Both the position numbers and the translations under genes were made by a program. Shown here one piece after another: positions 1-64,000 of a stretch of DNA of 64,000 bases. The stretch is from Geodermatophilus saharensis (GTDB lineage: Bacteria > Actinomycetota > Actinomycetes > Mycobacteriales > Geodermatophilaceae): contig NZ_FZOH01000001.1 in NCBI RefSeq assembly GCF_900188205.1, positions 778,359 to 842,358 of the forward strand, read 5' to 3'. The notes under the pieces were generated by a model that searched no databases, had not been told where the DNA came from, and saw nothing but the letters and a program-made list of their open reading frames with translations. Positions within the stretch are counted from its first letter, which is position 1. Each line of letters starts with the position of its first letter.

Positions 1-459
1 GTCGACCCGGCAGAACTGGTAGCTCGAGGCCAGCAGCGGCAGCGCGGCGAGCACCCAGCCGCGCCAGTCGTGCGTCAGCGCGCCGGTGGTCCACAGCAGG
101 ACGACGGGCGCGAAGACGTAGGTCAGGTAGTCGACGATGTTGTCCAGCAGCGCGCCGTCGAACCAGGGGATCGTCTCCTTGACCCGTGCGCGGCGGGCCA
201 GCATCCCGTCGGTGCCGTCGATCCACAGCGCCGCCAGCCCCAGCCACAGCGCGGTGACGGCCTCGCCCTCCAGCGCGGCGAGCACCACCAGCAGCGCCAG
301 CACCGAGCCGAGCGCGGTGTAGGCGTGCACCGCCGCACCGGCCAGCCGCAGGGACAGCGGGTGGCGCGCGGCAGCGCGCACGTCCCCGTGGCCGTCCCCC
401 TGGTGCGCCGTCGTCGCCGGGGGCCGGGGGTCCACCGGAGGGGCCGCGTTCTCCCGCAT
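1..459 (-). CDS. CDP-alcohol phosphatidyltransferase, phosphatidylcholine-synthase type (partial, C-terminus outside window)
   Basis: Membrane enzyme that transfers a phosphatidyl group from a CDP-activated lipid to an alcohol. The 153 visible residues start at the ATG at 459 and run off the window edge. Residues about 40-82 form hydrophobic segments. The signature follows: D84-G85-x2-A88-R89, then G102-x3-D106-x3-D110. The 12-residue gap between AR and G, rather than 8, is the spacing described for the phosphatidylcholine synthase (Pcs) branch, so choline is a possible acceptor; this is an inference. The polar first 35 residues are low-complexity. The gene diverges from ddl with an 84-base gap, so the two probably have back-to-back promoters. 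It could equally be another CDP-alcohol transferase with the longer spacing. Confidence 0.75.
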   Translation of the reverse strand, partial: MRENAAPPVDPRPPATTAHQGDGHGDVRAAARHPLSLRLAGAAVHAYTALGSVLALLVVLAALEGEAVTALWLGLAALWIDGTDGMLARRARVKETIPWFDGALLDNIVDYLTYVFAPVVLLWTTGALTHDWRGWVLAALPLLASSYQFCRVD

Positions 460-529
460 CGGGAGTGAGGTTCCCACACGGGGCGGGCCGGAACCCCGCG
501 GGAGACGCGGGTCGGGCGGGGGCGTCGAC

Positions 530-535
530 TAGGGT
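530..535 (+). promoter_or_regulatory. Candidate -10 hexamer of ddl (leaderless type)
   Basis: TAGGGT ends 8 bases before the ddl ATG at 544 and no Shine-Dalgarno sequence precedes that ATG. The spacing fits transcription starting at or next to the start codon. No clear -35 element is visible. Confidence 0.35.
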
Positions 536-543
536 CGGCCGCG

Positions 544-1680
544 ATGAGCGGGACAGGCAGGGTGCGCGTCGCGGTCGTGTTCGGAGGGCGCAGCGCCGAG
601 CACGCCATCTCCTGCATCTCGGCGGGGAGCGTGATCGCCGCGCTGGACCCGGAGCGCTACGAGGTGGTGCCGGTCGGCATCGCCCGCGACGGCCGCTGGG
701 TGCTCCCCGGGGCCGGCCAGCGGCTGGCGATCACCGACGGGCAGCTGCCCGAGGTCACCGGCGGGACGGCGGTGTCGCTGGTCGGCGACCCGGCCGGGCG
801 CGGGCTGGCGGTGCTCGAGCCCGCGGCCGGGATCGGCGCGGCGCTCACCGAGGTCGACGTCGTCTTCCCCGTGCTGCACGGCGCCTACGGCGAGGACGGC
901 ACCATCCAGGGGCTGCTGGAGATGAGCGGGCTGCCCTACGTCGGGTCGGGCGTGTTCGCCAGCGCCGCCTCGATGGACAAGGAGTTCACCAAGAAGCTGC
1001 TGGCCTCGGCCGGGGTGCCCCAGGGCGACCACGTGGTGCTGCGCGACGCCGGCGGGGCGGTGTGCCCCGACCCCGACGTGCTCTCCGCCGCCGACCGGGA
1101 GCGGCTCGGGCTGCCGGTGTTCGTCAAGCCCGCGCGCGCCGGGTCGAGCATCGGCATCACCAAGGTGACCGACTGGGCGCAGTTCCCCGAGGCGGTGGCC
1201 ACCGCGGCCGTCGTCGACCCGAAGGTCGTCGTCGAGGCCGCCGTCCCCGGCCGGGAGGTCGAGTGCGGCGTGCTGGCCGGCCCCGACGGGGGGCCGCCGC
1301 AGGCCAGCGTGCCCGCGGAGATCCGGCTCAAGCCGGGCACCGACTGGTACGACTTCGACGCCAAGTACCTCGAGGACGCCGTCGAGTTCGACGTCCCGGC
1401 CGACCTCACCCCCGAGCAGACCCGGGCGGTGCAGCAGGCCTCCTGCCGGGCCTACCGCGCGCTGGACTGCGAGGGGCTGGCGCGGGTCGACTTCTTCCTC
1501 GGCACCGGCCCCGACGGCGAGGACCGCCTGGTGGTCAACGAGGTCAACACCATGCCCGGCTTCACCTCGATCTCGATGTACCCGCGGATGTGGGCGGCCA
1601 GCGGGGTGTCCTACCCCGAGCTGGTGGACCGGCTGGTCGCCTCCGCGCTCGCGCGGGCGGGCCGGCCGGCCGGTCGGTGA
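544..1680 (+). CDS. ddl: D-alanine--D-alanine ligase
   Basis: Cytoplasmic ATP-grasp enzyme that joins two D-alanines for the peptidoglycan peptide. The 378 residues carry the family landmarks: FGGRSAEH at about residues 13-20, the ATP-grasp lysine segment [11 protein letters not shown] near 146, [11 protein letters not shown] near 195, and the metal-binding [10 protein letters not shown] near 331-340. Length is within the usual 320-380 range. The ATG at 544 is preceded by a TAGGGT hexamer instead of a ribosome binding site, suggesting a leaderless message. The stop overlaps the GTG of the next lipoprotein gene by GTGA, so the two are probably co-translated. In many actinomycetes ddl lies beside gpsA and near a DUF3515 gene and thiL, as here. 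Confidence 0.95.
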
Positions 1681-2318
1681 CCTCCTTCGCGCCCGCGGCC
1701 GCGCTGCTGGCCGGGGCGCTCGCGCTGGCCGGCTGCACCGCTCCCGAGGCCGGCAGCGCCACCCCGGCGCCGGCGTCGCCGACGCCGGACAGCGTCGAGG
1801 CGCTCGGCGAGCTGGTGCTCACCGAGGTGCCCTCCGGCCTGCCCCGGATCCCCGACGGCGACCTGCAGCCGCCGGCCGGCGCCAAGACCGTCGACGACGT
1901 CGCCTCCTACGCCGAGGACCCGGCGCGGGAGCGGGCGGTGCTGCGCGACTACGGCTACCGGCACGGCTGGGAGCGGTTCTGGGGCTCCACCACCGGTCCG
2001 CTGACCAGCGTCTTCCTCGACCAGTTCGACGACGCCGCCGGCGCGGGCTCCTACGCCCGCGACCTCGCCGGCAACGACGCCGAGGTCTACGACGGCGTGC
2101 TGCGCCACGACCCCGACGGCCTGCCGGACGGCTGCAGCACGCTGACCGTGCCCGAGGCCGACCCCGCGACCGGCCTGACCGGGCCGACCGCGTTCGCCTG
2201 GTGCGGGCACGGCGCGTTCAGCGTCGCGGTGACCGTCGTGGCCGGCACCGAGGAGGCGGCCACCGGCCAGGCGCGCGACGTGGTGCTGGCGCAGCTCGAG
2301 GCGCTGCCCCCGGCCTGA
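1677..2318 (+). CDS. Putative lipoprotein of unknown function
   Basis: Predicted 213-residue secreted lipoprotein. Starting at the GTG at 1677, which overlaps the ddl stop codon, the first residues form a hydrophobic signal peptide ending in a clear lipobox (LALAGC, cysteine near residue 20). A short proline/threonine/alanine-rich linker and a roughly 170-residue folded region follow, with conserved-looking aromatic and glycine positions ([12 protein letters not shown] near residue 95) and two cysteines (DGCST, AWCGHG) that may form a disulfide outside the membrane. I do not recognise a named domain. It faces the DUF3515 gene tail to tail with only 15 bases between the stops. Confidence 0.7.
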
Positions 2319-2337
2319 GCGCCGGAGCGCGGCTCAG
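2314..2337. terminator. Short bidirectional hairpin between convergent genes
   Basis: CTGAGC and GCTCAG form the arms of a small hairpin. The stop codons of both convergent genes lie inside the arms. The stem is only 6 bp, so terminator function is a guess, supported by similar arrangements at 32938-32961 and 44255-44279. Confidence 0.35.
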
Positions 2338-2861
2338 CGCGGGGGCAGCGTGTCGGCGAGGACGTCGCTGAGCACGGTCACCGGGGCGCTGTCGACGTCC
2401 GGCGGCAGCGTGACCCGGACGAACACCGCGCGGTCGACGGCGGTCCACACGGTGGCCTCGTCGGACTGCTCCACGAACCAGGTGACCTCGTTGATCTGCA
2501 GCAGGCCGGCCCCGGCGTCGAGCCCCTCCGGCTGCGGCACCCCGCACACCAGCACGACGGCGGGGTCGCCCCAGGCGGCGGCGTAGGGCGTGTCGGAGTC
2601 GACCAGCCGGGCGGGCTCGCCGAGCAGGTCCAGCGGCAGCGCGCCCATCAGCGCCGGGCAGGCCGCGTCCGCCTCGGGCGTCGGCGGCGGGACCTCGACC
2701 GGCAGCACCGGCAGGTCCTCCGCGCGCTGCTGCCCGGCACCACCGCTGACGTCGGCGACCGCGCCGCCGTCGTCGGTACCGCCGTCGTCGCCACCGCCGT
2801 CGTCACCGACGACCCGGACGAGCACGAGCACCACGACCAGCACGGGGACCACCACGGCCAC
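2334..2861 (-). CDS. DUF3515 membrane-anchored protein
   Basis: Actinobacterial DUF3515 protein, function unknown. From the GTG at 2861 it has 175 residues: a single hydrophobic helix at residues 1-18, an acidic glycine/aspartate repeat linker (GDDGGGDDGG), then the conserved domain with CPALMGALP, LLGEPARLV, AWGDPAVVLVCGVPQP and a C-terminal TWFV/VRVTLPPD block. Such proteins are anchored with the domain outside. The reading frame stays open upstream with sensible codon use (a basic RPDPLRRLAL stretch before the helix) back to a CTG at 2942 that overlaps the stop region of the Lrp-like gene. A CTG start there would give 202 residues and a normal N-in topology, so the true start may be upstream of the GTG chosen. 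Confidence 0.85.
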   Translation of the reverse strand: MAVVVPVLVVVLVLVRVVGDDGGGDDGGTDDGGAVADVSGGAGQQRAEDLPVLPVEVPPPTPEADAACPALMGALPLDLLGEPARLVDSDTPYAAAWGDPAVVLVCGVPQPEGLDAGAGLLQINEVTWFVEQSDEATVWTAVDRAVFVRVTLPPDVDSAPVTVLSDVLADTLPPR

Positions 2862-2946
2862 CGCGATCAGCGCCAGGCGGCGCAGCGGGTCGGGGCGCCC
2901 GGCCGGCGGCGCCGGCTCCCCGGCGGGGGACTGCTCGCTCAGCTGC

Positions 2947-3180
2947 TCAGATGTTGACGACGGGGCAGGTCAGCGTGCGGGTGATCCCGTCCACCGACTG
3001 CACCCGCGCCACCACCAGGCGGCCGAGCGCGTCGACGCTCTCCGCCTCGGCGCGGACGATCACGTCGTACGGGCCGGTGACGTCCTCGGCCTTCGTCACG
3101 CCGGCGATCTCGCTGATCGTCGTGGCCACCTGGGCGGCCTTGCCGACTTCGGTCTGGATCAGGATGTAGGCGTGGACCAC
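2947..3180 (-). CDS. Lrp/AsnC ligand-binding (RAM) domain protein without DNA-binding domain
   Basis: A 77-residue protein made of only the ligand-binding RAM domain of Lrp/AsnC regulators. It begins VHAYILIQTEVGKAA and contains the GPYDVIVRAEAES strand-helix pattern and a C-terminal TLTCPVV strand. The helix-turn-helix half of Lrp is absent, so it cannot bind DNA by itself; stand-alone RAM proteins form oligomers that may sense amino acids or modulate full-length Lrp proteins. The GTG at 3180 was chosen because GAGGAAGG lies about 10 bases upstream; the open frame further upstream is not Lrp-like. It lies just upstream of and in the same direction as the DUF3515 gene, and diverges from thiL. 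Confidence 0.85.
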   Translation of the reverse strand: MVHAYILIQTEVGKAAQVATTISEIAGVTKAEDVTGPYDVIVRAEAESVDALGRLVVARVQSVDGITRTLTCPVVNI

Positions 3181-3272
3181 GGAACGACCTTCCTCGGGCA
3201 GCACGTCCGGCGGCTCCCCGGCCCCGGCTGGTGGACTCGATCGCAACCTACCGCAGCAGCGGGAGGGCACCG

Positions 3273-4307
3273 GTGACACGGCCCCGACCGCTGACCGGGC
3301 GCGGCGACCTGGCCGACACCGTGCGGGTGGTCGGCGAGTTCGGCGTGATCGCCCGCGTGGTGGCCCACGCCGGGTCGGCCGCCGCCGCCGAGGTCGGCCC
3401 GGGTGACGACGCGGCGGTGCTGCGCGTCCCCGACGGGCGGGTGGTCGCCACCACCGACGTCCTGGTGGAGGGCCGCCACTTCCGCCGCGACTGGTCCTCG
3501 GCCGAGGACGTGGGCCACAAGGCCGCCGCCGCCAACCTCGCCGACGTCGCCGCGATGGGCGGCGTGGCGACCGCGCTGCTCGTCGGGCTGGCCTGCCCGG
3601 CCGACACCCCGACCTCGTGGCTGGAGGGGGTGGCCGCCGGCATGGCCGCCGAGTGCGCGCCGCTGGGTGCGGCCGTCGTCGGCGGGGACACCGTGGCGTC
3701 GGCGCCGGGCAGCGGCGCGGTCGTGCTGTCGGTGACCGCGCTGGGCGACCTGGGCGGGCGCGCGCCGGTGCTGCGCTCCGGTGCCCGCCCCGGTGACGTG
3801 CTGGCGGTGGCCGGGCGGCTGGGCTGGTCGGCCTGCGGGCTGGCCGTGCTGCGCCGGGGCTTCAGCAGCCCGCTGGCCGCTGTCACCGCGCACCGCCGGC
3901 CCAGCCCGCCCTACGCCGCCGGTCCCGCCGCGGCCGACGCCGGGGCGACCGCCATGTGCGACGTCAGCGACGGGCTGCTCGCCGACGCCGGGCACCTCGC
4001 CACCGCCAGCGGCGTCGTCGTCGACGTCGACCGGGCGGCACTGGTGCGCACGATGCTCGAGCCGCCGGGGCCGCTGCAGCAGGTGGCGGCCGCCCTCGGT
4101 GCCGACCCGCTGGCCTGGGTGCTCACCGGCGGGGAGGACCACGCCCTGCTGGCGACCTTCCCCCGCGGCACCGTGCTGCCCGGGGGCTGGACGGTGGTCG
4201 GGCAGGTGCACGAGGGCCGGCCGGGCGTCACGGTGAGCGGCGAGCCGGCGGCCGACGTCGCCGTGGCCGTGGGAGCAGGGGGGACCGGGCATGTCCACTT
4301 CGGTTGA
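3273..4307 (+). CDS. thiL: Thiamine-monophosphate kinase
   Basis: ThiL phosphorylates thiamine monophosphate to thiamine diphosphate, the last step of cofactor synthesis, using ATP and magnesium. The 344 residues show the AIRS-kinase signature: GPGDDAAVL near residue 45, TTDVLVEGRHF near 62, KAAAANLADVAAMG near 80, GGDT near 132, CDVSDGLLADAGHLA near 230, and LTGGEDHALLATFP near 288. The GTG at 3273 has GGGAGGG six bases upstream, better than a GTG or ATG further up. It overlaps the following GNAT gene by 17 bases, so thiL, the acetyltransferase and the kinase-like gene form one operon. Confidence 0.93.
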   Translation: MTRPRPLTGRGDLADTVRVVGEFGVIARVVAHAGSAAAAEVGPGDDAAVLRVPDGRVVATTDVLVEGRHFRRDWSSAEDVGHKAAAANLADVAAMGGVATALLVGLACPADTPTSWLEGVAAGMAAECAPLGAAVVGGDTVASAPGSGAVVLSVTALGDLGGRAPVLRSGARPGDVLAVAGRLGWSACGLAVLRRGFSSPLAAVTAHRRPSPPYAAGPAAADAGATAMCDVSDGLLADAGHLATASGVVVDVDRAALVRTMLEPPGPLQQVAAALGADPLAWVLTGGEDHALLATFPRGTVLPGGWTVVGQVHEGRPGVTVSGEPAADVAVAVGAGGTGHVHFG

Positions 4308-4845
4308 GCACCGGCTGCGCGACGGGTCGCTCGCCCGGCTGCGCGCGGTGCCCTACGACGACCCGGTGGCGCGCGACCTCGTCGCCCGGGTGCAGCAGGA
4401 GTACGTCGACCGCTACGGCGGCCCCGACGGCGCCGCGGTCGACCCGGCCGAGTTCGTGCCGCCGGCAGGGCTGTTCCTCGTCGCCGAGGTGGACGGGCGG
4501 CCCGCCGGCTGCGGCGCCTGGCGGCGGCACACCGACGACGGCGAGGACGTCGGGGCGGGCGTCGTCGAGGTCAAGCGGGTCTACGTCGTCCCCGGCTCCC
4601 GCCGGCTCGGGCTGGCGCAGGTGCTGGTGCGGGCGCTGGAGGACTCCGCCCGCGCCGCCGGGTACCGGTCGGTGGTCCTCAACTCCGGGGACCGCCAGCC
4701 CGAGGCGCTCGCGCTGTACGGGGCGATGGGCTACCGGCCGGTCCCCGGGTACGGCATCTACGCCGATGCGCCCGGTGCGGTGTTCCTGGGCAGGGACCTG
4801 ACGGAGGACCGACCGGGGGAGGAGGAGCGGCCGTGGGCGTCGTGA
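4291..4845 (+). CDS. GNAT-family N-acetyltransferase
   Basis: Acetyl-CoA-dependent acyltransferase of unknown substrate, 184 residues. The GNAT core is easy to see: a beta strand VVEVKRVYVVP near residues 92-101, the pyrophosphate-binding loop RRLGLAQVL at about 104-112 (a variant of Q/RxxGxG/A), helix ALEDSARAAGY, and the C-terminal strand/helix QPEALALYGAMGYRPVPGYG typical of family members. The N-terminal 60 residues include a segment resembling substrate-binding loops of amino-acid or polyamine acetyltransferases. It starts inside the end of thiL and overlaps the downstream kinase-like gene by 13 bases. No stronger functional hint is available. Confidence 0.85.
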   Translation: MSTSVEHRLRDGSLARLRAVPYDDPVARDLVARVQQEYVDRYGGPDGAAVDPAEFVPPAGLFLVAEVDGRPAGCGAWRRHTDDGEDVGAGVVEVKRVYVVPGSRRLGLAQVLVRALEDSARAAGYRSVVLNSGDRQPEALALYGAMGYRPVPGYGIYADAPGAVFLGRDLTEDRPGEEERPWAS

Positions 4846-5459
4846 CGATCTCCGCCTCGTACGGCGCGGGCGGCCCGGAGGTGGGCGCCGCCGTCGCCGA
4901 GCGGCTCGGGCTGGCCTTCCACGACCGGGCGATCCCGGCGCGGGTGGCCGGCCGGCTGGGGGTGTCCCGGGACGACGCCGAGGCCAACGACGAGCGCGTC
5001 GTGCGCGGCCTGTGGCGGCTGGTGGCCTCGCTCGGGGCGATGCCCGACCCGGTGGGCGGGGTCGTGCCGATCACCGACGAGCCCGACGAGCGGGCCTACC
5101 GGGAGCAGACCGAGCGGGTGCTGCGGGAGATCGCCGACGGCGACGGTGGCGTGGTGCTCGGCCGGGCCGGCGCGATGGTGCTGCGCGGGCGCCCCGACGT
5201 CCTGCACGTGCGGCTCGACGGGCCGCCGGAGGCGCGGCTGCGGGCGGCGGTCGGGCGTTACCGGCGGCCCGAGGAGGAGCTGCGCCGGGAGATGGAGGCC
5301 AACGACCGCACCCGCGAGGCGTACGTGCGGCACTACTACCGGTGCGACCCGGCGTCGGCGCGGCACTACCACCTCGTCGTCGACGGGACGGCGCTGCCGC
5401 TGCCGGCCGTGGTCGACCTGGTGGTCACCGCGGCCCGCGCCCGCGGCATCCGGCCGTAG
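4833..5459 (+). CDS. Cytidylate-kinase-like protein
   Basis: P-loop protein of the cytidylate-kinase-like family (208 residues). The glycine-rich loop near the N-terminus reads SASYGAGGPEVG, a degenerate P-loop in which the usual GKS/T is replaced by GGPE. The rest of the fold is kept: LGLAFHDRAIP, a VLGRAGAMVLRG strand, then the RLDGPPEARLR adenylate-type lid and a C-terminal DGTALPL strand. The family is often linked to nucleotide-monophosphate phosphorylation, but the altered loop makes catalysis uncertain. GGAGGAGGAG lies just before the GTG at 4833. A strong 14-bp hairpin follows the stop, so this is probably the last gene of the thiL operon. Confidence 0.8.
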   Translation: MGVVTISASYGAGGPEVGAAVAERLGLAFHDRAIPARVAGRLGVSRDDAEANDERVVRGLWRLVASLGAMPDPVGGVVPITDEPDERAYREQTERVLREIADGDGGVVLGRAGAMVLRGRPDVLHVRLDGPPEARLRAAVGRYRRPEEELRREMEANDRTREAYVRHYYRCDPASARHYHLVVDGTALPLPAVVDLVVTAARARGIRP

Positions 5460-5468
5460 TCACGCCGA

Positions 5469-5499
5469 GGACCCCGGAGGTCGATGACCTCCGGGGTCC
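5469..5499 (+). terminator. Strong hairpin after the thiL operon
   Basis: A perfect 14-bp stem (arms GGACCCCGGAGGTC at 5469-5482 and its complement at 5486-5499) with a 3-base loop starts 9 bases after the stop codon. No T-run follows, as is common for actinobacterial terminators. Confidence 0.65.
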
Positions 5500-5501
5500 C
5501 G

Positions 5502-5617
5502 GTGACGTGCTGGAACGGCCACCCCCCAGGGGTCCGCGCCGGGCACGTGACGTGCTGGAACGGCCACCCTCCAGGGACCCGCGCCGAGCGGAGCGAGGCG
5601 TGGGGAGGAGGGTGGCC
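5502..5617 (-). repeat. Dispersed 3' hairpin element, copy A (partly duplicated)
   Basis: Read on the minus strand, this element begins 7 bases after the rpmB stop. Outer arms GGCCACCCTCC and GGAGGGTGGCC pair perfectly (5617-5607 with 5572-5562), with an inner CCCACGCC/GGCGCGGG stem and a loop related to the TCGCACGCTC of the other copies. It is followed by the tag GTTCCAGCACGTCAC. A second, partial copy of the tag and arm lies 45 bases further on, a tandem partial duplication. Related copies: 9777-9830, 14905-14959, 47556-47630, 62025-62090. Confidence 0.75.
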
Positions 5618-5623
5618 CTTCGA

Positions 5624-5815
5624 TCAGGCGCGGACGACCTTGCCCGCGCGGATGCAGGAGGTGCAGGCGTTGATGCGGCGGCGGTTGCCGGGGGCGACCA
5701 GCGCCCGCACCGACTGGATGTTCGGGTTCCAACGGCGCGGCGTGCGGCGGTGCGAGTGCGACACCGACATACCGAAACCGGGCCCCTTGCCACAGACGTC
5801 GCACACGGCAGCCAC
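5624..5815 (-). CDS. rpmB: 50S ribosomal protein L28
   Basis: Component of the large ribosomal subunit, 63 residues, complete. It starts MAAVCDVCGKGPGFG and has the family core SHRRTPRRWNPNIQ and the ending CTSCIRAGKVVRA. Two cysteine pairs (CDVC near residue 5 and CTSC near 52) make it the zinc-binding form. Actinomycetes often carry a zinc-free paralog elsewhere under Zur control; none is in this window. The gene diverges from the FakA-like gene at 5977 across a 161-base gap, the same arrangement seen in many Gram-positive bacteria. A dispersed hairpin repeat follows its stop codon. Confidence 0.95.
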   Translation of the reverse strand: MAAVCDVCGKGPGFGMSVSHSHRRTPRRWNPNIQSVRALVAPGNRRRINACTSCIRAGKVVRA

Positions 5816-5964
5816 GGTGGATCACTCCCAGAGAATCGTTCGAAAGACGGCGGTGCACCGACGGCGACCGCGAGACCGTCGACCATCCTAACCGCTCCCG
5901 CGCGGCGGCGTCGCCGAGCCCCGGGGGAGGCCGTCTGGGGAGCCGGATCGTCGCCGTCCGTGGG

Positions 5965-5970
5965 TACCCT
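5965..5970 (+). promoter_or_regulatory. Candidate -10 hexamer of the FakA-like gene (leaderless type)
   Basis: TACCCT lies 6 bases before the GTG start at 5977. There is no Shine-Dalgarno sequence, so the message probably begins at the start codon. Confidence 0.4.
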
Positions 5971-5976
5971 CCGCCC

Positions 5977-7572
5977 GTGCTGCAGGCGCTGGACGACGCC
6001 GCGGTCGGTCAGTGGTGCCGCACCGCGGTCTCGGCGCTGTCCGCGGCCCGCGACCGCATCGACGAGCTCAACGTCTTCCCCGTGCCCGACGGCGACACCG
6101 GCACCAACCTGCTGATGACCGCCGAGGCCGCGGTGGCCGCGCTCGACGCCGCCGGGCCGGGGGAGTCGCCGTGGACGGCGCTCTCCCGCGGCGCGGTCCT
6201 CGGCGCCCGCGGCAACAGCGGCACCATCTACGCCCAGCTGCTGCGCGGCCTGTCCGACCGGCTCGCCGGCGCCGGCCCCGCCGACGGGCCCGCCCTGGCC
6301 GCCGCGCTGCAGGAGGCCGCGCAGGGCGCCTACGCGGCGGTGGCCGACCCCGAGGAGGGCACGTTCCTCACCGTGGCCCGTGCGGGGGCCGAGGCGGCGG
6401 GAGCTGCCGTCGCGCAGCGGCGCACCGCGCTGGCCGACGTCGTCACCGCGGCCGCCGACGGCGCCCGGGCGGCGCTGGAGGCCACCCCTGGCCAGCTCGA
6501 CGCGCTGCGCGCCGCGGGCGTGGTCGACGCCGGCGGCGCGGGGCTGTGCGTGGTCCTCGACGCGCTGGTCACCACGGTCACCGGCGTCGAGCCGGCCCGC
6601 CCGCCGCTGGACCGCCGCCCGCAGCGCCGCACCGGCTCCGCGCACGCCCCCCACCAGCCGCCGCCGGGCCCCGGCAGCGAGGTGCAGTACCTGCTCGCCG
6701 ACGCCGACGAGGCCACGGTCGCCGTCCTGCAGAAGCGCCTGGCCGCCCTCGGCGACAGCCTGGTCGTGGCCGGCGTCGACACCCCGACCGGGCGGCAGTG
6801 GAACGTGCACGTGCACACCAACGACATCGGCGGCGCCATCGAGGCCGGCATCGAGGCCGGCCGGCCGCGCGGCATCAGCGTCACGCCGCTGGCCCCGGTG
6901 CTCCCGGCCGCGCCGGTGCCCGGCCGCCGTGCCGTCGTCGCGGTCGTCCCGGGCGAGGGGCTGGCCCGGCTGTTCGCCGCCGCGGGCGTGCGCGCGGTGC
7001 CCTGCGGACCGGGCGGCGTCACCGACGACGACGTGCTCGCCGAGGTGGTCGCCTCCGCGGCCGCCGAGGTGGTCGTGCTGCCCAACGACCCCGCGCTGAC
7101 CGCCGCTGCCGCCCGCGCCGCCGAGCGCGCCCGCGCGCTCGGCCGCGACGTCGCCGTCGTCCCCACCCGGTCACCGGTGCAGGGACTCGCGGCGGTCGCC
7201 GTCGCCGACCCCGCCCGCCGCTTCGGCGACGACGTCATCGGCATGGCCGAGGCGGCCGCCGCCACCCGCTGGGCCGAGGTCACCGTCGCCGAGCAGGAGG
7301 CGCTGACCAGCGCCGGCCCGTGCCGCCCCGGCGACGTGCTGGGCGCGGCGGAGGGCGACGTCGTGGTGGTCGGCAGCGAGCTGGCCGCCGTCGCCCGTGA
7401 CCTGCTCGACCGGCTGCTGTCGGCCGGCGGGGAGATGGCCACGCTGCTCGTCGGCCCCGACCCCGCGCTCGGCGACGCCGCCTGCGAGCACCTGGCCGGC
7501 GCCCACCCGACCGTCGAGGTGGTGCGCTACGAGGGCGGGGACGCGGTCCCGCTGCAGATCGGGGTCGAGTGA
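5977..7572 (+). CDS. DAK2 domain protein, fatty-acid-kinase FakA/YloV-like
   Basis: Homolog of FakA, the ATP-binding subunit that phosphorylates fatty acids held by a FakB (DegV) partner. The 531 residues begin with a DAK2 (DhaL) nucleotide domain: NVFPVPDGDTGTN at about residues 28-40 supplies the magnesium-binding aspartates, and LGARGNSG near 77 the phosphate loop. A linker precedes the C-terminal YloV-type domain (residues about 230-531), with QYLLADADEATV and WNVHVHTNDIGGAIEAGI typical of the family. No FakB gene is present in this window. The order Dak2-recG-rsmD-coaD is conserved in actinomycetes. recG starts one base after the stop. Confidence 0.88.
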   Translation: MLQALDDAAVGQWCRTAVSALSAARDRIDELNVFPVPDGDTGTNLLMTAEAAVAALDAAGPGESPWTALSRGAVLGARGNSGTIYAQLLRGLSDRLAGAGPADGPALAAALQEAAQGAYAAVADPEEGTFLTVARAGAEAAGAAVAQRRTALADVVTAAADGARAALEATPGQLDALRAAGVVDAGGAGLCVVLDALVTTVTGVEPARPPLDRRPQRRTGSAHAPHQPPPGPGSEVQYLLADADEATVAVLQKRLAALGDSLVVAGVDTPTGRQWNVHVHTNDIGGAIEAGIEAGRPRGISVTPLAPVLPAAPVPGRRAVVAVVPGEGLARLFAAAGVRAVPCGPGGVTDDDVLAEVVASAAAEVVVLPNDPALTAAAARAAERARALGRDVAVVPTRSPVQGLAAVAVADPARRFGDDVIGMAEAAAATRWAEVTVAEQEALTSAGPCRPGDVLGAAEGDVVVVGSELAAVARDLLDRLLSAGGEMATLLVGPDPALGDAACEHLAGAHPTVEVVRYEGGDAVPLQIGVE

Positions 7573-7573
7573 G

Positions 7574-9772
7574 ATGGCGGTGACCCTCGACACCGACCTG
7601 TCCCGCGTGCTGGGCGCCAAGACGGCGAAGGCGATGGCCGAGTCGCTGGACCTGCGCACCGTCCGCGACCTGCTGCGCCACTACCCGCGCCGCTACGCCC
7701 GCCGCGGGGAGATGACCCGCCTCGACGACCTGCAGGTCGGCGACCGCGTCACCGTGCTCGCGCAGGTGCGCCGGGTGACCAGCCGGAAGATGCGCAACCG
7801 GCCCGGCACGCTCACCGAGGTCACCGTCGGCGACGGCGCCGGGGAGATGCAGCTGGTCTTCTTCAACCGGAGGTTCGGCACGCTCGAGGAGGGCGCCTGG
7901 GGGCTGTTCGCCGGCACCGTCGGGGAGTACCGCAGGTCCAAGCAGTTCGCCCACCCCGACTTCCACCTCATCACCGGCGACGACGACGAGGACTGGGCCC
8001 GCGCGCTCATCCCGATCTACCCGGCGAGCAAGGACGTCTCCAGCTGGGTGATCCAGAAGTCGATCCGGCTGCTGCTCGACGCCTCCGGCGGCTTCGGCTT
8101 CGTCGAGGACCCCCTGCCGGAGGACCTGCGCCGCCGCCACGGCCTGCCCAGCCTGCCCGCCGCCCTCCTCGACGTGCACCGCCCGACCACGGCCGACGAC
8201 GTCGAGCACGCCCAGGAGCGGCTCAAGTGGGACGAGGCGCTCATCCTGCAGCTGGTGCTCGCCGCCCGCCGCCGCGCGGCGGCGCTGGAGCCGGGCACCG
8301 CCCGCCCGCGCCGCCCGGGCGGGCTGCTCGACGCCGTCGACGCCGCGCTGCCGTTCGCGCTCACCGACGGCCAGCGCGCGGTGGGGGAGGAGCTGGCCGC
8401 CGAGCTCTCCCGCGACCAGCCGATGCACCGCCTGCTGCAGGGCGAGGTCGGGTCGGGCAAGACGGTGGTGGCGCTGCGGGCGATGGCGCAGGTCGTCGAC
8501 GCCGGTGGGCAGGCCGCGCTGCTGGCGCCCACCGAGGTGCTCGCCGCGCAGCACGCCCGCAGCATCGCCGCCCTGCTCGGCCCGCTGGCCCGCGCCGGCG
8601 AGCTCGACGGCGACCCCGCCGGCACGAAGGTGGTGCTGCTCACCGGCTCGCTGAAGGCCGCCGCCCGCCGGGAGGCCCGGGCCGCGGTCGCCGACGGCAG
8701 CGCCGGCATCGTCGTCGGCACCCACGCGCTGCTGCAGCAGGGCGTCGACTTCGCCGACCTCGGCCTGGTCGTCGTCGACGAGCAGCACCGGTTCGGCGTC
8801 GAGCAGCGCGACGCGCTGCGGGCCAAGGGCGACCGGCCCCCGCACGTGCTGGTCATGACCGCCACGCCGATCCCGCGCACCGTCGCCATGACCGTCTACG
8901 GCGACCTGGAGACCTCCGTGCTGCGCCAGCTGCCCAGCGGCCGCGGCGGCGTGGCCAGCTCCGTGGTGCCGGTCAGCGACAAGCCCGCCTGGCTCGACCG
9001 GGCCTGGGAGCGGCTGCGCGAGGAGGTGGCCGCCGGGCGGCAGGCCTACGTCGTCTGTCCCCGGATCGGCGACGACGACACCGGTACCGCCGACACCGAC
9101 GCACCCGAGGGGGCCGACGGCGCCCCCGACGACACCGGTGGGGGGAAGGACGACCGGCGGCCCCCGCTGGCCGTCCTCGACGTCGCCGAGGCGCTGCACG
9201 AGGGCCCGCTGGCCGGCCTGCGGCTGGCGGTGCTGCACGGCCGCATGACGCCGGAGGCGAAGGAGGCGACCATGCGGGCCTTCGCCGCCCGCGAGGTCGA
9301 CGTCCTCGTCGCCACCACCGTGGTGGAGGTCGGCGTCGACGTGCCCAACGCCACGGTCATGGTCGTCATGGACGCCGACCGCTTCGGCGTCAGCCAGCTC
9401 CACCAGCTGCGCGGCCGGGTCGCCCGCGGGAAGCACCAGGGGCTCTGCCTGCTGGTCACCGAGGTCCGCGGGTCGACGTCGACCGGGCAGCGGCTGGCCT
9501 CGGTCGCCGCCACCTCCGACGGCTTCGAGCTCGCCCGGCTCGACCTCGAGACCCGACGCGAGGGCGACGTCCTCGGCGCGGCCCAGTCCGGCCGGCGCTC
9601 CAACCTGCGGCTGCTGTCCCTGCTGGAGGACGAGGAGCTCATCGCCGCCGCCCGCGCCGAGGCCACCGACCTGCTGGCCGGCGACCGCGGGCTCGCCGAC
9701 CACCCGGGGCTGGCCGCCGAGGTGGCCGCGCTGGCCACCGACGAGCGCGCGGAGTACCTCGAGAAGGCATGA
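7574..9772 (+). CDS. recG: ATP-dependent DNA helicase RecG
   Basis: RecG remodels stalled replication forks and Holliday junctions. The 732 residues contain an N-terminal wedge/OB domain (residues about 50-160, MTRLDDLQVGDRVTVLAQV) for branched DNA, then helicase motifs: GEVGSGKTV near 292, VVVDEQHRFG near 400, TATPIPRT near 430, and motif VI in QLRGRVARGK near 610. An acidic, threonine/glycine-rich insertion at about residues 495-530 (DDDTGTADTDAPEGADG) sits between helicase lobes and is absent from enterobacterial RecG. Start: ATG at 7574, immediately after the FakA-like stop. Copy B of the dispersed hairpin begins 5 bases after the stop. Confidence 0.95.
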   Translation: MAVTLDTDLSRVLGAKTAKAMAESLDLRTVRDLLRHYPRRYARRGEMTRLDDLQVGDRVTVLAQVRRVTSRKMRNRPGTLTEVTVGDGAGEMQLVFFNRRFGTLEEGAWGLFAGTVGEYRRSKQFAHPDFHLITGDDDEDWARALIPIYPASKDVSSWVIQKSIRLLLDASGGFGFVEDPLPEDLRRRHGLPSLPAALLDVHRPTTADDVEHAQERLKWDEALILQLVLAARRRAAALEPGTARPRRPGGLLDAVDAALPFALTDGQRAVGEELAAELSRDQPMHRLLQGEVGSGKTVVALRAMAQVVDAGGQAALLAPTEVLAAQHARSIAALLGPLARAGELDGDPAGTKVVLLTGSLKAAARREARAAVADGSAGIVVGTHALLQQGVDFADLGLVVVDEQHRFGVEQRDALRAKGDRPPHVLVMTATPIPRTVAMTVYGDLETSVLRQLPSGRGGVASSVVPVSDKPAWLDRAWERLREEVAAGRQAYVVCPRIGDDDTGTADTDAPEGADGAPDDTGGGKDDRRPPLAVLDVAEALHEGPLAGLRLAVLHGRMTPEAKEATMRAFAAREVDVLVATTVVEVGVDVPNATVMVVMDADRFGVSQLHQLRGRVARGKHQGLCLLVTEVRGSTSTGQRLASVAATSDGFELARLDLETRREGDVLGAAQSGRRSNLRLLSLLEDEELIAAARAEATDLLAGDRGLADHPGLAAEVAALATDERAEYLEKA

Positions 9773-9776
9773 GCAA

Positions 9777-9830
9777 GGACCGCCTGCCCCCCACCGCTCG
9801 CACGCTCGCGGCGGGACCCTGCAGGGGGCC
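9777..9830 (+). repeat. Dispersed 3' hairpin element, copy B
   Basis: Begins 5 bases after the recG stop. Outer arms CCGCCTGC and GCAGGGGG pair with one mismatch. The inner part CCACCGC-TCGCACGCTC-GCGGCGG matches copies D and E. This copy is followed by GCCGTCGACGTCC instead of the full GTTCCAGCACG tag, so its 3' end is degenerate. rsmD begins 21 bases later, so if it terminates, rsmD needs its own promoter. Confidence 0.7.
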
Positions 9831-9851
9831 GTCGACGTCCGGAACCGGGCA

Positions 9852-10406
9852 GTGACCAGGCTCATCGCCGGTGCCGCGGGGGGACGGCGGCTGAGGGTGC
9901 CGCCCAGCGGCGTGCGACCCACCGGCGACCGGGCCCGGGAGGGGCTGTTCAACACCCTGGGCACGCTGCTCGACCTCGACGGCGCCACCGTGCTCGACCT
10001 CTACGCCGGCTCCGGCGCGCTCGGCCTCGAGGCGCTCTCCCGCGGGGCGGGGCAGGTGGTGCTCGTCGAGAACGGCCCGCGGGTGCTGCCGGTGCTGCGC
10101 GCCAACGTCGCCGCCGTCGGCCTGCCCGGCGCGCGGGTGGTGGCCGCGTCGGTGCCCACCGTGGTCGCCGGCCCGCCGCCGGCCCGCTTCGACCTCGTGC
10201 TCGCCGACCCGCCCTACGCCGTCCCCGCGGAGACGGTGCGCGGCGTGCTCGCCGCGCTGGTCACGGGGGAGTGGCTCGCGCCGGGGGCGGTCGTCGCCGT
10301 CGAGCGGTCCGCCCGCGAGGAGCCGTGGGAGTGGCCGACACCCCTCGCCGGTGTCCGCGAGCGCCGCTACGGGGAGGCCCTGCTCCGGTACGGTCGCGTC
10401 CCGTGA
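9852..10406 (+). CDS. rsmD: 16S rRNA (guanine(966)-N(2))-methyltransferase
   Basis: S-adenosylmethionine-dependent enzyme that methylates G966 of 16S rRNA. The 184 residues carry the family N-terminus RLIAGAAGGRRL and RPTGDRAREGLFN, the SAM loop DLYAGSGALGLEALSRGA at about 52-69, and the catalytic LADPPY near 117-122, an NPPY-type motif for exocyclic amine methylation. The GTG at 9852 is the first usable start after the hairpin element. The stop overlaps the GTG of coaD by GTGA, the usual rsmD-coaD coupling. Confidence 0.93.
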   Translation: MTRLIAGAAGGRRLRVPPSGVRPTGDRAREGLFNTLGTLLDLDGATVLDLYAGSGALGLEALSRGAGQVVLVENGPRVLPVLRANVAAVGLPGARVVAASVPTVVAGPPPARFDLVLADPPYAVPAETVRGVLAALVTGEWLAPGAVVAVERSAREEPWEWPTPLAGVRERRYGEALLRYGRVP

Positions 10407-10882
10407 GGCGTGCGGTCTGTCCCGGGTCGTTCGACCCGGTCACCAACGGGCACGTCGATGTCATCACCCGGGTCGCCGCGCTGTACGACGAGCTCGTGGT
10501 CGCCGTCCTGGTCAACCCCGGCAAGGCCGGGCTGTTCACCGTCGACGAGCGCATGGAGCTGCTGCGCGAGGCCGTCGCCGAGCTGCCCAACGTCGTCGTC
10601 GACAGCTTCAGCGGCCTGCTCGTCGACTACTGCCGCAGCCACGACATCCCCGTGGTGGTCAAGGGTCTGCGCGCCGTCGGCGACTTCGAGTACGAGCTGC
10701 AGATGGCCCAGATGAACCGCGAGCTGGCCGGCGTCGAGACGCTGTTCGTGCCCACCGCCCCGCAGGTCGGGCACCTGTCCTCCAGCCTGGTCAAGCAGAT
10801 CGCCACCTTCGGCGGCGACGTGTCCCGGCTGGTGCCCGAGGGCGTCCTCGACCGGCTGCTGGCCAAGCGGGAGGCGTCGTGA
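10403..10882 (+). CDS. coaD: Phosphopantetheine adenylyltransferase
   Basis: CoaD adenylylates 4'-phosphopantetheine to dephospho-CoA, the penultimate step of coenzyme A synthesis. It is a hexameric cytoplasmic enzyme. The 159 residues match the family length. Visible motifs are PGSFDPVTNGH at residues 7-17 (T/HxGH nucleotidyltransferase signature), VVKGLRAVGDFEYELQMAQMN near 87-107 and the C-terminal SSSLVKQIA near 128. The start GTG at 10403 overlaps the rsmD stop. The next gene follows after 73 bases. Confidence 0.95.
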   Translation: MRRAVCPGSFDPVTNGHVDVITRVAALYDELVVAVLVNPGKAGLFTVDERMELLREAVAELPNVVVDSFSGLLVDYCRSHDIPVVVKGLRAVGDFEYELQMAQMNRELAGVETLFVPTAPQVGHLSSSLVKQIATFGGDVSRLVPEGVLDRLLAKREAS

Positions 10883-10955
10883 CCGGGCTCGCGAGGTCAC
10901 CGATGGGTGGAGCACCGCCGGGCACGGGGTCGACGAGCGCCAGCGAGGAGCCCCT

Positions 10956-11645
10956 GTGACCGAGGTCGTGTACCGGCTCTACGAGACCGTCGACGAGCTC
11001 AGCCGGGTCATCGAGAACGCCCGCAGCGTGCCCATGTCGGGCTCCTGCATGGTGCCGCGCGACCAGCTGCTCGACCTGCTCGACGACCTGCGGGAGAACC
11101 TCCCCGACGAGGTGCACGCCGCCGGGGCGATCGTCGAGCAGCGCACCGAGATCCTCGAGCAGGCCCAGGCCGAGGCCGAGCAGCTCACCGGCCGCACCCG
11201 CGAGGACGCCGACCGGCTGGTCGCCGCCGCCCGCCGGCAGCGCGAGGAGATCCTCGGCACCGCCCGCCGCCAGCGCGACGAGGTGCTGGCCCGCGCGCAG
11301 GCCGAGGCCGAGGCCCTGCTCGCCCAGGCCGAGGCGGAGGCCGACCGGCTGCTCGCCGAGGCCGAGGCCCACCGCGAGGCGGTGCTGGCCGACGCGCGGG
11401 CGCAGCAGGCGGAGATGCTCGCCGCCGCGCAGGCCGAGCACGAACGGCTGGTCACCGAGACCGAGGTCTACCGCGGCGCGGTCGTGCGCTCCGACGAGCT
11501 GGGCGCGCAGACCGTCGCCGAGGTCAACCGGATGCGCGCAGAGGTCGACGAGTACGTCGACACCCGGCTGGCCGACTTCGGCAGCACGCTCGAGCGGATG
11601 CTGCGCTCGGTGGAGAAGGCCCGCGAGACCCTGCGCGAACCCTGA
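10956..11645 (+). CDS. sepIVA: SepIVA-like DivIVA-domain coiled-coil septation protein
   Basis: A 229-residue protein like mycobacterial SepIVA (Rv2927c), a septum and cell-envelope-growth factor. Residues 1-60 (YRLYETVDELSRVIENARSV and a PRDQLLDLLDDLRENLP segment) resemble the SepIVA N-terminus. Residues 60-190 are one long coiled coil built of alanine/glutamate/arginine heptads with repeats of AEAE-AD-LLAEA type. The last 40 residues form a second helix (VNRMRAEVDEYVDTRLADF) as in DivIVA proteins. GAGGAG precedes the GTG at 10956. In mycobacteria the gene also lies beside DUF177 and rnc, which supports the assignment. Confidence 0.8.
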   Translation: MTEVVYRLYETVDELSRVIENARSVPMSGSCMVPRDQLLDLLDDLRENLPDEVHAAGAIVEQRTEILEQAQAEAEQLTGRTREDADRLVAAARRQREEILGTARRQRDEVLARAQAEAEALLAQAEAEADRLLAEAEAHREAVLADARAQQAEMLAAAQAEHERLVTETEVYRGAVVRSDELGAQTVAEVNRMRAEVDEYVDTRLADFGSTLERMLRSVEKARETLREP

Positions 11646-11694
11646 CCGCCGGTCCCGCCCGCCATCGCACCGTCGGCCGTCGCGCGGGATCGGG

Positions 11695-11700
11695 TAGTCT
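11695..11700 (+). promoter_or_regulatory. Candidate -10 hexamer for the DUF177-rpmF-rnc operon
   Basis: TAGTCT follows GGG about 71 bases before the DUF177 start, at the end of a 125-base intergenic gap. No convincing -35 is visible. Confidence 0.3.
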
Positions 11701-11771
11701 CGGATGCTGGTCCGACCGCCGGTGCCGTCCCCGGCCGGGCTCCACCCACTCCCACGACCGCGAGTACCGAC

Positions 11772-12395
11772 ATGCCTGCCGCACGATCCGATCGCCCGGG
11801 CGCCGCGTCCACCGAGACCCGGCGCCCTGCCGCCAACCCCTGGGCCGTGGAGCTGCGCGAGCTCGGCCGTCGCGCCGGCTCGATGCAGGAGCTCGACCGC
11901 ACGGTCCCCGCGCCCGCCGGCTGGAAGCTCGAGCTCGTCGGCGTGCCCGAGGGCGCCCCCGTGCACCTGCGGCTGCGGCTGGAGTCGGTGATGGAGGGCG
12001 TGCTCGTCTCCGGCGACGTCGAGGTCCCGGTGGAGGGCCAGTGCGCCCGCTGCCTGGACCCGTTCGCCGACACCCTCGAGCTCGACGTCCAGGAGCTCTA
12101 CGCCTACCCGGGCAGCACCACCGAGGCCACCAGCGAGGAGGACGAGGTCCGCCTCGTCGAGGGTGAGCGCATCGACCTCGAGCCGATGGTCCGCGACACC
12201 GTCGTGCTCGCCCTCCCGCTCTCGCCCACCTGCACCGAGGACTGCGCCGGCCTGTGCTCCGGCTGCGGGCAGCGCCTCGACGACCTGCCGGCCGACCACT
12301 CCCACGAGCTGGTCGACCCCCGCTGGGCCGGCCTCGCCGGCCGTTTCACCACCGGAGCGGTCGACGACCGTCCGGGCGACCCTGAGGAGAACTGA
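11772..12395 (+). CDS. DUF177 (YceD) family protein
   Basis: YceD-family protein of 207 residues, regularly encoded directly before rpmF. In plants and bacteria the family is linked to 23S rRNA processing or maturation; the precise role here is inferred. Features: a polar N-terminus, the motif [17 protein letters not shown] near residue 22, a CARCLDPF cysteine pair near residue 96 and a second pair CSGCGQ near 163, which together with CTEDC form a likely zinc site. The last residues [10 protein letters not shown] are acidic. rpmF starts only 2 bases after the stop. Confidence 0.85.
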
Positions 12396-12397
12396 CC

Positions 12398-12577
12398 GTG
12401 GCCGTCCCGAAGCGGAAGATGTCCCGCGCCAACACCCGCGCCCGCCGGTCGCAGTGGAAGGCGAGCGCCCCCACGCTCGCCCCCTGCCCCAACCGCGCCT
12501 GCGGCCAGCTCAAGCCGCCGCACCAGGCCTGCCCGAACTGCGGCCAGCACGCCGGCCGCCAGGTCCTCTCCGTCTGA
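12398..12577 (+). CDS. rpmF: 50S ribosomal protein L32
   Basis: Small large-subunit ribosomal protein of 59 residues, from the GTG at 12398 (with GAGGAG 8 bases upstream). It begins [17 protein letters not shown], diagnostic for L32, followed by a tryptophan-lysine segment. Four cysteines (C30, C35, C45, C48, in CPNRAC and CPNC) make the zinc-binding form. Its place between DUF177 and rnc is standard in actinomycetes. Confidence 0.95.
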
Positions 12578-12588
12578 CCCGGCCGGAC

Positions 12589-13368
12589 GTGGGCAGCGCC
12601 GCCCGTACCCCGGTCGTCCCCGTGGGCGACTCACCGGGAGGACAGGCTCACGCCGACCGCGCGGCCGCCTGGCTGCTCGACGCCCTCGGTGTCGAGCTGC
12701 CGGGCGGCCTGCTGCCGTTGGCGCTGACCCACCGCTCGTACGCCTACGAGAACGGCGGTCTGCCCACCAACGAGCGGCTGGAGTTCCTCGGCGACGCCGT
12801 CCTCGGCCTGGTGGTCACCGACGAGCTCTACCGCAGCCAGCCCGACCTGCCCGAGGGCAGGCTGGCCAAGCTGCGCGCCTCGGTGGTGAACATGAACTCG
12901 CTGGCCGGCGTCGCGCGCCGGCTGGGCGCCGGCGGGCTGGGCCCGCACCTGCTGCTCGGCCGCGGCGAGGAGACCACCGGCGGCCGGGAGAAGGACTCGA
13001 TCCTCGCCGACGCCCTCGAGGCGCTCATCGGGGCGGTGCACCTGGGCCTCGGGCTCGAGGTCGCCGGCGCGATCGTGCACCGGCTGTTCGACCCGCTGCT
13101 GGTCGTGGCCGCCACGCGCGGGGCCGGGCTGGACTGGAAGACCAGCCTGCAGGAGCTCGGCGCCGCCCGCGGCCTGGGCGCCCCCGTCTACGACGTCACC
13201 GACGAGGGCCCGCCGCACGCCAAGACCTTCACCGCGGCGGTGTCGCTGGCCGGTGTCGTCCGCGGGAGCGGCACCGGCCGCACCAAGAAGGCCGCCGAGC
13301 AGGAGGCCGCCGAGGCCGCCTGGCAGGCGATCTCGGCCGAGGAGCCGAGCGCCCCGGCCGGGGAGTAG
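12589..13368 (+). CDS. rnc: Ribonuclease III
   Basis: Double-strand-specific endoribonuclease that processes rRNA precursors and structured mRNAs. The 259 residues show the nuclease signature [16 protein letters not shown] near residues 61-76 with the metal ligands glutamate and aspartate, and the second acidic cluster [14 protein letters not shown] near 136. A double-stranded-RNA-binding domain covers about 175-245 ([20 protein letters not shown] and [16 protein letters not shown]). The GTG at 12589 is 11 bases after the rpmF stop. An in-frame GTG at 12622 is an alternative; neither has a strong ribosome binding site. Confidence 0.94.
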
Positions 13369-13372
13369 CGCC

Positions 13373-14275
13373 GTGCCCGAGCTGCCCGAGGTCGAGGTGG
13401 TGCGGCGCGGCCTGGAGCGCTGGGTCGCCGGACGCACCGTGGCCGCCGTCGAGGTGCACCACCCGCGCGCGGTCCGCCGGCACCTCGAGGGCGCCGAGCA
13501 CTTCGTCGAGGCGCTGACCGGCCGCACCTTCGCCGCCGCGCACCGCCGCGGCAAGTACCTGTGGCTGCCGCTCACCGAGCCCGACGGCGCCCCGTCCGGG
13601 CGCGCGATGGTGGCCCACCTGGGCATGAGCGGCCAGCTGCTCGTCGAGAAGCGCACGCAGCCCGACGAGACCCACCTGCGCGCCCGGTTCACCTTCACCG
13701 ACGGCGGCCGCGAGCTGCGCTTCGTCGACCAGCGCACGTTCGGCGGGCTGGCTGTGGAGGAGTGCGCCGGGGGCGGTGGGGCGGGTGAGGACACGGCCGA
13801 GCGGATCCCGCAGCGGCTCGCGCACATCGCGATCGACCCGCTGGACCCCTCCTTCGACGAGGCCGGGTTCAGCGCCGCGCTGCGCCGGCGGCGCACCGAG
13901 GTCAAGCGCGCGCTGCTCGACCAGACGCTGATCGGCGGCGTCGGCAACATCTACGCCGACGAGTCGCTGTGGCGCGCGAAGCTGCACGGCACGCGGCCCA
14001 CCGACCGGCTCACCCGCGCCCAGGTCGCCGACCTGCTCGACGGCGTGCGCAGCGTGCTCGGCGAGGCTCTCGCGCAGGGCGGCACCTCCTTCGACTCCCT
14101 CTACGTCGACGTCAACGGCCAGAGCGGCTACTTCTCGCGCTTCCTCGCCGTCTACGGGCAGGTCGACCGCCCCTGCCCGCGCTGCGGGACGCCGATCGTG
14201 CGCGAGTCCTTCATGAACCGCTCGAGCTACAGCTGCCCGACCTGCCAGCCCCGGCCCCGGACGGGACGCACGTGA
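13373..14275 (+). CDS. mutM: Formamidopyrimidine-DNA glycosylase
   Basis: Base-excision repair enzyme that removes 8-oxoguanine and formamidopyrimidines and then nicks the DNA by beta/delta elimination. The mature N-terminus PELPEVE gives the catalytic proline-2 and glutamate-3. Lysine-61 (in RRGKYLWL) contacts DNA, and HLGMSGQLL near 82 is typical. A helix-two-turn-helix ([15 protein letters not shown] near 202) and a C-terminal zinc finger (CPRCGTP ... CPTC, about 265-290) complete the 300-residue protein. The start GTG at 13373 is 4 bases after the rnc stop. The stop overlaps the acylphosphatase GTG. Confidence 0.95.
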
Positions 14276-14544
14276 GCGCGATCCGGGTGCACGCGCTGGT
14301 GGCCGGTCACGTGCAGGGGGTGGGCTACCGCTGGTTCGTCCGCGGCCTCGCCGACTCCGCGGGGCTGTCGGGGTGGGCGCGCAACCTGCCCGACGGCCGC
14401 GTCGAGGTCGAGCTGGAGGGACCGGCCGACACCGTGCGGGCGGTCGTCGCCGCGCTCGACGGGCCGCGCGCCCCCGGAGCGGTGACCGCCGTGGTCCACG
14501 AGGAACGTGCGGTGCAGGGGGGATCGGGCTTCACGACGGCGTGA
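14272..14544 (+). CDS. Acylphosphatase
   Basis: Small enzyme (90 residues) that hydrolyses acyl phosphates. The active-site loop [14 protein letters not shown] at about residues 11-24 contains the phosphate-binding arginine, and [13 protein letters not shown] near 34-46 carries the catalytic asparagine. Length is exactly that of the family. It overlaps mutM by GTGA and therefore completes the rnc-mutM translational unit that often leads into smc in actinomycetes. Confidence 0.92.
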
Positions 14545-14695
14545 CGAAGACGACATCCCGCCGACACATCCGGCGTCGAGTGTGGCCGTTGACCTGCCTC
14601 TCCGGGGGTGTCACCCTGGGGGTACCGAGCCCGCGCCGACCGACTCTCCGGGGCGGCGGGCACCCCCTCTCGCTGTCGGAAAGGCCGTTTCCGCC

Positions 14696-14899
14696 ATGGC
14701 CAAGGCCCTCTTCGGTTCTGTCGTATCCCCCGCGGAGCTCCGCGTCCTCGACGAGAACGCGGTCCTGCGCGCCAAGGTGCGCCGTCTGGAGCAGGAGCTG
14801 ACCGAACTGCGCGCCCAGCGGGACGCCGCCCGTGACGCCGTCATCGCCTCCGAGCTGCTGAGCCTGGCCGGCGACAACGCCCAGCCGGCCCTCGCCTAG
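14696..14899 (+). CDS. Short coiled-coil protein of unknown function upstream of smc
   Basis: A 67-residue protein beginning MAKALFGSVVSPAELRVLDE, followed by one leucine/arginine/glutamate heptad coiled coil (AVLRAKVRRLEQELTELRAQ, residues about 22-41) and an alanine-rich tail. I recall similar short actinobacterial proteins that start MAKAL-G and consist of one coiled coil, but I know no function. The position, after acylphosphatase and before smc, and the self-association motif suggest a structural or partner role, which is an inference. A 151-base gap separates it from acylphosphatase, with a possible TTGACC -35 at 14590. Copy C of the dispersed hairpin follows its stop. Confidence 0.7.
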   Translation: MAKALFGSVVSPAELRVLDENAVLRAKVRRLEQELTELRAQRDAARDAVIASELLSLAGDNAQPALA

Positions 14900-14904
14900 T
14901 CGAA

Positions 14905-14959
14905 GGACCTCGCTGCCCCCACCACTCGCACGCTCGTGGTGGGCCCCTGCAGCGAGGCC
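14905..14959 (+). repeat. Dispersed 3' hairpin element, copy C
   Basis: Begins 6 bases after the preceding stop. Outer arms CCTCGCTGC (14908-14916) and GCAGCGAGG (14949-14957) pair perfectly. Inner arms CCACCAC and GTGGTGG also pair perfectly around the conserved loop TCGCACGCTC (14926-14935). In copy D the inner arms are CCACCGC/GCGGCGG and the outer arms CCTCCCTGC/GCAGGGAGG, so paired positions changed together. Confidence 0.75.
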
Positions 14960-14988
14960 GCCCGCTGGGCCCGTCGCCTGATCTCCCC

Positions 14989-17900
14989 GTGCACCTCTCC
15001 AGCCTGACGCTCAAGGGCTTCAAGTCCTTCGCGTCGGCCACGACGCTGCGCCTGGAGCCGGGCATCACCGCCGTCGTCGGGCCCAACGGCTCGGGCAAGT
15101 CCAACGTCGTCGACGCCATCGCCTGGGTCCTCGGCGAGCAGGGCGCGAAGACCCTGCGCGGCGGCAAGATGGAGGACGTCATCTTCGCCGGCACCGCCGG
15201 CCGCCCGGCGCTGGGCCGCGCCGAGGTCACGCTCACCATCGACAACGCCGACGGCGCCCTGCCGATCGACTACACCGAGGTCTCGGTCACCCGCCGCATG
15301 TACCGCTCCGGGGAGAGCGAGTACGAGATCAACGGCGACAAGGTGCGCCTGCTCGACGTGCAGGAGCTGCTCAGTGACGCCGGCATCGGCCGCGAGATGC
15401 ACGTCATCGTCGGCCAGGGCCAGCTCGACGCCGTCCTGTCCGGGCGCCCCGAGGACCGCCGCGCCTTCGTCGAGGAGGCCGCCGGCGTCCTCAAGCACCG
15501 CAAGCGCAAGGAGAAGGCGCTCCGCAAGCTCGACGCGATGCAGGCCAACCTCGACCGGCTGGCCGACCTGACCGCCGAGCTGCGCCGCCAGCTCAAGCCG
15601 CTGGGGCGCCAGGCCGAGGTCGCGCGCCGGGCCGCCGGTGTGCAGGCCGAGCTGCGCGACGCGCGGCTGCGGCTGCTCGCCGACGACCTCGTCGGGCTGC
15701 GCGACGCGCTGGACAAGGACGTCGCCGACGAGGCCGCCGCCCGCGCCCGCCGCACCGTCGTCGAGGCCGAGCTGGGCGCCGTGTCGCGGCGGGAGAGCGA
15801 GCTGGAGACGGCGCAGGCCGCCGACGCCCCGCGCCTGGCCGCCGCGCAGGACACCTGGTACCGGCTGTCCGCGCTCACCGAGCGCTTCCGCGGCATCGCG
15901 CAGCTGGCCGCCGAGCGGCACCGCCACCTGTCGGCCGCGGCACCGGCGGGCACCGGCGGCCGCGACCCCGAGCAGCTGGAGGCCGAGGCCGACCGGATCG
16001 CGGCCACCGAGGCCGAGCTCGCCGCCGGGCTGGAGGCCGAGCGCGGCCGCCTCGCCGCCGCCGTCGCCGCCCGCGCCGGCCTGGAGGAGGCGCTGGCCGC
16101 CGAGGAGCGCGCCTGGGTGGCCGCCACCCGCGCGCTGGCCGACCGCCGGGAGGGCCTGGCCCGCCTGTCGGGCAAGGTCGCCGCCGGCCGCTCACGCGCG
16201 GCCGCCGGCCAGGCCGAGGTGCAGCGCCTCGCCCAGGCCGCCGCGGAGGCCGCCGCCCGCGCCGAGGCCGCGCGGGCCCGGCTCGACGAGCGCCGGGCCG
16301 TGGTCCCCGACGCCGACGACGAGGACGTCGCGCTGGTCACCGCGCACACCGACGCCGTCACCGCGCACAGCGCCGCCGCGCGCGCCGTCACCGAGCTCGC
16401 CGACGCCGAGCGTGCCGCCGAGCGCGACCGCGCCTCCTGGGCCGCCCGCCGCGACGCCCTCGCGCTGGGCCTGACCCCCGCCGACGGCGCCGCCGCCGTC
16501 CTCGCGTCCGGCCTGCCGGGCGTGCTGGGGCCGGTCGCGGAGCGGATCACCGTCGCACCCGGGGCCGAGGTGCCGCTCGCGGCGGCGCTGGGCGGGCTCG
16601 CCGAGGCCGTCGTCGTCGCCGGGGTGGACGACGCCACCGCCGCGCTGGCGCACCTGCGCGACGCCGGCGCGGGCCGGGCCGGGCTGCTGGTCACCGGTGG
16701 CCCGCCGCCGCTGCCGCGCGAGGGCTGGCCGGTGCTGCCGGAGGGGCTGCGGTGGGCGGCGGACCTGGTCGAGGCCCCCGAGGAGCTGCGGCCGGCGGTG
16801 GCGCGGGCACTCGACCGCGTCGCCGTCGTCCCGACCCTGGACGTCGCCGCGGCGCTGGTCGCCGCCCATCCGCGGGTGCGCGCGGTGACCGCCGACGGCG
16901 ACCTCGTCGGCGCCGACCGGGCCGCCGGCGGGTCGGCCGACGCGCCGTCGAACCTGGAGGTGCGGGCCCGGGTCGACGAGGCCGAGCGCGAGCTTGCCGC
17001 CGCCGTCGCCCGCGCCGCCGACCTCGCCGACCGGCTGGCCGCGGCCCGGGAGGCCGCCCGCGCCCGCTCGGCCGACGTCGAGGCGGCGCTGGCCGCCCGG
17101 CAGGCGGCCGACCGCAGCCGCGCGGAGCTCGCCGCGGAGCTCGCCGAGCTCGGGGCCGCCGCCCGGTCGGCGGCGGCGGAGGCGGAGCGCTCGGCCGCGG
17201 CGCAGCGGCGGGCCGAGCGGGCGCTGGAGGAGTCGCAGGCCGGGCTGGGGGAGCTCGAGGCGCGGCTGGCCGAGGCCGAGGCGGCGCCGGCCGCGGAGGA
17301 GCCCGACGCCGGGGAGCGCGACCGCCTGCGGCTGGAGGTCGCCGGCGCGCGGCAGGCGGAGACCGAGGCCCGGCTGGCCGTGCGCACCGCCGAGGAGCGC
17401 GCCCGTGCGCTGTCCGGCCGCGCCGAGGCGCTGCGCCGCCAGGCCCGGCAGGAGCGGGCCGCCCGCGAGCGGGCCGCGGCCGCCCGGCTGGCCCGCCGCC
17501 GCGGGGCGGAGGTCGCCGCCCGGGTGCGCGCCGGCGCCGAGGAGGCGCTCACCGCGCTGGCCGGCTCCCTCGCCCGGGCCGCCGCCGAGCGCGACCGGCT
17601 CGCCGCCGAGCGCAGCACCCGCGAGGCCGAGCTGCTCGAGGTGCGCACCCGGGTCCGCGCCGCCACCGGGGAGCTGGAGCGGCTGACCGACGAGGTGCAC
17701 CGCGACGAGGTCGCCCGCGCCGAGCAGCGGCTGCGCATCGAGGCGCTGGAGGAGCGGGCCGCCGAGGAGTTCGGCGTCGACCTGCCCACGCTGGTGGCCG
17801 AGTACGGCCCGGCCGCGCCCGTGCCGCCCACACCGGCGCAGCTGGCCGCCGCCGAGGCCGCGGGGGGGCCCGAGCCCGCGCCGGTGCCCTACGACCGGGC

Positions 17901-18555
17901 CGCGCAGGAGCGCCGCGCCGCCCGCGCCGAGCGCGACCTCGCCACCCTGGGCCGGGTCAACCCGCTGGCGCTGGAGGAGTTCGCGGCGCTGGAGGAGCGG
18001 CACACCTTCCTCGCCACCCAGCTCGAGGACCTCAAGGCCACCCGCCGCGACCTGCTCACCGTGGTCCGCGAGGTCGACGGGCGCATCCACGACGTGTTCG
18101 CCGCGGCCTTCGCCGACGTCTCCCGCGAGTTCGAGGGCGTCTTCGCCACGCTGTTCCCCGGCGGGCAGGGACGCCTGGTGCTCACCGACCCCGAGGACAT
18201 GCTCACCACGGGCGTGGAGATCGAGGCGCGGCCGCCGGGCAAGAAGGTCAAGCGCCTGTCGCTGCTGTCCGGCGGGGAGCGCTCGCTGACCGCGGTCGCG
18301 CTGCTGGTGGCGATCTTCCGGGCGCGGCCCTCGCCGTTCTACGTGCTCGACGAGGTGGAGGCCGCCCTCGACGACGTCAACCTGGGCCGGCTGCTCACCC
18401 TCGTCGAGCAGCTGCGGGCGACCTCGCAGCTCATCGTCATCACCCACCAGAAGCGCACGATGGAGATCGCCGACGCGCTCTACGGCGTGAGCATGCGCGG
18501 CGACGGCATCACCGGCGTCATCAGCCAGCGGCTGCGCGAGCCCGACCCGGCCTGA
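14989..18555 (+). CDS. smc: Chromosome segregation protein SMC
   Basis: Structural maintenance of chromosomes ATPase that loops and compacts DNA with ScpA/ScpB (not in this window). The 1188 residues are full length: Walker A GPNGSGKSN near residues 31-39, Q-loop region RGGKMEDVIFAGT near 56, first coiled coil about 170-490, hinge about 500-650 (GLPGVLGPVAERI), second coiled coil about 660-990, then the ABC signature LSGGERSLTAVALL near 1093 and Walker B VLDEVEAALDD near 1117. The coils are unusually alanine/arginine/glutamate rich, in line with base composition. Start GTG at 14989. Two palindromes and an insertion sequence follow the stop. Confidence 0.96.
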   Translation: MHLSSLTLKGFKSFASATTLRLEPGITAVVGPNGSGKSNVVDAIAWVLGEQGAKTLRGGKMEDVIFAGTAGRPALGRAEVTLTIDNADGALPIDYTEVSVTRRMYRSGESEYEINGDKVRLLDVQELLSDAGIGREMHVIVGQGQLDAVLSGRPEDRRAFVEEAAGVLKHRKRKEKALRKLDAMQANLDRLADLTAELRRQLKPLGRQAEVARRAAGVQAELRDARLRLLADDLVGLRDALDKDVADEAAARARRTVVEAELGAVSRRESELETAQAADAPRLAAAQDTWYRLSALTERFRGIAQLAAERHRHLSAAAPAGTGGRDPEQLEAEADRIAATEAELAAGLEAERGRLAAAVAARAGLEEALAAEERAWVAATRALADRREGLARLSGKVAAGRSRAAAGQAEVQRLAQAAAEAAARAEAARARLDERRAVVPDADDEDVALVTAHTDAVTAHSAAARAVTELADAERAAERDRASWAARRDALALGLTPADGAAAVLASGLPGVLGPVAERITVAPGAEVPLAAALGGLAEAVVVAGVDDATAALAHLRDAGAGRAGLLVTGGPPPLPREGWPVLPEGLRWAADLVEAPEELRPAVARALDRVAVVPTLDVAAALVAAHPRVRAVTADGDLVGADRAAGGSADAPSNLEVRARVDEAERELAAAVARAADLADRLAAAREAARARSADVEAALAARQAADRSRAELAAELAELGAAARSAAAEAERSAAAQRRAERALEESQAGLGELEARLAEAEAAPAAEEPDAGERDRLRLEVAGARQAETEARLAVRTAEERARALSGRAEALRRQARQERAARERAAAARLARRRGAEVAARVRAGAEEALTALAGSLARAAAERDRLAAERSTREAELLEVRTRVRAATGELERLTDEVHRDEVARAEQRLRIEALEERAAEEFGVDLPTLVAEYGPAAPVPPTPAQLAAAEAAGGPEPAPVPYDRAAQERRAARAERDLATLGRVNPLALEEFAALEERHTFLATQLEDLKATRRDLLTVVREVDGRIHDVFAAAFADVSREFEGVFATLFPGGQGRLVLTDPEDMLTTGVEIEARPPGKKVKRLSLLSGGERSLTAVALLVAIFRARPSPFYVLDEVEAALDDVNLGRLLTLVEQLRATSQLIVITHQKRTMEIADALYGVSMRGDGITGVISQRLREPDPA

Positions 18556-18560
18556 CCCGT

Positions 18561-18611
18561 GCACTTCCGCGCAAGTGCCCGCCTCCTGCCCGTGCACTTC
18601 CGCGGAAGTGC
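18561..18611. repeat. Tandem pair of 18-bp palindromes downstream of smc
   Basis: Two copies, 33 bases apart: GCACTTCCGCGCAAGTGC (18561-18578, one imperfect pair) and GCACTTCCGCGGAAGTGC (18594-18611, perfect palindrome), each inside a CCGT-...-CC(C)G context. They begin 5 bases after the smc stop and before the insertion sequence would have lain directly between convergent genes, which suggests bidirectional termination or a dispersed palindromic repeat. Confidence 0.65.
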
Positions 18612-18616
18612 CCGGA

Positions 18617-19541
18617 CTAGGGCCTGTCCTGCGGATCTTCGCGTAGCCAGAGGACGAGCGCGGCGATGATCAGGATGGAGCGGTAGTAGGCGGCTCGTTT
18701 GGCGTAGCGGGTGGCCAGGGCGCGGAACTGCTTGAGCCGGGCGATGCACCGTTCGACGACGTTGCGTCCGGCGTAGACCTCGGGGTCGAAGGCCGGGGGG
18801 CGGCCCCCGGCGGAGCCTTTGGCCTTGCGCCGGGCGATCTGGTCGATGCGCTCGGGGCTGGTGAAGGCGATGCCCCGGGCCCGCAGCGCGGCCCGGGTCG
18901 AGGGATGGGAGTAGGCCTTGTCGGCGATCACCCGGTCCGGGCGATCACCCGGTCCGGTCGGCGGCGCGGGTGGCCGGGACCGGAACGAGCGACCGCCACC
19001 TGCTCCAGCAGCGGCAGCAGCTGCGGATTGTCGCCGGCCTGCCCGGCGGTCAGCAGCACGGCCATCGGCAGGCCGCGCCCGTCGACGGCCAGGTGCAGCT
19101 TGGTGGTCAGTCCACCGCGGGAGCGCCCGAGGGCCTCGCCGGCGACGGCGAGGTCCTCGACCGGGCCGCGGCAGCCCCCTTTTTCCGCGCTCCGGCGGCG
19201 TGCTGATGAGCGCGCACGGAGCTGGAGTCGATGCTGAAGGTCCATTCCACCGCGCCGACCGCGTCGTTCTTGACGATCACCTCGGTGAGGATCCGGTCCC
19301 AGGTGCCATCGGCGGTCCACTTCCGCAATCGCTCGTGCGCGGTCTTCCACGGCCCGTAGCGCTCGGGCAGATCCCGCCAGGGCACGCCGGTCTCGGCCTG
19401 CCACAGGATCGCGTTGATCACCTGCCGGTGGTCCCGCCACCGCCCGCCCCGGCGCCCGGTGGCGGGCAGCAGCGGCTCGATCCGTGCCCAGGCTGCATCG
19501 GTGAGCTCATGCCGGCTGACCATTCCGCCAGCCTGGACCAC
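18617..19541 (-). pseudogene. IS5-family transposase, broken by a 17-bp tandem duplication
   Basis: DDE transposase in three reading frames. Frame one (19541 to about 19180) holds the DUF4096-type N-terminus (ELTDAAWARIEPLLP) and the first catalytic aspartate in FSIDSSSVRAH. A -1 shift at a run of five A and five G near 19178 (minus strand) leads to frame two, SRGGLTTKLHLAVDGRGLP; such slippage is normal for this IS group. Frame two ends in a second, abnormal -1 shift: GACCGGGTGATCGCCCG-type 17-base units occur twice in tandem at about 18925-18958. Removing one unit restores frame three, which carries the second aspartate (VIADKAY) and the glutamate (NVVERCIARLKQ). The protein is therefore probably inactive. 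The final TAG stop uses bases outside the element. Confidence 0.85.
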
Positions 19542-19569
19542 GCTGACGAAAGATCGCCAGGACAGGCCC
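18620..19569 (-). mobile_element. IS5-family (IS427-like) insertion sequence, 950 bp
   Basis: Terminal inverted repeats begin GGGCCTGTCCTG at both ends (18620-18631 and the complement at 19558-19569), with weaker identity extending to about 22 bases. The element is flanked by a TA on each side (18618-18619, 19570-19571), consistent with the short target duplication of the IS427 group. It carries only the transposase. It landed between smc and a convergent gene, precisely within the TAG stop of the latter. Confidence 0.88.
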
Positions 19570-20384
19570 TAGACGCCGGAGGGGACGAGCAGGTCGACGA
19601 CGACCGGCAGGTGGTCCGACGCGCCCGCGCCGTCGAGCACCCGCGCGGAGGCCACGGTGATGCCCGGGGTCACCCACACCTGGTCGATGCGGGCGTGCGG
19701 CGACCGCGCCGGGTGGGTCAGCCCCTCCTGGCGCTGCCAGAACCGCCAGCGGGCCTGGTCGTCGCGCTCGGGTGCCAGCTCCCAGGCGTCGGCGAAGGAC
19801 TCCCGCAGCGCCGCCAGCTCCGGGGCGTCCGGGGCGGCGTTGAGGTCGCCGACGACCACCCCGGTCGCCATGGGCTCGGTGTGCAGCGCCCGCAGCACCG
19901 CCACCTGCTCGGCGCGCTCGGCGGGCGACCGGGTGGTCAGGTGGGTGGTGGTCACCCAGAGCGCGCCGCCGTCGAGCTCGACCAGGGTCCGCAGCGCGCT
20001 GCGCGGCTCCCCGCCCCCGGGCAGCGGGTGCACGTCGCTGACCAGGATCGGCAGCCGCGACAGCAGCGCGTTGCCGTACTGACGGCGCTGGTCGTCGCCG
20101 GGCCGCGGCTCGTCGATCGCCGGACCCCAGGCCAGCTGCATGTCCAGCGCCCGGGACAGCAGCAGCGCCTGGTCGACGTCCTCGCTGCGGTCGCCGAAGT
20201 GCCGGTCGACCTCCTGCAGGCAGATGACGTCGGCGCCGGCCGCCGCGAGCACCTTCGCCAGCCGGGGCAGGTCGTGCCGGTGGTCGGCGCCCACGCCGTG
20301 GTGGGTGTTGAAGGTGACCAGGCGGACGGGGATCGGGGGCTGGTCGGGTCCGGGGGCCGGCTTGACCCCGTGGGCATCGGTCAC
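19569..20384 (-). CDS. Endonuclease/exonuclease/phosphatase family protein
   Basis: Metal-dependent phosphoesterase of the EEP fold, 271 residues, without signal peptide; the substrate (nucleic acid, phospholipid or inositol phosphate) cannot be told. Family motifs: TFNTHHG near residue 24, DVICLQEVDRH near 52 (metal-binding glutamate), VTTTHL near 145, VVGDLNAAPD near 174, and the terminal GASDHLPVVV near 256 with the catalytic aspartate-histidine. The TAG stop is formed by the TA target duplication plus the terminal base of the insertion sequence; the pre-insertion sequence would also have read TAG. The gene lies 12 bases after the PhoD-like gene and is likely co-transcribed. Confidence 0.88.
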   Translation of the reverse strand: MTDAHGVKPAPGPDQPPIPVRLVTFNTHHGVGADHRHDLPRLAKVLAAAGADVICLQEVDRHFGDRSEDVDQALLLSRALDMQLAWGPAIDEPRPGDDQRRQYGNALLSRLPILVSDVHPLPGGGEPRSALRTLVELDGGALWVTTTHLTTRSPAERAEQVAVLRALHTEPMATGVVVGDLNAAPDAPELAALRESFADAWELAPERDDQARWRFWQRQEGLTHPARSPHARIDQVWVTPGITVASARVLDGAGASDHLPVVVDLLVPSGV

Positions 20385-20396
20385 CCGGTCAGCCTG

Positions 20397-22121
20397 TCAC
20401 CCGCCGGCCGGCACCGTCGCCGGGACCGGGTCGGCCAGCGGCAGGTCGAGCACCTGCTGCAGGCACTCGTCGCCGTCCGGCCGGTGGTCGCTCACGTGCA
20501 GCAGGAAGCGCGCCTGCCGGCCCTCGAGCACCAGCTCGCCGACCTGGTTGCCGAAGAACGGCCCCGCGGCCTTGGCCCACTCCACCGACGGCGGGCGCAC
20601 CCGCGCGGCCCGGGCGATCGCACCGGTGAACCGCCGCGCCCACCGGCTCCAGCCGATGCGGAACCCCACCCGGATCGGGTGCGGCGCCTGGTTGTGCAGC
20701 GGGGAGACGGTCAGCTGGTGCACCCGGCCGGTCAGCCCGCCGGGGGCGACCACCTCGGCGGCGTAGGCGTGGTGGACGTCGCCGGAGAGCACCAGCGCGG
20801 TCGCCGGTGCCGGGCCGTGCTCGCCGCGGGCCACCGCCAGCAGCGCCGCGGCCAGCCGGTCGAAGCTGTGCCCGAACGCCGCCCAGTGCTCGAGGTCGGC
20901 GGCCTGCCGCAGCGCCTCGGCGGCCCGCCCGACCAGGCGGCCGTCGTGGCGCACCGCCAGCGCCTCGTCGACGCGCTCGATGGAGTCGATGGCGTGGGGG
21001 AGCAGCCAGGGCAGCGACGTGCCGACCAGCAGGTGGCCGACGCCGTCCTCGACCGCCTGCCGCATCTGCTGCTCGACCCAGGCGAACTCCTCGTCGTCGA
21101 CCATCCGGCGCGCCTGCTCGTCGAGCACCCGGCCGGCCCGGCTGTCGACCATCAGCAGCCGGGCGTCGCCCCAGTGCCGGACGTAGCTCCAGCGCACCGT
21201 CCGCGGGTCGCGGTCGGCGGCGAGGGCCATCTCCCGCAGCAGCGGCTCGGCGTCGGCGTCCTCGGGCAGCGCCCGCACCGCCTGCCAGGTGGCGTTGCCG
21301 GCCAGCTCGGCGGGGGAGAGGTTGCCCAGGTGCTGGTACACCCAGTAGCTGGCCAGCCCCCCGGCGATGCGGGCGTCCCACCAGCCGGTGGCGGTGACCC
21401 GGCGCCGCCAGGCGGCCGAGGTGTTCCAGTCGTCGATCATCTCGTGGTCGTCGAAGACCATCGACGACGGGACGGTCGACAACAGCCACCGCACGTGCGG
21501 GTCCATCCAGGACTCGGCGTAGAGGCGGGTGTACTCCTCGTAGTCCCGGGTCTGGGCGTCCTCGGACACCTCCTCACCGCGCCGCACGCGCAGCCACGAG
21601 CGGGTCGCCGTCGTCAGCTCGTCGGCGTAGACCTGGTCACCGAGCAGCACCAGCGCGTCGGGCCACTCGTCCTCGGGCAGCGCCGCCACGCGCTCGGCGT
21701 AGGCGTCCAGGGCGTCGGGCGGGATGCCCTCGGCGAGGTCGACGGTGCTGGGCGTGGCGTACCGGCAGGAGCCGAACGCCAGCCGGAACGGGCCGGGTCG
21801 GCCGGGCGTGCGGATCCGGCTGGGCGGGAACGGGGAGCTCGACTCCGGCCACACCCGGACGCCGTCGGTGCCGTCGGTCGACAGGTGCACCTCGTAGGGC
21901 GTGGTGCTGCCGGGCTCGAGCCCCTCGACGACGACGAGGGCGTACCAGTGGCCGCCGACGGCGAAGGTGCGCGCGGTCCGCCCGAGGACCTCGACGGTGC
22001 ACGCGCGGTCGGTCTCCACCCAGACGGTGGCCGACACGGGGTCGACGTGCCGCAGCAGGGGTCCGATGAGCAGGCGGGGGGTGTCCTCCCCGGGTGGCGG
22101 CATGGACCCAGCGTGCTCCAC
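20397..22121 (-). CDS. PhoD-like alkaline phosphatase / phosphodiesterase
   Basis: PhoD-family metallophosphatase, 574 residues. An N-terminal fibronectin-like PhoD_N region (LLIGPLLRHVDPVSATVWVET, residues about 17-100) precedes the catalytic domain with FGSCRY near 116, LGDQVYAD near 160, VFDDHEMIDDWN near 222, and SGDVHHAY near 447. Classical PhoD is exported by the Tat pathway, but no twin-arginine signal is present here, so this member is probably cytoplasmic. The GTG at 22121 has GGAAGGGG eight bases upstream; an ATG at 22103 is possible. It leads a two-gene operon with the EEP protein. Confidence 0.88.
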   Translation of the reverse strand: MEHAGSMPPPGEDTPRLLIGPLLRHVDPVSATVWVETDRACTVEVLGRTARTFAVGGHWYALVVVEGLEPGSTTPYEVHLSTDGTDGVRVWPESSSPFPPSRIRTPGRPGPFRLAFGSCRYATPSTVDLAEGIPPDALDAYAERVAALPEDEWPDALVLLGDQVYADELTTATRSWLRVRRGEEVSEDAQTRDYEEYTRLYAESWMDPHVRWLLSTVPSSMVFDDHEMIDDWNTSAAWRRRVTATGWWDARIAGGLASYWVYQHLGNLSPAELAGNATWQAVRALPEDADAEPLLREMALAADRDPRTVRWSYVRHWGDARLLMVDSRAGRVLDEQARRMVDDEEFAWVEQQMRQAVEDGVGHLLVGTSLPWLLPHAIDSIERVDEALAVRHDGRLVGRAAEALRQAADLEHWAAFGHSFDRLAAALLAVARGEHGPAPATALVLSGDVHHAYAAEVVAPGGLTGRVHQLTVSPLHNQAPHPIRVGFRIGWSRWARRFTGAIARAARVRPPSVEWAKAAGPFFGNQVGELVLEGRQARFLLHVSDHRPDGDECLQQVLDLPLADPVPATVPAGG

Positions 22122-22173
22122 GGTGACCCCTTCCGCCCAGACCCGCCGGTACGGCGATCGGGGGAGCGGCTGG

Positions 22174-22179
22174 GAGACT
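22174..22179 (+). promoter_or_regulatory. Candidate -10 hexamer of ftsY
   Basis: GAGACT within GGGAGACTG lies 7 bases before the ftsY ATG. The same GGGAGACTG string precedes proS (42483-42491). It may serve as a -10 for a leaderless message; the GGGAG part could alternatively act as a weak ribosome binding site. Confidence 0.3.
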
Positions 22180-22186
22180 GGCCGGC

Positions 22187-23413
22187 ATGGAGTTCGTGCT
22201 GATCGCGATCGCGATCGTCCTCGTGGCCCTGGTCGCCGGGCTGAGCCTGCTGGTCGGCCGCGGCCGGCGCACCACCCGGCTCGACGACGACGCAGCCGCC
22301 GGCACGACCCTCACCCGGCCGCGGCCACCCAGTGCCCCGCCCGCACCGCCGGAGGACCGCCCGGCCGGCGCGACCGCCTCCGGCCAGGGCCTGGCGCCCG
22401 CCGAGCCGGTTGCGCCCGAGGCGCCGCCGCCGGTCGACCTGCCCCCGGCGGTCGCCGAGCCGGACCTGGTCTTCGAGACGCCGCCGCCGTCGGCCGGCCG
22501 GCTGGTGCGGCTGCGCTCCCGGCTGGCCCGCTCGCAGTCCTCGCTGGGCCGCGGCCTGCTCACCGTGCTCGCCCGCGAGCGGCTGACCGAGGACGACTGG
22601 GAGGAGGTCGAGGAGACACTCCTCGCCGCCGACGTCGGCGTCGCGGCCACCCAGCAGATCGTCGACCGGCTGCGCACCCAGTCGCTGGTGCTGGCCACCG
22701 CCACGCCGGCCGACCTGCGCGCGCTGCTGGTCCGCGAGCTGACCGCCGTCCTCGGGCCCGACCTCGACCGCAGCCTGGGCACCGACCGCCGCGAGGGCCG
22801 GCCCGGCGTCGTGCTGGTCGTCGGGGTCAACGGCGCGGGCAAGACGACGACGGTCGGCAAGATCGCCCGCGTCCTCGTCGGCGACGGCAGGAGCGTCGTC
22901 CTCGGGGCCGCCGACACCTTCCGCGCCGCGGCCGCCGACCAGCTCGAGACCTGGGGCGAGCGGGTGGGGGTGCTCACCGTCCGCGGCCGCGAGGGCGCCG
23001 ACCCGGCGTCGGTGGCGTTCGAGGCGGTGCGCACCGGGGTGGAGGCCGAGGTCGACACCGTCGTCGTCGACACCGCCGGCCGGCTGCACACCAAGTCCGG
23101 CCTCATGGACGAGCTCGGCAAGATCAAGCGCGTCGTGGAGAAGCAGAGCCCGGTCACCGAGACGCTGCTGGTGCTCGACGCCACCACCGGCCAGAACGGC
23201 ATCGTGCAGGCGCGGGTGTTCACCTCCGCCGTCGACGTCACCGGTGTCGTGCTGACCAAGCTCGACGGCACCGCCAAGGGCGGCATCGTCGTCTCGGTGC
23301 AGCGGGAGCTGGGCATCCCGGTGAAGCTGATCGGGCTGGGGGAGGGCGCCGACGACCTCGCGCCCTTCGAGCCCGAGGTCTTCGCCGAGGGCCTCGTCGG
23401 CGGCGCGGACTAG
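22187..23413 (+). CDS. ftsY: Signal recognition particle receptor FtsY
   Basis: SRP receptor GTPase that delivers ribosomes translating membrane proteins to the translocon, working with Ffh (encoded at 38050). The 408 residues begin with a transmembrane helix (residues 3-23), the actinobacterial form that anchors directly in the membrane, followed by a proline/alanine-rich linker to about residue 115. The N domain (SRLARSQSSLGRGLL) and G domain follow: GVNGAGKTTTVGK near 214, DTAGRLHTKSGLMDEL near 294, TKLDGTAKGG near 357 and the C-terminal GLGEGADDLAPFEPE. It converges with the transporter ATPase gene. Confidence 0.95.
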   Translation: MEFVLIAIAIVLVALVAGLSLLVGRGRRTTRLDDDAAAGTTLTRPRPPSAPPAPPEDRPAGATASGQGLAPAEPVAPEAPPPVDLPPAVAEPDLVFETPPPSAGRLVRLRSRLARSQSSLGRGLLTVLARERLTEDDWEEVEETLLAADVGVAATQQIVDRLRTQSLVLATATPADLRALLVRELTAVLGPDLDRSLGTDRREGRPGVVLVVGVNGAGKTTTVGKIARVLVGDGRSVVLGAADTFRAAAADQLETWGERVGVLTVRGREGADPASVAFEAVRTGVEAEVDTVVVDTAGRLHTKSGLMDELGKIKRVVEKQSPVTETLLVLDATTGQNGIVQARVFTSAVDVTGVVLTKLDGTAKGGIVVSVQRELGIPVKLIGLGEGADDLAPFEPEVFAEGLVGGAD

Positions 23414-23552
23414 CGGCGCGGACCAGCGGACGGCGACGGCGGCGCTGGCGGCGGTCGGTCCCGCCCGCGCCGGGTGAGCAGCCGAGGTCGCCGACACGGC
23501 GCGACCCGCCGCGCAGGCCGACCGGAACCGCGCAGTCGGCCCCGGCCGGCGG

Positions 23553-24296
23553 TCAGGGGACGGCGTGCGGGTCGAACCCGTAGGGCAGCTCCAGCCGGTG
23601 GCGGGCGAGCAGGTCGGCGTCGGCGAGCACCTCGCGGGTCGGCCCGTCGGCGACCACCACGCCGCCGTCGAGCACCACTGAGCGCGGGCACAGCTGCAGG
23701 GCGTAGGGCAGGTCGTGGGTGACCATCAGCATCGTCACCGGCAGCCCGGTGAGGACCTCGGCCAGCTCGCGGCGGCCGGCCGGGTCGAGGTTGGACGACG
23801 GCTCGTCGAGCACCAGCACCTCCGGGTGCATCGACAGCACGGTGGCGACGGCGACCCGGCGGCGCTGGCCGAAGGAGAGGTGGTGCGGCGGGCGGTCGGC
23901 GGCCCCGGCCATGCCCACCTGCTCGAGCGCGGTCGCGACGCGGGCGGCCACCTCCGGCTCGGGCAGGCCGAGGTTGCGCGGGCCGAAGGCGACGTCCTCG
24001 CCGACGGTGGGCATGAACAGTTGGTCGTCGGGGTCCTGGAACACCACGCCGACACGGCGGCGGACCTCGCGCAGCGTCCGCTTCTCCACCGGCAGCCCCG
24101 CGACGGTGACCCGGCCCCGACCGCCGGTGAGGATGCCGTTGAGGTGCAGCACCAGCGTCGTCTTGCCCGCGCCGTTGGGGCCCAGCAGCGCCACCCGCTC
24201 GCCGCGCCCGATCCGCAGGTCGACGCCGAAGAGCGCCTGGTGCCCGTCGGGGTAGGCGAAGGCCAGGTCCTCCACCAGCAGCGAGGGATCGGTCAC
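23553..24296 (-). CDS. cbiO: ECF-type nickel/cobalt transporter ATP-binding protein
   Basis: ATPase subunit of a CbiMNQO/NikMNQO energy-coupling-factor transporter, 247 residues. Walker A LLGPNGAGKTT at about residues 37-47, Q-loop VVFQDPDDQLFMPTV near 82 (the QDPDDQLF form is typical of ECF ATPases), signature HLSFGQRRRVA near 140 and Walker B VLVLDEPSSNLDP near 158. The start GTG at 24296 overlaps the stop of cbiQ by GTGA. It is the last gene of a four-gene operon. Whether the metal is nickel or cobalt is discussed with the upstream site. Confidence 0.9.
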   Translation of the reverse strand: MTDPSLLVEDLAFAYPDGHQALFGVDLRIGRGERVALLGPNGAGKTTLVLHLNGILTGGRGRVTVAGLPVEKRTLREVRRRVGVVFQDPDDQLFMPTVGEDVAFGPRNLGLPEPEVAARVATALEQVGMAGAADRPPHHLSFGQRRRVAVATVLSMHPEVLVLDEPSSNLDPAGRRELAEVLTGLPVTMLMVTHDLPYALQLCPRSVVLDGGVVVADGPTREVLADADLLARHRLELPYGFDPHAVP

Positions 24297-25072
24297 GCCC
24301 CGAGCACCCCCGCCGCCAGCACCGCGCCGGCGGACAGGGGCAGCGCCAGCCCGGTCAGCCACGTACCCACGGGGACGGCGGGAGCCGGACCGGCGGGCAG
24401 CCGGCCGTCGCCGCCGCGGGCGAGCATCGCCAGGTGCACCCGCTCGCCGCGCTCGTAGGAGCGGACGAACAGCGCGCCGGCGGTGGCCGCCACCACCCGC
24501 AGCGCCCCGGGCCCGCGGCCGCGGAACCCCCGCGACTCGCGCGCCACCCGCATCCGCCGCAGCTCACCGGTGACGACGTCGGCGTAGCGGACCATGAACG
24601 ACAGGATCTGCACCAGCACCGCCGGCAGCCGCAGCCGCTGCAGGCCGCGCACGAGGTCCTGCGGGGTGGTGGTGGCCGCCAGCACGGTCGCGGCGAGCAC
24701 CGACAGCGTCGCCTTGGCCAGCAGCCCGCCGGCGGTTACCAGGCCGCTCTCCGACAGCGACAGGCCCAGCACCTCGACCCGCGGCCCGCGGGCCACGACC
24801 GGCAGCAGCAGCGCGAAGAGCACGAAGGGCAGCTCGACGACGAGGCCGCGGGCCAGCCGGGCGGCCGGAACGCGGGCCAGCGCGGCCGCGGCCAGCACCA
24901 GGACCGCGTACCCGCCGTAGGCCGGGGCCCAGGCCGGGTCCAGGGGCGTGGCGACGACGACCAGCGCGAACGCCAGCACCGCGACCAGCGAGACGTGCGC
25001 CGGCAGCCGGTGGACGGCGGTGTCGCGCGCGACGTAGGCCGCGCCCAGCGGGCCGCCGTGCCCGGCCCCCAC
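24293..25072 (-). CDS. cbiQ: ECF-type nickel/cobalt transporter transmembrane protein
   Basis: The T-component that couples ATP hydrolysis to the metal-binding membrane subunit. The 259 residues contain about five or six hydrophobic segments, and near residues 175-235 the cytoplasmic coupling helices with the hallmark ARESRGFRGRGPG (normally R-ARG motifs contacting the ATPases) and YERGERVHLAMLARG. It starts 2 bases after the stop of the PDGLE gene and overlaps cbiO by 4 bases, so the order is cbiM, PDGLE, cbiQ, cbiO. Confidence 0.9.
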   Translation of the reverse strand: MGAGHGGPLGAAYVARDTAVHRLPAHVSLVAVLAFALVVVATPLDPAWAPAYGGYAVLVLAAAALARVPAARLARGLVVELPFVLFALLLPVVARGPRVEVLGLSLSESGLVTAGGLLAKATLSVLAATVLAATTTPQDLVRGLQRLRLPAVLVQILSFMVRYADVVTGELRRMRVARESRGFRGRGPGALRVVAATAGALFVRSYERGERVHLAMLARGGDGRLPAGPAPAVPVGTWLTGLALPLSAGAVLAAGVLGA

Positions 25073-25074
25073 GG

Positions 25075-25397
25075 TCAGTCCCGGGTGCCGGTGCGGGCGC
25101 CGCGCCGCCGCAGCAGCAGCGCCAGGCCGCCGGCGAGCAGCAGCGTGACCGCGACGCCGATGACGCCGGCCAGCCCCCCGGAGACCCGGGCGTCGTCGAC
25201 CCCGGCGACGCCGTAGTCGGCCAGCGGCGAGCCGGCGACCGCGCTGTCGCGGGCGGTGTCGGCGAAGCCGGCCTCACCGGCGGCCCACTCCAGGCCGTCG
25301 GGGGAGGCGCTCGCGTAGTGGCTGACGACCCCGGCGACGACCAGGGTCAGCAGCAGGCCGGCGATCCAGAACGCGCGCCGGCCGACCGGGCGGCGGC

Positions 25398-25401
<4 letters not shown>
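25075..25401 (-). CDS. PDGLE-domain (CbiN-like) transporter subunit
   Basis: Small membrane protein of 108 residues with the eponymous PDGLE motif near residue 32 (SASPDGLEWAAGEAGF). Two transmembrane helices flank it: AFWIAGLLLTLVVAGVVSHY (residues 9-28) and GLAGVIGVAVTLLLAGGLAL (about 75-94), with a short extracytoplasmic loop (SPLADYGV) between. It takes the place of CbiN, the subunit required for metal loading of CbiM. GTG at 25401 overlaps the cbiM stop by GTGA. Confidence 0.88.
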
Positions 25402-28144
<2,743 letters not shown>

Positions 28145-28242
28145 CGCGGGAGTAGGACCAGGTGGGCGACGCCGGCCGGGGTGGCGGGAGGACCGCGGCC
28201 CCGGCCGGCGCCGTCCCGACCCACCGACCGACAGGGGGGACC

Positions 28243-30624
28243 GTGCCCGACCTCGGGGCGCTGCCCGGCCTGACCCGCGCCGAGCGGGTGCAGCAGCTCG
28301 ACGCCTGGCTGGGCGGCCTGCTCGCCGCCGCCGTCGCCGGCACGCCGCCGCCCCGGCAGGGCCGGGGTGCCCCGCCGCCGCGCACCGGCACCGAGGGCGT
28401 CGCGCTGGTCGCCGTGGGCAGCCTGGGACGGCGCGAGCCCCCGCCGCACGGCGACCTCGACCTGGTGCTGGTCCACGACGGCCGGCCGGAGGTGGCCGCG
28501 CTCGCCGACGCCGTCTGGTACCCGGTCTGGGACGCCGGCGTGCGGCTGGACCACTCCGTCCGCTCGGTCGCCGAGGCCGTCGCGGTGGCCTCCTCCGACG
28601 TCAAGGCCGGGCTCGGCCTGCTCGACGCCCGCCTGGTCGCCGGGGACGCCGCCCTCGCCGCGGCGCTGCGCACCGCGACGCTGGCCGCGTGGCGGCAGTC
28701 GGCGTCCCGGCTGCTGCCGCAGCTGCGCGACCTGCGCCGCGGCCGGGCCCGGCAGGTCGGCGAGCTGGCCTTCCTGCTCGAGCCCGACCTCAAGGAGGCC
28801 TACGGCGGCCTGCGCGAGGGCCAGGTGCTGCGCGCGGTCGCCGCCGCCCAGCTCGGCGACGAGCCGGCCGCGGAGGTGGAGGCGGCCTACGCCCTGCTGC
28901 TCGACGTCCGCGACGAGCTGCGCCGCCGCACCGGCCGGCCCTCCGACGTGCTGGTCCGCCAGGAGCAGCGCCCGGTCGCCGCCGCGCTCGGCCTCCCCGA
29001 CGAGGACGTGCTGCTGCGCCGGGTCAGCCTCGCCGGGCGGCGGCTGGCCTTCGTCGCCGACGACACCTGGCGGCGGGTGGAGGCGGCGCTGGTCCGCCGC
29101 CCCCGCGGCCGCTACCGCCGGGTGCGCCGGGAGCCGCTGGCCGAGGGCGTGGTGCGGCAGGGCGACGAGGTGGTGCTCGCCCGCGACGCCCGCCCGGCCG
29201 CCGACCCCGGACTGGTGCTGCGGGGGGCGGCCGCCGCCGCCCGCGCCGACCTGGTGCTGTCCCCCTACACACTCCGGGTGCTCGCCGCGCACTCCCCGCC
29301 GGTGCCCGAGCCGTGGCCCGCCGAGGTGCGGTGGTCGTTCCTGCGGCTGCTGGCCGCCGGCCGGCCCGCGGTCGCCGTCCTCGAGCAACTCGACCAGGAG
29401 GGCCTGCTGACCCGGCTGCTGCCGGAGTGGGAGCAGGTGCGGTCGCTGCCGCAGCGCCACCCCTGGCACCGCTTCACCGTCGACCGGCACCTCGTCGAGG
29501 CCGCCGCGGCCGCCGCCGAGCTCACCCACGACGTCGACCGGCCCGACCTGCTGCTGGTCGCCGCGCTGCTGCACGACATCGGCAAGGGCCGGCCCGGTGA
29601 CCACAGCGTCGTGGGGGAGCCGATCGCGGCCGGCGTCGCCGCCCGCATGGGGTTCGTGCCGGCCGACGTCGCCGTCGTCGGCACGCTGGTCCGCCACCAC
29701 CTGCTGCTGCCCGACACCGCCACCCGCCGCGACATCGACGACCCCGCGACCATCGGGCGGGTCGCGGCGACCATCGGCGGGGACGCGCAGGTGCTGCAGC
29801 TGCTGCACGCGCTGGCGCAGGCCGACGGTGCGGCCACCAGCTCCTCGGCGTGGTCGCCGTGGAAGGCGCACCTGGTCGCCCACCTGGTCGCCCGCGTGCA
29901 GGCGCACCTGGGCGGGACGCCCGCCGCCGGCCCCGACCCGGTGCTGCACCCCACCGCGCCCACCGTCACCGAGACCGGGGCCGACGGCGCGGTGACCGTG
30001 GGCGTCGAGGACGTCGCCGACGGCCAGCAGGTGACGATCGGGGCGCCCGACGAGCGGGGCCTGTTCAGCTGCCTGGCGGGGGTGCTCGCGCTCAACCAGC
30101 TCGACGTGCGCGCCGCGAAGGTCAACGTCGTGGACGGCCGGGCGACGGCGGTGTTCGCCGTCCGCCCCCGCTTCGGCCGGGCACCGCAGCCGGCGATCCT
30201 GGCCGACGCCGTCCGGGCCGCCCTGGAGGGGACGCTCCCGCTGGCCGACCGGCTCCGCCAGCGGGAGGCCGACTACCGGCAGGACGCCGCCCGGTCGGCA
30301 CCGCCGCGGATCTCCTGGCACGACTCGGAGGCCAGCGGCGAGGCGACCAGCATCGTGGAGGTGCGGGCCGGCGACCGGGCCGGGCTGCTCTACCGGCTCA
30401 CCGCCGCGCTCGGCTCGGCGGGGCTCGACGTCACCTCCGCGCGCATCGAGACCCTCGGCGCCGACGCCGCCGACTACTTCTACGTCAGCAACCCGGCCGG
30501 CGGCTCCCTCGACCCCGGCCGGCGGGCGCGGGTGGAGGCGGCGCTGGTCGCCGCGGCGCGGGGCGCGGTCCTCGACCCGGCGCGCGGCGCGGTCCTCGAC
30601 CCGGTGGCGGACACACCGCGCTGA
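28243..30624 (+). CDS. glnD: PII nucleotidyltransferase/deadenylylase GlnD
   Basis: Bifunctional enzyme that adds and removes nucleotide on PII. From the GTG at 28243 it has 793 residues: nucleotidyltransferase domain with GSLGRREPPPHGDLDLV at about 60-76, a GlnD helical region, an HD hydrolase domain with ALLHDIGKG near 444, and two C-terminal ACT domains starting near 600 (IGAPDERGLFSCLAG) and 705 (VRAGDRAGLLYRLTAAL) that sense glutamine. An in-frame GTG at 28162 would add 27 residues, but those codons include rare AGG, CGA and ACA, so I prefer 28243. The C-terminus ends in a duplicated ARGAVLDP unit (30556-30603). Confidence 0.92.
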   Translation: MPDLGALPGLTRAERVQQLDAWLGGLLAAAVAGTPPPRQGRGAPPPRTGTEGVALVAVGSLGRREPPPHGDLDLVLVHDGRPEVAALADAVWYPVWDAGVRLDHSVRSVAEAVAVASSDVKAGLGLLDARLVAGDAALAAALRTATLAAWRQSASRLLPQLRDLRRGRARQVGELAFLLEPDLKEAYGGLREGQVLRAVAAAQLGDEPAAEVEAAYALLLDVRDELRRRTGRPSDVLVRQEQRPVAAALGLPDEDVLLRRVSLAGRRLAFVADDTWRRVEAALVRRPRGRYRRVRREPLAEGVVRQGDEVVLARDARPAADPGLVLRGAAAAARADLVLSPYTLRVLAAHSPPVPEPWPAEVRWSFLRLLAAGRPAVAVLEQLDQEGLLTRLLPEWEQVRSLPQRHPWHRFTVDRHLVEAAAAAAELTHDVDRPDLLLVAALLHDIGKGRPGDHSVVGEPIAAGVAARMGFVPADVAVVGTLVRHHLLLPDTATRRDIDDPATIGRVAATIGGDAQVLQLLHALAQADGAATSSSAWSPWKAHLVAHLVARVQAHLGGTPAAGPDPVLHPTAPTVTETGADGAVTVGVEDVADGQQVTIGAPDERGLFSCLAGVLALNQLDVRAAKVNVVDGRATAVFAVRPRFGRAPQPAILADAVRAALEGTLPLADRLRQREADYRQDAARSAPPRISWHDSEASGEATSIVEVRAGDRAGLLYRLTAALGSAGLDVTSARIETLGADAADYFYVSNPAGGSLDPGRRARVEAALVAAARGAVLDPARGAVLDPVADTPR

Positions 30625-30711
30625 GTGCTCGGGACTGTCGGTGGGCCGTGCGACCGTCGGGGCGACCACGGGACGGAGCAGTCCCGGTACCGACGGCGAG
30701 GGGGAGTCCCC

Positions 30712-30912
30712 GTGCAGCACCAGCAGAGCTGGCCCTGCCCCACCTGCGCGCAGGACACGGTGTTCGAGCAGCCGCCGTGCGCCGACGGGCACACCGACGA
30801 CGGCGGCGAGTGCCCCGAGTGGATCTGCACCGGCTGCGGCACCGGCTTCCTCCTCGGCGGCCTCGAGTCCGTCGTCGAGGCGGCGGGACGGCGGGCCGGC
30901 GCCGCCGCCTGA
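30712..30912 (+). CDS. Small zinc-ribbon protein of unknown function
   Basis: A 66-residue soluble protein from the GTG at 30712, preceded by GAGGGGGAG. Two cysteine pairs, CPTC near residue 9 and CTGC near 39, with CADGH and GECPEW between them, form a likely zinc ribbon. The C-terminal third is a helix (SVVEAAGRRAGAA). I do not recognise a named family; a protein- or nucleic-acid-binding adaptor would be the usual guess. It stands alone between glnD and the convergent baeRF-like gene. Confidence 0.65.
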   Translation: MQHQQSWPCPTCAQDTVFEQPPCADGHTDDGGECPEWICTGCGTGFLLGGLESVVEAAGRRAGAAA

Positions 30913-30938
30913 ACCCGCCGCCCGACCGTTGCCTCACG

Positions 30939-31979
30939 TCACCGGAGGGTGAGCGCCACCCGGCCGGATCCGGCCAGCGCGCCGTCGGCCACGAAGGCCA
31001 CCCAGCCGCCGCGCACCAGCACCGTCTCGATGAGCTCGTCCACCACGTCGTCGACGACGTCGGGGTGCTCGACGTCGTCGGCGGGGACGAGGAAGTCACC
31101 GTCGGCGCTCAGCCGGGCCGCGAGGGCGAAGCCCTCCTCCACCGCGAGCATCTCCGGCCGCTCCCGCCGCGCGGCCAGCCACGCCGCGTCGATGCCCTCC
31201 ACCACGGCCTGCCGGGAGCGCCGCCGGTCCAGGTGCGCCAGCGCCTCGCCCTGCCGGGACAGCAGGTAGCCGTCGAGCACCTCGCGCACCCGCGGGACCA
31301 GCACCGACAGCGGGGCGCGGGTGAGGTTGCCGGTCACCGTCCCGGCCAGCCGCCCGGTGTTGCGCGACAGCCGCCGGAACCGGCCGACCACCCGGTGCCC
31401 GCCGACCAGCACCAGCGGAGCGGGGTGCAGCCGCAGGAAGGTGCCCAGCGCCCGGTCGACGCGCCGCAGGAAGTCGCCGGCGTCGTCGTCGGCCCGGAGC
31501 GGGAAGGGTGAGCGCCGGGGCGGGCGCAGGGTCCCGGCGCCGCCCTCGAGCAGCCGCGCGTCCTGCTCCGACAGCAGCAGCACCACGTGGCGCGGGATCC
31601 GGTGCAGCGCCCGGACGAGGTCGCGGGTGGCGAAGGTGGGGTCGACGACCACCCGGTCGGGCACCGCCACCGGCAGGCGCACCACCTGGCGCAGCGTCCG
31701 GTTGACGTACAGCGCGATGCCGGCGCCGGTGGGCTCGCCGCGGGCGGCGGACACGAGGTCCTCGAGGGCGTCGGCGAGCCCACCGGGCGCGCCGTCGCGG
31801 GCCAGGCGCGCCCCGGCCTCACGGGCCAGCCGCTGCAGCGTCCGCGCGTCCGCGTCGGTCATGCGGGCGGCGGGGGTGGTCGTGGCGAGCAGGGACACGC
31901 ACGGCTCCTCGCGCACCGACTGGAGCAGGACGACCTGCTCGGGTGAGGGGCCGGGGACCCGCGGCACGGTGGCGGTCAC
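30939..31979 (-). CDS. baeRF-like (archaeo-eukaryotic release factor-related) protein
   Basis: A 346-residue protein resembling the bacterial archaeo-eukaryotic release factor (baeRF) families, relatives of eRF1/Pelota/Dom34 thought to act on stalled ribosomes or in stress and conflict responses. Supporting features: the N-terminal EEPCVSLLATTTP strand, a helix with DADARTLQRLAREA, the middle domain block ALYVNRTLRQVVRLPVAVPD, HVVLLLSEQDARLLEGG near 150, and the C-terminal half DVVDDVVDELIETVLVRGG with GWVAFV near the end, as in L7Ae-like domains. The family assignment is from pattern memory. It overlaps the upstream Usp-like gene by GTGA. Confidence 0.6.
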   Translation of the reverse strand: MTATVPRVPGPSPEQVVLLQSVREEPCVSLLATTTPAARMTDADARTLQRLAREAGARLARDGAPGGLADALEDLVSAARGEPTGAGIALYVNRTLRQVVRLPVAVPDRVVVDPTFATRDLVRALHRIPRHVVLLLSEQDARLLEGGAGTLRPPRRSPFPLRADDDAGDFLRRVDRALGTFLRLHPAPLVLVGGHRVVGRFRRLSRNTGRLAGTVTGNLTRAPLSVLVPRVREVLDGYLLSRQGEALAHLDRRRSRQAVVEGIDAAWLAARRERPEMLAVEEGFALAARLSADGDFLVPADDVEHPDVVDDVVDELIETVLVRGGWVAFVADGALAGSGRVALTLR

Positions 31980-32410
31980 GGGACCGGCCGGCCCACGGGG
32001 ACGGCGTCGAGCCGCCGGGCGAGGCGGGCGACGGCGCGGTCGAGGACCCGCTCCCGGCGGCGACCGCGCAGGCCGGCGAGGCGGTGGACGCTGATCCGCG
32101 CCGGCAGGCCGGCCGCGGCGGCGCGCTGGGTGGCCAGGGCGACCAGGTCGGCGACCTCCCGCTCGGCCTCCTCGCCGAGGCGGACCAGGAGGGCGGTGTC
32201 GGCGGTGACGGGGACGCGGGGGAGGAGCAGGGCGGTGTGCACCTCGCGGCCGGTCTCGCGGGCGAGGGCGTGGGCCTCGTCGAGGGCGGCGAGCGCGCCC
32301 TCCCGGCCGGTGAGCGGGACCAGCAGCCGGGGCGGGACACCCCGGGGACGGTGGGCGGGCCGGGTGCGGGCCGGCGCGGGAGGCGGTGCTACGGGGACGG
32401 TCGCGGTCAC
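31976..32410 (-). CDS. Small alpha/beta (Usp-like) protein of unknown function
   Basis: A 144-residue protein upstream of and overlapping the baeRF-like gene by 4 bases, so the two form a unit. After a proline/arginine-rich leader of 28 residues the pattern is strand-helix-strand: PRLLVPLTGREGALAALDEA, then REVHTALLLPRVPV, a long helix GEEAEREVADLVALATQRAA, and strand ARISVHRLAG. That order resembles universal stress proteins, but the C-terminal G-x2-G-x9-G(S/T) ATP motif is not seen. Start GTG 32410 (another in-frame GTG at 32422). Function unknown. Confidence 0.5.
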   Translation of the reverse strand: MTATVPVAPPPAPARTRPAHRPRGVPPRLLVPLTGREGALAALDEAHALARETGREVHTALLLPRVPVTADTALLVRLGEEAEREVADLVALATQRAAAAGLPARISVHRLAGLRGRRRERVLDRAVARLARRLDAVPVGRPVP

Positions 32411-32535
32411 GGGGACTCCCACGGTGCGGCGAGGTCTCCCCCGGTCCCGGAGGACCGGCCGCGCCCGGGCCGGAGGCCGGGACTGACGGGCGGCGGCTTC
32501 GCGGATGCGGTCGGGTACTCCCCTCGCAGGAACCA

Positions 32536-32560
32536 CGATACACGAAATCGACTTCGGGTG
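32536..32560. promoter_or_regulatory. A+T-rich dyad in the divergent promoter region
   Basis: In a markedly less G+C-rich patch between two divergent genes, CGAT and ATCG face each other with 7 bases between (32536-32550), and CGAA/TTCG with 6 (32543-32556). This could be an operator for the winged-helix protein encoded next to it. Confidence 0.3.
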
Positions 32561-32622
32561 GAGGAGGTTCGGAGGTGCGCCCTGTCCCGGCGCCGCCGTG
32601 CCCACCGCGGGCACCGGGCGAC

Positions 32623-32628
32623 TACCGT
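32623..32628 (+). promoter_or_regulatory. Candidate -10 hexamer of the winged-helix gene (leaderless type)
   Basis: TACCGT lies 6 bases before the GTG at 32635. No Shine-Dalgarno sequence is present. Confidence 0.35.
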
Positions 32629-32634
32629 TCCCCC

Positions 32635-32943
32635 GTGACCGCGTCCTCGCCGGGGTGGACCTTCCTCTCCAACCACGGGCACGTGCTCGTGAGCCTCGCC
32701 GTCGACCCCGAGGCCCGCATCCGCGAGATCGCCGGCCGCGTCGGCATCACCGAGCGGGCGGTGCAGATGATCCTCGCCGACCTCGAGGAGGCCGGCTACG
32801 TCGTCCGGGAACGCGTCGGGCGGCGCAACCACTACACCGTCGTCGAGCGCGGCCGGTTCCGGCACCCGCTGGAGGACCACGTGCGGGTCGGCGACTTCCT
32901 GGAGCTGGTCGTGCGCGACCGGCCCTCGGCCGACTCCGCCTGA
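32635..32943 (+). CDS. Winged-helix (MarR-like) transcriptional regulator
   Basis: A 102-residue one-domain DNA-binding protein. The helix-turn-helix is clear at residues about 27-58 (RIREIAGRVGITERAVQMIL), followed by the wing in GYVVRERVGRRNHYTVV. The N-terminus WTFLSNHGHVLVSLAVDP is typical of a group of actinobacterial MarR/ArsR-like regulators. The tail FRHPLEDHVRVGDFLELV may dimerise or sense a ligand. It diverges from the Usp-like/baeRF-like pair and converges on the dab operon, so either may be its target; an A+T-rich dyad lies in its own upstream region. Confidence 0.82.
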   Translation: MTASSPGWTFLSNHGHVLVSLAVDPEARIREIAGRVGITERAVQMILADLEEAGYVVRERVGRRNHYTVVERGRFRHPLEDHVRVGDFLELVVRDRPSADSA

Positions 32944-32961
32944 GCGTCCGGGCGCTCAGGC
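32938..32961. terminator. Bidirectional hairpin with both stop codons in its arms
   Basis: Arms GCCTGAGCG (32938-32946) and CGCTCAGGC (32953-32961) pair perfectly around a 6-base loop. The stop of the winged-helix gene and that of the convergent dab-operon gene each lie inside an arm. Confidence 0.6.
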
Positions 32962-33345
32962 CGCGTGCGGCAGCACGAGCAGCGTCAGCGGCTCGGGTCC
33001 GGCCACCGCCGCCAGGCCCCGCTCGGCCAGCGCCGCCTGCACGGCCGCGAGCACGGGGGAGCCGTTGACGTGCAGCAGCAGCGGTCGCGTCAGGGCGCCC
33101 GCGGCGTCGAAGGCCGACTCCTCCTCGGCGGTCCAGAACGCGTACGAGCAGGCCGCCGCGGGGAAGCGGGCCAGGAGCGCGGCCGACAGCGCCACCCGGG
33201 TGGCGCCGGCGTCCCCCGGGAGCCCGCCCGCGGCGAGGATGCCGAGGGCGCGCAACCGGGCGCAGGCGAGCTCCAGCAGAGCCCGGGCGCCGGGCGTCGC
33301 GGACGGGGGTGCGGTCGCGGGCAGGGGTGTCGTCAGGACGGTCAC
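32956..33345 (-). CDS. Uncharacterised last gene of the dab operon
   Basis: A 129-residue protein with no domain I can name. It begins with a threonine/proline/alanine-rich 20-residue leader; a compact alanine/leucine-rich region follows (ALLELACARLRALGILAAGG, residues about 22-41; ALLARFPAAACSYAFWTAEE, about 54-73), then LLLHVNGSPVLAAVQAALAE and a terminal LTLLVLPHAA strand. No signal peptide or membrane helix is evident. Its GTG overlaps the stop of the PII-like gene by GTGA, so it is translated with dabB, dabA and the PII-like gene. Function unknown; a regulator or assembly partner of the transporter is an inference. Confidence 0.65.
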   Translation of the reverse strand: MTVLTTPLPATAPPSATPGARALLELACARLRALGILAAGGLPGDAGATRVALSAALLARFPAAACSYAFWTAEEESAFDAAGALTRPLLLHVNGSPVLAAVQAALAERGLAAVAGPEPLTLLVLPHAA

Positions 33346-33668
33346 GAGAAGTACTCCGGTCGGCTCACGTAGGTGTCGGACACGAACATCACGCCCGAGC
33401 CGGAGGCGAGGATCCGCCGCAGCCCGGCCAGCAGCGCGTCGGCCCGGTCGTCGGGCACGACGGTGATGAGCAGTTCCAGGGGCGCCTGGTCGTTGAACAG
33501 CAGCCGCCCCTGGTGGTAGCCGGAGTGCCCGAGGCCGGACACCCCGGACAGGGCGGTGTAGCCGGTGGCCCCGGCCGCGGTGAACACCTCCCGCACCCCG
33601 GCGGCCCCCGAGCCGGGGACCACCACCTCGACCCGCGTCATCCGGGTCAGCCCCTCCCGGGCGGTCAC
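33342..33668 (-). CDS. PII-like regulatory protein associated with DabAB
   Basis: A 108-residue protein with a ferredoxin-like PII fold: TRVEVVVPGSGAAGVREVF, a loop region GVSGLGHSGYHQGRLLFND in place of the T-loop, and APLELLITVVPDDRADALLAGLRRIL as the second repeat. The tyrosine-51 T-loop motif of true PII is missing, so GlnD modification is unlikely. PII-like proteins often accompany inorganic-carbon transporters (SbtB beside SbtA, and near DAB systems), which suggests allosteric control by nucleotides or bicarbonate. Start GTG 33668 overlaps the dabA stop (GAGGAGG upstream); ATG 33641 with GGGAGGGG upstream is an alternative and would begin exactly at the fold. Confidence 0.75.
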   Translation of the reverse strand: MTAREGLTRMTRVEVVVPGSGAAGVREVFTAAGATGYTALSGVSGLGHSGYHQGRLLFNDQAPLELLITVVPDDRADALLAGLRRILASGSGVMFVSDTYVSRPEYFS

Positions 33669-36241
33669 CGGTCCTCCTCGGTGGGGGACCACGGCGCCCA
33701 GCCGGAGGGCGTCCAGCGCTGCCACGGGTCGCCGGGGTGCTCCCGGGCGGCCAGGGCGAGCCACTCGTTGGCGAACAGCTGCGCCAGCTCGCGGTTGCGC
33801 GCCAGGACGCCGGCGGTGCGTGCCAGGGGGGCCTCGACGACGGCCAGCAGCCGCATCGGCTCGTGCACCAGGCGGTCGCCGTCGGCCACCGACTGCCAGG
33901 GCAGGCCCAGCCGCAGGTCGCCACCGGTGCCGGACAGCACCCCGACGTCGCCGACGACGTTGTGCACGGTCTTGGTCCCGGCGCCGAGCACCTCGGGGTC
34001 GACGGTCGAGAAGTAGTACTGCGCGTTGATCCACTGGGCCACGACCAGCGGCGCGGTGAGGATGGTCTCCAGCACCACGCCGGAGGTGTCGGCCGCCGCG
34101 TCGTAGGAGTGCAGGAACACCCGGCGGCCGAGGTCGAGGCCCACGGTGGTCGAGCGGGGGGCGACCACGAAGGCGGCGTTGCCGGCCAGCCCCCACTCGG
34201 GCACCACCTGCGCCCAGTCCGCCGCACGGGAGCGCACGTGCCGGGCCCTCCGCCTGCGGCCGGCACGCCTCGGCGCCCCGGGCAGGGCGGCGCACCGCTC
34301 GGCGGCCAGCCGGGCGCCGGCCTCGGCGAGGTCGGCGGCGAGCCGGTCCAGCGCGGCCCGGTGCCCGGGCGGCGTCAGGTGCACGTCGAGCAGCCGCACC
34401 CGGTCGGTCGCGGTGTCGTGCTCGGCGGCGACGAACCAGGTGTCGGCGGGGACGGCGGTGCCGCGCTCGGCCAGGGCGGCCCGCACGTCGGGCAGGTTGA
34501 GCAGCGCCGCGGCCGAGCGGGCGTTGGGGCCGCCGCGGTGCCCGCCGCACGCGCCGCAGTCCAGCGCCGAGGCGTAGGGGTTGTTGGTGCTGGTACCGCC
34601 GTGGCCGCACAGCACCACCAGCGGCGCCAGCTCGCCGGCGCGCCCGCCCGTGGGCAGCGCCATCGTGGCCAGGCAGGCCTCGGCGACCGCGGCCCGCTCC
34701 TCCGGGGCGAGGCCCGCGGGGACGTCGACGGCGGTCCGCGCCGGCGGGGCCACCAGGCGGCCGAGGCGCTCGCCGAGCGCGGCGGTGGGACCGGCGGCCA
34801 GGGTGCGGGCGGCGGCCAGCGGGCCGGCCGCCCAGCCGGCGGCCTCGGCCAGCGCGAAGGGCGCCAGCAGGTCCTCCTTGGCCGTGCCGAACGCCTCGCG
34901 GGCACCGCCGAGGGTGCGCAGCCCGGCCAGGCGGCGGGCCGCGCCGCCGCCGGCGGCCGGTTCCTCCGCCAGCTCGAAGCGGGGGCGCACCAGCACCGGG
35001 CACTGGTCGGCCGCCGGCCCGCCGGCGAGGTCGCGGAAGGCCATCGCGACGCCGAAGAAGCCGGCCGACCCCAGCGTCTCGTAGGGGCCGGTGGCCTCCA
35101 GGTGCCGGCGCAGCCCCTCGGAGCGGACGTCGATGCAGCACACGACCTGGGCCGCGGGCCGCCGGTGGGCGGCGACCGGGCGCGGGGCGCGCAGCGCGGC
35201 CAGCAGCGCGTCGCGGTGGTGGGCCTCGTAGGCCTCGAGCCACACGAGCGTCCGCGCGGACACCGGCAGCGGGCCGAGCACGGCGGCGGCCGCCTCCAGC
35301 GCGGGCGCGGGCAGCTCGGCCAGGCCCAGGGCGCGGACGGCGGCCTGCGCCCGCGCCCGCGCCGAGGGCTCCTCCGGCGGAGCGGGCAGCGGCTCGGCGT
35401 CGTCGGCTCCCGTCGCGCCGGCGGCCGCGAGCAGCGCCTCCTCGCAGGCGAGCCGGACCGCCAGGTACTCCACCAGGTCCGGGCCCCCGTCGCGGTCGCC
35501 CCGCCACCGGACGTGCGCCGCCCACCCGGGCAGGCGGGTCAGGTGCGCGCGCAGCGTCGCGGCCCAGCGGTCCTCGGGCACGCCGCGCGCGTCGAGCACC
35601 TCGAGCACGGCGTCGTCGGGGGTCGGCGGCAGCCGCCGGAGGTGCTCGCGGGCGGCTGCCGGCAGCGTCCGGTCGTGCGGGGCGTGCCCGCGCCACGCGC
35701 CGTAGAGGCCCCGGTCGCGGCCGGGCAGCGGCCAGCCGGCGTGCTCCTCGGCCAGGAAGGCCGCGCACCACGCCGCGGTGTGCGCGTCGACGGCGTCGGC
35801 GACGTCCGGCGCGCGCCGCTCGGTGGCCGTGAGCTCGCGGCGGGCCGGGGCGGGGGTGGGGCGCCCGTACAGCAGGTCGGCCAGCAGCAGGTCGGCCTCC
35901 TCCACCTGCCCGCCGCCGAGGGTCAGGGCCGGCCGGCCCGGCGCGGTGAGCCCCCGCCGGTGCAGCGCGGCGCGCAGGTCGGCCGCGGTGACCCGGCCCG
36001 CGGCGAAGGCCGCCCGGAAGTCCGCCTCGGGCAGCGTGCCGCGGATGCCGAGCGCGGCCCGCGCGGTGTCCAGGGCCGTCCCGAACGGCAGCCCCTCCAG
36101 CCCGGCGAGTGGGTTGACCGCGATGAAGGTGCGGATCGGCCAGGCCGTCGGCAGCACCCGGGCCGCGGCGCGGACGTCGCCGCGCAGCCGCGCGCGCCGG
36201 GCGCGCCGGTGGGCGAGCAGGTCGGGGAGGACGTCGGTCAC
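33665..36241 (-). CDS. dabA: Inorganic carbon transporter subunit DabA (DUF2309)
   Basis: Large cytoplasmic subunit of the DAB complex, which uses the proton or sodium gradient through DabB to hydrate CO2 to bicarbonate inside the cell. The 858 residues carry the beta-carbonic-anhydrase-like zinc site: CCIDVRSEGLRRHLE near residue 368 (cysteine and aspartate), CGHGGTSTNNPYAS near 544 (histidine) and LDCGACGG near 560 (cysteine). The region GNAAFVVAPRSTT and SYDAAAD near 690-715 is also family-typical. GTG 36241 overlaps the dabB stop, and the PII-like gene overlaps in turn. No RuBisCO gene lies in this window, so bicarbonate supply for carboxylations in general is the likely use. Confidence 0.9.
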   Translation of the reverse strand: MTDVLPDLLAHRRARRARLRGDVRAAARVLPTAWPIRTFIAVNPLAGLEGLPFGTALDTARAALGIRGTLPEADFRAAFAAGRVTAADLRAALHRRGLTAPGRPALTLGGGQVEEADLLLADLLYGRPTPAPARRELTATERRAPDVADAVDAHTAAWCAAFLAEEHAGWPLPGRDRGLYGAWRGHAPHDRTLPAAAREHLRRLPPTPDDAVLEVLDARGVPEDRWAATLRAHLTRLPGWAAHVRWRGDRDGGPDLVEYLAVRLACEEALLAAAGATGADDAEPLPAPPEEPSARARAQAAVRALGLAELPAPALEAAAAVLGPLPVSARTLVWLEAYEAHHRDALLAALRAPRPVAAHRRPAAQVVCCIDVRSEGLRRHLEATGPYETLGSAGFFGVAMAFRDLAGGPAADQCPVLVRPRFELAEEPAAGGGAARRLAGLRTLGGAREAFGTAKEDLLAPFALAEAAGWAAGPLAAARTLAAGPTAALGERLGRLVAPPARTAVDVPAGLAPEERAAVAEACLATMALPTGGRAGELAPLVVLCGHGGTSTNNPYASALDCGACGGHRGGPNARSAAALLNLPDVRAALAERGTAVPADTWFVAAEHDTATDRVRLLDVHLTPPGHRAALDRLAADLAEAGARLAAERCAALPGAPRRAGRRRRARHVRSRAADWAQVVPEWGLAGNAAFVVAPRSTTVGLDLGRRVFLHSYDAAADTSGVVLETILTAPLVVAQWINAQYYFSTVDPEVLGAGTKTVHNVVGDVGVLSGTGGDLRLGLPWQSVADGDRLVHEPMRLLAVVEAPLARTAGVLARNRELAQLFANEWLALAAREHPGDPWQRWTPSGWAPWSPTEEDR

Positions 36242-37842
36242 GGGCGGGCTCCCAGGCTGGAGGGCACCGGCGGGGCCGGCACGAGGACGGGCGGACGGCC
36301 GGGAGAGCGCCGTCGGGCGGCGGTGCGCACGGGCGAGGGCGAAGGGGAGCCGGCGGCGAGGGCGCGGGCGTGCAGCGGCACCTGCCACGACCGCAGCCGG
36401 GCGGGGACCCGCCCGGACAGCACCGCGGTGAGCAGCACCGCGGCGGCGGCGGGCACCAGCAGGAGCAGGGCCGACGGCGCCGCCGCCGGCGCGGCCGGCA
36501 GTGCGGGGGCGAGGAAGGCCGCGACCGACGTCGTCACGAGCAGGTGGGCCGGCACGAGGGCGAGCAGCGCGGCGGCGGCTGCGGCGACGCCCCGCGGCGT
36601 GGGCACCCGCCGCAGCCAGCCGCGGGCCAGGGCCGCGCCGGTGGCCCAGGCCAGGACCGCGAGGACGACGCCGCTCGCACCGCTCGCGTGGCCGGGGACC
36701 ACGGCCACCGCCAACGCCGTGGCGCCCGCGGCGAGCGCGGCCGCGACCAGCGGCGTGCCCGCCGGCGCCGCGCGCACCGGCCGGGGGGCCGCCGCGGCCC
36801 GCCCGGCGGCCTGCACGGCGGAGCCCGACGCGAGGAACAGCGTGGCCTTGAAGGCGCCGTGTGCCACCAGGTGGACCACCGCGGCCGCCCACCAGCCCAG
36901 CGCGCAGGCGGCGACCATGAGCCCCATCTGGCCGGCCGTCGAGGCGGCCAGCGCGCCCTTGACGTCGGGGCGGGCCAGCATGGCCAGCGTCATGACCACC
37001 GCGGTGGTGGCCCCGGCCGCCAGGGCCAGGTGGGTGGCCCACCCGGAGGCGCCGACCACCGGGGCGGTGCGCACCATCAGGACGCCGCCGGCGTTGACCA
37101 CCCCGGCGTGCAGCAGCGCGGAGACCGGGGTGGGCGCCGCCACGGTGGCCGGCAGCCAGCGGCCGAGGGGGAGCTGGGCCGAGCGGGCCAGCGCGGCGAC
37201 CACGAGGAGGCAGGCGACCGCGGCGCCGGCGCCGGTGCCCAGGCCCGCCGCGGCCGGGGCGAGGTCGGTCAGCCGGCGGTCCCCGCCGTCGAGGACGAGC
37301 ACGCCCACCGCCGTCCACAGCGCGAGGTCGCCGACGGCCGTCGTCGCCGCGGTGCGCACGACCGCCGACCGCGTCCCCGCCACGCCGCGGGCGCAGCCCA
37401 GCAGCAGGCAGAGCGCCAGCCCCGCTCCGCTCCACGCCGCCGCGAGGGAGACGAGCGTGGCCGCCGTCGCCAGCGCGGCGCTGGCCGACAGCAGCAGGCC
37501 GGCCCCGAGCGCGTGCCGGGTTGCCGCGGGATCACCCTGCAGGTAGCGCCGCGCGAAGGCGGCGACCACCGTCCCGACGCCGGTCACCAGGAGCAGCAGG
37601 ACGACGCCGAGCCGGTCGGCCTCGAGGACCGGGAGGGCGCTCCCGGGCAGGCCGACGGCCACCGGGCCCGCCGCGGCGACCGCGGCGGCGAGTCCGACCG
37701 CCGCCGCCAGCGCGACGCCCGCCCCGACGGCCAGCGCGCGGGACGCCGGGCCGGGGCGGCCTCCGGTGAGGATCTCGGCGAGCACCCCGGCGGCGGCCGC
37801 CCCCACCGGGGCGAGGACCGCGGTCAGCAGCAACCAATGCAC
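36238..37842 (-). CDS. dabB: Inorganic carbon transporter membrane subunit DabB (NuoL-like)
   Basis: Proton-antiporter-family membrane protein of 534 residues with about 12-13 helices, related to complex I NuoL and Mrp subunits. The antiporter core is visible: ALARSAQLPLGRWLPATVAAPTPVSALLHAG region near residues 213-243 and a helix with HLVAHGAFKATLFLASG near 321-337, which holds the conserved lysine and histidines. After the last helix, the 60-residue arginine/proline-rich tail (PSPSPVRTAARRR) is cytoplasmic. The GTG at 37842 lacks a ribosome binding site but has TAATTT 6 bases upstream, implying a leaderless operon. Downstream genes dabA, PII-like and the unknown overlap successively. Confidence 0.88.
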   Translation of the reverse strand: MHWLLLTAVLAPVGAAAAGVLAEILTGGRPGPASRALAVGAGVALAAAVGLAAAVAAAGPVAVGLPGSALPVLEADRLGVVLLLLVTGVGTVVAAFARRYLQGDPAATRHALGAGLLLSASAALATAATLVSLAAAWSGAGLALCLLLGCARGVAGTRSAVVRTAATTAVGDLALWTAVGVLVLDGGDRRLTDLAPAAAGLGTGAGAAVACLLVVAALARSAQLPLGRWLPATVAAPTPVSALLHAGVVNAGGVLMVRTAPVVGASGWATHLALAAGATTAVVMTLAMLARPDVKGALAASTAGQMGLMVAACALGWWAAAVVHLVAHGAFKATLFLASGSAVQAAGRAAAAPRPVRAAPAGTPLVAAALAAGATALAVAVVPGHASGASGVVLAVLAWATGAALARGWLRRVPTPRGVAAAAAALLALVPAHLLVTTSVAAFLAPALPAAPAAAPSALLLLVPAAAAVLLTAVLSGRVPARLRSWQVPLHARALAAGSPSPSPVRTAARRRSPGRPPVLVPAPPVPSSLGARP

Positions 37843-37848
37843 GAAGCA

Positions 37849-37870
37849 AAATTAGCGTAATGAAGTTCAT
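37849..37870 (-). promoter_or_regulatory. Promoter/operator of the dab operon
   Basis: A 22-base A+T-rich island. On the minus strand TAATTT (37854-37849) ends 6 bases before the dabB GTG, a leaderless-type -10. Two dyads overlap it: TTA-GCG-TAA (37852-37860) and the 11-base palindrome ATGAAGTTCAT (37860-37870), a likely operator. Confidence 0.5.
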
Positions 37871-37942
37871 GTGTCGAGTCGACGGCGCCGACCGCGACCG
37901 GCCCGCGCCCGCGGAGCGGCTGGGGCGCGGCCGCCGTGTCGA

Positions 37943-37948
37943 TACCCT
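37943..37948 (+). promoter_or_regulatory. Candidate -10 hexamer of ffh
   Basis: TACCCT lies about 100 bases before the ffh start in a 207-base divergent gap. No clear -35. Confidence 0.25.
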
Positions 37949-38049
37949 GGTGGCAGGAGGCGCGTGGGCCCGGTCGGACCGGGACCTCGCCGTGTCGCCG
38001 GTCGGGTGGACCGGGCGGGCCGCGCCGCGAGCTCTGACGAGGACGTGCT

Positions 38050-39608
<1,559 letters not shown>

Positions 39609-39612
<4 letters not shown>

Positions 39613-40715
39613 GCGCCCCGGCGCTGCACCTGTCCGGCCCTGCCCTGCACCTGAGCGGCGTCGTCCTCCCCGAGGGCGAGCACCGCGACCTGTGGGTCCG
39701 CGACGGCCGGATCACCACCGAGCCGGTGCCCGGCGCGGAGACGGTCGCCCGCGGCGGGTGGCTGCTGCCGGGCCTGGTCGACGCGCACTGCCACGTCGGG
39801 ATCGGCCGCGGCGGGGTGCTCGTCGAGGACCTCGCCGGCCTGCGCGAGCAGGCGCTGGCCGAGCGCGCCGCCGGCGTGCTGGCGCTGCGCGACTGCGGCT
39901 CCCCGGTCGACACCCGGGCCCTCGACGACGAGCCCGACCTGCCGACGATCGTGCGCGCAGGCCGGCACGTGGCCGCCACCCGCCGCTACATCCCGGGGCT
40001 GGCCGTCGAGGTCGAGCCCGCCGACCTCGTCGCCGCGGTGCGGGTGCAGGCCCGGCGCGGCGACGGGTGGGTCAAGCTCGTCGGCGACTGGATCGACCGC
40101 GCCGTGGGCGACCTGGCGCCGGAGTGGCCCGACGACGTGGTGGCCGAGGCGATCGCCGCGGCCCACGAGGAGGGCGCGCGGGTCACCGCGCACACCTTCG
40201 GCACCGACGCGCTGCCCGGCCTGGTCCGCGCCGGCATCGACTGCATCGAGCACGGCACCGGGCTGACCGAGGACCTCGTCGCCGAGATGGCCGCCCGCGG
40301 CACCGCCGTCGTCCCGACCCTGGTCAACGTGGAGAACTTCCCGGGGTTCGCGGCGGCGGGGGAGAAGCGCTTCCCGGCCTACGCCAGCACGATGCGGCGG
40401 CTGTACGCGGGCTCGGGCGCCGTCGTGCGGGCCGCGTACGAGGCCGGGGTGCCGGTGTTCGCCGGCACCGACGCCGGCGGCGGCATCGAACACGGCCGCA
40501 TCGCCGACGAGGTCCGCGCGCTGTGCGAGGCGGGGCTGCCGGCCGAGGCGGCGGTGGCCGCGGCGTCGTGGTCGGCGCGCCGCTGGCTCGGGCTGCCGGG
40601 CATCGAGGAGGGTGCGCCGGCCGACGTCGTCGTCTACGACGCCGACCCGCGCGCCGACCTCGACACCCTCACCCGGCCGCGGCTGACCCTGCTGCGCGGC
40701 CGCGTGGTGGCCTGA
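39609..40715 (+). CDS. Amidohydrolase-superfamily metalloenzyme
   Basis: A 368-residue member of the amidohydrolase superfamily (imidazolonepropionase/prolidase-like group). The metal site is intact: DAHCHVGIG near residue 58 (HxH), a lysine in GWVKLVGDWID near 157, histidines in VTAHTFG near 195 and IEHGTG near 216, and the aspartate in FAGTDAGGGIEHG near 290. ADVVVYDADPRADLDTL and the closing LLRGRVVA are typical for the family's C-terminal strand. The substrate is not predictable. Its GTG overlaps the ffh stop, an unusual partner for ffh. It converges on the esterase with a 15-base gap. Confidence 0.87.
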
Positions 40716-40730
40716 CGCCCGGGGCGGCCC

Positions 40731-41666
40731 TCAGACGGCGGGGGTGGACCCGAAGCTCTCGGCGAGCCGCCGGCCGATGAGCCGGCGGGCCGCGTCGGCG
40801 TCGTCCACGATGCTGCCCAGCAGGACGAACGGGTGCACCTGGCCCCGGAAGGACTCGTAGTGCGTCGGCACGCCGGCATCGGCGAGGGCCTGGGCGTAGG
40901 CCGCGCCCTCGTCGCACAGCGGGTCGCACTCGGCCGTCACGACCGTGGCCGGTGCCAGACCGGACAGGTCGGGCGCGAGCGCCGGTGACAGCCGCACGTC
41001 GGTCCGGTCGGCGTCGCCCGCGTAGGCCTGCAGGAAGTAGTCGATGTCCCGGTGGGTGAGGAAGTGCCCCTCGCCGTACGTGCGGTAGCTGGCGGTCCGG
41101 CCCGTGCGGGCGTCGGTCAGCGGGTAGACGAGCACCTGGTGGGCCAGTCCCGGCCGGGCGTCCCGCAGGGCCTGCGCGACGCCGGCGGCCAGGTTCCCGC
41201 CGGCGCTGTCCCCGGCGACGGCGACCCGCGCCGGGTCGGTCCCCAGCCCGGCGGAGTCGTCGAGCAGTGCCCGGGTCACCGCCAGGCAGTCGTCGTAGGC
41301 GGCGGGGAACGGGGCCTCGGGGGCGCGGCGGTAGTCGACCGACACGACGACCGCGCCGGCGTACCGGGCGATGTCCCGGCAGGTCGTGTCGTGGGTGTCC
41401 AGGTCGCAGAGCACCCAGCCGCCGCCGTGGAAGTAGGCCACGGCGGGCAGCCCGTCGTCGGTGCCGGGGCGGTAGACCCGGACCGGGACGGGACCCGCGG
41501 GCCCGGGCAGCGTCGTGTCCCGCACGTCCGCGAGCGGGGCGGGGACGCCGGTCAGGGGGACGACGGCGGCGAGCTGCGCGCGGTTCTCCTCGACGGTGCA
41601 GGTGTCGAGCGGGGGTGCGTCGGCGACCATGTCGAGGAACGCCTGGGCCTGGGGGTGTGTCGGCAC
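40731..41666 (-). CDS. Alpha/beta hydrolase, HSL-family esterase/lipase
   Basis: Carboxylesterase of the hormone-sensitive lipase group, 311 residues, no signal peptide. Motifs: oxyanion-hole [14 protein letters not shown] near residue 76, nucleophile elbow GDSAGGNLA near 149, YPLTDA near 181, catalytic aspartate in [10 protein letters not shown] near 247 and histidine in [10 protein letters not shown] near 278. GTG at 41666 is the start; no strong ribosome binding site is seen. Probable activity on short- to medium-chain esters. It lies 86 bases downstream of the lipoprotein gene on the same strand. Confidence 0.9.
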
Positions 41667-41752
41667 GGGACGGCACGCTAGGGGCGGCCCGGACCGGGGT
41701 GTCACCCCCGGGCGGGGGGACACCCCGGGGGTGGCAGCCGGGGACCGCCGCC

Positions 41753-42346
41753 TCAGACGCTGACGCCGGCCGCGGCGCAGGCCGTGCCGAAGTCGGTGGC
41801 CGGCTGGGTGAGGCCCTCGAAGGCGACGAAGACGTCGGTGCCCGACTCGATGTCGTCGATCGCCGCGTCGGTGGCGGCCGAGACGTCCTCGGCGGCGGCC
41901 AGCACCGGCGCGCTGGCGTCCTGGTGGTCGGCCGGCGCGTCGCGCAGCGCCTCCAGCAGCGGGACGACGCCCGCGGGGTCGACGTAGCCGGTCTCGTCGA
42001 CCGAGATCAGCGCCAGGCCGGCGTAGCCGAACCACCCGGCCACCGCCTGGCACAGGCCGGCGTCCCCGGGGACACCGGCGCCGGGCACGGGCAGGTCCTC
42101 CCCGCCGGTGTCGGCGGGCACCGACTCCGCGGTCGGCTCGGCCGGCGTCGGCGCGGTGGGCTCGTCGGTGGGCTCGGTGGGCTCGGCGGGCGTCGGGTCG
42201 GTGGTCGTCCCGCCGGCCTCCGGGGTGGCGTCCTGGGCGGCGGAGACCAGCGTGGCCTCGCCGGTCACGGACGTCGTGCAGGCGGTGAGGGAGGCACCGG
42301 CGGCGAGGGCGAGCGCCAGGCCGGCGAGACGGGGGCGGGTGCGCAT
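41753..42346 (-). CDS. Putative lipoprotein with proline/threonine/glutamate-rich linker
   Basis: A 197-residue predicted lipoprotein. The signal peptide [20 protein letters not shown] ends in TAC, giving a lipobox cysteine near residue 23. A 55-residue linker of repeated [14 protein letters not shown] type follows, probably to span the cell wall. The C-terminal domain (residues about 90-197) has [20 protein letters not shown] and ends in [12 protein letters not shown]; its two cysteines may form a disulfide. I do not recognise a named domain. It diverges from proS with a 150-base gap. Confidence 0.75.
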
Positions 42347-42484
42347 CAGGGGACTCCGGGAGGTCGGTGGCCACCGGTCGGTGGCTCGCTGCCGACGACG
42401 GTCGCGCGGGCTCCTTGCGGCGCGATTGCGAGTGACTGGCCCCGACGTGCACCGGTGTGCGGAGAACCGGGTCGCGTGGCCTGG

Positions 42485-42490
42485 GAGACT
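42485..42490 (+). promoter_or_regulatory. Candidate -10 hexamer of proS
   Basis: GAGACT in GGGAGACTG lies 6 bases before the proS GTG, the same context as ftsY. No better ribosome binding site precedes the gene. Confidence 0.3.
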
Positions 42491-42496
42491 GACCGC

Positions 42497-44245
42497 GTGC
42501 TGTTGCGGATGTCCACGCTGTTCCTGCGCACCCTGCGCGACGACCCGGCCGACGCCGAGGTCCCGAGCCACCGCCTGCTGGTGCGGGCCGGCTACATCCG
42601 GCGGGCCGCGCCCGGCGGCTTCACGTGGCTGCCGCTGGGCTACCGGGTGTTCCGCAACGTCGAGCGCGTCGTCCGCGAGGAGATGGACGCGATGGGCGCC
42701 CAGGAGGTGCACTTCCCGGCCCTGCTGCCGCGGGAGCCCTACGAGGCCACCGGTCGCTGGACCGAGTACGGCCCCAACCTCTTCCGGCTCCAGGACCGCC
42801 GGGGCGCGGACTTCCTCCTCGGCCCCACCCACGAGGAGATGTTCACGCTCCTGGTGAAGGACCTGTACTCGTCCTACAAGGACCTGCCGCTGTCGATCTA
42901 CCAGATCCAGGACAAGTACCGGGACGAGGCCCGGCCCCGGGCCGGGCTGTTCCGCGGCCGCGAGTTCACGATGAAGGACAGCTACTCCTTCGACGTCGAC
43001 GACGCCGGCCTCGACGCCTCCTACGCCGCGCACCGCGCCGCCTACATCCGGATCTTCGACCGGCTGGGCCTGGACTACGTCATCGTCTCGGCGATGTCGG
43101 GGGCCATGGGCGGGTCGAAGAGCGAGGAGTTCCTGCACCCCACCGAGATCGGCGAGGACACCTTCGTCCGCTCGCCCGGCGGGTACGCCGCCAACGTCGA
43201 GGCCGTGGGCACCGTCGTCCCCGAGCCCGTGCCGCTCGACGGCCTGCCCGAGGCGCACGTCGAGGACACCCCCGACACCCCGACCATCGACACGCTGGTC
43301 GCCGTCGCCCGGCAGCTGTTCCCCGACGCCGGGTACACCGCCGCGGACACGCTGAAGAACGTCGTCGTCACGCTGGTGCACCCCGACGGCACCCGCGAGC
43401 CGCTGGTCGTGGGCATCCCCGGCGACCGCGAGCTCGACGTCAAGCGGCTGGAGGCCCAGGTCGCCCCGGCCGAGGTGGAGCCGTTCACCGACTTCGCGGC
43501 GCACCCCGCGCTGGTCAAGGGCTACATCGGACCGCAGGTGCTCGGCAAGGACAGCGAGTCGGGCATCCGCTTCCTCGTCGACCCCCGCGTGGTCCCCGGC
43601 ACCCGCTGGGTCACCGGCGCCAACGAGCCGGGGAAGCACGTCTTCGACCTCGTGGCCGGCCGCGACTTCTCCTGGGACGGCACCGTCGAGGCCGCCGAGG
43701 TGCTGCCCGGTGACCCCGCCCCCGACGGCTCGGGCCCGCTGGAGCTGGCCCGCGGCGTCGAGATCGGGCACATCTTCCAGCTGGGCCGCAAGTACGCCGA
43801 GGCGCTGGACCTGCAGGTGCTCGACGAGAACGGCAAGCTCGTCACGGTCACGATGGGCTCCTACGGCATCGGCGTCTCCCGCGCCGTGGCCGCCATCGCC
43901 GAGTCCACCCACGACGAGCTCGGCCTGGTCTGGCCGCGCGAGATCGCCCCGGCCGACGTGCACGTGGTGGCCACCGGCAAGGACGCGGCGGTCTTCGAGG
44001 CCGCCGAGGCCCTGTCGCAGGAGCTGGTCGGGGCCGGCCTGACCGTCCTCTACGACGACCGGCCCAAGGTGTCGCCCGGCGTGAAGTTCAAGGACGCCGA
44101 GCTGCTCGGCATGCCGACGATCGTCACCGTCGGGCGCGGACTGGCGCAGGGCGTCGTCGAGGTGCGCGACCGGGCCACCGGTGAGCGGTCGGAGGTCGCG
44201 GTGGCCGACGCCGCGGCCGCGGTGCTGACCCGCGCGCGGGGCTGA
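42497..44245 (+). CDS. proS: Prolyl-tRNA synthetase (bacterial type)
   Basis: Class II aminoacyl-tRNA synthetase that charges tRNA-Pro. The 582 residues are the long bacterial type with an inserted editing (INS) domain at about 225-395. Class II motifs: motif 1 near [19 protein letters not shown] (residue 47), [12 protein letters not shown] near 106, motif 2 [20 protein letters not shown] near 139, and motif 3 [13 protein letters not shown] near 455; the anticodon-binding domain closes the protein. Start GTG 42497 ([13 protein letters not shown]); the ATG 4 codons later is an alternative. The end meets AraC in a shared hairpin. Confidence 0.95.
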
Positions 44246-44254
44246 GCCGGGAGC

Positions 44255-44279
44255 GGGGCTGAGCCGGGGGCTCAGCCCC
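44255..44279. terminator. Bidirectional hairpin between proS and the AraC gene
   Basis: Arms GGGGCTGAGCC (44255-44265) and GGCTCAGCCCC (44269-44279) pair perfectly over a 3-base loop. The AraC stop lies inside the right arm, and the left arm duplicates the sequence around the proS stop (GGGGCTGAGCCGG occurs at 44239-44251 and again from 44255). Confidence 0.65.
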
Positions 44280-45210
44280 CGGCGGCCAGCGCCCGGTAGC
44301 GCGAGGGCGTGAGGCCGTAGGCCGCGCGGAAGGCCCGGCCGAACACCGACGGGTCGGGGAAGCCGCAGCGGCGCGCCACGGCCGACACCGGCAGGGCGCG
44401 CGCGTCGGCCCGGCCGAGCTCCTCGCGCGCCCGCTCCAGACGCCGGCGCCGCACGTGGCCGGCCACCGTCTCCTGACGGCCGGCGAAGAGCCGGTGCAGC
44501 TGGCGGACGGAGACGAAGTGCGCCGCCGCGATCTCCCGCGGGCCGAGCCCGGGGTCGGCGAGGTGCTCCTCCACGTAGGCCCGGACGGCGCAGACCAGGG
44601 CGTCCTCGCCCCGCGGCGTCCCGGCCGGCCGCGGCGGCGCGGCGCCGGCCGCGGTGGTGACCAGGTCGAGCAGCTCGGCGGCGAGCCGGTCGCCGGGGTC
44701 GGCGGCGGTGACGTCGGGGCTGTGCACCAGGTCGGTCATCATCCGGCCCAGCACCCCGGTGAGGCCGGCCGAGCCGTCCAGGCGCCGCGCGGTCAGCGCG
44801 CCGGCGGACGCCTCGGGGCGGCACCAGGTGACCACCAGCAGGGACCAGGCCGGCGCCGTCCCGGCCGACAGCTCCCAGGTGAACGGGCGGTCGGTCTCGT
44901 AGAGGGCGTAGTCCCCGGGCTGCAGCCAGCACTCCCGGCCGTCCTGCTGCACGCGGGCGGCGCCCCGCTCGAGCAGCCCGACCTGCACGTAGCGCCGCCC
45001 GTCGGCGCGGGCCAGGCCCGCCGTGCGCACCGCCCGCTGGTCCACCGACCCCACCCGGGACAGCTGCAGCGACCCCAGCGCCCGGCTGGAGACCTCACCG
45101 GCGACCGGCCGGTCGGTGGCCGGGGCGACGTCGAGGTCGACGAAGTGCTCGCCCAGCAGGTCCCGCCACGGCCGGACGCCGCTGCACCGCGTGGTCGTCG
45201 ACGTCGGCAC
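44272..45210 (-). CDS. AraC-family transcriptional regulator
   Basis: A 312-residue regulator. The N-terminal part (residues about 15-170) is the AraC-binding-like cupin domain of the type found in feruloyl and related activators (VDLDVAPATDRPVAGEV, QDGRECWLQPGDYALYETDR, a buried-ligand barrel). Two helix-turn-helix motifs lie in the C-terminal 90 residues: GPREIAAAHFVSVRQLHRLF near 230 and LPVSAVARRCGFPDPSVFGRAF near 275. GTG at 45210 has GAGG six bases upstream. It diverges from the molybdopterin oxidoreductase, which is its obvious candidate target; an inverted repeat lies in the gap. Confidence 0.9.
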   Translation of the reverse strand: MPTSTTTRCSGVRPWRDLLGEHFVDLDVAPATDRPVAGEVSSRALGSLQLSRVGSVDQRAVRTAGLARADGRRYVQVGLLERGAARVQQDGRECWLQPGDYALYETDRPFTWELSAGTAPAWSLLVVTWCRPEASAGALTARRLDGSAGLTGVLGRMMTDLVHSPDVTAADPGDRLAAELLDLVTTAAGAAPPRPAGTPRGEDALVCAVRAYVEEHLADPGLGPREIAAAHFVSVRQLHRLFAGRQETVAGHVRRRRLERAREELGRADARALPVSAVARRCGFPDPSVFGRAFRAAYGLTPSRYRALAAGG

Positions 45211-45252
45211 GGGACCTCGCTCGGGGTCGGCCGCGCGGGCCCGCGCGCGGCG

Positions 45253-45270
45253 CCGTCCTGGGCAGGACGG
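45253..45270. promoter_or_regulatory. Inverted repeat between araC-type and oxidoreductase genes
   Basis: CCGTCCT-GGGC-AGGACGG, 7-bp perfect arms, in the middle of a 203-base divergent gap. It could be an operator or a small RNA hairpin; AraC proteins usually bind direct repeats, which weakens the first reading. Confidence 0.25.
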
Positions 45271-45413
45271 GCCGAGGGTGCCACGCGACACCGGCCCCGC
45301 GGAAGGCGCTGGGGGTCGAGGGCGCGGCACGCACCGTCGAGCCGGCCGGCCCGGCGGCGCGCGACGATCCCCGCACCGCGCCGGGGCGCCGTCCCCGGGG
45401 GAGGAGGACGACC

Positions 45414-47552
45414 ATGGCGGTGACCGACCTGCCGGTGCCGGGGACGGGGACGGGGACGGGGACGGTGCACGGCGCCTGCCCGCTGGACTGCCCGGACACC
45501 TGCGCGATGGAGGTGACGGTCGAGGACGGCCGCGCCGTGCGGGTCCGCGGTGCCCGGTCGCACCCCTACACCCGCGGCGTGCTGTGCGTGAAGATGAACG
45601 ACTACGAGCGCACGGTCTACAGCGAGGACCGGGTGCTGCACCCGCTGCGGCGGACGGGCCCGAAGGGCAGCGGGCGGTTCGAGCGGATCTCGTGGGACGA
45701 GGCGCTCGACGAGATCGCCGGGCGCTTCACCGAGATCGTCGAGACGTCCGGGGCCGAGGCGATCATGCCGGTCAGCTACCTGGGCACCCAGGGGATCCTC
45801 AACGGCCTCAACGTCGGCGACCCGTTCTTCAACCGGCTCGGCGCGACCGTCAGCGAGCGCACCTACTGCGACTCCGGCTCCTGCACCGCCTACGCCATGA
45901 CGGTGGGCGCCACCGCCGGCGTCGACCCGGAGTCCTTCGTGCACGCCCGCTGCATCGTCATCTGGGCCAACAACATGCTCAGCACCAACCTGCACCTGTG
46001 GCCGTTCGTGGCCGAGGCGCAGCGGCGCGGGGCCAAGGTCGTCGTCATCGACCCGGTGCGGCACCGGACGGCGCAGCACGCCGACTGGTACATCCCGATC
46101 CGCCCCGGCACCGACGGCGCCCTGGCGCTGGCCATGATAAATGTGATCATCGCAGAGGGGCTGACCGACGAGGACTACGTCGCGCGGTACACCGTCGGCT
46201 TCGACGAGCTCGCCGAGCGCGTGGCGACCTACACCCCCGAGTGGGCCAGCGGCGAGACCGGCATCCCCGCCGAGGACATCCGGACGCTGGCGCGCGAGTA
46301 CGCCGCGGCCGATCCCTCGGTCATCCGGATCGGGGTCGCCATCGAGCGGCACGCCGGCGGCGGGCAGACCGTGCGCGCCATCTCCTGCCTGCCCGCGCTC
46401 ACCGGGGCCTGGCGCCGCCCCGGCGGCGGTCTGCTGCAGCTGCCGCTGTGGGCCTTCCCGGTCAACTGGCCGGCGTTCCTCGGCGCGGAGTTCATCCGGC
46501 CGGGGACGCGGGTGGTCAACCAGTGGCTGCTGGGCCGGGCGCTGACCGGCGAGCTGGGGCTGGACCCGCCGATCCGGGCGCTGGTGGTCTACAACAGCAA
46601 CCCGCTGGTCGTGTGCCCCGAGCAGGACCGCATGGTCGCCGGGCTCTCCCGCGAGGACCTGTTCACCGTCGTCAGCGAGCACTTCCTCACCGACACCGCC
46701 GACTACGCCGACATCGTGCTGCCCGCCACGACCCAGCTCGAGCAGCGGGACCTCATGTTCTCCTGGGGCCACCTCTACGTGACGCTGAACGAGCCGGCCG
46801 TGGCGCCGCTGGGCGAGGCGGTGTCCAACACCGAGCTGTTCCGCCGGCTGGCCGCGCGCATGGGGTTCACCGAGCCGGTGTTCCGCCGCACCGACGAGGA
46901 GATGATCGCCGAGGCGTTCGACTGGTCCTCGCCGGTCCTGGAGGGGATCACGCCCGAGACGCTGGCCCGGGACGGCTGGGCGCGGCTGCGGCTCCCCGGC
47001 CCGGACGAGTACGCCCCGCACGCCGAGGGCGGGTTCCCCACGCCGTCGGGCAAGGTGGAGTTCCTCTCCTCGGCCGCCGCCGGCGGCAACTTCGTGCTGC
47101 CGCTGTTCCGCCAGGGCTCGAACGACCACCAGTCCGGCGAACCGGTGGACCCGCTGCCGCACTACGTCCCGCCGCGCGAGCGGCCCGACGGCCGCTACCC
47201 GCTCACGCTGCTGTCGCCCAAGTCGCACGCCTACCTCAACTCCAGCTTCGCCGACCGCCCGGGCCAGCAGCGGGTGCAGGGCGTCCCCGCCGTGCACGTG
47301 CACCCGGAGGACGCCGCGGCCCGCGGCCTGACCGACGGCGCCGAGGCCACCGTCGTCAACGACCGGGGCCGGTTCACCGCGCGGGTGCACGTCACCACCG
47401 ACGTCGCCCCCGGCGTGGTGGTCTCCCCGATGGGGGCCTGGCGCAAGCACTCGCGCGGGGCGACGGTGAACGCGCTGAGCCCCTCGGTGTTCGCCGACCT
47501 CGGCCGCGCCCCGACCTTCTCGGACAACCTCGTGGAGATCGAGCCGGCCTGA
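45414..47552 (+). CDS. Molybdopterin-dependent oxidoreductase with [4Fe-4S] site
   Basis: A 712-residue enzyme of the DMSO-reductase family with a bis-molybdopterin cofactor. The N-terminal cluster motif is CPLDCPDTC (residues about 23-31) with a fourth cysteine in GVLCVK near 61; the lysine after it is typical. ISWDEALDEIAGRF near 88 starts the molybdopterin domain, ALVVYNSNPLVV near 387 and VLPATTQLEQRD near 434 continue it, and the C-terminal barrel is seen at VNDRGRFTARV near 645. No Tat signal and no partner subunits are visible, so it is probably a cytoplasmic single-subunit enzyme; substrate unknown. A perfect AGGAGG precedes the ATG. Codons 9-16 contain a GGGGAC hexamer repeated four times. 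Confidence 0.9.
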   Translation: MAVTDLPVPGTGTGTGTVHGACPLDCPDTCAMEVTVEDGRAVRVRGARSHPYTRGVLCVKMNDYERTVYSEDRVLHPLRRTGPKGSGRFERISWDEALDEIAGRFTEIVETSGAEAIMPVSYLGTQGILNGLNVGDPFFNRLGATVSERTYCDSGSCTAYAMTVGATAGVDPESFVHARCIVIWANNMLSTNLHLWPFVAEAQRRGAKVVVIDPVRHRTAQHADWYIPIRPGTDGALALAMINVIIAEGLTDEDYVARYTVGFDELAERVATYTPEWASGETGIPAEDIRTLAREYAAADPSVIRIGVAIERHAGGGQTVRAISCLPALTGAWRRPGGGLLQLPLWAFPVNWPAFLGAEFIRPGTRVVNQWLLGRALTGELGLDPPIRALVVYNSNPLVVCPEQDRMVAGLSREDLFTVVSEHFLTDTADYADIVLPATTQLEQRDLMFSWGHLYVTLNEPAVAPLGEAVSNTELFRRLAARMGFTEPVFRRTDEEMIAEAFDWSSPVLEGITPETLARDGWARLRLPGPDEYAPHAEGGFPTPSGKVEFLSSAAAGGNFVLPLFRQGSNDHQSGEPVDPLPHYVPPRERPDGRYPLTLLSPKSHAYLNSSFADRPGQQRVQGVPAVHVHPEDAAARGLTDGAEATVVNDRGRFTARVHVTTDVAPGVVVSPMGAWRKHSRGATVNALSPSVFADLGRAPTFSDNLVEIEPA
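45439..45465 (+). repeat. Hexanucleotide tandem repeat inside the oxidoreductase gene
   Basis: Four GGGGAC-type units encode a glycine-threonine repeat just before the first cluster cysteine. The unit is a multiple of three, so slippage would change length but not frame. Confidence 0.6.
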
Positions 47553-47555
47553 CGA

Positions 47556-47630
47556 GGGACCTCCCTGCCCCCCACCGCTCGCACGCTCGCGGCGGGCCCC
47601 TGCAGGGAGGCCGTTCCAGCACGTCACCGG
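47556..47630 (+). repeat. Dispersed 3' hairpin element, copy D
   Basis: The most complete copy, starting 4 bases after the oxidoreductase stop. Outer arms CCTCCCTGC (47560-47568) and GCAGGGAGG (47602-47610) pair perfectly; inner CCACCGC/GCGGCGG pairs with one A-C mismatch around TCGCACGCTC. The tag CCGTTCCAGCACGTCACCGG follows at 47611-47630, as in copies A and E. Confidence 0.75.
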
Positions 47631-47659
47631 CTGTCGCGCGGGCGGGGTCCGCCGTCTGG

Positions 47660-47665
47660 CATGAT
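47660..47665 (+). promoter_or_regulatory. Candidate extended -10 of the rpsP operon
   Basis: CATGAT preceded by TGG, about 130 bases before rpsP. No convincing -35. Confidence 0.3.
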
Positions 47666-47796
47666 GGACGGTCGAACACGGCGGCGCGCGGCCCTCTCAC
47701 CGACGCCGGCCGTGTCCCTGGCTCCGCCCCGGCGTAACCCCACGCGTCCGTCCGGCGAGCACCGACGAACAGCGTTCGAGGAGAATCCGAGCCACC

Positions 47797-48282
47797 GTGG
47801 CCACCAAGATCAAGCTCATGCGTCTGGGCAAGATGCGTGCTCCGTACTACCGGATCGTCGTCGCCGACGCGCGCACCAAGCGCGAGGGCCGCTCGATCGA
47901 GACGATCGGCAAGTACCACCCGAAGGAGGACCCCTCCTTCATCGAGGTCGACAGCGAGCGCGCGCAGTACTGGCTCGGCGTCGGCGCCCAGCCCACCGAG
48001 GCCGTCGCGGCCATCCTCCGCGTCACCGGTGACTGGCAGAAGTTCAAGGGCGAGCCGGCTCCGCCGCCCATGAAGGTCGCCGCCCCCAAGCCCGACCGCA
48101 AGGCCCTCTACGAGGAGGCCGTCCGCAGCTCCGGCGAGGAGCCGGCCGCGGGCGCCACCACCCCGAAGAAGAAGGCCGCCCCCAAGGCCGACGCCCCGGC
48201 TGCCACCCCGGACGCCGACGCCCCGGCTGCCGACGCCACCCCCGCCGGCACCGACGGCGCGGCCGAGACGCCCGCCGAGTAA
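47797..48282 (+). CDS. rpsP: 30S ribosomal protein S16
   Basis: Small-subunit protein of 161 residues. The first 80 match S16: [40 protein letters not shown] and the [17 protein letters not shown] block. The rest is a long alanine/proline/lysine/aspartate-rich extension ([20 protein letters not shown]), characteristic of actinobacterial S16 and probably disordered. The gene starts at GTG 47797 with GAGGAG upstream and heads the rpsP-KH-rimM-trmD operon. Confidence 0.96.
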
Positions 48283-48285
48283 GAC

Positions 48286-48522
48286 GTGCTCGAAGAGGCG
48301 CTCGAGCACCTGGTCAAGGGCATCGTCGACCACCCGCGCGACGTCACCGTCGACCTCGTCGGCGGTCGCCGCGGCAAGACCCTCGAGGTCCGGGTCCACC
48401 CCGACGACCTCGGCAAGGTGATCGGCCGCGGCGGCCGCACGGCCAAGGCCCTGCGCACCGTCATGGCCGGCGTCGGCGGCCGCGGCCTGCGGGTCGACGT
48501 CGTCGACACCGACGGGCGCTGA
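48286..48522 (+). CDS. khpA: KH-domain RNA-binding protein (KhpA-like)
   Basis: A 78-residue single KH domain, the usual neighbour of rpsP. The GxxG loop lies in LGKVIGRGGRTAKALRTVM at about residues 43-61, after the strand TLEVRVHPDD. It starts LEEALEHLVKGIVDHP. In firmicutes and streptococci KhpA works with KhpB/Jag as a global RNA chaperone controlling cell division and elongation; the same is assumed here. GTG start 3 bases after the rpsP stop. Confidence 0.93.
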   Translation: MLEEALEHLVKGIVDHPRDVTVDLVGGRRGKTLEVRVHPDDLGKVIGRGGRTAKALRTVMAGVGGRGLRVDVVDTDGR

Positions 48523-48539
48523 GCCCCCGCGTCCGGGAC

Positions 48540-49064
48540 GTGGGACCCACTCCTCCGGACACCGTGGTGGTCGGCCGCATCGGCCGGCCCCACGGTGTCC
48601 GCGGTGAGGCCACCGTCGAGCTGCGCACCGACGACCCGGACGCCCGGTTCGTCCCCGGCGCGGTCCTGCGCACCGACCCCGCCGAGCGCGGTCCGCTGAC
48701 CGTCGCCGGCGCCCGCTGGCACCGCGAGGTGCTGCTGCTCGCGTTCGAGGGCTACGACAGCCGCGAGGCCGTCGAGACCCTGCGCGACACCCTGCTCGAG
48801 GTCCCGGTCGCCGACCTGCCGGCGCTGGATGACCCCGAGGCCTTCTACGACCACCAGCTCGTCGGCCTGGCCACGCGGCTCCCCGACGGCACGCCGCTGG
48901 GCGAGGTCACCGCCGTCCGCCACGAGGGCGCCGACCTGCTGGTCGTCGCGCGCCCCGACGGCGGGGAGCTGCTCGTGCCGTTCGTCACCGCGATCGTGCC
49001 CACCGTCGACCTCGCCGGCGGTCTGGTCGTCGTCGACCCGCCGGAGGGGCTGCTCGACCTGTGA
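48540..49064 (+). CDS. rimM: 16S rRNA processing protein RimM
   Basis: Assembly factor for the 30S head that binds S19. The 174 residues contain the N-terminal RimM barrel ([20 protein letters not shown] near residues 8-27, [21 protein letters not shown] near 69) and the C-terminal PRC-barrel ([20 protein letters not shown] near 101 and [14 protein letters not shown] near 146). GTG at 48540; the ribosome binding site is weak. Its stop overlaps the trmD GTG by 4 bases. Confidence 0.94.
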
Positions 49065-49804
49065 GCGACCCCTTCCGGATCGACGTCGTCACCATCTTCC
49101 CCGAGTACCTGGCCCCGCTGCGCCAGTCGCTGCTGGGCAGGGCCGCCGAGCGCGGGCTGGTCTCCGTCGGCGTGCACGACCTGCGGCAGTGGACCGACGA
49201 CGTCCACCGCACCGTCGACGACGCCCCCTACGGCGGCGGGCCCGGCATGGTGATGCGGCCCGAGCCGTGGGCGCGGGCGCTGGAGGCCGTGCGCCGGCCC
49301 GGCACCCGGCTGGTCGTCCCGACACCCGCCGGGCGGCCGTTCACCCAGGCCGTCGCCGCGCAGTGGGCCGCCGAGCCCGGCCTGGTCTTCGCCTGCGGCC
49401 GCTACGAGGGCATCGACCAGCGGGTGGCCGAGTGGGCCGCCGCCTCCGGCCCCGTGTCGGAGGTCTCCATCGGCGACTACGTGCTCGCCGGCGGGGAGTC
49501 GGCGGTGCTGGTGATGGTCGAGGCGGTCACCCGGCTGCTGCCCGGCGTCGTCGGCAACCGCGAGTCGGTGGAGGACGACTCGCACGCCGACGGCCTGCTG
49601 GAGGGCCCCTCCTACACCCGGCCGGCGTCGTGGCGCGGCCTCGACGTCCCGCCGGTGCTGCTGTCGGGCGACCACGCCGCGGTGGCCCGCTGGCGACGCG
49701 CCGAGTCGCTGCGGCGGACCGCCGACCGCCGTCCCGACCTGCTGGCCGCGCTGCCCGAGGACGCGCTGTCGCCGGCCGACCGGGCGGTCCTCGACGGTGC
49801 CTGA
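49061..49804 (+). CDS. trmD: tRNA (guanine(37)-N(1))-methyltransferase
   Basis: SPOUT-class enzyme that methylates G37 next to the anticodon to prevent frameshifting. The 247 residues show [21 protein letters not shown] at the N-terminus, [13 protein letters not shown] near 54, the knot segments RYEGIDQRV near 111 and [15 protein letters not shown] near 134, and the catalytic aspartate region [19 protein letters not shown] near 169. It overlaps rimM by GTGA and the NUDIX gene by 8 bases. Confidence 0.96.
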
Positions 49805-50297
49805 GAAGCCCTGGGTCCGGCCGACGGCGCGGGTGGTCGTGCTCGACCCCGACGGGCGGGTGCTGCTGCTGGGGGCCCGGCTGACCGACCCCGCGGTCCC
49901 GCCCGGCGAGGTGCTGTTCTGGTACACCCCCGGCGGGGGAGTGGAGGACGGCGAGAGCGTCCGGCAGGCCGCCGTGCGGGAGCTGGCCGAGGAGATCGGG
50001 CTGGTCGTCGACCCCGCCGCGCTCGAGGGCCCGGTGTGGTTCCGCCGGCACGTGGGCCCCTTCGCCGGCGTCGACGTCGACTCGCGGGAGACCTTCTTCG
50101 TCCTGCGCGACGTCGTCCACGAGGTCGACCCCGCCGGCCGCACCGAGCTGGAGCTGCTGGGGGAGGAGCCGCACCGCTGGTGGACGGCGGAGGAGGTCGC
50201 CGCCGGCGGCGCGCAGTTCGCGCCGCGCGAGCTCGCCGCGGTGCTGCCCGAGCTGCTGGCCGGGCCGTGGCGCCGGCCACCCCGCGTGGTCGACTGA
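49797..50297 (+). CDS. NUDIX hydrolase
   Basis: Nucleoside-diphosphate-linked hydrolase of 166 residues. The Nudix box is perfect: G-x5-E-x7-RE-x2-EE-x-G at about residues 44-65, starting GGVEDGES and ending RELAEEIG. The N-terminal [20 protein letters not shown] is the first strand pair, and [11 protein letters not shown] near 98 and [13 protein letters not shown] near 124 close the fold. The substrate is unknown. The gene overlaps the end of trmD, so it is a translational passenger of the rpsP operon. Confidence 0.9.
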
Positions 50298-50342
50298 CCG
50301 GCGCCTGCCGGGGCCGCGCTCGGCAGGCCGCGGCGGATGTGG

Positions 50343-50348
50343 CACAGT
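50343..50348 (+). promoter_or_regulatory. Candidate -10 of rplS with 150-base leader
   Basis: TGG-CACAGT-AGAG has the look of ribosomal-protein promoters in this group. Within the leader, GAGCCACCGCT occurs twice in direct tandem (50458-50468 and 50469-50479) shortly before the ribosome binding site. Confidence 0.35.
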
Positions 50349-50499
50349 AGAGAGTCGCTGCAGACCGGAGGCGCCCGCCGACGGGCACTCCCTCCCGGAG
50401 TCGCAGCCGCACACCTGGTCCGGAGCGCGGGGGCACCCCGCTGCCCGGGCCGACCACGAGCCACCGCTGAGCCACCGCTGAGACCGAGGACAAGCTGCG

Positions 50500-50856
50500 A
50501 TGAACACCCTGGACGTACTCGACGCCGACTCGCTGCGCGACGACATCCCCGAGTTCCGCCCCGGGGACACCGTCAAGGTGCACGTCCGCGTCGTCGAGGG
50601 CAACCGCTCGCGCATCCAGGTCTTCCAGGGCGTGGTCATCCGGCGCCAGGGCGGCGGGATCCGCGAGACCTTCACCGTCCGCAAGGTCAGCTTCGGCGTG
50701 GGTGTGGAGCGCACCTTCCCGGTGCACACCCCGGTCGTCGAGAAGATCGAGGTCGTGACCCGCGGTGACGTCCGCCGCGCCAAGCTGTACTACCTGCGCG
50801 AGCTGCGCGGCAAGGCCGCCAAGATCAAGGAGCGTCGCGAGACCGTCGCGCGCTGA
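50500..50856 (+). CDS. rplS: 50S ribosomal protein L19
   Basis: Large-subunit protein at the 30S interface, 118 residues. The family sequence is clear: [29 protein letters not shown] at about residues 20-48, [22 protein letters not shown] near 55, and the ending [17 protein letters not shown]. The ATG at 50500 has GAGG 10 bases upstream. A 202-base gap separates it from the NUDIX gene, so it has its own promoter. Confidence 0.96.
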
Positions 50857-50909
50857 GTCGCCCCGGGCGTCGTCCGCCCGGCCTGACCACGGCGGGTCTC
50901 CCGCGGCCG

Positions 50910-50915
50910 TACGCT
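50910..50915 (+). promoter_or_regulatory. Candidate -10 hexamer of lepB (leaderless type)
   Basis: TACGCT lies 7 bases before the lepB ATG, and no Shine-Dalgarno sequence is present. Confidence 0.4.
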
Positions 50916-50922
50916 GGCTCCG

Positions 50923-51846
50923 ATGAGCAGTGACCGGTCCGGGGGGCCCGCCGACGTCGTTCCCGGGGAGGACCCTCCACCCGAGTCCTCAGCCCGCCGC
51001 CGCCTCCCCTGGCAGCGCCGCCCCGCCCGGCCGGAGAAGAAGACCTCGCTGCTGCGCGAGCTGCCCGTCCTGCTGGTCGTGGCCTTCGTGCTGGCGCTGC
51101 TGGTGAAGACCTTCCTGGCGCAGGCGTTCTTCATCCCGTCGGGGTCGATGGAGCAGACGCTGCACGGGTGCCCCGGCTGCACCGGCGACCGCGTGCTGGT
51201 CAACAAGGTCCCGTACTGGTTCGGCGACCCCGAGCCCGGAGACATCGTCGTCTTCCAGGGGCCGGACACCTGGGTGCCCGAGGTCGAGATCTCCGAGCCC
51301 TCGAACTGGTTCACCGGCGCCCTGCTGTGGCTCGGCCGCGCGGTCGGCGTCGCCCCGCCGAGCGAGGACGACTACGTCAAGCGCGTCATCGCCGTGGGCG
51401 GGCAGACCGTGCAGTGCTGCGACGCCGAGGGCCGGGTGACCGTCGACGGCGAACCCCTCGACGAGCCCTACATCCACGAGAACACCCCGATCGAGACCCG
51501 CGCGTTCGGCCCGGTGACCGTGCCCGAGGGGCGGCTGTGGGTCATGGGCGACCACCGCTCGGCCTCCGCCGACTCCCGCTCGCACGTCGGTGACCGCTAC
51601 GGCGGCACGATCGCCGTCGACGACGTCATCGGCAAGGCCGCGCTCATCGTGTGGCCGATCGACCGCTTCGGCACCCTCGAGTCCCCGGACATCCAGGGCA
51701 CCGAGGCCGCCGCGGCCGGGAGCGCGGCCGGGAGCGCGGTCGGGGGCACGGTCGGGCAGGTCGCGCCGCTGGGCCTGGGTCTGGCCGGCGCGGTCCCCGT
51801 GGCGGTGTGGAACCGCGACCGCCGCCTGCGCCCGCCCCCGGGCTGA
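50923..51846 (+). CDS. lepB: Signal peptidase I
   Basis: Membrane serine protease that cleaves signal peptides outside the membrane. The 307 residues begin with a basic cytoplasmic region, then a transmembrane helix (residues about 47-66, LPVLLVVAFVLALLVKTFLA). Catalytic serine-75 is in IPSGSMEQTL, lysine-153 in YVKRVIAVGG, and box E is GDHRSASADSR near 208. Two cysteine pairs (HGCPGC, QCCDAEG) are extracytoplasmic. The C-terminus has a glycine/alanine-rich second hydrophobic segment, as in actinomycete LepB. TACGCT 7 bases upstream suggests a leaderless mRNA. Confidence 0.95.
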   Translation: MSSDRSGGPADVVPGEDPPPESSARRRLPWQRRPARPEKKTSLLRELPVLLVVAFVLALLVKTFLAQAFFIPSGSMEQTLHGCPGCTGDRVLVNKVPYWFGDPEPGDIVVFQGPDTWVPEVEISEPSNWFTGALLWLGRAVGVAPPSEDDYVKRVIAVGGQTVQCCDAEGRVTVDGEPLDEPYIHENTPIETRAFGPVTVPEGRLWVMGDHRSASADSRSHVGDRYGGTIAVDDVIGKAALIVWPIDRFGTLESPDIQGTEAAAAGSAAGSAVGGTVGQVAPLGLGLAGAVPVAVWNRDRRLRPPPG

Positions 51847-51863
51847 CCCCGCCCCGCGTCCTC

Positions 51864-51899
51864 CGACGGCGCCGTCCCGCACCCGGGGCGGCGCCGTCG
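51864..51899 (+). terminator. Hairpin after lepB
   Basis: CGACGGCGCCG (51864-51874) and its perfect complement (51889-51899) form an 11-bp stem with a 14-base loop, starting 17 bases after the stop. No clear T-run follows. Confidence 0.6.
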
Positions 51900-51919
51900 T
51901 CGTTCCCGGACCCCTCGGG

Positions 51920-51940
51920 CGACCATTCCAGGAATGGTCG
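51920..51940. promoter_or_regulatory. 21-bp perfect palindrome upstream of the LuxR-type gene
   Basis: Arms CGACCATTCC and GGAATGGTCG flank a single central A. It opens a 155-base stretch that is much richer in A and T than the surroundings and leads to the regulator start at 52095. Candidate binding site, possibly for autoregulation. Confidence 0.45.
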
Positions 51941-52094
51941 TCGCCATGTCGACAACCAATCGAGGTCGTTTCGCGTGTGACGACGATCGCGGACATTCGC
52001 GCCGAGAAAATCCCCAGAAAGTGTTCAAGCAATGGGAGAGGGGGCCCGATGGAGTAATCGAGAACAACCCGGTTTCCCCGAAATGGAGTAAGTC

Positions 52095-52811
52095 GTGTCC
52101 GCACCCCTGGCCAGCGCCACCCGCGGCGTCACCCGCGTGCTCCTCCTCGCCGACGCCCCCGTCCTGCGCCGTGGCCTGGTCGGCATGGTCAACGAGACCG
52201 CCGGCATGCAGTCGGTGGGCACCCCCGGCGAGCTGCGCCGGGCCCTGACCCTGGTCGAGACCGCCCGTCCCGACGCGGTGGTCGTGGAGCTGGGGGCCGG
52301 GCGCGCCGCCACCCTCAACGTCGTCCGCGACCTGCGGCGCCGCTTCCCGCGGGTCGCCGTGGTGGCCCTGGCCACCTCCGAGGACCCGGCCGTGGTGAAC
52401 GAGGCCGTCGCCGCCGGGGTCCGCGGGTACCTGATGCTCAACACCTCGCCGACCCTGCTCGGCTGGGCGATCCTGGCCGCCCGCGCCGGCCGCACGGTGG
52501 TCGACCCGCAGATCCGCCGCGTCGAGCCGACCGCCGCGCCCGTGGGCAAGCCGCTCACCCCCGAGGTGCCGCTGACCCGCCGCGAGTCCGACGTCCTCGA
52601 CGAGCTCCTGCAGGGCCAGTCCAACCGGCAGATCGGCCGCAACCTGTTCATCAGCGAGGACACCGTCAAGTCGCACGTCAAGGCGATCCTGCGCAAGCTG
52701 GGTGCCCGCGACCGGGCGCACGCTGTCTCGCTGGTGCTGTCCGCGCGGGGCTCGGCCGCCTGCACCTGCGGCGCCCACGGCCTGACCTCCCCGGCCCCTG
52801 TGGAGGCCTAG
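52095..52811 (+). CDS. LuxR/NarL-type regulator with degenerate receiver domain
   Basis: A 238-residue protein with receiver-like domain (about 13-125) and C-terminal LuxR helix-turn-helix (LTRRESDVLDELLQGQSNRQ from about 156, then SEDTVKSHVKAILRKLG). The receiver is degenerate: the acidic pocket is reduced to one aspartate (VLLLADAP, D20), the phospho-acceptor is glutamate (E65 in PDAVVVELGAG), and the conserved lysine after RGY is replaced (GYLML). It may therefore be phosphorylation-independent or permanently active. No histidine kinase lies nearby. The tail carries a CTC cysteine pair. GTG at 52095 has GGAG upstream. Confidence 0.85.
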   Translation: MSAPLASATRGVTRVLLLADAPVLRRGLVGMVNETAGMQSVGTPGELRRALTLVETARPDAVVVELGAGRAATLNVVRDLRRRFPRVAVVALATSEDPAVVNEAVAAGVRGYLMLNTSPTLLGWAILAARAGRTVVDPQIRRVEPTAAPVGKPLTPEVPLTRRESDVLDELLQGQSNRQIGRNLFISEDTVKSHVKAILRKLGARDRAHAVSLVLSARGSAACTCGAHGLTSPAPVEA

Positions 52812-52880
52812 TCCCCGACTCCGTCCGGACCGTCCGCCTCCTCGGCGGTCCGGCCCGCGGGCGCTCGCGCCCGCTCCGGT

Positions 52881-52921
52881 CCGCGGGCCGGTCCCCTCCG
52901 ACCCCGGGGACCGGCCCGCGG
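52881..52921 (+). terminator. Very strong hairpin after the LuxR-type gene
   Basis: CCGCGGGCCGGTCCCC (52881-52896) pairs perfectly with 52906-52921, a 16-bp stem with a 9-base loop. Smaller hairpins lie between it and the stop. Confidence 0.65.
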
Positions 52922-53003
52922 TCGTTCCCGCCGGCCGACCCACTGCCGACCCGCCTCCCGACGGGCGGGCCGACCGTCCGGCCGGGCCGTCGGTGCCGGG
53001 TCG

Positions 53004-53009
53004 TACTGT
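53004..53009 (+). promoter_or_regulatory. Candidate -10 hexamer of rnhB (leaderless type)
   Basis: TACTGT lies 9 bases before the rnhB ATG; no Shine-Dalgarno sequence. Confidence 0.35.
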
Positions 53010-53018
53010 CGGACGGCG

Positions 53019-53819
53019 ATGGCAGGCCGTCTTCCCCCCGCCCACCGGGCCGCCGCCGCGCCGGCCGCCCGCACCCGCCCCTCCGCCCCGCCCGGGGAGG
53101 CCGGGACCGACGCCCCCGGCGACGCGCTGTGGGACATGGAGCGCTCGCTGCGCCGCCGCGGCTTCACCGCCGTCGCCGGTGCCGACGAGGCCGGGCGCGG
53201 AGCCTGCGCCGGCCCGCTGGTGGCGGCCGCCTGCGTGCTGCCCGCGGGCCGGCGCGGCCGCGTCCCGGGCCTGGCCGACTCCAAGCTGCTCACCGCCGCC
53301 GCCCGGGAGCGGGTCTACGACGAGGTCGTCGCCCGCGCGGTCTCCTGGTCGGTGGTCGTCATCCCGGTGACCGACCTCGACGCGCGCGGGATGCACGTGA
53401 CCAACCTCGAGGCCCTGCGCCGCGCGGTGAGCACGCTCGACCCCGCCGCCGACTACGTGCTGACCGACGGCTTCGCCGTGCCCGGCCTGGGGGTGCCGAC
53501 CCTCGCGGTGTGGAAGGGCGACCGGGTCGCAGCCTGCGTGGCCGCGGCGTCGGTGCTGGCCAAGGTGACCCGCGACCGGATCATGCTCGACCTGCACGAG
53601 CGCTTCCCGCAGTACGACTTCGCGGTGCACAAGGGCTACACGACCGAGGCCCACACCGCCGCGCTGGAGCGTCACGGGCCCTGTCCCGAGCACCGGTCGC
53701 GCTTCGTCAACGTCGTCCGCGCCCGCGACGCGCGCGCCGGCCGGGAGCTCCAGCTCACCGCCGCGGGCGGCATGGTCGATGATGGGGGCATGCGCACCGT
53801 CTCCGGAGAGCCGCGATGA
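53019..53819 (+). CDS. rnhB: Ribonuclease HII
   Basis: Removes RNA primers and single ribonucleotides from DNA. From the ATG at 53019 there are 266 residues. The first 40 are alanine/proline-rich and not part of the fold. The catalytic domain starts at MERSLRRRGFTAVAGADEAG and includes GADEAGRGACAGP (first aspartate and glutamate), ADSKLLTAAARERVY near 86, DYVLTDGFAVPG near 146 with a third aspartate, KVTRDRIMLDLHERFPQYDF near 184, and HKGYTTEAHTAAL near 205. It overlaps the DUF2469 gene by ATGA. Confidence 0.93.
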   Translation: MAGRLPPAHRAAAAPAARTRPSAPPGEAGTDAPGDALWDMERSLRRRGFTAVAGADEAGRGACAGPLVAAACVLPAGRRGRVPGLADSKLLTAAARERVYDEVVARAVSWSVVVIPVTDLDARGMHVTNLEALRRAVSTLDPAADYVLTDGFAVPGLGVPTLAVWKGDRVAACVAAASVLAKVTRDRIMLDLHERFPQYDFAVHKGYTTEAHTAALERHGPCPEHRSRFVNVVRARDARAGRELQLTAAGGMVDDGGMRTVSGEPR

Positions 53820-54136
53820 GCACCGAGGACCTGGAGAAGTACGAGACCGAGATGGAGCTGCAGCTCTATCGCGAGTACCGGGACATCGTCCGGCAGTTCA
53901 CCTACGTGGTGGAGACCGAGCGCCGCTTCTACCTGGCCAACTCCGTCGACCTGCAGGTCCGCGAGGCCGGCGGCGAGGTGTTCTTCGAGCTCAAGCTCTC
54001 CGACGCCTGGGTCTGGGACATGTACCGGCCGGCCCGCTTCGTGCGCAACGTGCGCGTGCTGACGTTCAAGGACGTCAACGTCGAGGAGCTCGACAAGCCC
54101 GACCTCGAGCTGCCCGACGGGCCCCGCATCACCTGA
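53816..54136 (+). CDS. DUF2469 family protein
   Basis: Conserved actinobacterial protein of 106 residues, function unknown. The family sequence is recognisable from EDLEKYETEMELQLYREYRD at the start through ETERRFYLANSVDLQVR and a C-terminal SDAWVWDMYRPARFVRNVRV. It is acidic and soluble, with no membrane segment. Its place between rnhB and yraN is conserved across actinomycetes, suggesting a nucleic-acid-related role, which is only an inference. Confidence 0.93.
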   Translation: MSTEDLEKYETEMELQLYREYRDIVRQFTYVVETERRFYLANSVDLQVREAGGEVFFELKLSDAWVWDMYRPARFVRNVRVLTFKDVNVEELDKPDLELPDGPRIT

Positions 54137-54267
54137 TCCGCTCTCCACGTCCCGGAGGCTGACCCGCCGGGACGACACGACCGCCCCGGCCGTCCACAGC
54201 CCGCACCGCCGTCCACAGACCCGGCCGGGAACGACCACCGGCGCCCGGCCGCGGTCACGGTCCGTGG

Positions 54268-54627
54268 GTGTCCACCACCACCTCCCTCGGCAGCCGCGGC
54301 GAGTCGATCGCCGCGGCCTACCTCACCGACGCCGGGCTGCGCGTCCTCGACCGCAACTGGCGCTGCCGCGACGGCGAGCTCGACATCGTCGCCCGCGAGG
54401 GCGCGGCGATCGTCTTCTGCGAGGTGAAGACCCGCCGCGCCACCGGCTTCGGCCACCCCGTCGAGGCCGTGCCGCCGGCTAAGCGGCGGCGGCTGCGCAC
54501 GCTGGCCCAGCGCTGGCTGGCCGCGCACGACGAGCACGCACCCGACCTGCGCTTCGACGTCGTCGGCGTGCTCGTCCCGCCGGCCGGGCCGGCCGTCGTC
54601 ACCCACCTGCGCGGGGCCTTCTCGTGA
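54268..54627 (+). CDS. YraN family (UPF0102) nuclease-like protein
   Basis: A 119-residue protein with a PD-(D/E)xK restriction-endonuclease-like core: LGSRGESIAAAYLTDAGL (residues about 6-23), NWRCRDGELDIVAREG near 30 with the metal-binding aspartate, and FCEVKTRRATGFG near 50 (the ExK motif). KRRRLRTLAQRWL follows. All catalytic residues of the fold are present, but the biological role of YraN proteins is not settled. It precedes yifB and dprA as in many bacteria, and overlaps yifB by GTGA. A 131-base gap precedes it. Confidence 0.92.
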   Translation: MSTTTSLGSRGESIAAAYLTDAGLRVLDRNWRCRDGELDIVAREGAAIVFCEVKTRRATGFGHPVEAVPPAKRRRLRTLAQRWLAAHDEHAPDLRFDVVGVLVPPAGPAVVTHLRGAFS

Positions 54628-56144
54628 CCCTCGCCCGCACCTGGTCCGTCGGCCTGGCCGGGGTCACCGGCGCGATGGTCGAGGTCGAGGTGGACATGTC
54701 CGCCGGGCTGCCCGGCGTCGTCCTGGTGGGCCTCCCCGACGCGGTGGTGCGCCAGTCGGTCGACCGCGTCCGCGCCGCCGTCGTCAACACCGGCGCCGCG
54801 TGGCCGATGCGCCGGATCACCATCGGGCTGTCGCCGGCCTCGATGCCCAAGCAGGGCAGCGGGTTCGACCTCGCGCTGGCCGCCGCGGTCCTGGCCGCCG
54901 CGGGCACGCTGCCGGCCGAGGCCGCCGACGGCCTGGTCCTGCTCGGCGAGCTGGGACTCGACGGGTCGGTGCGCCCGGTCCGCGGTGTGCTGCCGGCCGT
55001 GCTCGCCGCGGCACGGGCCGGGCACGCCACCGTCGCCGTCCCGGCCGGCAACGCCGACGAGGCGGCGCTGGTCGCCGGGGTCGACGTCCTCGCCGTCGCC
55101 ACGCTGGGCGACCTGGTGGACCACCTGTCGGGCCGCACCCGCCTGGCGCCGCACGTCCGGGGGCCGCTGCCGCCCCCGGCGCCCGCCCCCGACCTCGCTG
55201 ACGTGGTCGGGCAGGCCGCCGGGCGGCGCGCGGTCGAGGTGGCCGCCGCCGGCGGGCACCACCTGTACCTCACCGGCCCGCCCGGCGCGGGCAAGACGAT
55301 GCTCGCCGAGCGGCTGCCCGGCCTGCTGCCGGTGCTCGACGAGGAGGCCGCCCTCGAGGTCACCGCGATCCACTCCGTCGCCGGCACCCTCCCGCCCGGC
55401 GCACCGCTGGTGGGCCGGCCGCCGTTCGAGGCGCCGCACCACTCGGCCACCATGGCCGCGCTCGTCGGCGGCGGCTCGGGAGCGATCCGCCCCGGCGCGC
55501 TGTGCCGGGCTCACCGCGGGGTGCTCTTCCTCGACGAGGCGCCGGAGTTCCCGCGCGCGACGCTGGACACACTGCGCCAGCCGCTGGAGCGGGGGGCGGT
55601 GACGATCAGCCGGGCCGCCGGGTCGGCCACCTTCCCCTGCCGGGCGCAGCTGGTGCTGGCGGCCAACCCGTGCCCGTGCGCGAGCGCCGCCGGGGACGTC
55701 GCGTGCACCTGCAGCCCGCTGGAGCGGCGCCGGTACCGGTCGCGGCTGTCGGGTCCGCTGCTCGACCGCATCGACCTGCGGGTGGAGCTGCCGCCGGTCA
55801 CCCGGGCCGCCTGGCTGGCCGCCGACGTGACGCCGGAGCCCACGGCCACCGTGGCCGCGCGGGTCGCGGCCGCGCGGGAGGCCGCCGCGGCCCGGCTGCG
55901 GGGGACCGGGCTGTCGCTCAACAGCCAGGTGCCCGGCCGGCTGCTGCGGGAGCGCTGGCCGCTGCCACGGACCGCCCTGGCGTTGGCCGAGCGGGCGCTG
56001 GACCGCGGTCTGCTGTCGGTGCGGGGCCTGGACCGGGTGCTGCGGGTGGCGTGGACGCTCGCGGACCTGGCCGGACGGAGGGTGCCCGGCGGCGACGACG
56101 TCGCCGAGGCCCTGGGCATGCGGCTGCAGCGGGCCGCGGCGTGA
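54624..56144 (+). CDS. YifB/ComM-family magnesium-chelatase-like AAA ATPase
   Basis: A 506-residue ATPase of the ComM/YifB group; ComM of naturally transformable bacteria is a hexameric helicase that aids branch migration during recombination of incoming DNA. The N-terminal Lon-protease-like domain (residues 1-170, DMSAGLPGVVLVGLPDAVV) is followed by the AAA core with LTGPPGAGKTMLAERLP near 214, GVLFLDEAPEFPR near 302 and sensor residues, and the C-terminal Mg-chelatase domain with a cysteine-rich CPCASAAGDVACTCSP segment near 350. It sits between yraN and dprA, a combination associated with DNA uptake. Confidence 0.92.
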   Translation: MTLARTWSVGLAGVTGAMVEVEVDMSAGLPGVVLVGLPDAVVRQSVDRVRAAVVNTGAAWPMRRITIGLSPASMPKQGSGFDLALAAAVLAAAGTLPAEAADGLVLLGELGLDGSVRPVRGVLPAVLAAARAGHATVAVPAGNADEAALVAGVDVLAVATLGDLVDHLSGRTRLAPHVRGPLPPPAPAPDLADVVGQAAGRRAVEVAAAGGHHLYLTGPPGAGKTMLAERLPGLLPVLDEEAALEVTAIHSVAGTLPPGAPLVGRPPFEAPHHSATMAALVGGGSGAIRPGALCRAHRGVLFLDEAPEFPRATLDTLRQPLERGAVTISRAAGSATFPCRAQLVLAANPCPCASAAGDVACTCSPLERRRYRSRLSGPLLDRIDLRVELPPVTRAAWLAADVTPEPTATVAARVAAAREAAAARLRGTGLSLNSQVPGRLLRERWPLPRTALALAERALDRGLLSVRGLDRVLRVAWTLADLAGRRVPGGDDVAEALGMRLQRAAA

Positions 56145-57400
56145 GCGGGCTGGAGGACGACCTGACGGCGGCCGTCGAGGACCCGGCCTCGCCGGCCGGC
56201 GCCGCGGGGCTGCGGCGGGCGCGGGCGTGGCTGACCCGCGCGGCCGAGCCCGGCTCGGTGGAGCTGTGGCGGTTCGTCGAGGACACCGGCCCGGCCGGGG
56301 CGGTCACGGCGCTGCGGGCGGGTACCGCGCCGCCGTCGGTCCGCGCGCTGGTCGGCGCCCGGGCGGCGCAGGACGCCAGCCTCGCCGACCTGCGCCGCGC
56401 ACAGCGCTGCGGCGCGCGGCTGGTCGTCCCCGAGGACCACGAGTGGCCGGGCCCGGCGCTGCACCCGCTGACGCTGGCCGCGCACGCCGGCGGGCACGAC
56501 GGCGCCGACGGCCCGGGCGGCCGGCGCGACCGCACGACCGCGCTGGTGCCGCCGCTGGCGCTGTGGGTGCGCGGTGAGGCCCCGCTCGACGCCACGGTCG
56601 ACCGCTCGGTGGCGGTGGTGGGGTCCCGGGCGTCGACCGCCTACGGCGAGCACGTGGCCGCCGACCTCGGTGCCCAGCTGGGAGAGCGGGGGTGGACGGT
56701 GGTCTCCGGCGGGGCCCACGGCATCGACGTCGCCGCCCACCGCGGCGCGCTGGCCGCGGGTGCGCCCACCGTGGTGGTGCTCGCCTGCGGGGTCGACCGG
56801 GCCTATCCGGCCGCCCACTCGGCGGTGTTCGAGCGCGTCGTCGACGGCGGCGGCCTGCTGGTCAGCGAGTGGCCGCCGGGTGCCGCGCCGCACCGGCACC
56901 GCTTCCTGGTCCGCAACCGGATCATCGCCGGGCTGACCCGCGGCACCGTGGTGGTCGAGGCCGCGGCCCGCTCCGGTGCGCAGGCCACCGCGCGCCGCGC
57001 CCGCGCGCTGGGCAAGCAGGTGCTGGTCGTGCCCGGCCCGGTCACCTCGGCGATGTCGGTCGGCTGCCACGAGCTGCTGCGCGAGGAGGAGAGCGGCGCC
57101 CGGCTGGTGAGCAACGCCGCTCAGGTGATCGAGGCGGTCGGCAGCCTCGGGGAGGACCTCGCCGCCCCCGCCGAGCGGCCCACGTCGGCGCGCGACGGCC
57201 TGTCCGACCTCGCCCGCCGGGTGCTCGACGCCTGCCCGGTCCGCGTCGGGGTCAGCGCCGAGCGGCTGGCGGCGGTCGCCGGCTGCGACCCGCTGGAGGC
57301 CATGCGGGTGCTGCCGGGCCTGGAGGTCGCCGACCTCGTGCAGTGGACCGGCGGCGGCTGGCGGCTGGCCCCGGCGCCGCGGGAGCGGGGGCGCCGCTGA
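56141..57400 (+). CDS. dprA: DNA-processing protein DprA
   Basis: DprA binds incoming single-stranded DNA and loads RecA during transformation. The 419 residues include an N-terminal alpha-helical region, the Rossmann-like DNA_processg_A domain with VAVVGSRASTAYG near 156, VVSGGAHGIDVAAH near 185, VVVLACGVDRAYP near 208, NRIIAGLTRGTVVVEA near 260 and SGAQATARRA near 282, and a C-terminal winged-helix-like segment (SAERLAAVAGCDPLEAM). The proline-rich linker at 120-140 is longer than usual. Start GTG overlaps the yifB stop. Confidence 0.94.
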   Translation: MSGLEDDLTAAVEDPASPAGAAGLRRARAWLTRAAEPGSVELWRFVEDTGPAGAVTALRAGTAPPSVRALVGARAAQDASLADLRRAQRCGARLVVPEDHEWPGPALHPLTLAAHAGGHDGADGPGGRRDRTTALVPPLALWVRGEAPLDATVDRSVAVVGSRASTAYGEHVAADLGAQLGERGWTVVSGGAHGIDVAAHRGALAAGAPTVVVLACGVDRAYPAAHSAVFERVVDGGGLLVSEWPPGAAPHRHRFLVRNRIIAGLTRGTVVVEAAARSGAQATARRARALGKQVLVVPGPVTSAMSVGCHELLREEESGARLVSNAAQVIEAVGSLGEDLAAPAERPTSARDGLSDLARRVLDACPVRVGVSAERLAAVAGCDPLEAMRVLPGLEVADLVQWTGGGWRLAPAPRERGRR

Positions 57401-57484
57401 GGTCGGTGGGACAGCGGTTCCGTCGTGTGGGACCGACCGGCGCGGCGCCTTGACCGGGCGACGGTGCCGTCGGACGGTCGGACC

Positions 57485-58420
57485 GTGACCGCCCGCACCG
57501 CCGACGCCCGCGCCGCGCTGCCCCCGGCGCTCGCGGCGGCGCTCGAGGGCTACGAGGACTTCCTCACCGGCGAGCGGGACCTGTCCCCGCACACCGTGCG
57601 CGGGTACGTCACCGACGCCGTCTGGCTGCTCGACCACCTGGCCCGCCGGGGCGGCATCCGCGTCGACGAGCTCGACCTCGCCGCGCTGCGCAGCTGGCTG
57701 GCGCAGGGCCGGACGCGGGGCGCCGGTCGCGCCACCACCGCCCGCCGCGCGGCCGCCGCCCGCTCCCTCACCGCCTGGCTGCGCCGCTCGGGGCTCACCC
57801 CGGAGGACGTCGGCCAGCGGCTGGTCAGCCCGAAGGCCCACCGCACGCTGCCCGACGTGCTCGCCCCCGACCAGGCCCGCGCGGTCGTCGAGTCCACCGC
57901 CGGCGCCGAGGAGCCGGTGGGGCTGCGGGACGCCGTCGTGCTGGAGCTCCTCTACGCCAGCGGGATCCGGGTCAGCGAGCTCGTCGGTCTCGACGTCGAC
58001 GACGTCGACCGCGGCCGCCGGCTGCTGCGGGTCCTCGGCAAGGGCCGCAAGGAGCGCAGCGTCCCCTACGGCGCCCCCGCCGAGCGGGCGCTGGACGCCT
58101 GGCTGGTCCGCGGCCGCCCGGCGCTGGCCACCGCCGAGTCCGGCCCGGCGCTGCTGCTCGGACTGCGCGGGCGGCGGCTCGACCCCCGCGAGGCCCGCCG
58201 CACGGTGCACGCCGCGGTGGCCCGGGCGCCGGGTGCCCCCGACGTCGGACCGCACGGCCTGCGGCACTCCGCGGCCACCCACGTGCTCGAGGGCGGCGCC
58301 GACCTGCGCTCGGTCCAGGAGCTGCTGGGCCACGCTAGCCTCGCCACGACGCAGATCTACACGCACGTGACGGTCGAGCGGCTGCGCGCCGTGCACGCCC
58401 AGGCCCACCCGAGGGCCTGA
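57485..58420 (+). CDS. xerC: Tyrosine recombinase XerC
   Basis: Site-specific recombinase that resolves chromosome dimers at dif. From the GTG at 57485 there are 311 residues: SAM-like N-terminal DNA-binding domain ([20 protein letters not shown]) and catalytic domain with the arginine in [13 protein letters not shown] near 160, lysine in [12 protein letters not shown] near 180, HGLRHS near 258, [15 protein letters not shown] near 280 with the nucleophilic tyrosine. An in-frame GTG at 57425 would add 20 residues of non-family sequence. No dif-like site was recognised nearby. Its place between dprA and whiG/rpsB is standard. Confidence 0.93.
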
Positions 58421-58429
58421 CCGGGGCCC

Positions 58430-59311
58430 GTGCCCGACCCCACCCAGCCCACCGCCTCCCCGCAGCACCGCGGGGACCGAGCCCACCACGAAGCGGGGAG
58501 TGCCGACGTGCCCGAGGCGACCATCCACCGGATCGGCGGCGACCCCGACGAGGACGCCGACGCCGCACTCGCCGACCTGTGGGCGCAGTACGTCGCCGAC
58601 CGGTCACCGGCGCTGCGCGACCGGCTGATCCTGCACTACGCGCCGCTGGTGAAGTACGTCGCCGGCCGGGTCGGCAGCGGCCTGCCCGCGCACGTCGAGC
58701 ACGCCGACCTCGTCTCCTACGGCACCTTCGGCCTCATCGACGCGATCACCCGCTACCAGCCCTCGCGCGAGGTCAAGTTCGAGAGCTACGCGATGTCCCG
58801 CATCCGCGGCGCGATCATCGACGAGCTGCGCAGCACCGACTGGATCCCGCGGTCGGTGCGCATGCGGGCCCGGCAGTTCGAGCGGACCGTGGCCGCGCTG
58901 GAGAGCCGGCTGCAGCGCAGTCCCACCGACGAGGAGATCGCGGCGGAGATGGACATGGACGTCGAGGAGGTGCGCAAGTTCCTCGGCCAGCTGTCGCTGG
59001 TCAACGTCGTCGCCCTCGACGAGCTGCTCACCGACGACGACGGCGGCGCCCCGCGCCTGGTCGACACGCTGCAGGACGCCAACGCCCTCGACCCGCAGGC
59101 GGTCGCCGAGCACGGGGAGTCGCGCCAGCTGCTGGCCCGCGCCGTCGAGCAGCTGCCCGAGCGGGAGAAGGTCGTCGTCAGCCTCTACTACTTCGAGGGG
59201 CTGACGCTGGCCGACATCGGCCGCGTCCTCGGTGTCACCGAGAGCCGCATCTGCCAGCTGCACACCAAGGCCGTCCTGCACCTGCGCACCAAGCTCGCCG
59301 ACATCGCCTGA
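58430..59311 (+). CDS. whiG: RNA polymerase sigma factor WhiG/FliA type
   Basis: Sigma-28-family factor, 293 residues. After an N-terminal leader of about 40 residues, region 2 (LVKYVAGRVGSGLPAHVEHA, DLVSYGTFGLIDAITRYQPS), region 3 (RIRGAIIDELRSTDWIPRSV) and region 4 (QLPEREKVVVSLYYFEGLTL, LGVTESRICQLHTKAV) are complete. In Streptomyces WhiG triggers spore formation; in motile actinomycetes the same family drives flagellar genes. Which applies here cannot be told from the window, though Geodermatophilaceae have motile spore-like stages. Start GTG 9 bases after xerC. Confidence 0.93.
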   Translation: MPDPTQPTASPQHRGDRAHHEAGSADVPEATIHRIGGDPDEDADAALADLWAQYVADRSPALRDRLILHYAPLVKYVAGRVGSGLPAHVEHADLVSYGTFGLIDAITRYQPSREVKFESYAMSRIRGAIIDELRSTDWIPRSVRMRARQFERTVAALESRLQRSPTDEEIAAEMDMDVEEVRKFLGQLSLVNVVALDELLTDDDGGAPRLVDTLQDANALDPQAVAEHGESRQLLARAVEQLPEREKVVVSLYYFEGLTLADIGRVLGVTESRICQLHTKAVLHLRTKLADIA

Positions 59312-59353
59312 GGCCCCGGGCCGCCCCGCGCGCCGACCCGGCCGTCCGGGAGG

Positions 59354-59869
59354 TCACCCGAGCGGCAGCAGCCGCACCCGCGGCGGCTGCAGCAGGGCCA
59401 GGGGGTCGAGGTAGACCTCGCCGCGGCGCAGCCCCCAGTGCAGGCAGGCCGCGGCGGGACAGCCCTCGTGCCCGGCGGCGAGCGTGCCCAGCGGGTCCCC
59501 GCGCCGCACCTCCCGACCCGCGCCGACGAGGGGCGCGACCGGCTCGTAGGTGGTCCGCAGGCCGCCGGCGTGGTCGACGCTGACGACCGGCCGGCCGGCG
59601 ACCATCCCGGCGAAGACGACGACGCCGTCCCCGGCCGCGCGGACCACGTCCCCGGGCGCCCCGGCGAGGTCCGCGCCCCGGTGCCCGGGCCCGTACGGCG
59701 ACGGCGGGGGAGCGAAGGGCCGGGTCACCGCCGGCGGGTCACCGAGCGGGGAGACCCACGGCGGCGGTGCGACCGCGACGGCCGGGACGGCGGGATCGGC
59801 CGCGGCCCCGGCCGGGGCGAGGGCGGCCGCGCAGGCCACCAGGACGACGAGGAGCAGGCGGGCGCGCAC
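59354..59869 (-). CDS. M23-family (LytM) peptidase-like exported protein
   Basis: A 171-residue secreted protein. The signal peptide covers about residues 1-26 ([20 protein letters not shown]). The LytM domain shows [20 protein letters not shown] near 72, where HxxxD supplies two zinc ligands, and [15 protein letters not shown] near 103. The last motif reads [16 protein letters not shown]: a cysteine stands where the first histidine of the HxH motif is expected. Because that histidine is the catalytic base in LytM enzymes, the protein may be a non-catalytic murein binder or use an altered mechanism. It converges with whiG and diverges from rpsB. Confidence 0.85.
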
Positions 59870-59965
59870 CCGCAGCAGCCTCGCGGCCCGGCGGCCGGGA
59901 GGAGGGCGGTCGCCCGGACCTGTGGACGGCGCCGCCCTCGGGGGAGGAGCCCGCCCGCCACGGCG

Positions 59966-59999
59966 TATGCTCGTCGGCGCGACCCGTGTGCACGGGTCG
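59966..59999 (+). promoter_or_regulatory. Candidate rpsB -10 hexamer followed by an inverted repeat
   Basis: TATGCT (59966-59971) is the best -10 in the 301-base gap before rpsB. Directly downstream, arms CGACCCGTG and CACGGGTCG face each other with only 2 bases between (59980-59999), at or near the expected transcription start. The tight centre fits a protein-binding operator better than an RNA hairpin. A leader of about 190 bases follows. Confidence 0.35.
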
Positions 60000-60170
60000 A
60001 CTCCGCGCGTCCTCCTCCCGCCCGCACCGGCGGGGCAGCCCCACCTCGGTCCCGGTCCCGCACCGGGTCGGTGGCGCCGCGGGACGCCAGGGCGGGCCGT
60101 CACCCGGCGCCCGCGTCAACCGAGGAGCGTGGCCGCCCGGCGGCCGCGCGCAGACAGGAAGGCTGCGGCC

Positions 60171-61109
60171 ATGGCAGTCGTCAGCATGAAGCAGCTGCTC
60201 GACAGCGGCGTCCACTTCGGGCACCAGACCCGTCGCTGGAACCCGAAGATGAAGCGGTTCATCTTCACCGAGCGCAACGGCATCTACATCATCGACCTGC
60301 AGCAGACGCTCGGGTACATCGACTCGGCCTACGAGTTCGTCAAGCAGACGGTCTCCCACGGCGGGACGATCCTGTTCGTCGGCACCAAGCGCCAGGCGCA
60401 GGAGGTCGTCGCCGAGCAGGCGCAGCGCGTCGGCATGCCCTACGTCAACCAGCGCTGGCTGGGCGGCATGCTCACCAACTTCCAGACCGTGCACAAGCGG
60501 CTCCAGCGGCTCAAGGAGCTCGAGGACATGGAGCAGACCGGCGTGCTGGTCAGCCTGTCCAAGAAGGAGCAGCTCGGCCTGACCCGCGAGAAGGCCAAGC
60601 TCGAGCGCAGCCTCGGCGGCATCCGCGACATGCAGAAGGTGCCCAGCGCCATCTGGATCGTCGACACCAAGAAGGAGCACATCGCCGTCGGCGAGGCCCG
60701 CAAGCTCAACATCCCGGTCGTCGCGATCCTCGACACCAACTGCGACCCCGACGAGGTCGACTACAAGATCCCGGGCAACGACGACGCGATCCGCAGCATC
60801 ACCGTGCTGACCCGCGTGGTCGCCGACGCCGTCGCCGAGGGCCTCATGGCCCGCTCGGCCGCGCAGGCCAACGCCGGGCGCGAGGACGGCGGCGAGCCGG
60901 CCATCGGCGGCGGCGAGCCGCTGGCGGACTGGGAGCGCGAGCTGCTGACCGGCCAGGCCGACGCCACCGCCGCGGACGCGCAGGCCACCCCGCTGCCCGA
61001 GACCCCGGTCGCCCCGCCCGCCGTGACCGCCGAGGAGGTCGCCCCGGTCGAGGGCGTGCCCGCCACCGGCGACACCGCCACCGGCACCCAGGGCGCCCAG
61101 AACGGCTGA
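60171..61109 (+). CDS. rpsB: 30S ribosomal protein S2
   Basis: Small-subunit protein, 312 residues. The S2 core occupies residues 1-230: [54 protein letters not shown] near 102, and the second signature near 197 in [20 protein letters not shown]. The C-terminal 75 residues are acidic, alanine/proline/threonine-rich and probably disordered, an actinobacterial trait. ATG at 60171 with GGAAGG upstream. It is followed by a hairpin and tsf. Confidence 0.96.
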
Positions 61110-61114
61110 GCCGC

Positions 61115-61157
61115 CGGCGCCGCCGCCCCGCGCACCTGCGCCCGGGCGGCGGCGCCG
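61115..61157 (+). terminator. Hairpin between rpsB and tsf
   Basis: CGGCGCCGCCGCC (61115-61127) and its complement (61145-61157) form a perfect 13-bp stem with a 17-base loop. It may attenuate rather than stop transcription into tsf, which lies 46 bases further. Confidence 0.55.
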
Positions 61158-61203
61158 CGGCACGTCCGCACCCACCCCGCTCTCCACCTGAGAAGGAAGT
61201 GAC

Positions 61204-62019
61204 ATGCCTGCCTTCACCGCCGCCGACGTCAAGCGGCTCCGCGACGCCACCGGCGCCGGCATGATGGACGCCAAGAAGGCCCTGACCGAGGCCGACGGCG
61301 AGTACGACAAGGCCATCGAGCTGCTGCGCATCAAGGGCGCCAAGGACGTCGGCAAGCGCCTCGAGCGCTCCACGACCAATGGCATCGTCGTCAGCAAGCA
61401 CGGCGCGCTGCTCGAGCTCGACTGCGAGACCGACTTCGTCGCCAAGAACGCCGACTTCGTCGCGCTCGCCGAGCGGCTGATCGAGATCGTGCTCGAGAAG
61501 TCGCCGACGACCCTCGACGAGCTGCTGGCCACCGAGGTCGAGGGGCAGACCGTCGCCCAGCTCATCGAGGGCGAGTCCGCCCGCATCGGCGAGAAGCTCG
61601 TCCTCTCCCGCTTCGCCACCTTCGAGGGCCCGACCGCGGTGTACCTGCACAAGCGGGCCACCGACCTGCCCCCGGCCATCGGCGTCGCGGTGCAGTACCA
61701 GGGCGGCGACGAGGAGGCCGCGCGGTCGCTGGCGATGCACATCGCCGCCGCCCGCCCGCGCTTCCTCAGCCGCGAGGAGGTCCCGGCCGAGGCGGTCGAG
61801 ACCGAGCGCCGCGTGGCCGAGCAGACCGCCAAGGAGGAGGGCAAGCCCGAGCAGGCGATCACCAAGATCGTCGAGGGTCGGGTCAACGCCTACTACAAGG
61901 ACTTCGTCCTGCTCGAGCAGCCGTCGATCACCGAGCCCAAGCGCACGGTGAGGCAGATCCTCGACGACGCCGGCCTGACCGTGCAGCGGTTCGCCCGCTT
62001 CGAGGTCGGCCAGGCCTGA
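61204..62019 (+). CDS. tsf: Elongation factor Ts
   Basis: Nucleotide-exchange factor for EF-Tu, 271 residues. The N-terminal UBA-like domain ([20 protein letters not shown]) and the signature TDFVAKN near residue 77 in [17 protein letters not shown] are intact, as is the dimerisation region with [16 protein letters not shown] near 200 and the terminal [24 protein letters not shown] at 61204 with GAGAAGGAAG upstream. Copy E of the dispersed hairpin begins 6 bases after the stop. Confidence 0.96.
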
Positions 62020-62024
62020 CCGAG

Positions 62025-62090
62025 GGCCCCTCGCCCCCCACCGCTCGCACGCTCGCGTCGGGGCCCTGCGAGGGGCCGTTCCAGCACCGC
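62025..62090 (+). repeat. Dispersed 3' hairpin element, copy E
   Basis: Outer arms GGCCCCTCGC (62025-62034) and GCGAGGGGCC (62068-62077) pair perfectly but differ in sequence from all other copies. The inner part CCACCGC-TCGCACGCTC-GCGTCGG is nearly that of copies B and D. The tag GTTCCAGCACCGCACC follows. Confidence 0.75.
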
Positions 62091-62187
62091 ACCACCGGCC
62101 TCGTCCCTCTCCTGGGACGGGGCCGGTGGCGCGTCCGGGCCCGGCTGGCAGGATCACCCGGAACGACGTCGAGCGAGGGATGAGCCG

Positions 62188-62976
62188 TTGACCGAGACCG
62201 CCGCGCCGCAGACGACCTCCCTGACGCAGGCACCGCTGTCGGCACCCACCGCGTTCCAGCCCGCCGACGGCGCGGGTTACAAGCGAGTGCTGCTCAAGCT
62301 CTCCGGTGAGGCCTTCGGCGGCGGCAACGTCGGCGTCGACTCCGGCATCGTGCAGTCCATCGCCGGCCAGCTCGCCGCCGTCGTCCGCGGCGGCACGCAG
62401 GTCGCCGTCGTCGTCGGTGGGGGCAACTTCTTCCGGGGTGCCGAGCTCGCCGAGGCCGGGATGGACCGCCGGCACGCCGACTACATGGGCATGCTCGGCA
62501 CGGTCATGAACGCCCTGGCGCTGCAGGCGTTCTGCGAGCAGGTCGGCCTGCAGACGCGGGTGCAGACGGCCATCGAGATGGGCCAGGTCGCCGAGCCCTA
62601 CATCCCGCGCAAGGCCGTGCGGCACATGGAGAAGGGCCGGCTGGTCATCTTCGGCGCCGGCGCCGGCATGCCCTACTTCTCCACCGACACCGTCGCCGCC
62701 CAGCGCGCCCTGGAGATCGGCTGCCAGGTGCTGCTCATGGCGAAGAACGGCGTCGACGGCGTGTACGACGACGACCCCCGCACCAACCCCGACGCAGTCC
62801 TGTACGAGGACCTCGACTACGCCACCGTGCTGGCCAAGCAGCTGAAGGTCGCCGACGCGACGGCGATCAGCCTCTGCATGGACAACAGCATGCCGATCGT
62901 CGTCTTCAACCTGCTCAGCGACGGCAACATCGCCCGTGCCGTGGCAGGTGAGAGGATCGGGACGCTGATCAGCTGA
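62188..62976 (+). CDS. pyrH: UMP kinase
   Basis: Hexameric amino-acid-kinase-fold enzyme that makes UDP from UMP. From the TTG at 62188 there are 262 residues with a variable 30-residue leader, then [16 protein letters not shown] near 31, [16 protein letters not shown] near 72, [20 protein letters not shown] near 93, and [14 protein letters not shown] near 185. TTG is the only sensible start upstream of the kinase core: GAGGGA lies about 8 bases before it, the nearby ATG at 62180 is out of frame, and no in-frame ATG precedes the core. Confidence 0.94.
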
Positions 62977-63046
62977 GGCGGGCGCCCACCGCGCACGCCG
63001 CACCGCAGAGCACGGCGGGGACGCCCCGCCCCAGGAGGAGAGACCC

Positions 63047-63604
63047 GTGATCGACGACACCCTGCTCGACGCCGAGGAGCGGATGGACAAGGCCCTGTCG
63101 GTCGCGCGGGAGGACCTCGGCTCCGTGCGGACCGGCCGCGCCGCGCCGTCGATGTTCAACAAGATCCTCGTCGACTACTACGGCGCCCCCACCCCGGTCC
63201 CGCAGATGTCCTCGATCACCGTGCCCGAGGCGCGGATGGCAGTCATCAAGCCCTACGACAACGGCCAGCTCTCGGCCATCGAGCGGGCGATCCGCGACAG
63301 CGACCTGGGCGTCAACCCCACCAACGACGGCCAGATCATCCGCGTGGTCTTCCCGCAGCTGACCGAGGAGCGCCGCCGCGACCTGGTGAAGATGGCCCGC
63401 AGCAAGGGCGAGGACGCCAAGGTCGCCATCCGCAACGTGCGGCGCCGGGCCAAGGACGAGCTCGACCGCATCGCCCGGGACGGCGAGGCCGGCGAGGACG
63501 AGGTGCGCCGCGCGGAGAAGGAGCTCGACGACCTCACCGCCCAGCACGTCGCGAGCATCGACGAGGCCGTCAAGAACAAGGAGGGCGAGCTGCTCGAGGT
63601 CTGA
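63047..63604 (+). CDS. frr: Ribosome recycling factor
   Basis: Splits post-termination ribosomes together with EF-G. The 185 residues match the family exactly: [20 protein letters not shown] at the start, [15 protein letters not shown] near 23, [20 protein letters not shown] near 42, [20 protein letters not shown] near 88, and a C-terminal three-helix-bundle strand with [23 protein letters not shown] at 63047 has AGGAGGAG upstream. The 70-base gap to pyrH suggests one transcript, pyrH-frr-cdsA. Confidence 0.96.
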
Positions 63605-63627
63605 GCCGCTCCCCCCGCGCTCCTCCG

Positions 63628-64000
63628 ATGACCTCCCGTCCCGACGCCGCCGGGGCCGGCCCGTCCGGCGACGCAGCCGACACCGGGCCGATCCCGGTCG
63701 TCCGGCGCACCGGGCCGCTGCCGCCCCCACCGCTGTCGGTCGCGCCCGGCGCCGGTCCGGCTCCCGATCCGGTCCGGCCGGCGGTGCCGCCCACCGCGCC
63801 CGTCGTCCTGCCGCAGGCCCCCGCGCCGGCCACCCAGGAGATCGCGGTCCCGGTGGCCGCCCCCGCCGGTGCCAGTGCGGCCTCGGGCCTCGACGAGGAC
63901 GGCCCGGTCGGCCCGGACGGTGTCCCGGACCCCGAGCCGGACCTGGTGCCGCCGACGAGCAGCCGCGCCGGCCGCAACCTGGTCGCCGCCATCGCCGTCG
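63628..64000 (+). CDS. cdsA: Phosphatidate cytidylyltransferase (partial, C-terminus outside window)
   Basis: Only the first 124 codons are visible. Residues 1-110 are a proline/alanine/aspartate-rich disordered region (PVVRRTGPLPPPPLSVAPG), as is common for actinobacterial CdsA. The end, SSRAGRNLVAAIAV, is the start of the first membrane helix in that family. The position directly after frr is the normal one for cdsA, the enzyme that makes CDP-diacylglycerol. No catalytic motif is inside the window, so the assignment rests on context and the leader-to-helix junction. Confidence 0.75.
   Translation, partial: MTSRPDAAGAGPSGDAADTGPIPVVRRTGPLPPPPLSVAPGAGPAPDPVRPAVPPTAPVVLPQAPAPATQEIAVPVAAPAGASAASGLDEDGPVGPDGVPDPEPDLVPPTSSRAGRNLVAAIAV

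Follow-up and report, generated by a model that had tools for sequence, protein, structure and literature searches.

The closest described systems to the repeat reported here are the REPs, of which two superfamilies, GTAG and CGTC, have been described (Di Nocera et al. 2013, PMC3733652). According to the accessible part of that paper, the repeats of REP-rich genomes of other phyla lie near gene 3' ends, mostly at less than 20 bp where the genes are convergent; GTAG REPs often supply a TAG stop, and CGTC REPs are said to be without a dedicated transposase (PMC3733652). In E. coli, 446 of 4,072 predicted REPs (~11%) fall within 15 nt after a stop, and REPs this close to the stop have been reported to stall ribosomes; such stalling and mRNA protection are the effects named for REPs in the available portion of PMC12306157, which cites the primary work. 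The MIRU of Mycobacterium insert at start codons and carry a coupled ORF, as stated in the accessible text of a review (PMC12548453). REPs are widespread in bacteria, and why they gather at the 3' ends of genes is an unsettled question. A folded hairpin with bulged bases and variable stems also lies directly after the stop codon in the cassettes of integrons, where it forms the attC site with its core boxes AAC...GTT. The target site of MIRU is DTGA.

The window analysed here is a stretch of 64,000 nucleotides from the 4.9 Mb genome of Geodermatophilus saharensis. A preliminary description had reported five hairpins in it (copies A to E), each pointing the same way as the gene before it, and the letters and gene matches bear out all five, with their orientation and gene contexts. 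The host genes are rpmB (L28, minus strand) for copy A, recG for copy B, a 67-aa ORF before smc without an informative match for copy C, a molybdopterin oxidoreductase gene for copy D (assigned from scores below each model's cut-off) and tsf for copy E. The GGACC or GGGCC of the stem starts 5, 4, 5, 4 and 4 nt after the stop in copies A to E; the placement just behind the stop is therefore as first described, but the measured range is 4-5 nt and not 4-8. The loop TCGCACGCTC is common to copies B to E and differs in copy A (TCGCTCCGCTC), and the 3' tag GTTCCAGCAC is present after copies A (twice), D and E. The features of the window are as follows.

5507..5550, minus strand: extra 3' half-unit of copy A, with a second tag
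5562..5618, minus strand: core hairpin of copy A, 5 nt after the rpmB stop (covariance model 71.6 bits)
5624..5626, minus strand: stop codon of rpmB (L28)
9770..9772, plus strand: stop codon of recG, which in copy-less relatives overlaps or closely adjoins the rsmD start
9777..9830, plus strand: core hairpin of copy B, in the gap between recG and rsmD (64.1 bits)
14905..14959, plus strand: core hairpin of copy C, in the gap between the 67-aa ORF and smc (70.8 bits)
47550..47552, plus strand: stop codon of the molybdopterin oxidoreductase gene
47557..47612, plus strand: core hairpin of copy D (81.8 bits)
47613..47630, plus strand: 3' tag of copy D, GTTCCAGCACGTCACCGG, whose TTC pairs with the head before GGACC in predicted folds
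62024..62077, plus strand: core hairpin of copy E, lying after the tsf stop and before a native terminator-like hairpin (59.9 bits)
62078..62090, plus strand: 3' tag of copy E
62092..62129, plus strand: native terminator-like hairpin 3' of tsf, also found in copy-less relatives (limits set by eye)

The family consists of two-stem hairpins of 54-58 nt. In the consensus, the stop is followed by 2-3 nt, AAGGACC, a variable arm, CC, CCCAC-NNN and the loop CTCGC-NN-GCTCG; the 3' half holds the matching arms with GGCGGG and NCCCTG, and then GGCC. The outer stem is variable and covarying and has a bulged A, the inner stem contains an A.C mismatch, and the internal loop between them is asymmetric (CC/NCCCT). 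A GTTCC tail follows 61 of the 284 copies with a readable end, and in two predicted folds its TTC pairs with the head before GGACC. Among 14 aligned copies, which were picked for similar length and are not a random set, 97.2% of cells were paired and 9 of 18 pairs changed on both sides. The values for pairing and for two-sided change were reached by none of 500 shuffles and that for further pair types by 10 of 500, while slid alignments dropped to 44-53% paired. Tandem growth was seen as ~45-nt 3' half-units, at 5507-5550 of the window and at C11:370185-370275, and as whole units of 66 nt (L123) and 84 nt (L152). Other palindromes recur in the same genomes. The short palindrome CACTTCCGCGGAAGTGCAC, or one close to it, is found after genes at C10:118041, C10:345400, C11:101713 and C11:292906 of the window's genome; the palindromic motif GATCAGGTCACCTGATC, or one close to it, recurs among the matches listed in intergenic stretches of relatives, in the region of G002 54905 and in the G002 and G006 sequences aligned to G005 79462.

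A 21-nt core, with up to 3 mismatches allowed, matched the genome 124 times (61 forward and 63 reverse) and its reversed-pattern control matched the same genome 4 times (3 and 1), so the five-copy repeat is not a product of chance. A profile made from the five copies found 53 places in 864 kb, none of which overlaps a called gene by more than 10 nt. A covariance model built from 14 copies gave 54 matches at E<=1 in 864 kb; for a representative sample this extrapolates to ~306 per genome, and the 57 copies with a head in 1.0 Mb of the window's genome lead to ~278. The repeat was present in 26 of 26 genomes of the genus and in 8 of the family's 11 other genera sampled, and none of 24 genomes from other families of the order carried a copy. 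Five of the 11 genera gave between 0 and 21 copies; the search scored at most ~93 candidates per genome, which makes the copy counts lower bounds. In 295 other genomes of the class (19 candidates scored in each) there was one match, with E 5e-5, which is without the AAGGACC head and looks like chance. Among the matches listed, an exact 29-nt core occurs in named contigs of Blastococcus, Geodermatophilus, Modestobacter and Trujillonella, and one record lies outside the names of the family (UNVERIFIED_ORG Bacillus). Spread on plasmids or phages was considered and rejected, copy D having no match there at E 1e-3. With Rfam 15 at the gathering score, the entire window gave 0 matches.

Tabulated by distance and orientation, 50 of 57 copies in the 1.0 Mb sample of the window's genome start 0-10 nt after a same-strand stop, and for 31 of the 50 the distance is exactly 4 nt. 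Slots 0-10 nt after a stop make up 3.35% of oriented intergenic positions; scatter without regard to stops is refuted. A wider set of 288 copies was drawn from this genome, from stretches in seven relatives and from 117 named loci (312 merged matches less 24 without a recognisable head; 2 copies counted twice), and 203 of these lie within 10 nt after a same-strand stop, 123 of them at exactly 4 nt. At the 117 family loci, which were chosen by the core alone (80 of them among the matches listed), 103 of 124 copies share the strand of their nearest upstream gene and 83 of the 124 are no more than 7 nt after a same-strand stop. Five of the 288 copies lie inside a called gene, genes having been called by codon score, by which some short genes, genes cut by a locus end and true starts (rsmD) are missed. 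The other 85 of the 288 are not within 10 nt after a same-strand stop. Of these, 48 have a stop of the opposite strand facing them within 60 nt, at no constant distance (1-57 nt), and the remaining 37 show neither arrangement; 16 of the 37 lie 11-100 nt after a stop, 6 of them behind another copy. Orientation and stop phase are real, though not absolute.

Two simple accounts of this placement were rejected. A single TGA DNA target for all copies does not fit the 85 copies that are not behind a same-strand stop, which show no preference for TGA at -7 to -5. Nor does the element supply its own stop as a rule, since copy-less orthologues usually end at the same codon position; at ilvN, among the matches listed, a stop is formed with the head (TAAGGACC) in G002, G008 and G036. 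A T at -5 from the stem was seen in 34 of these 85 copies and in 37 of the 203 behind a same-strand stop, an excess that may reflect a target preference differing from TGA.

The hairpin had been described as fixed behind its stops, and this did not hold. Between close species, whose gene 3' ends are a median 97% identical, 54 ordered comparisons of orthologous stops gave 33 with no copy (no profile match at E 0.01), 15 with a different copy (opposite orientation included) and 6 alike, most pairs being counted from both sides; for another 23 the stretch contained no orthologue. The relative thus has no copy or a different one in 48 of 54 comparisons. Whether a given stop has a copy, and with what sequence, varies much more among close species than the gene ends do. 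The stops themselves pre-exist in copy-less relatives, and the copies lie behind them mostly in the sense orientation.

For 18 of 97 copies (21 pairs) a relative aligns with a gap of 53-110 nt. At 16 of these the counterpart has no element sequence at the gap (60-110 nt), and at two, G006:13229 and G036:79044, it retains some. The cleanest gap is at rpmB, where G006 and G002 differ by 64 nt between 30-nt flanks that are 97 and 100% identical, and no target duplication was seen there by eye. Judged by eye, a copy or copy complex lies 3' of recG in 9 of 25 genus genomes, where several subtypes are represented; in the remaining 16, rsmD follows closely, its codons overlapping those of recG in 10 and a short gap separating the two genes in 6. 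The recG of G002 has a copy and that of the window's genome (92% protein identity) has one, while G005 and G006 (recG DNA 95-96% identical, values near 0.5 from opposite-orientation loci left out) have none. In single species pairs such as these, gain and precise loss are indistinguishable. The 3' side of tsf, inspected by eye in 24 genus genomes, was copy-less with a native terminator-like hairpin in 11, and carried a forward copy in 6 (2 of them degenerate) and a reversed copy in 7. A longer reversed relative with an added ATCGGCCCCG segment was found after tsf in L258, L259, L263, L265, L267 and L270; it is perhaps a composite or a second family.

Taken together, we consider it likely that the family represents small, non-autonomous, REP/MITE-like palindromic mobile elements of Geodermatophilaceae that home behind stop codons. 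We read the hairpins as mobile elements and not as a fixed control signal because copies come and go quickly between related species. In two pairs of copies from the sample of the window's genome, the first 50 nt are the same except for one position and the host genes are different, and at C10:109164-109290 (L036) one hairpin is nested inside the inner part of another, both halves of which are kept. A putative enzyme would move the element in trans, acting on the folded single strand and preferring sites just 3' of a stop-like triplet, and insertions within genes would be purged by selection. Once placed, a copy would be transcribed as a 3' UTR hairpin that, by analogy with the REPs of E. coli, probably shields mRNA 3' ends or slows terminating ribosomes. 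It could substitute for the native terminator between convergent genes and would be mostly tolerated, not required.

The search for such an enzyme covered the families PF01797 and PF00078. Y1_Tnp (PF01797) had no match in the 19 genus genomes searched and was found in 2 of 12 other genomes of the order, so that a RAYT-driven REP was not supported for the genus. Retro-mobility through a resident reverse transcriptase was rejected, for PF00078 gave no match in the window's genome and was missing from 12 of the 25 other genus genomes, all of which bear the repeat. A scan of 1.0 Mb showed no larger, autonomous element sharing these ends; the places with a tag alone or a head alone looked by eye like deletion stumps, tandem half-units and chance matches. 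These negative results count against the mobile-element reading, as do the 85 of 288 copies not within 10 nt after a same-strand stop. In addition, at some sites (ilvC, tsf) the copy seems to stand in place of the former spacer and not to have been inserted into it, which ectopic gene conversion could also produce, and exact phasing to a stop codon has no established mechanism.

A different account of the phase, which we hold to be unlikely, is an undescribed mobility system that targets the translation stop site itself and sets its copies at a fixed distance behind functional stop codons. The element would then possibly enter by way of mRNA or of the ribosome at termination, or because the stop triplet is recognised in single-stranded DNA, and it would do so without a Y1 transposase and, as far as this genome is concerned, without a reverse transcriptase.

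Also improbable is that the copies are 3'-UTR hairpins of old, vertical descent whose sequences are changed by ectopic gene conversion or by template switching within the palindrome, with frequent deletion and little true transposition. Template switching in a palindrome can mimic compensatory stem change without selection at the RNA level, and would make the stems found here look compensatory in the same way. Nearly identical genes with the same stop and the same left border can have different hairpins (ilvN of G036 and G008, among the matches listed) and stumps with a deleted centre exist, as rewriting would predict. Rewriting does not account, however, for empty sites whose flanks are intact at abutting or overlapping genes (recG-rsmD), for one copy nested within another, or for the lack of any copy in the 24 genomes from the order's other families.

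The preliminary description had favored a terminator or mRNA 3'-end module that is copied around the genome. Copying, in a preferred place and direction, is supported by near-identical copies at unrelated stops and by pairs of occupied and empty sites in relatives; the terminator is supported only in part. That a functional terminator or 3'-end module is maintained by selection would agree with the sense orientation, the preferred distance behind the stop and the covarying stems, yet TTTT occurs within 20 nt after none of 288 copies and 5 or more T in 12 nt after 2 of 288. A co-directional gene follows 27 of 50 copies in the window's genome, some of which fill most of the gap (recG-rsmD, smc) and so occupy tight co-directional junctions, and at tsf copy E precedes a native terminator-like hairpin. 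In addition, just 50 of 953 genes of this genome carry a copy, and mostly the copy is not conserved at the same gene between close species.

Some observations at convergent gene ends favor termination. The copies are in weak excess there (23 of 50, against 177 of 527 genes with a gap of at least 20; Fisher p 0.09). Ten of the 23 convergent cases leave a spacer of less than 30 nt, which suggests that the copy may end transcripts there, and 10 of the other 13 have a further hairpin; in comparison, 145 of 167 convergent genes without a copy have a hairpin of their own. The copy may be the only hairpin at some of these ends. Hairpins of -20 kcal/mol or below were found after the copy in 82% of 44 cases, compared to 91% of 157 copy-less convergent genes and 57% of 360 random 80-mers, so native hairpins often still follow copies, at a rate not far above background. 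The median hairpin was weaker after a copy (-24.1, n=44) than after copy-less convergent genes (-30.4, n=157), as if the copy had partly replaced it. We regard selection for a terminator or 3'-end module as decidedly unlikely. For annotators, such hairpins are not to be read as conserved terminators.

It is very improbable that the hairpin, 4 nt behind the stop, is kept because it stalls terminating ribosomes and lowers the output of the upstream gene: its base would lie inside the footprint of the terminating ribosome and, in the part of PMC12306157 at hand, ribosome stalling is reported for E. coli REPs that follow a stop within 15 nt, but tsf and rpmB, from which a high output is expected, are among the hosts, host genes are slightly more codon-adapted (median 0.396 vs 0.377 per codon, p 0.008) and turnover is fast.

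How, then, do the mobile elements favored here compare with those already described? Integron attC sites differ in that the host genes named here are core genes and not cassettes, and AAC...GTT boxes were not seen in the consensus. With an intrinsic terminator the family shares a G+C-rich hairpin 3' of a gene; unlike a terminator, it has no T-tract, a sequence common to its copies, a presence that varies by species and, often, a co-directional gene behind it. MIRU resemble it as short, apparently mobile actinobacterial repeats at junctions where start and stop overlap, as at recG-rsmD, but the present hairpin goes with stop codons, whether the gap is tight or open (MIRU as given in the accessible text of PMC12548453). 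An ATGA-type coupled junction occurs at recG-rsmD; most copies in the window's genome lie in longer gaps or between convergent genes.

The search of the open-access literature, with subscription journals mostly outside its scope, found no description of the repeat. By word search in the accessible text of two papers on the family, the sole mention of repeats in the Geodermatophilus obscurus genome paper (PMC3035280) is "CRISPR repeats 0", and palindromic repeats appear in PMC9686282 solely as CRISPR; the main text of PMC3733652 contains none of the words Geodermatophilus, Blastococcus, Modestobacter and Actinobacteria. The preliminary description knew no name for the hairpin. Its kind does have one, that of REP-like palindromes near gene 3' ends, going by the available part of PMC3733652, while the family itself stands outside the two named superfamilies.

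The family shares with REPs a short palindromic form, a high copy number, an extragenic location (124 core matches; 0 of 53 profile matches and, in the wider set, 5 of 288 copies in called genes) and closeness to gene 3' ends (50 of 57 copies in the window's genome). It differs in having two stacked stems, a length of 54-58 nt as opposed to 20-40, a sharp mode at 4 nt and, as a rule, no GTAG or CGTC at the stem base. Within 8 nt before the stem GTAG was found in 11 and CGTC in 4 of 288 copies; within 20 nt after it CGTC was found in 74 and GTAG in 5, and the one in copy D is within the tag, not at the stem base. A further difference from GTAG REPs is that no RAYT/Y1 transposase was found in 19 genus genomes. 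The family is REP-like in its working, yet it is outside the GTAG and CGTC superfamilies, being larger and without their tag. The contrast with E. coli is in placement: ~11% of REPs there lie within 15 nt after a stop, according to the part of PMC12306157 at hand, and 50 of 57 copies here lie within 10 nt. The placement is thus of REP type but sharp, with one preferred distance, one main orientation and an estimated few hundred copies. Combined with fast turnover beside gene ends that are ~97% alike and with no REP transposase in the genus genomes searched, it makes the choice of target separable from selection, and these features point to an unidentified enzyme.
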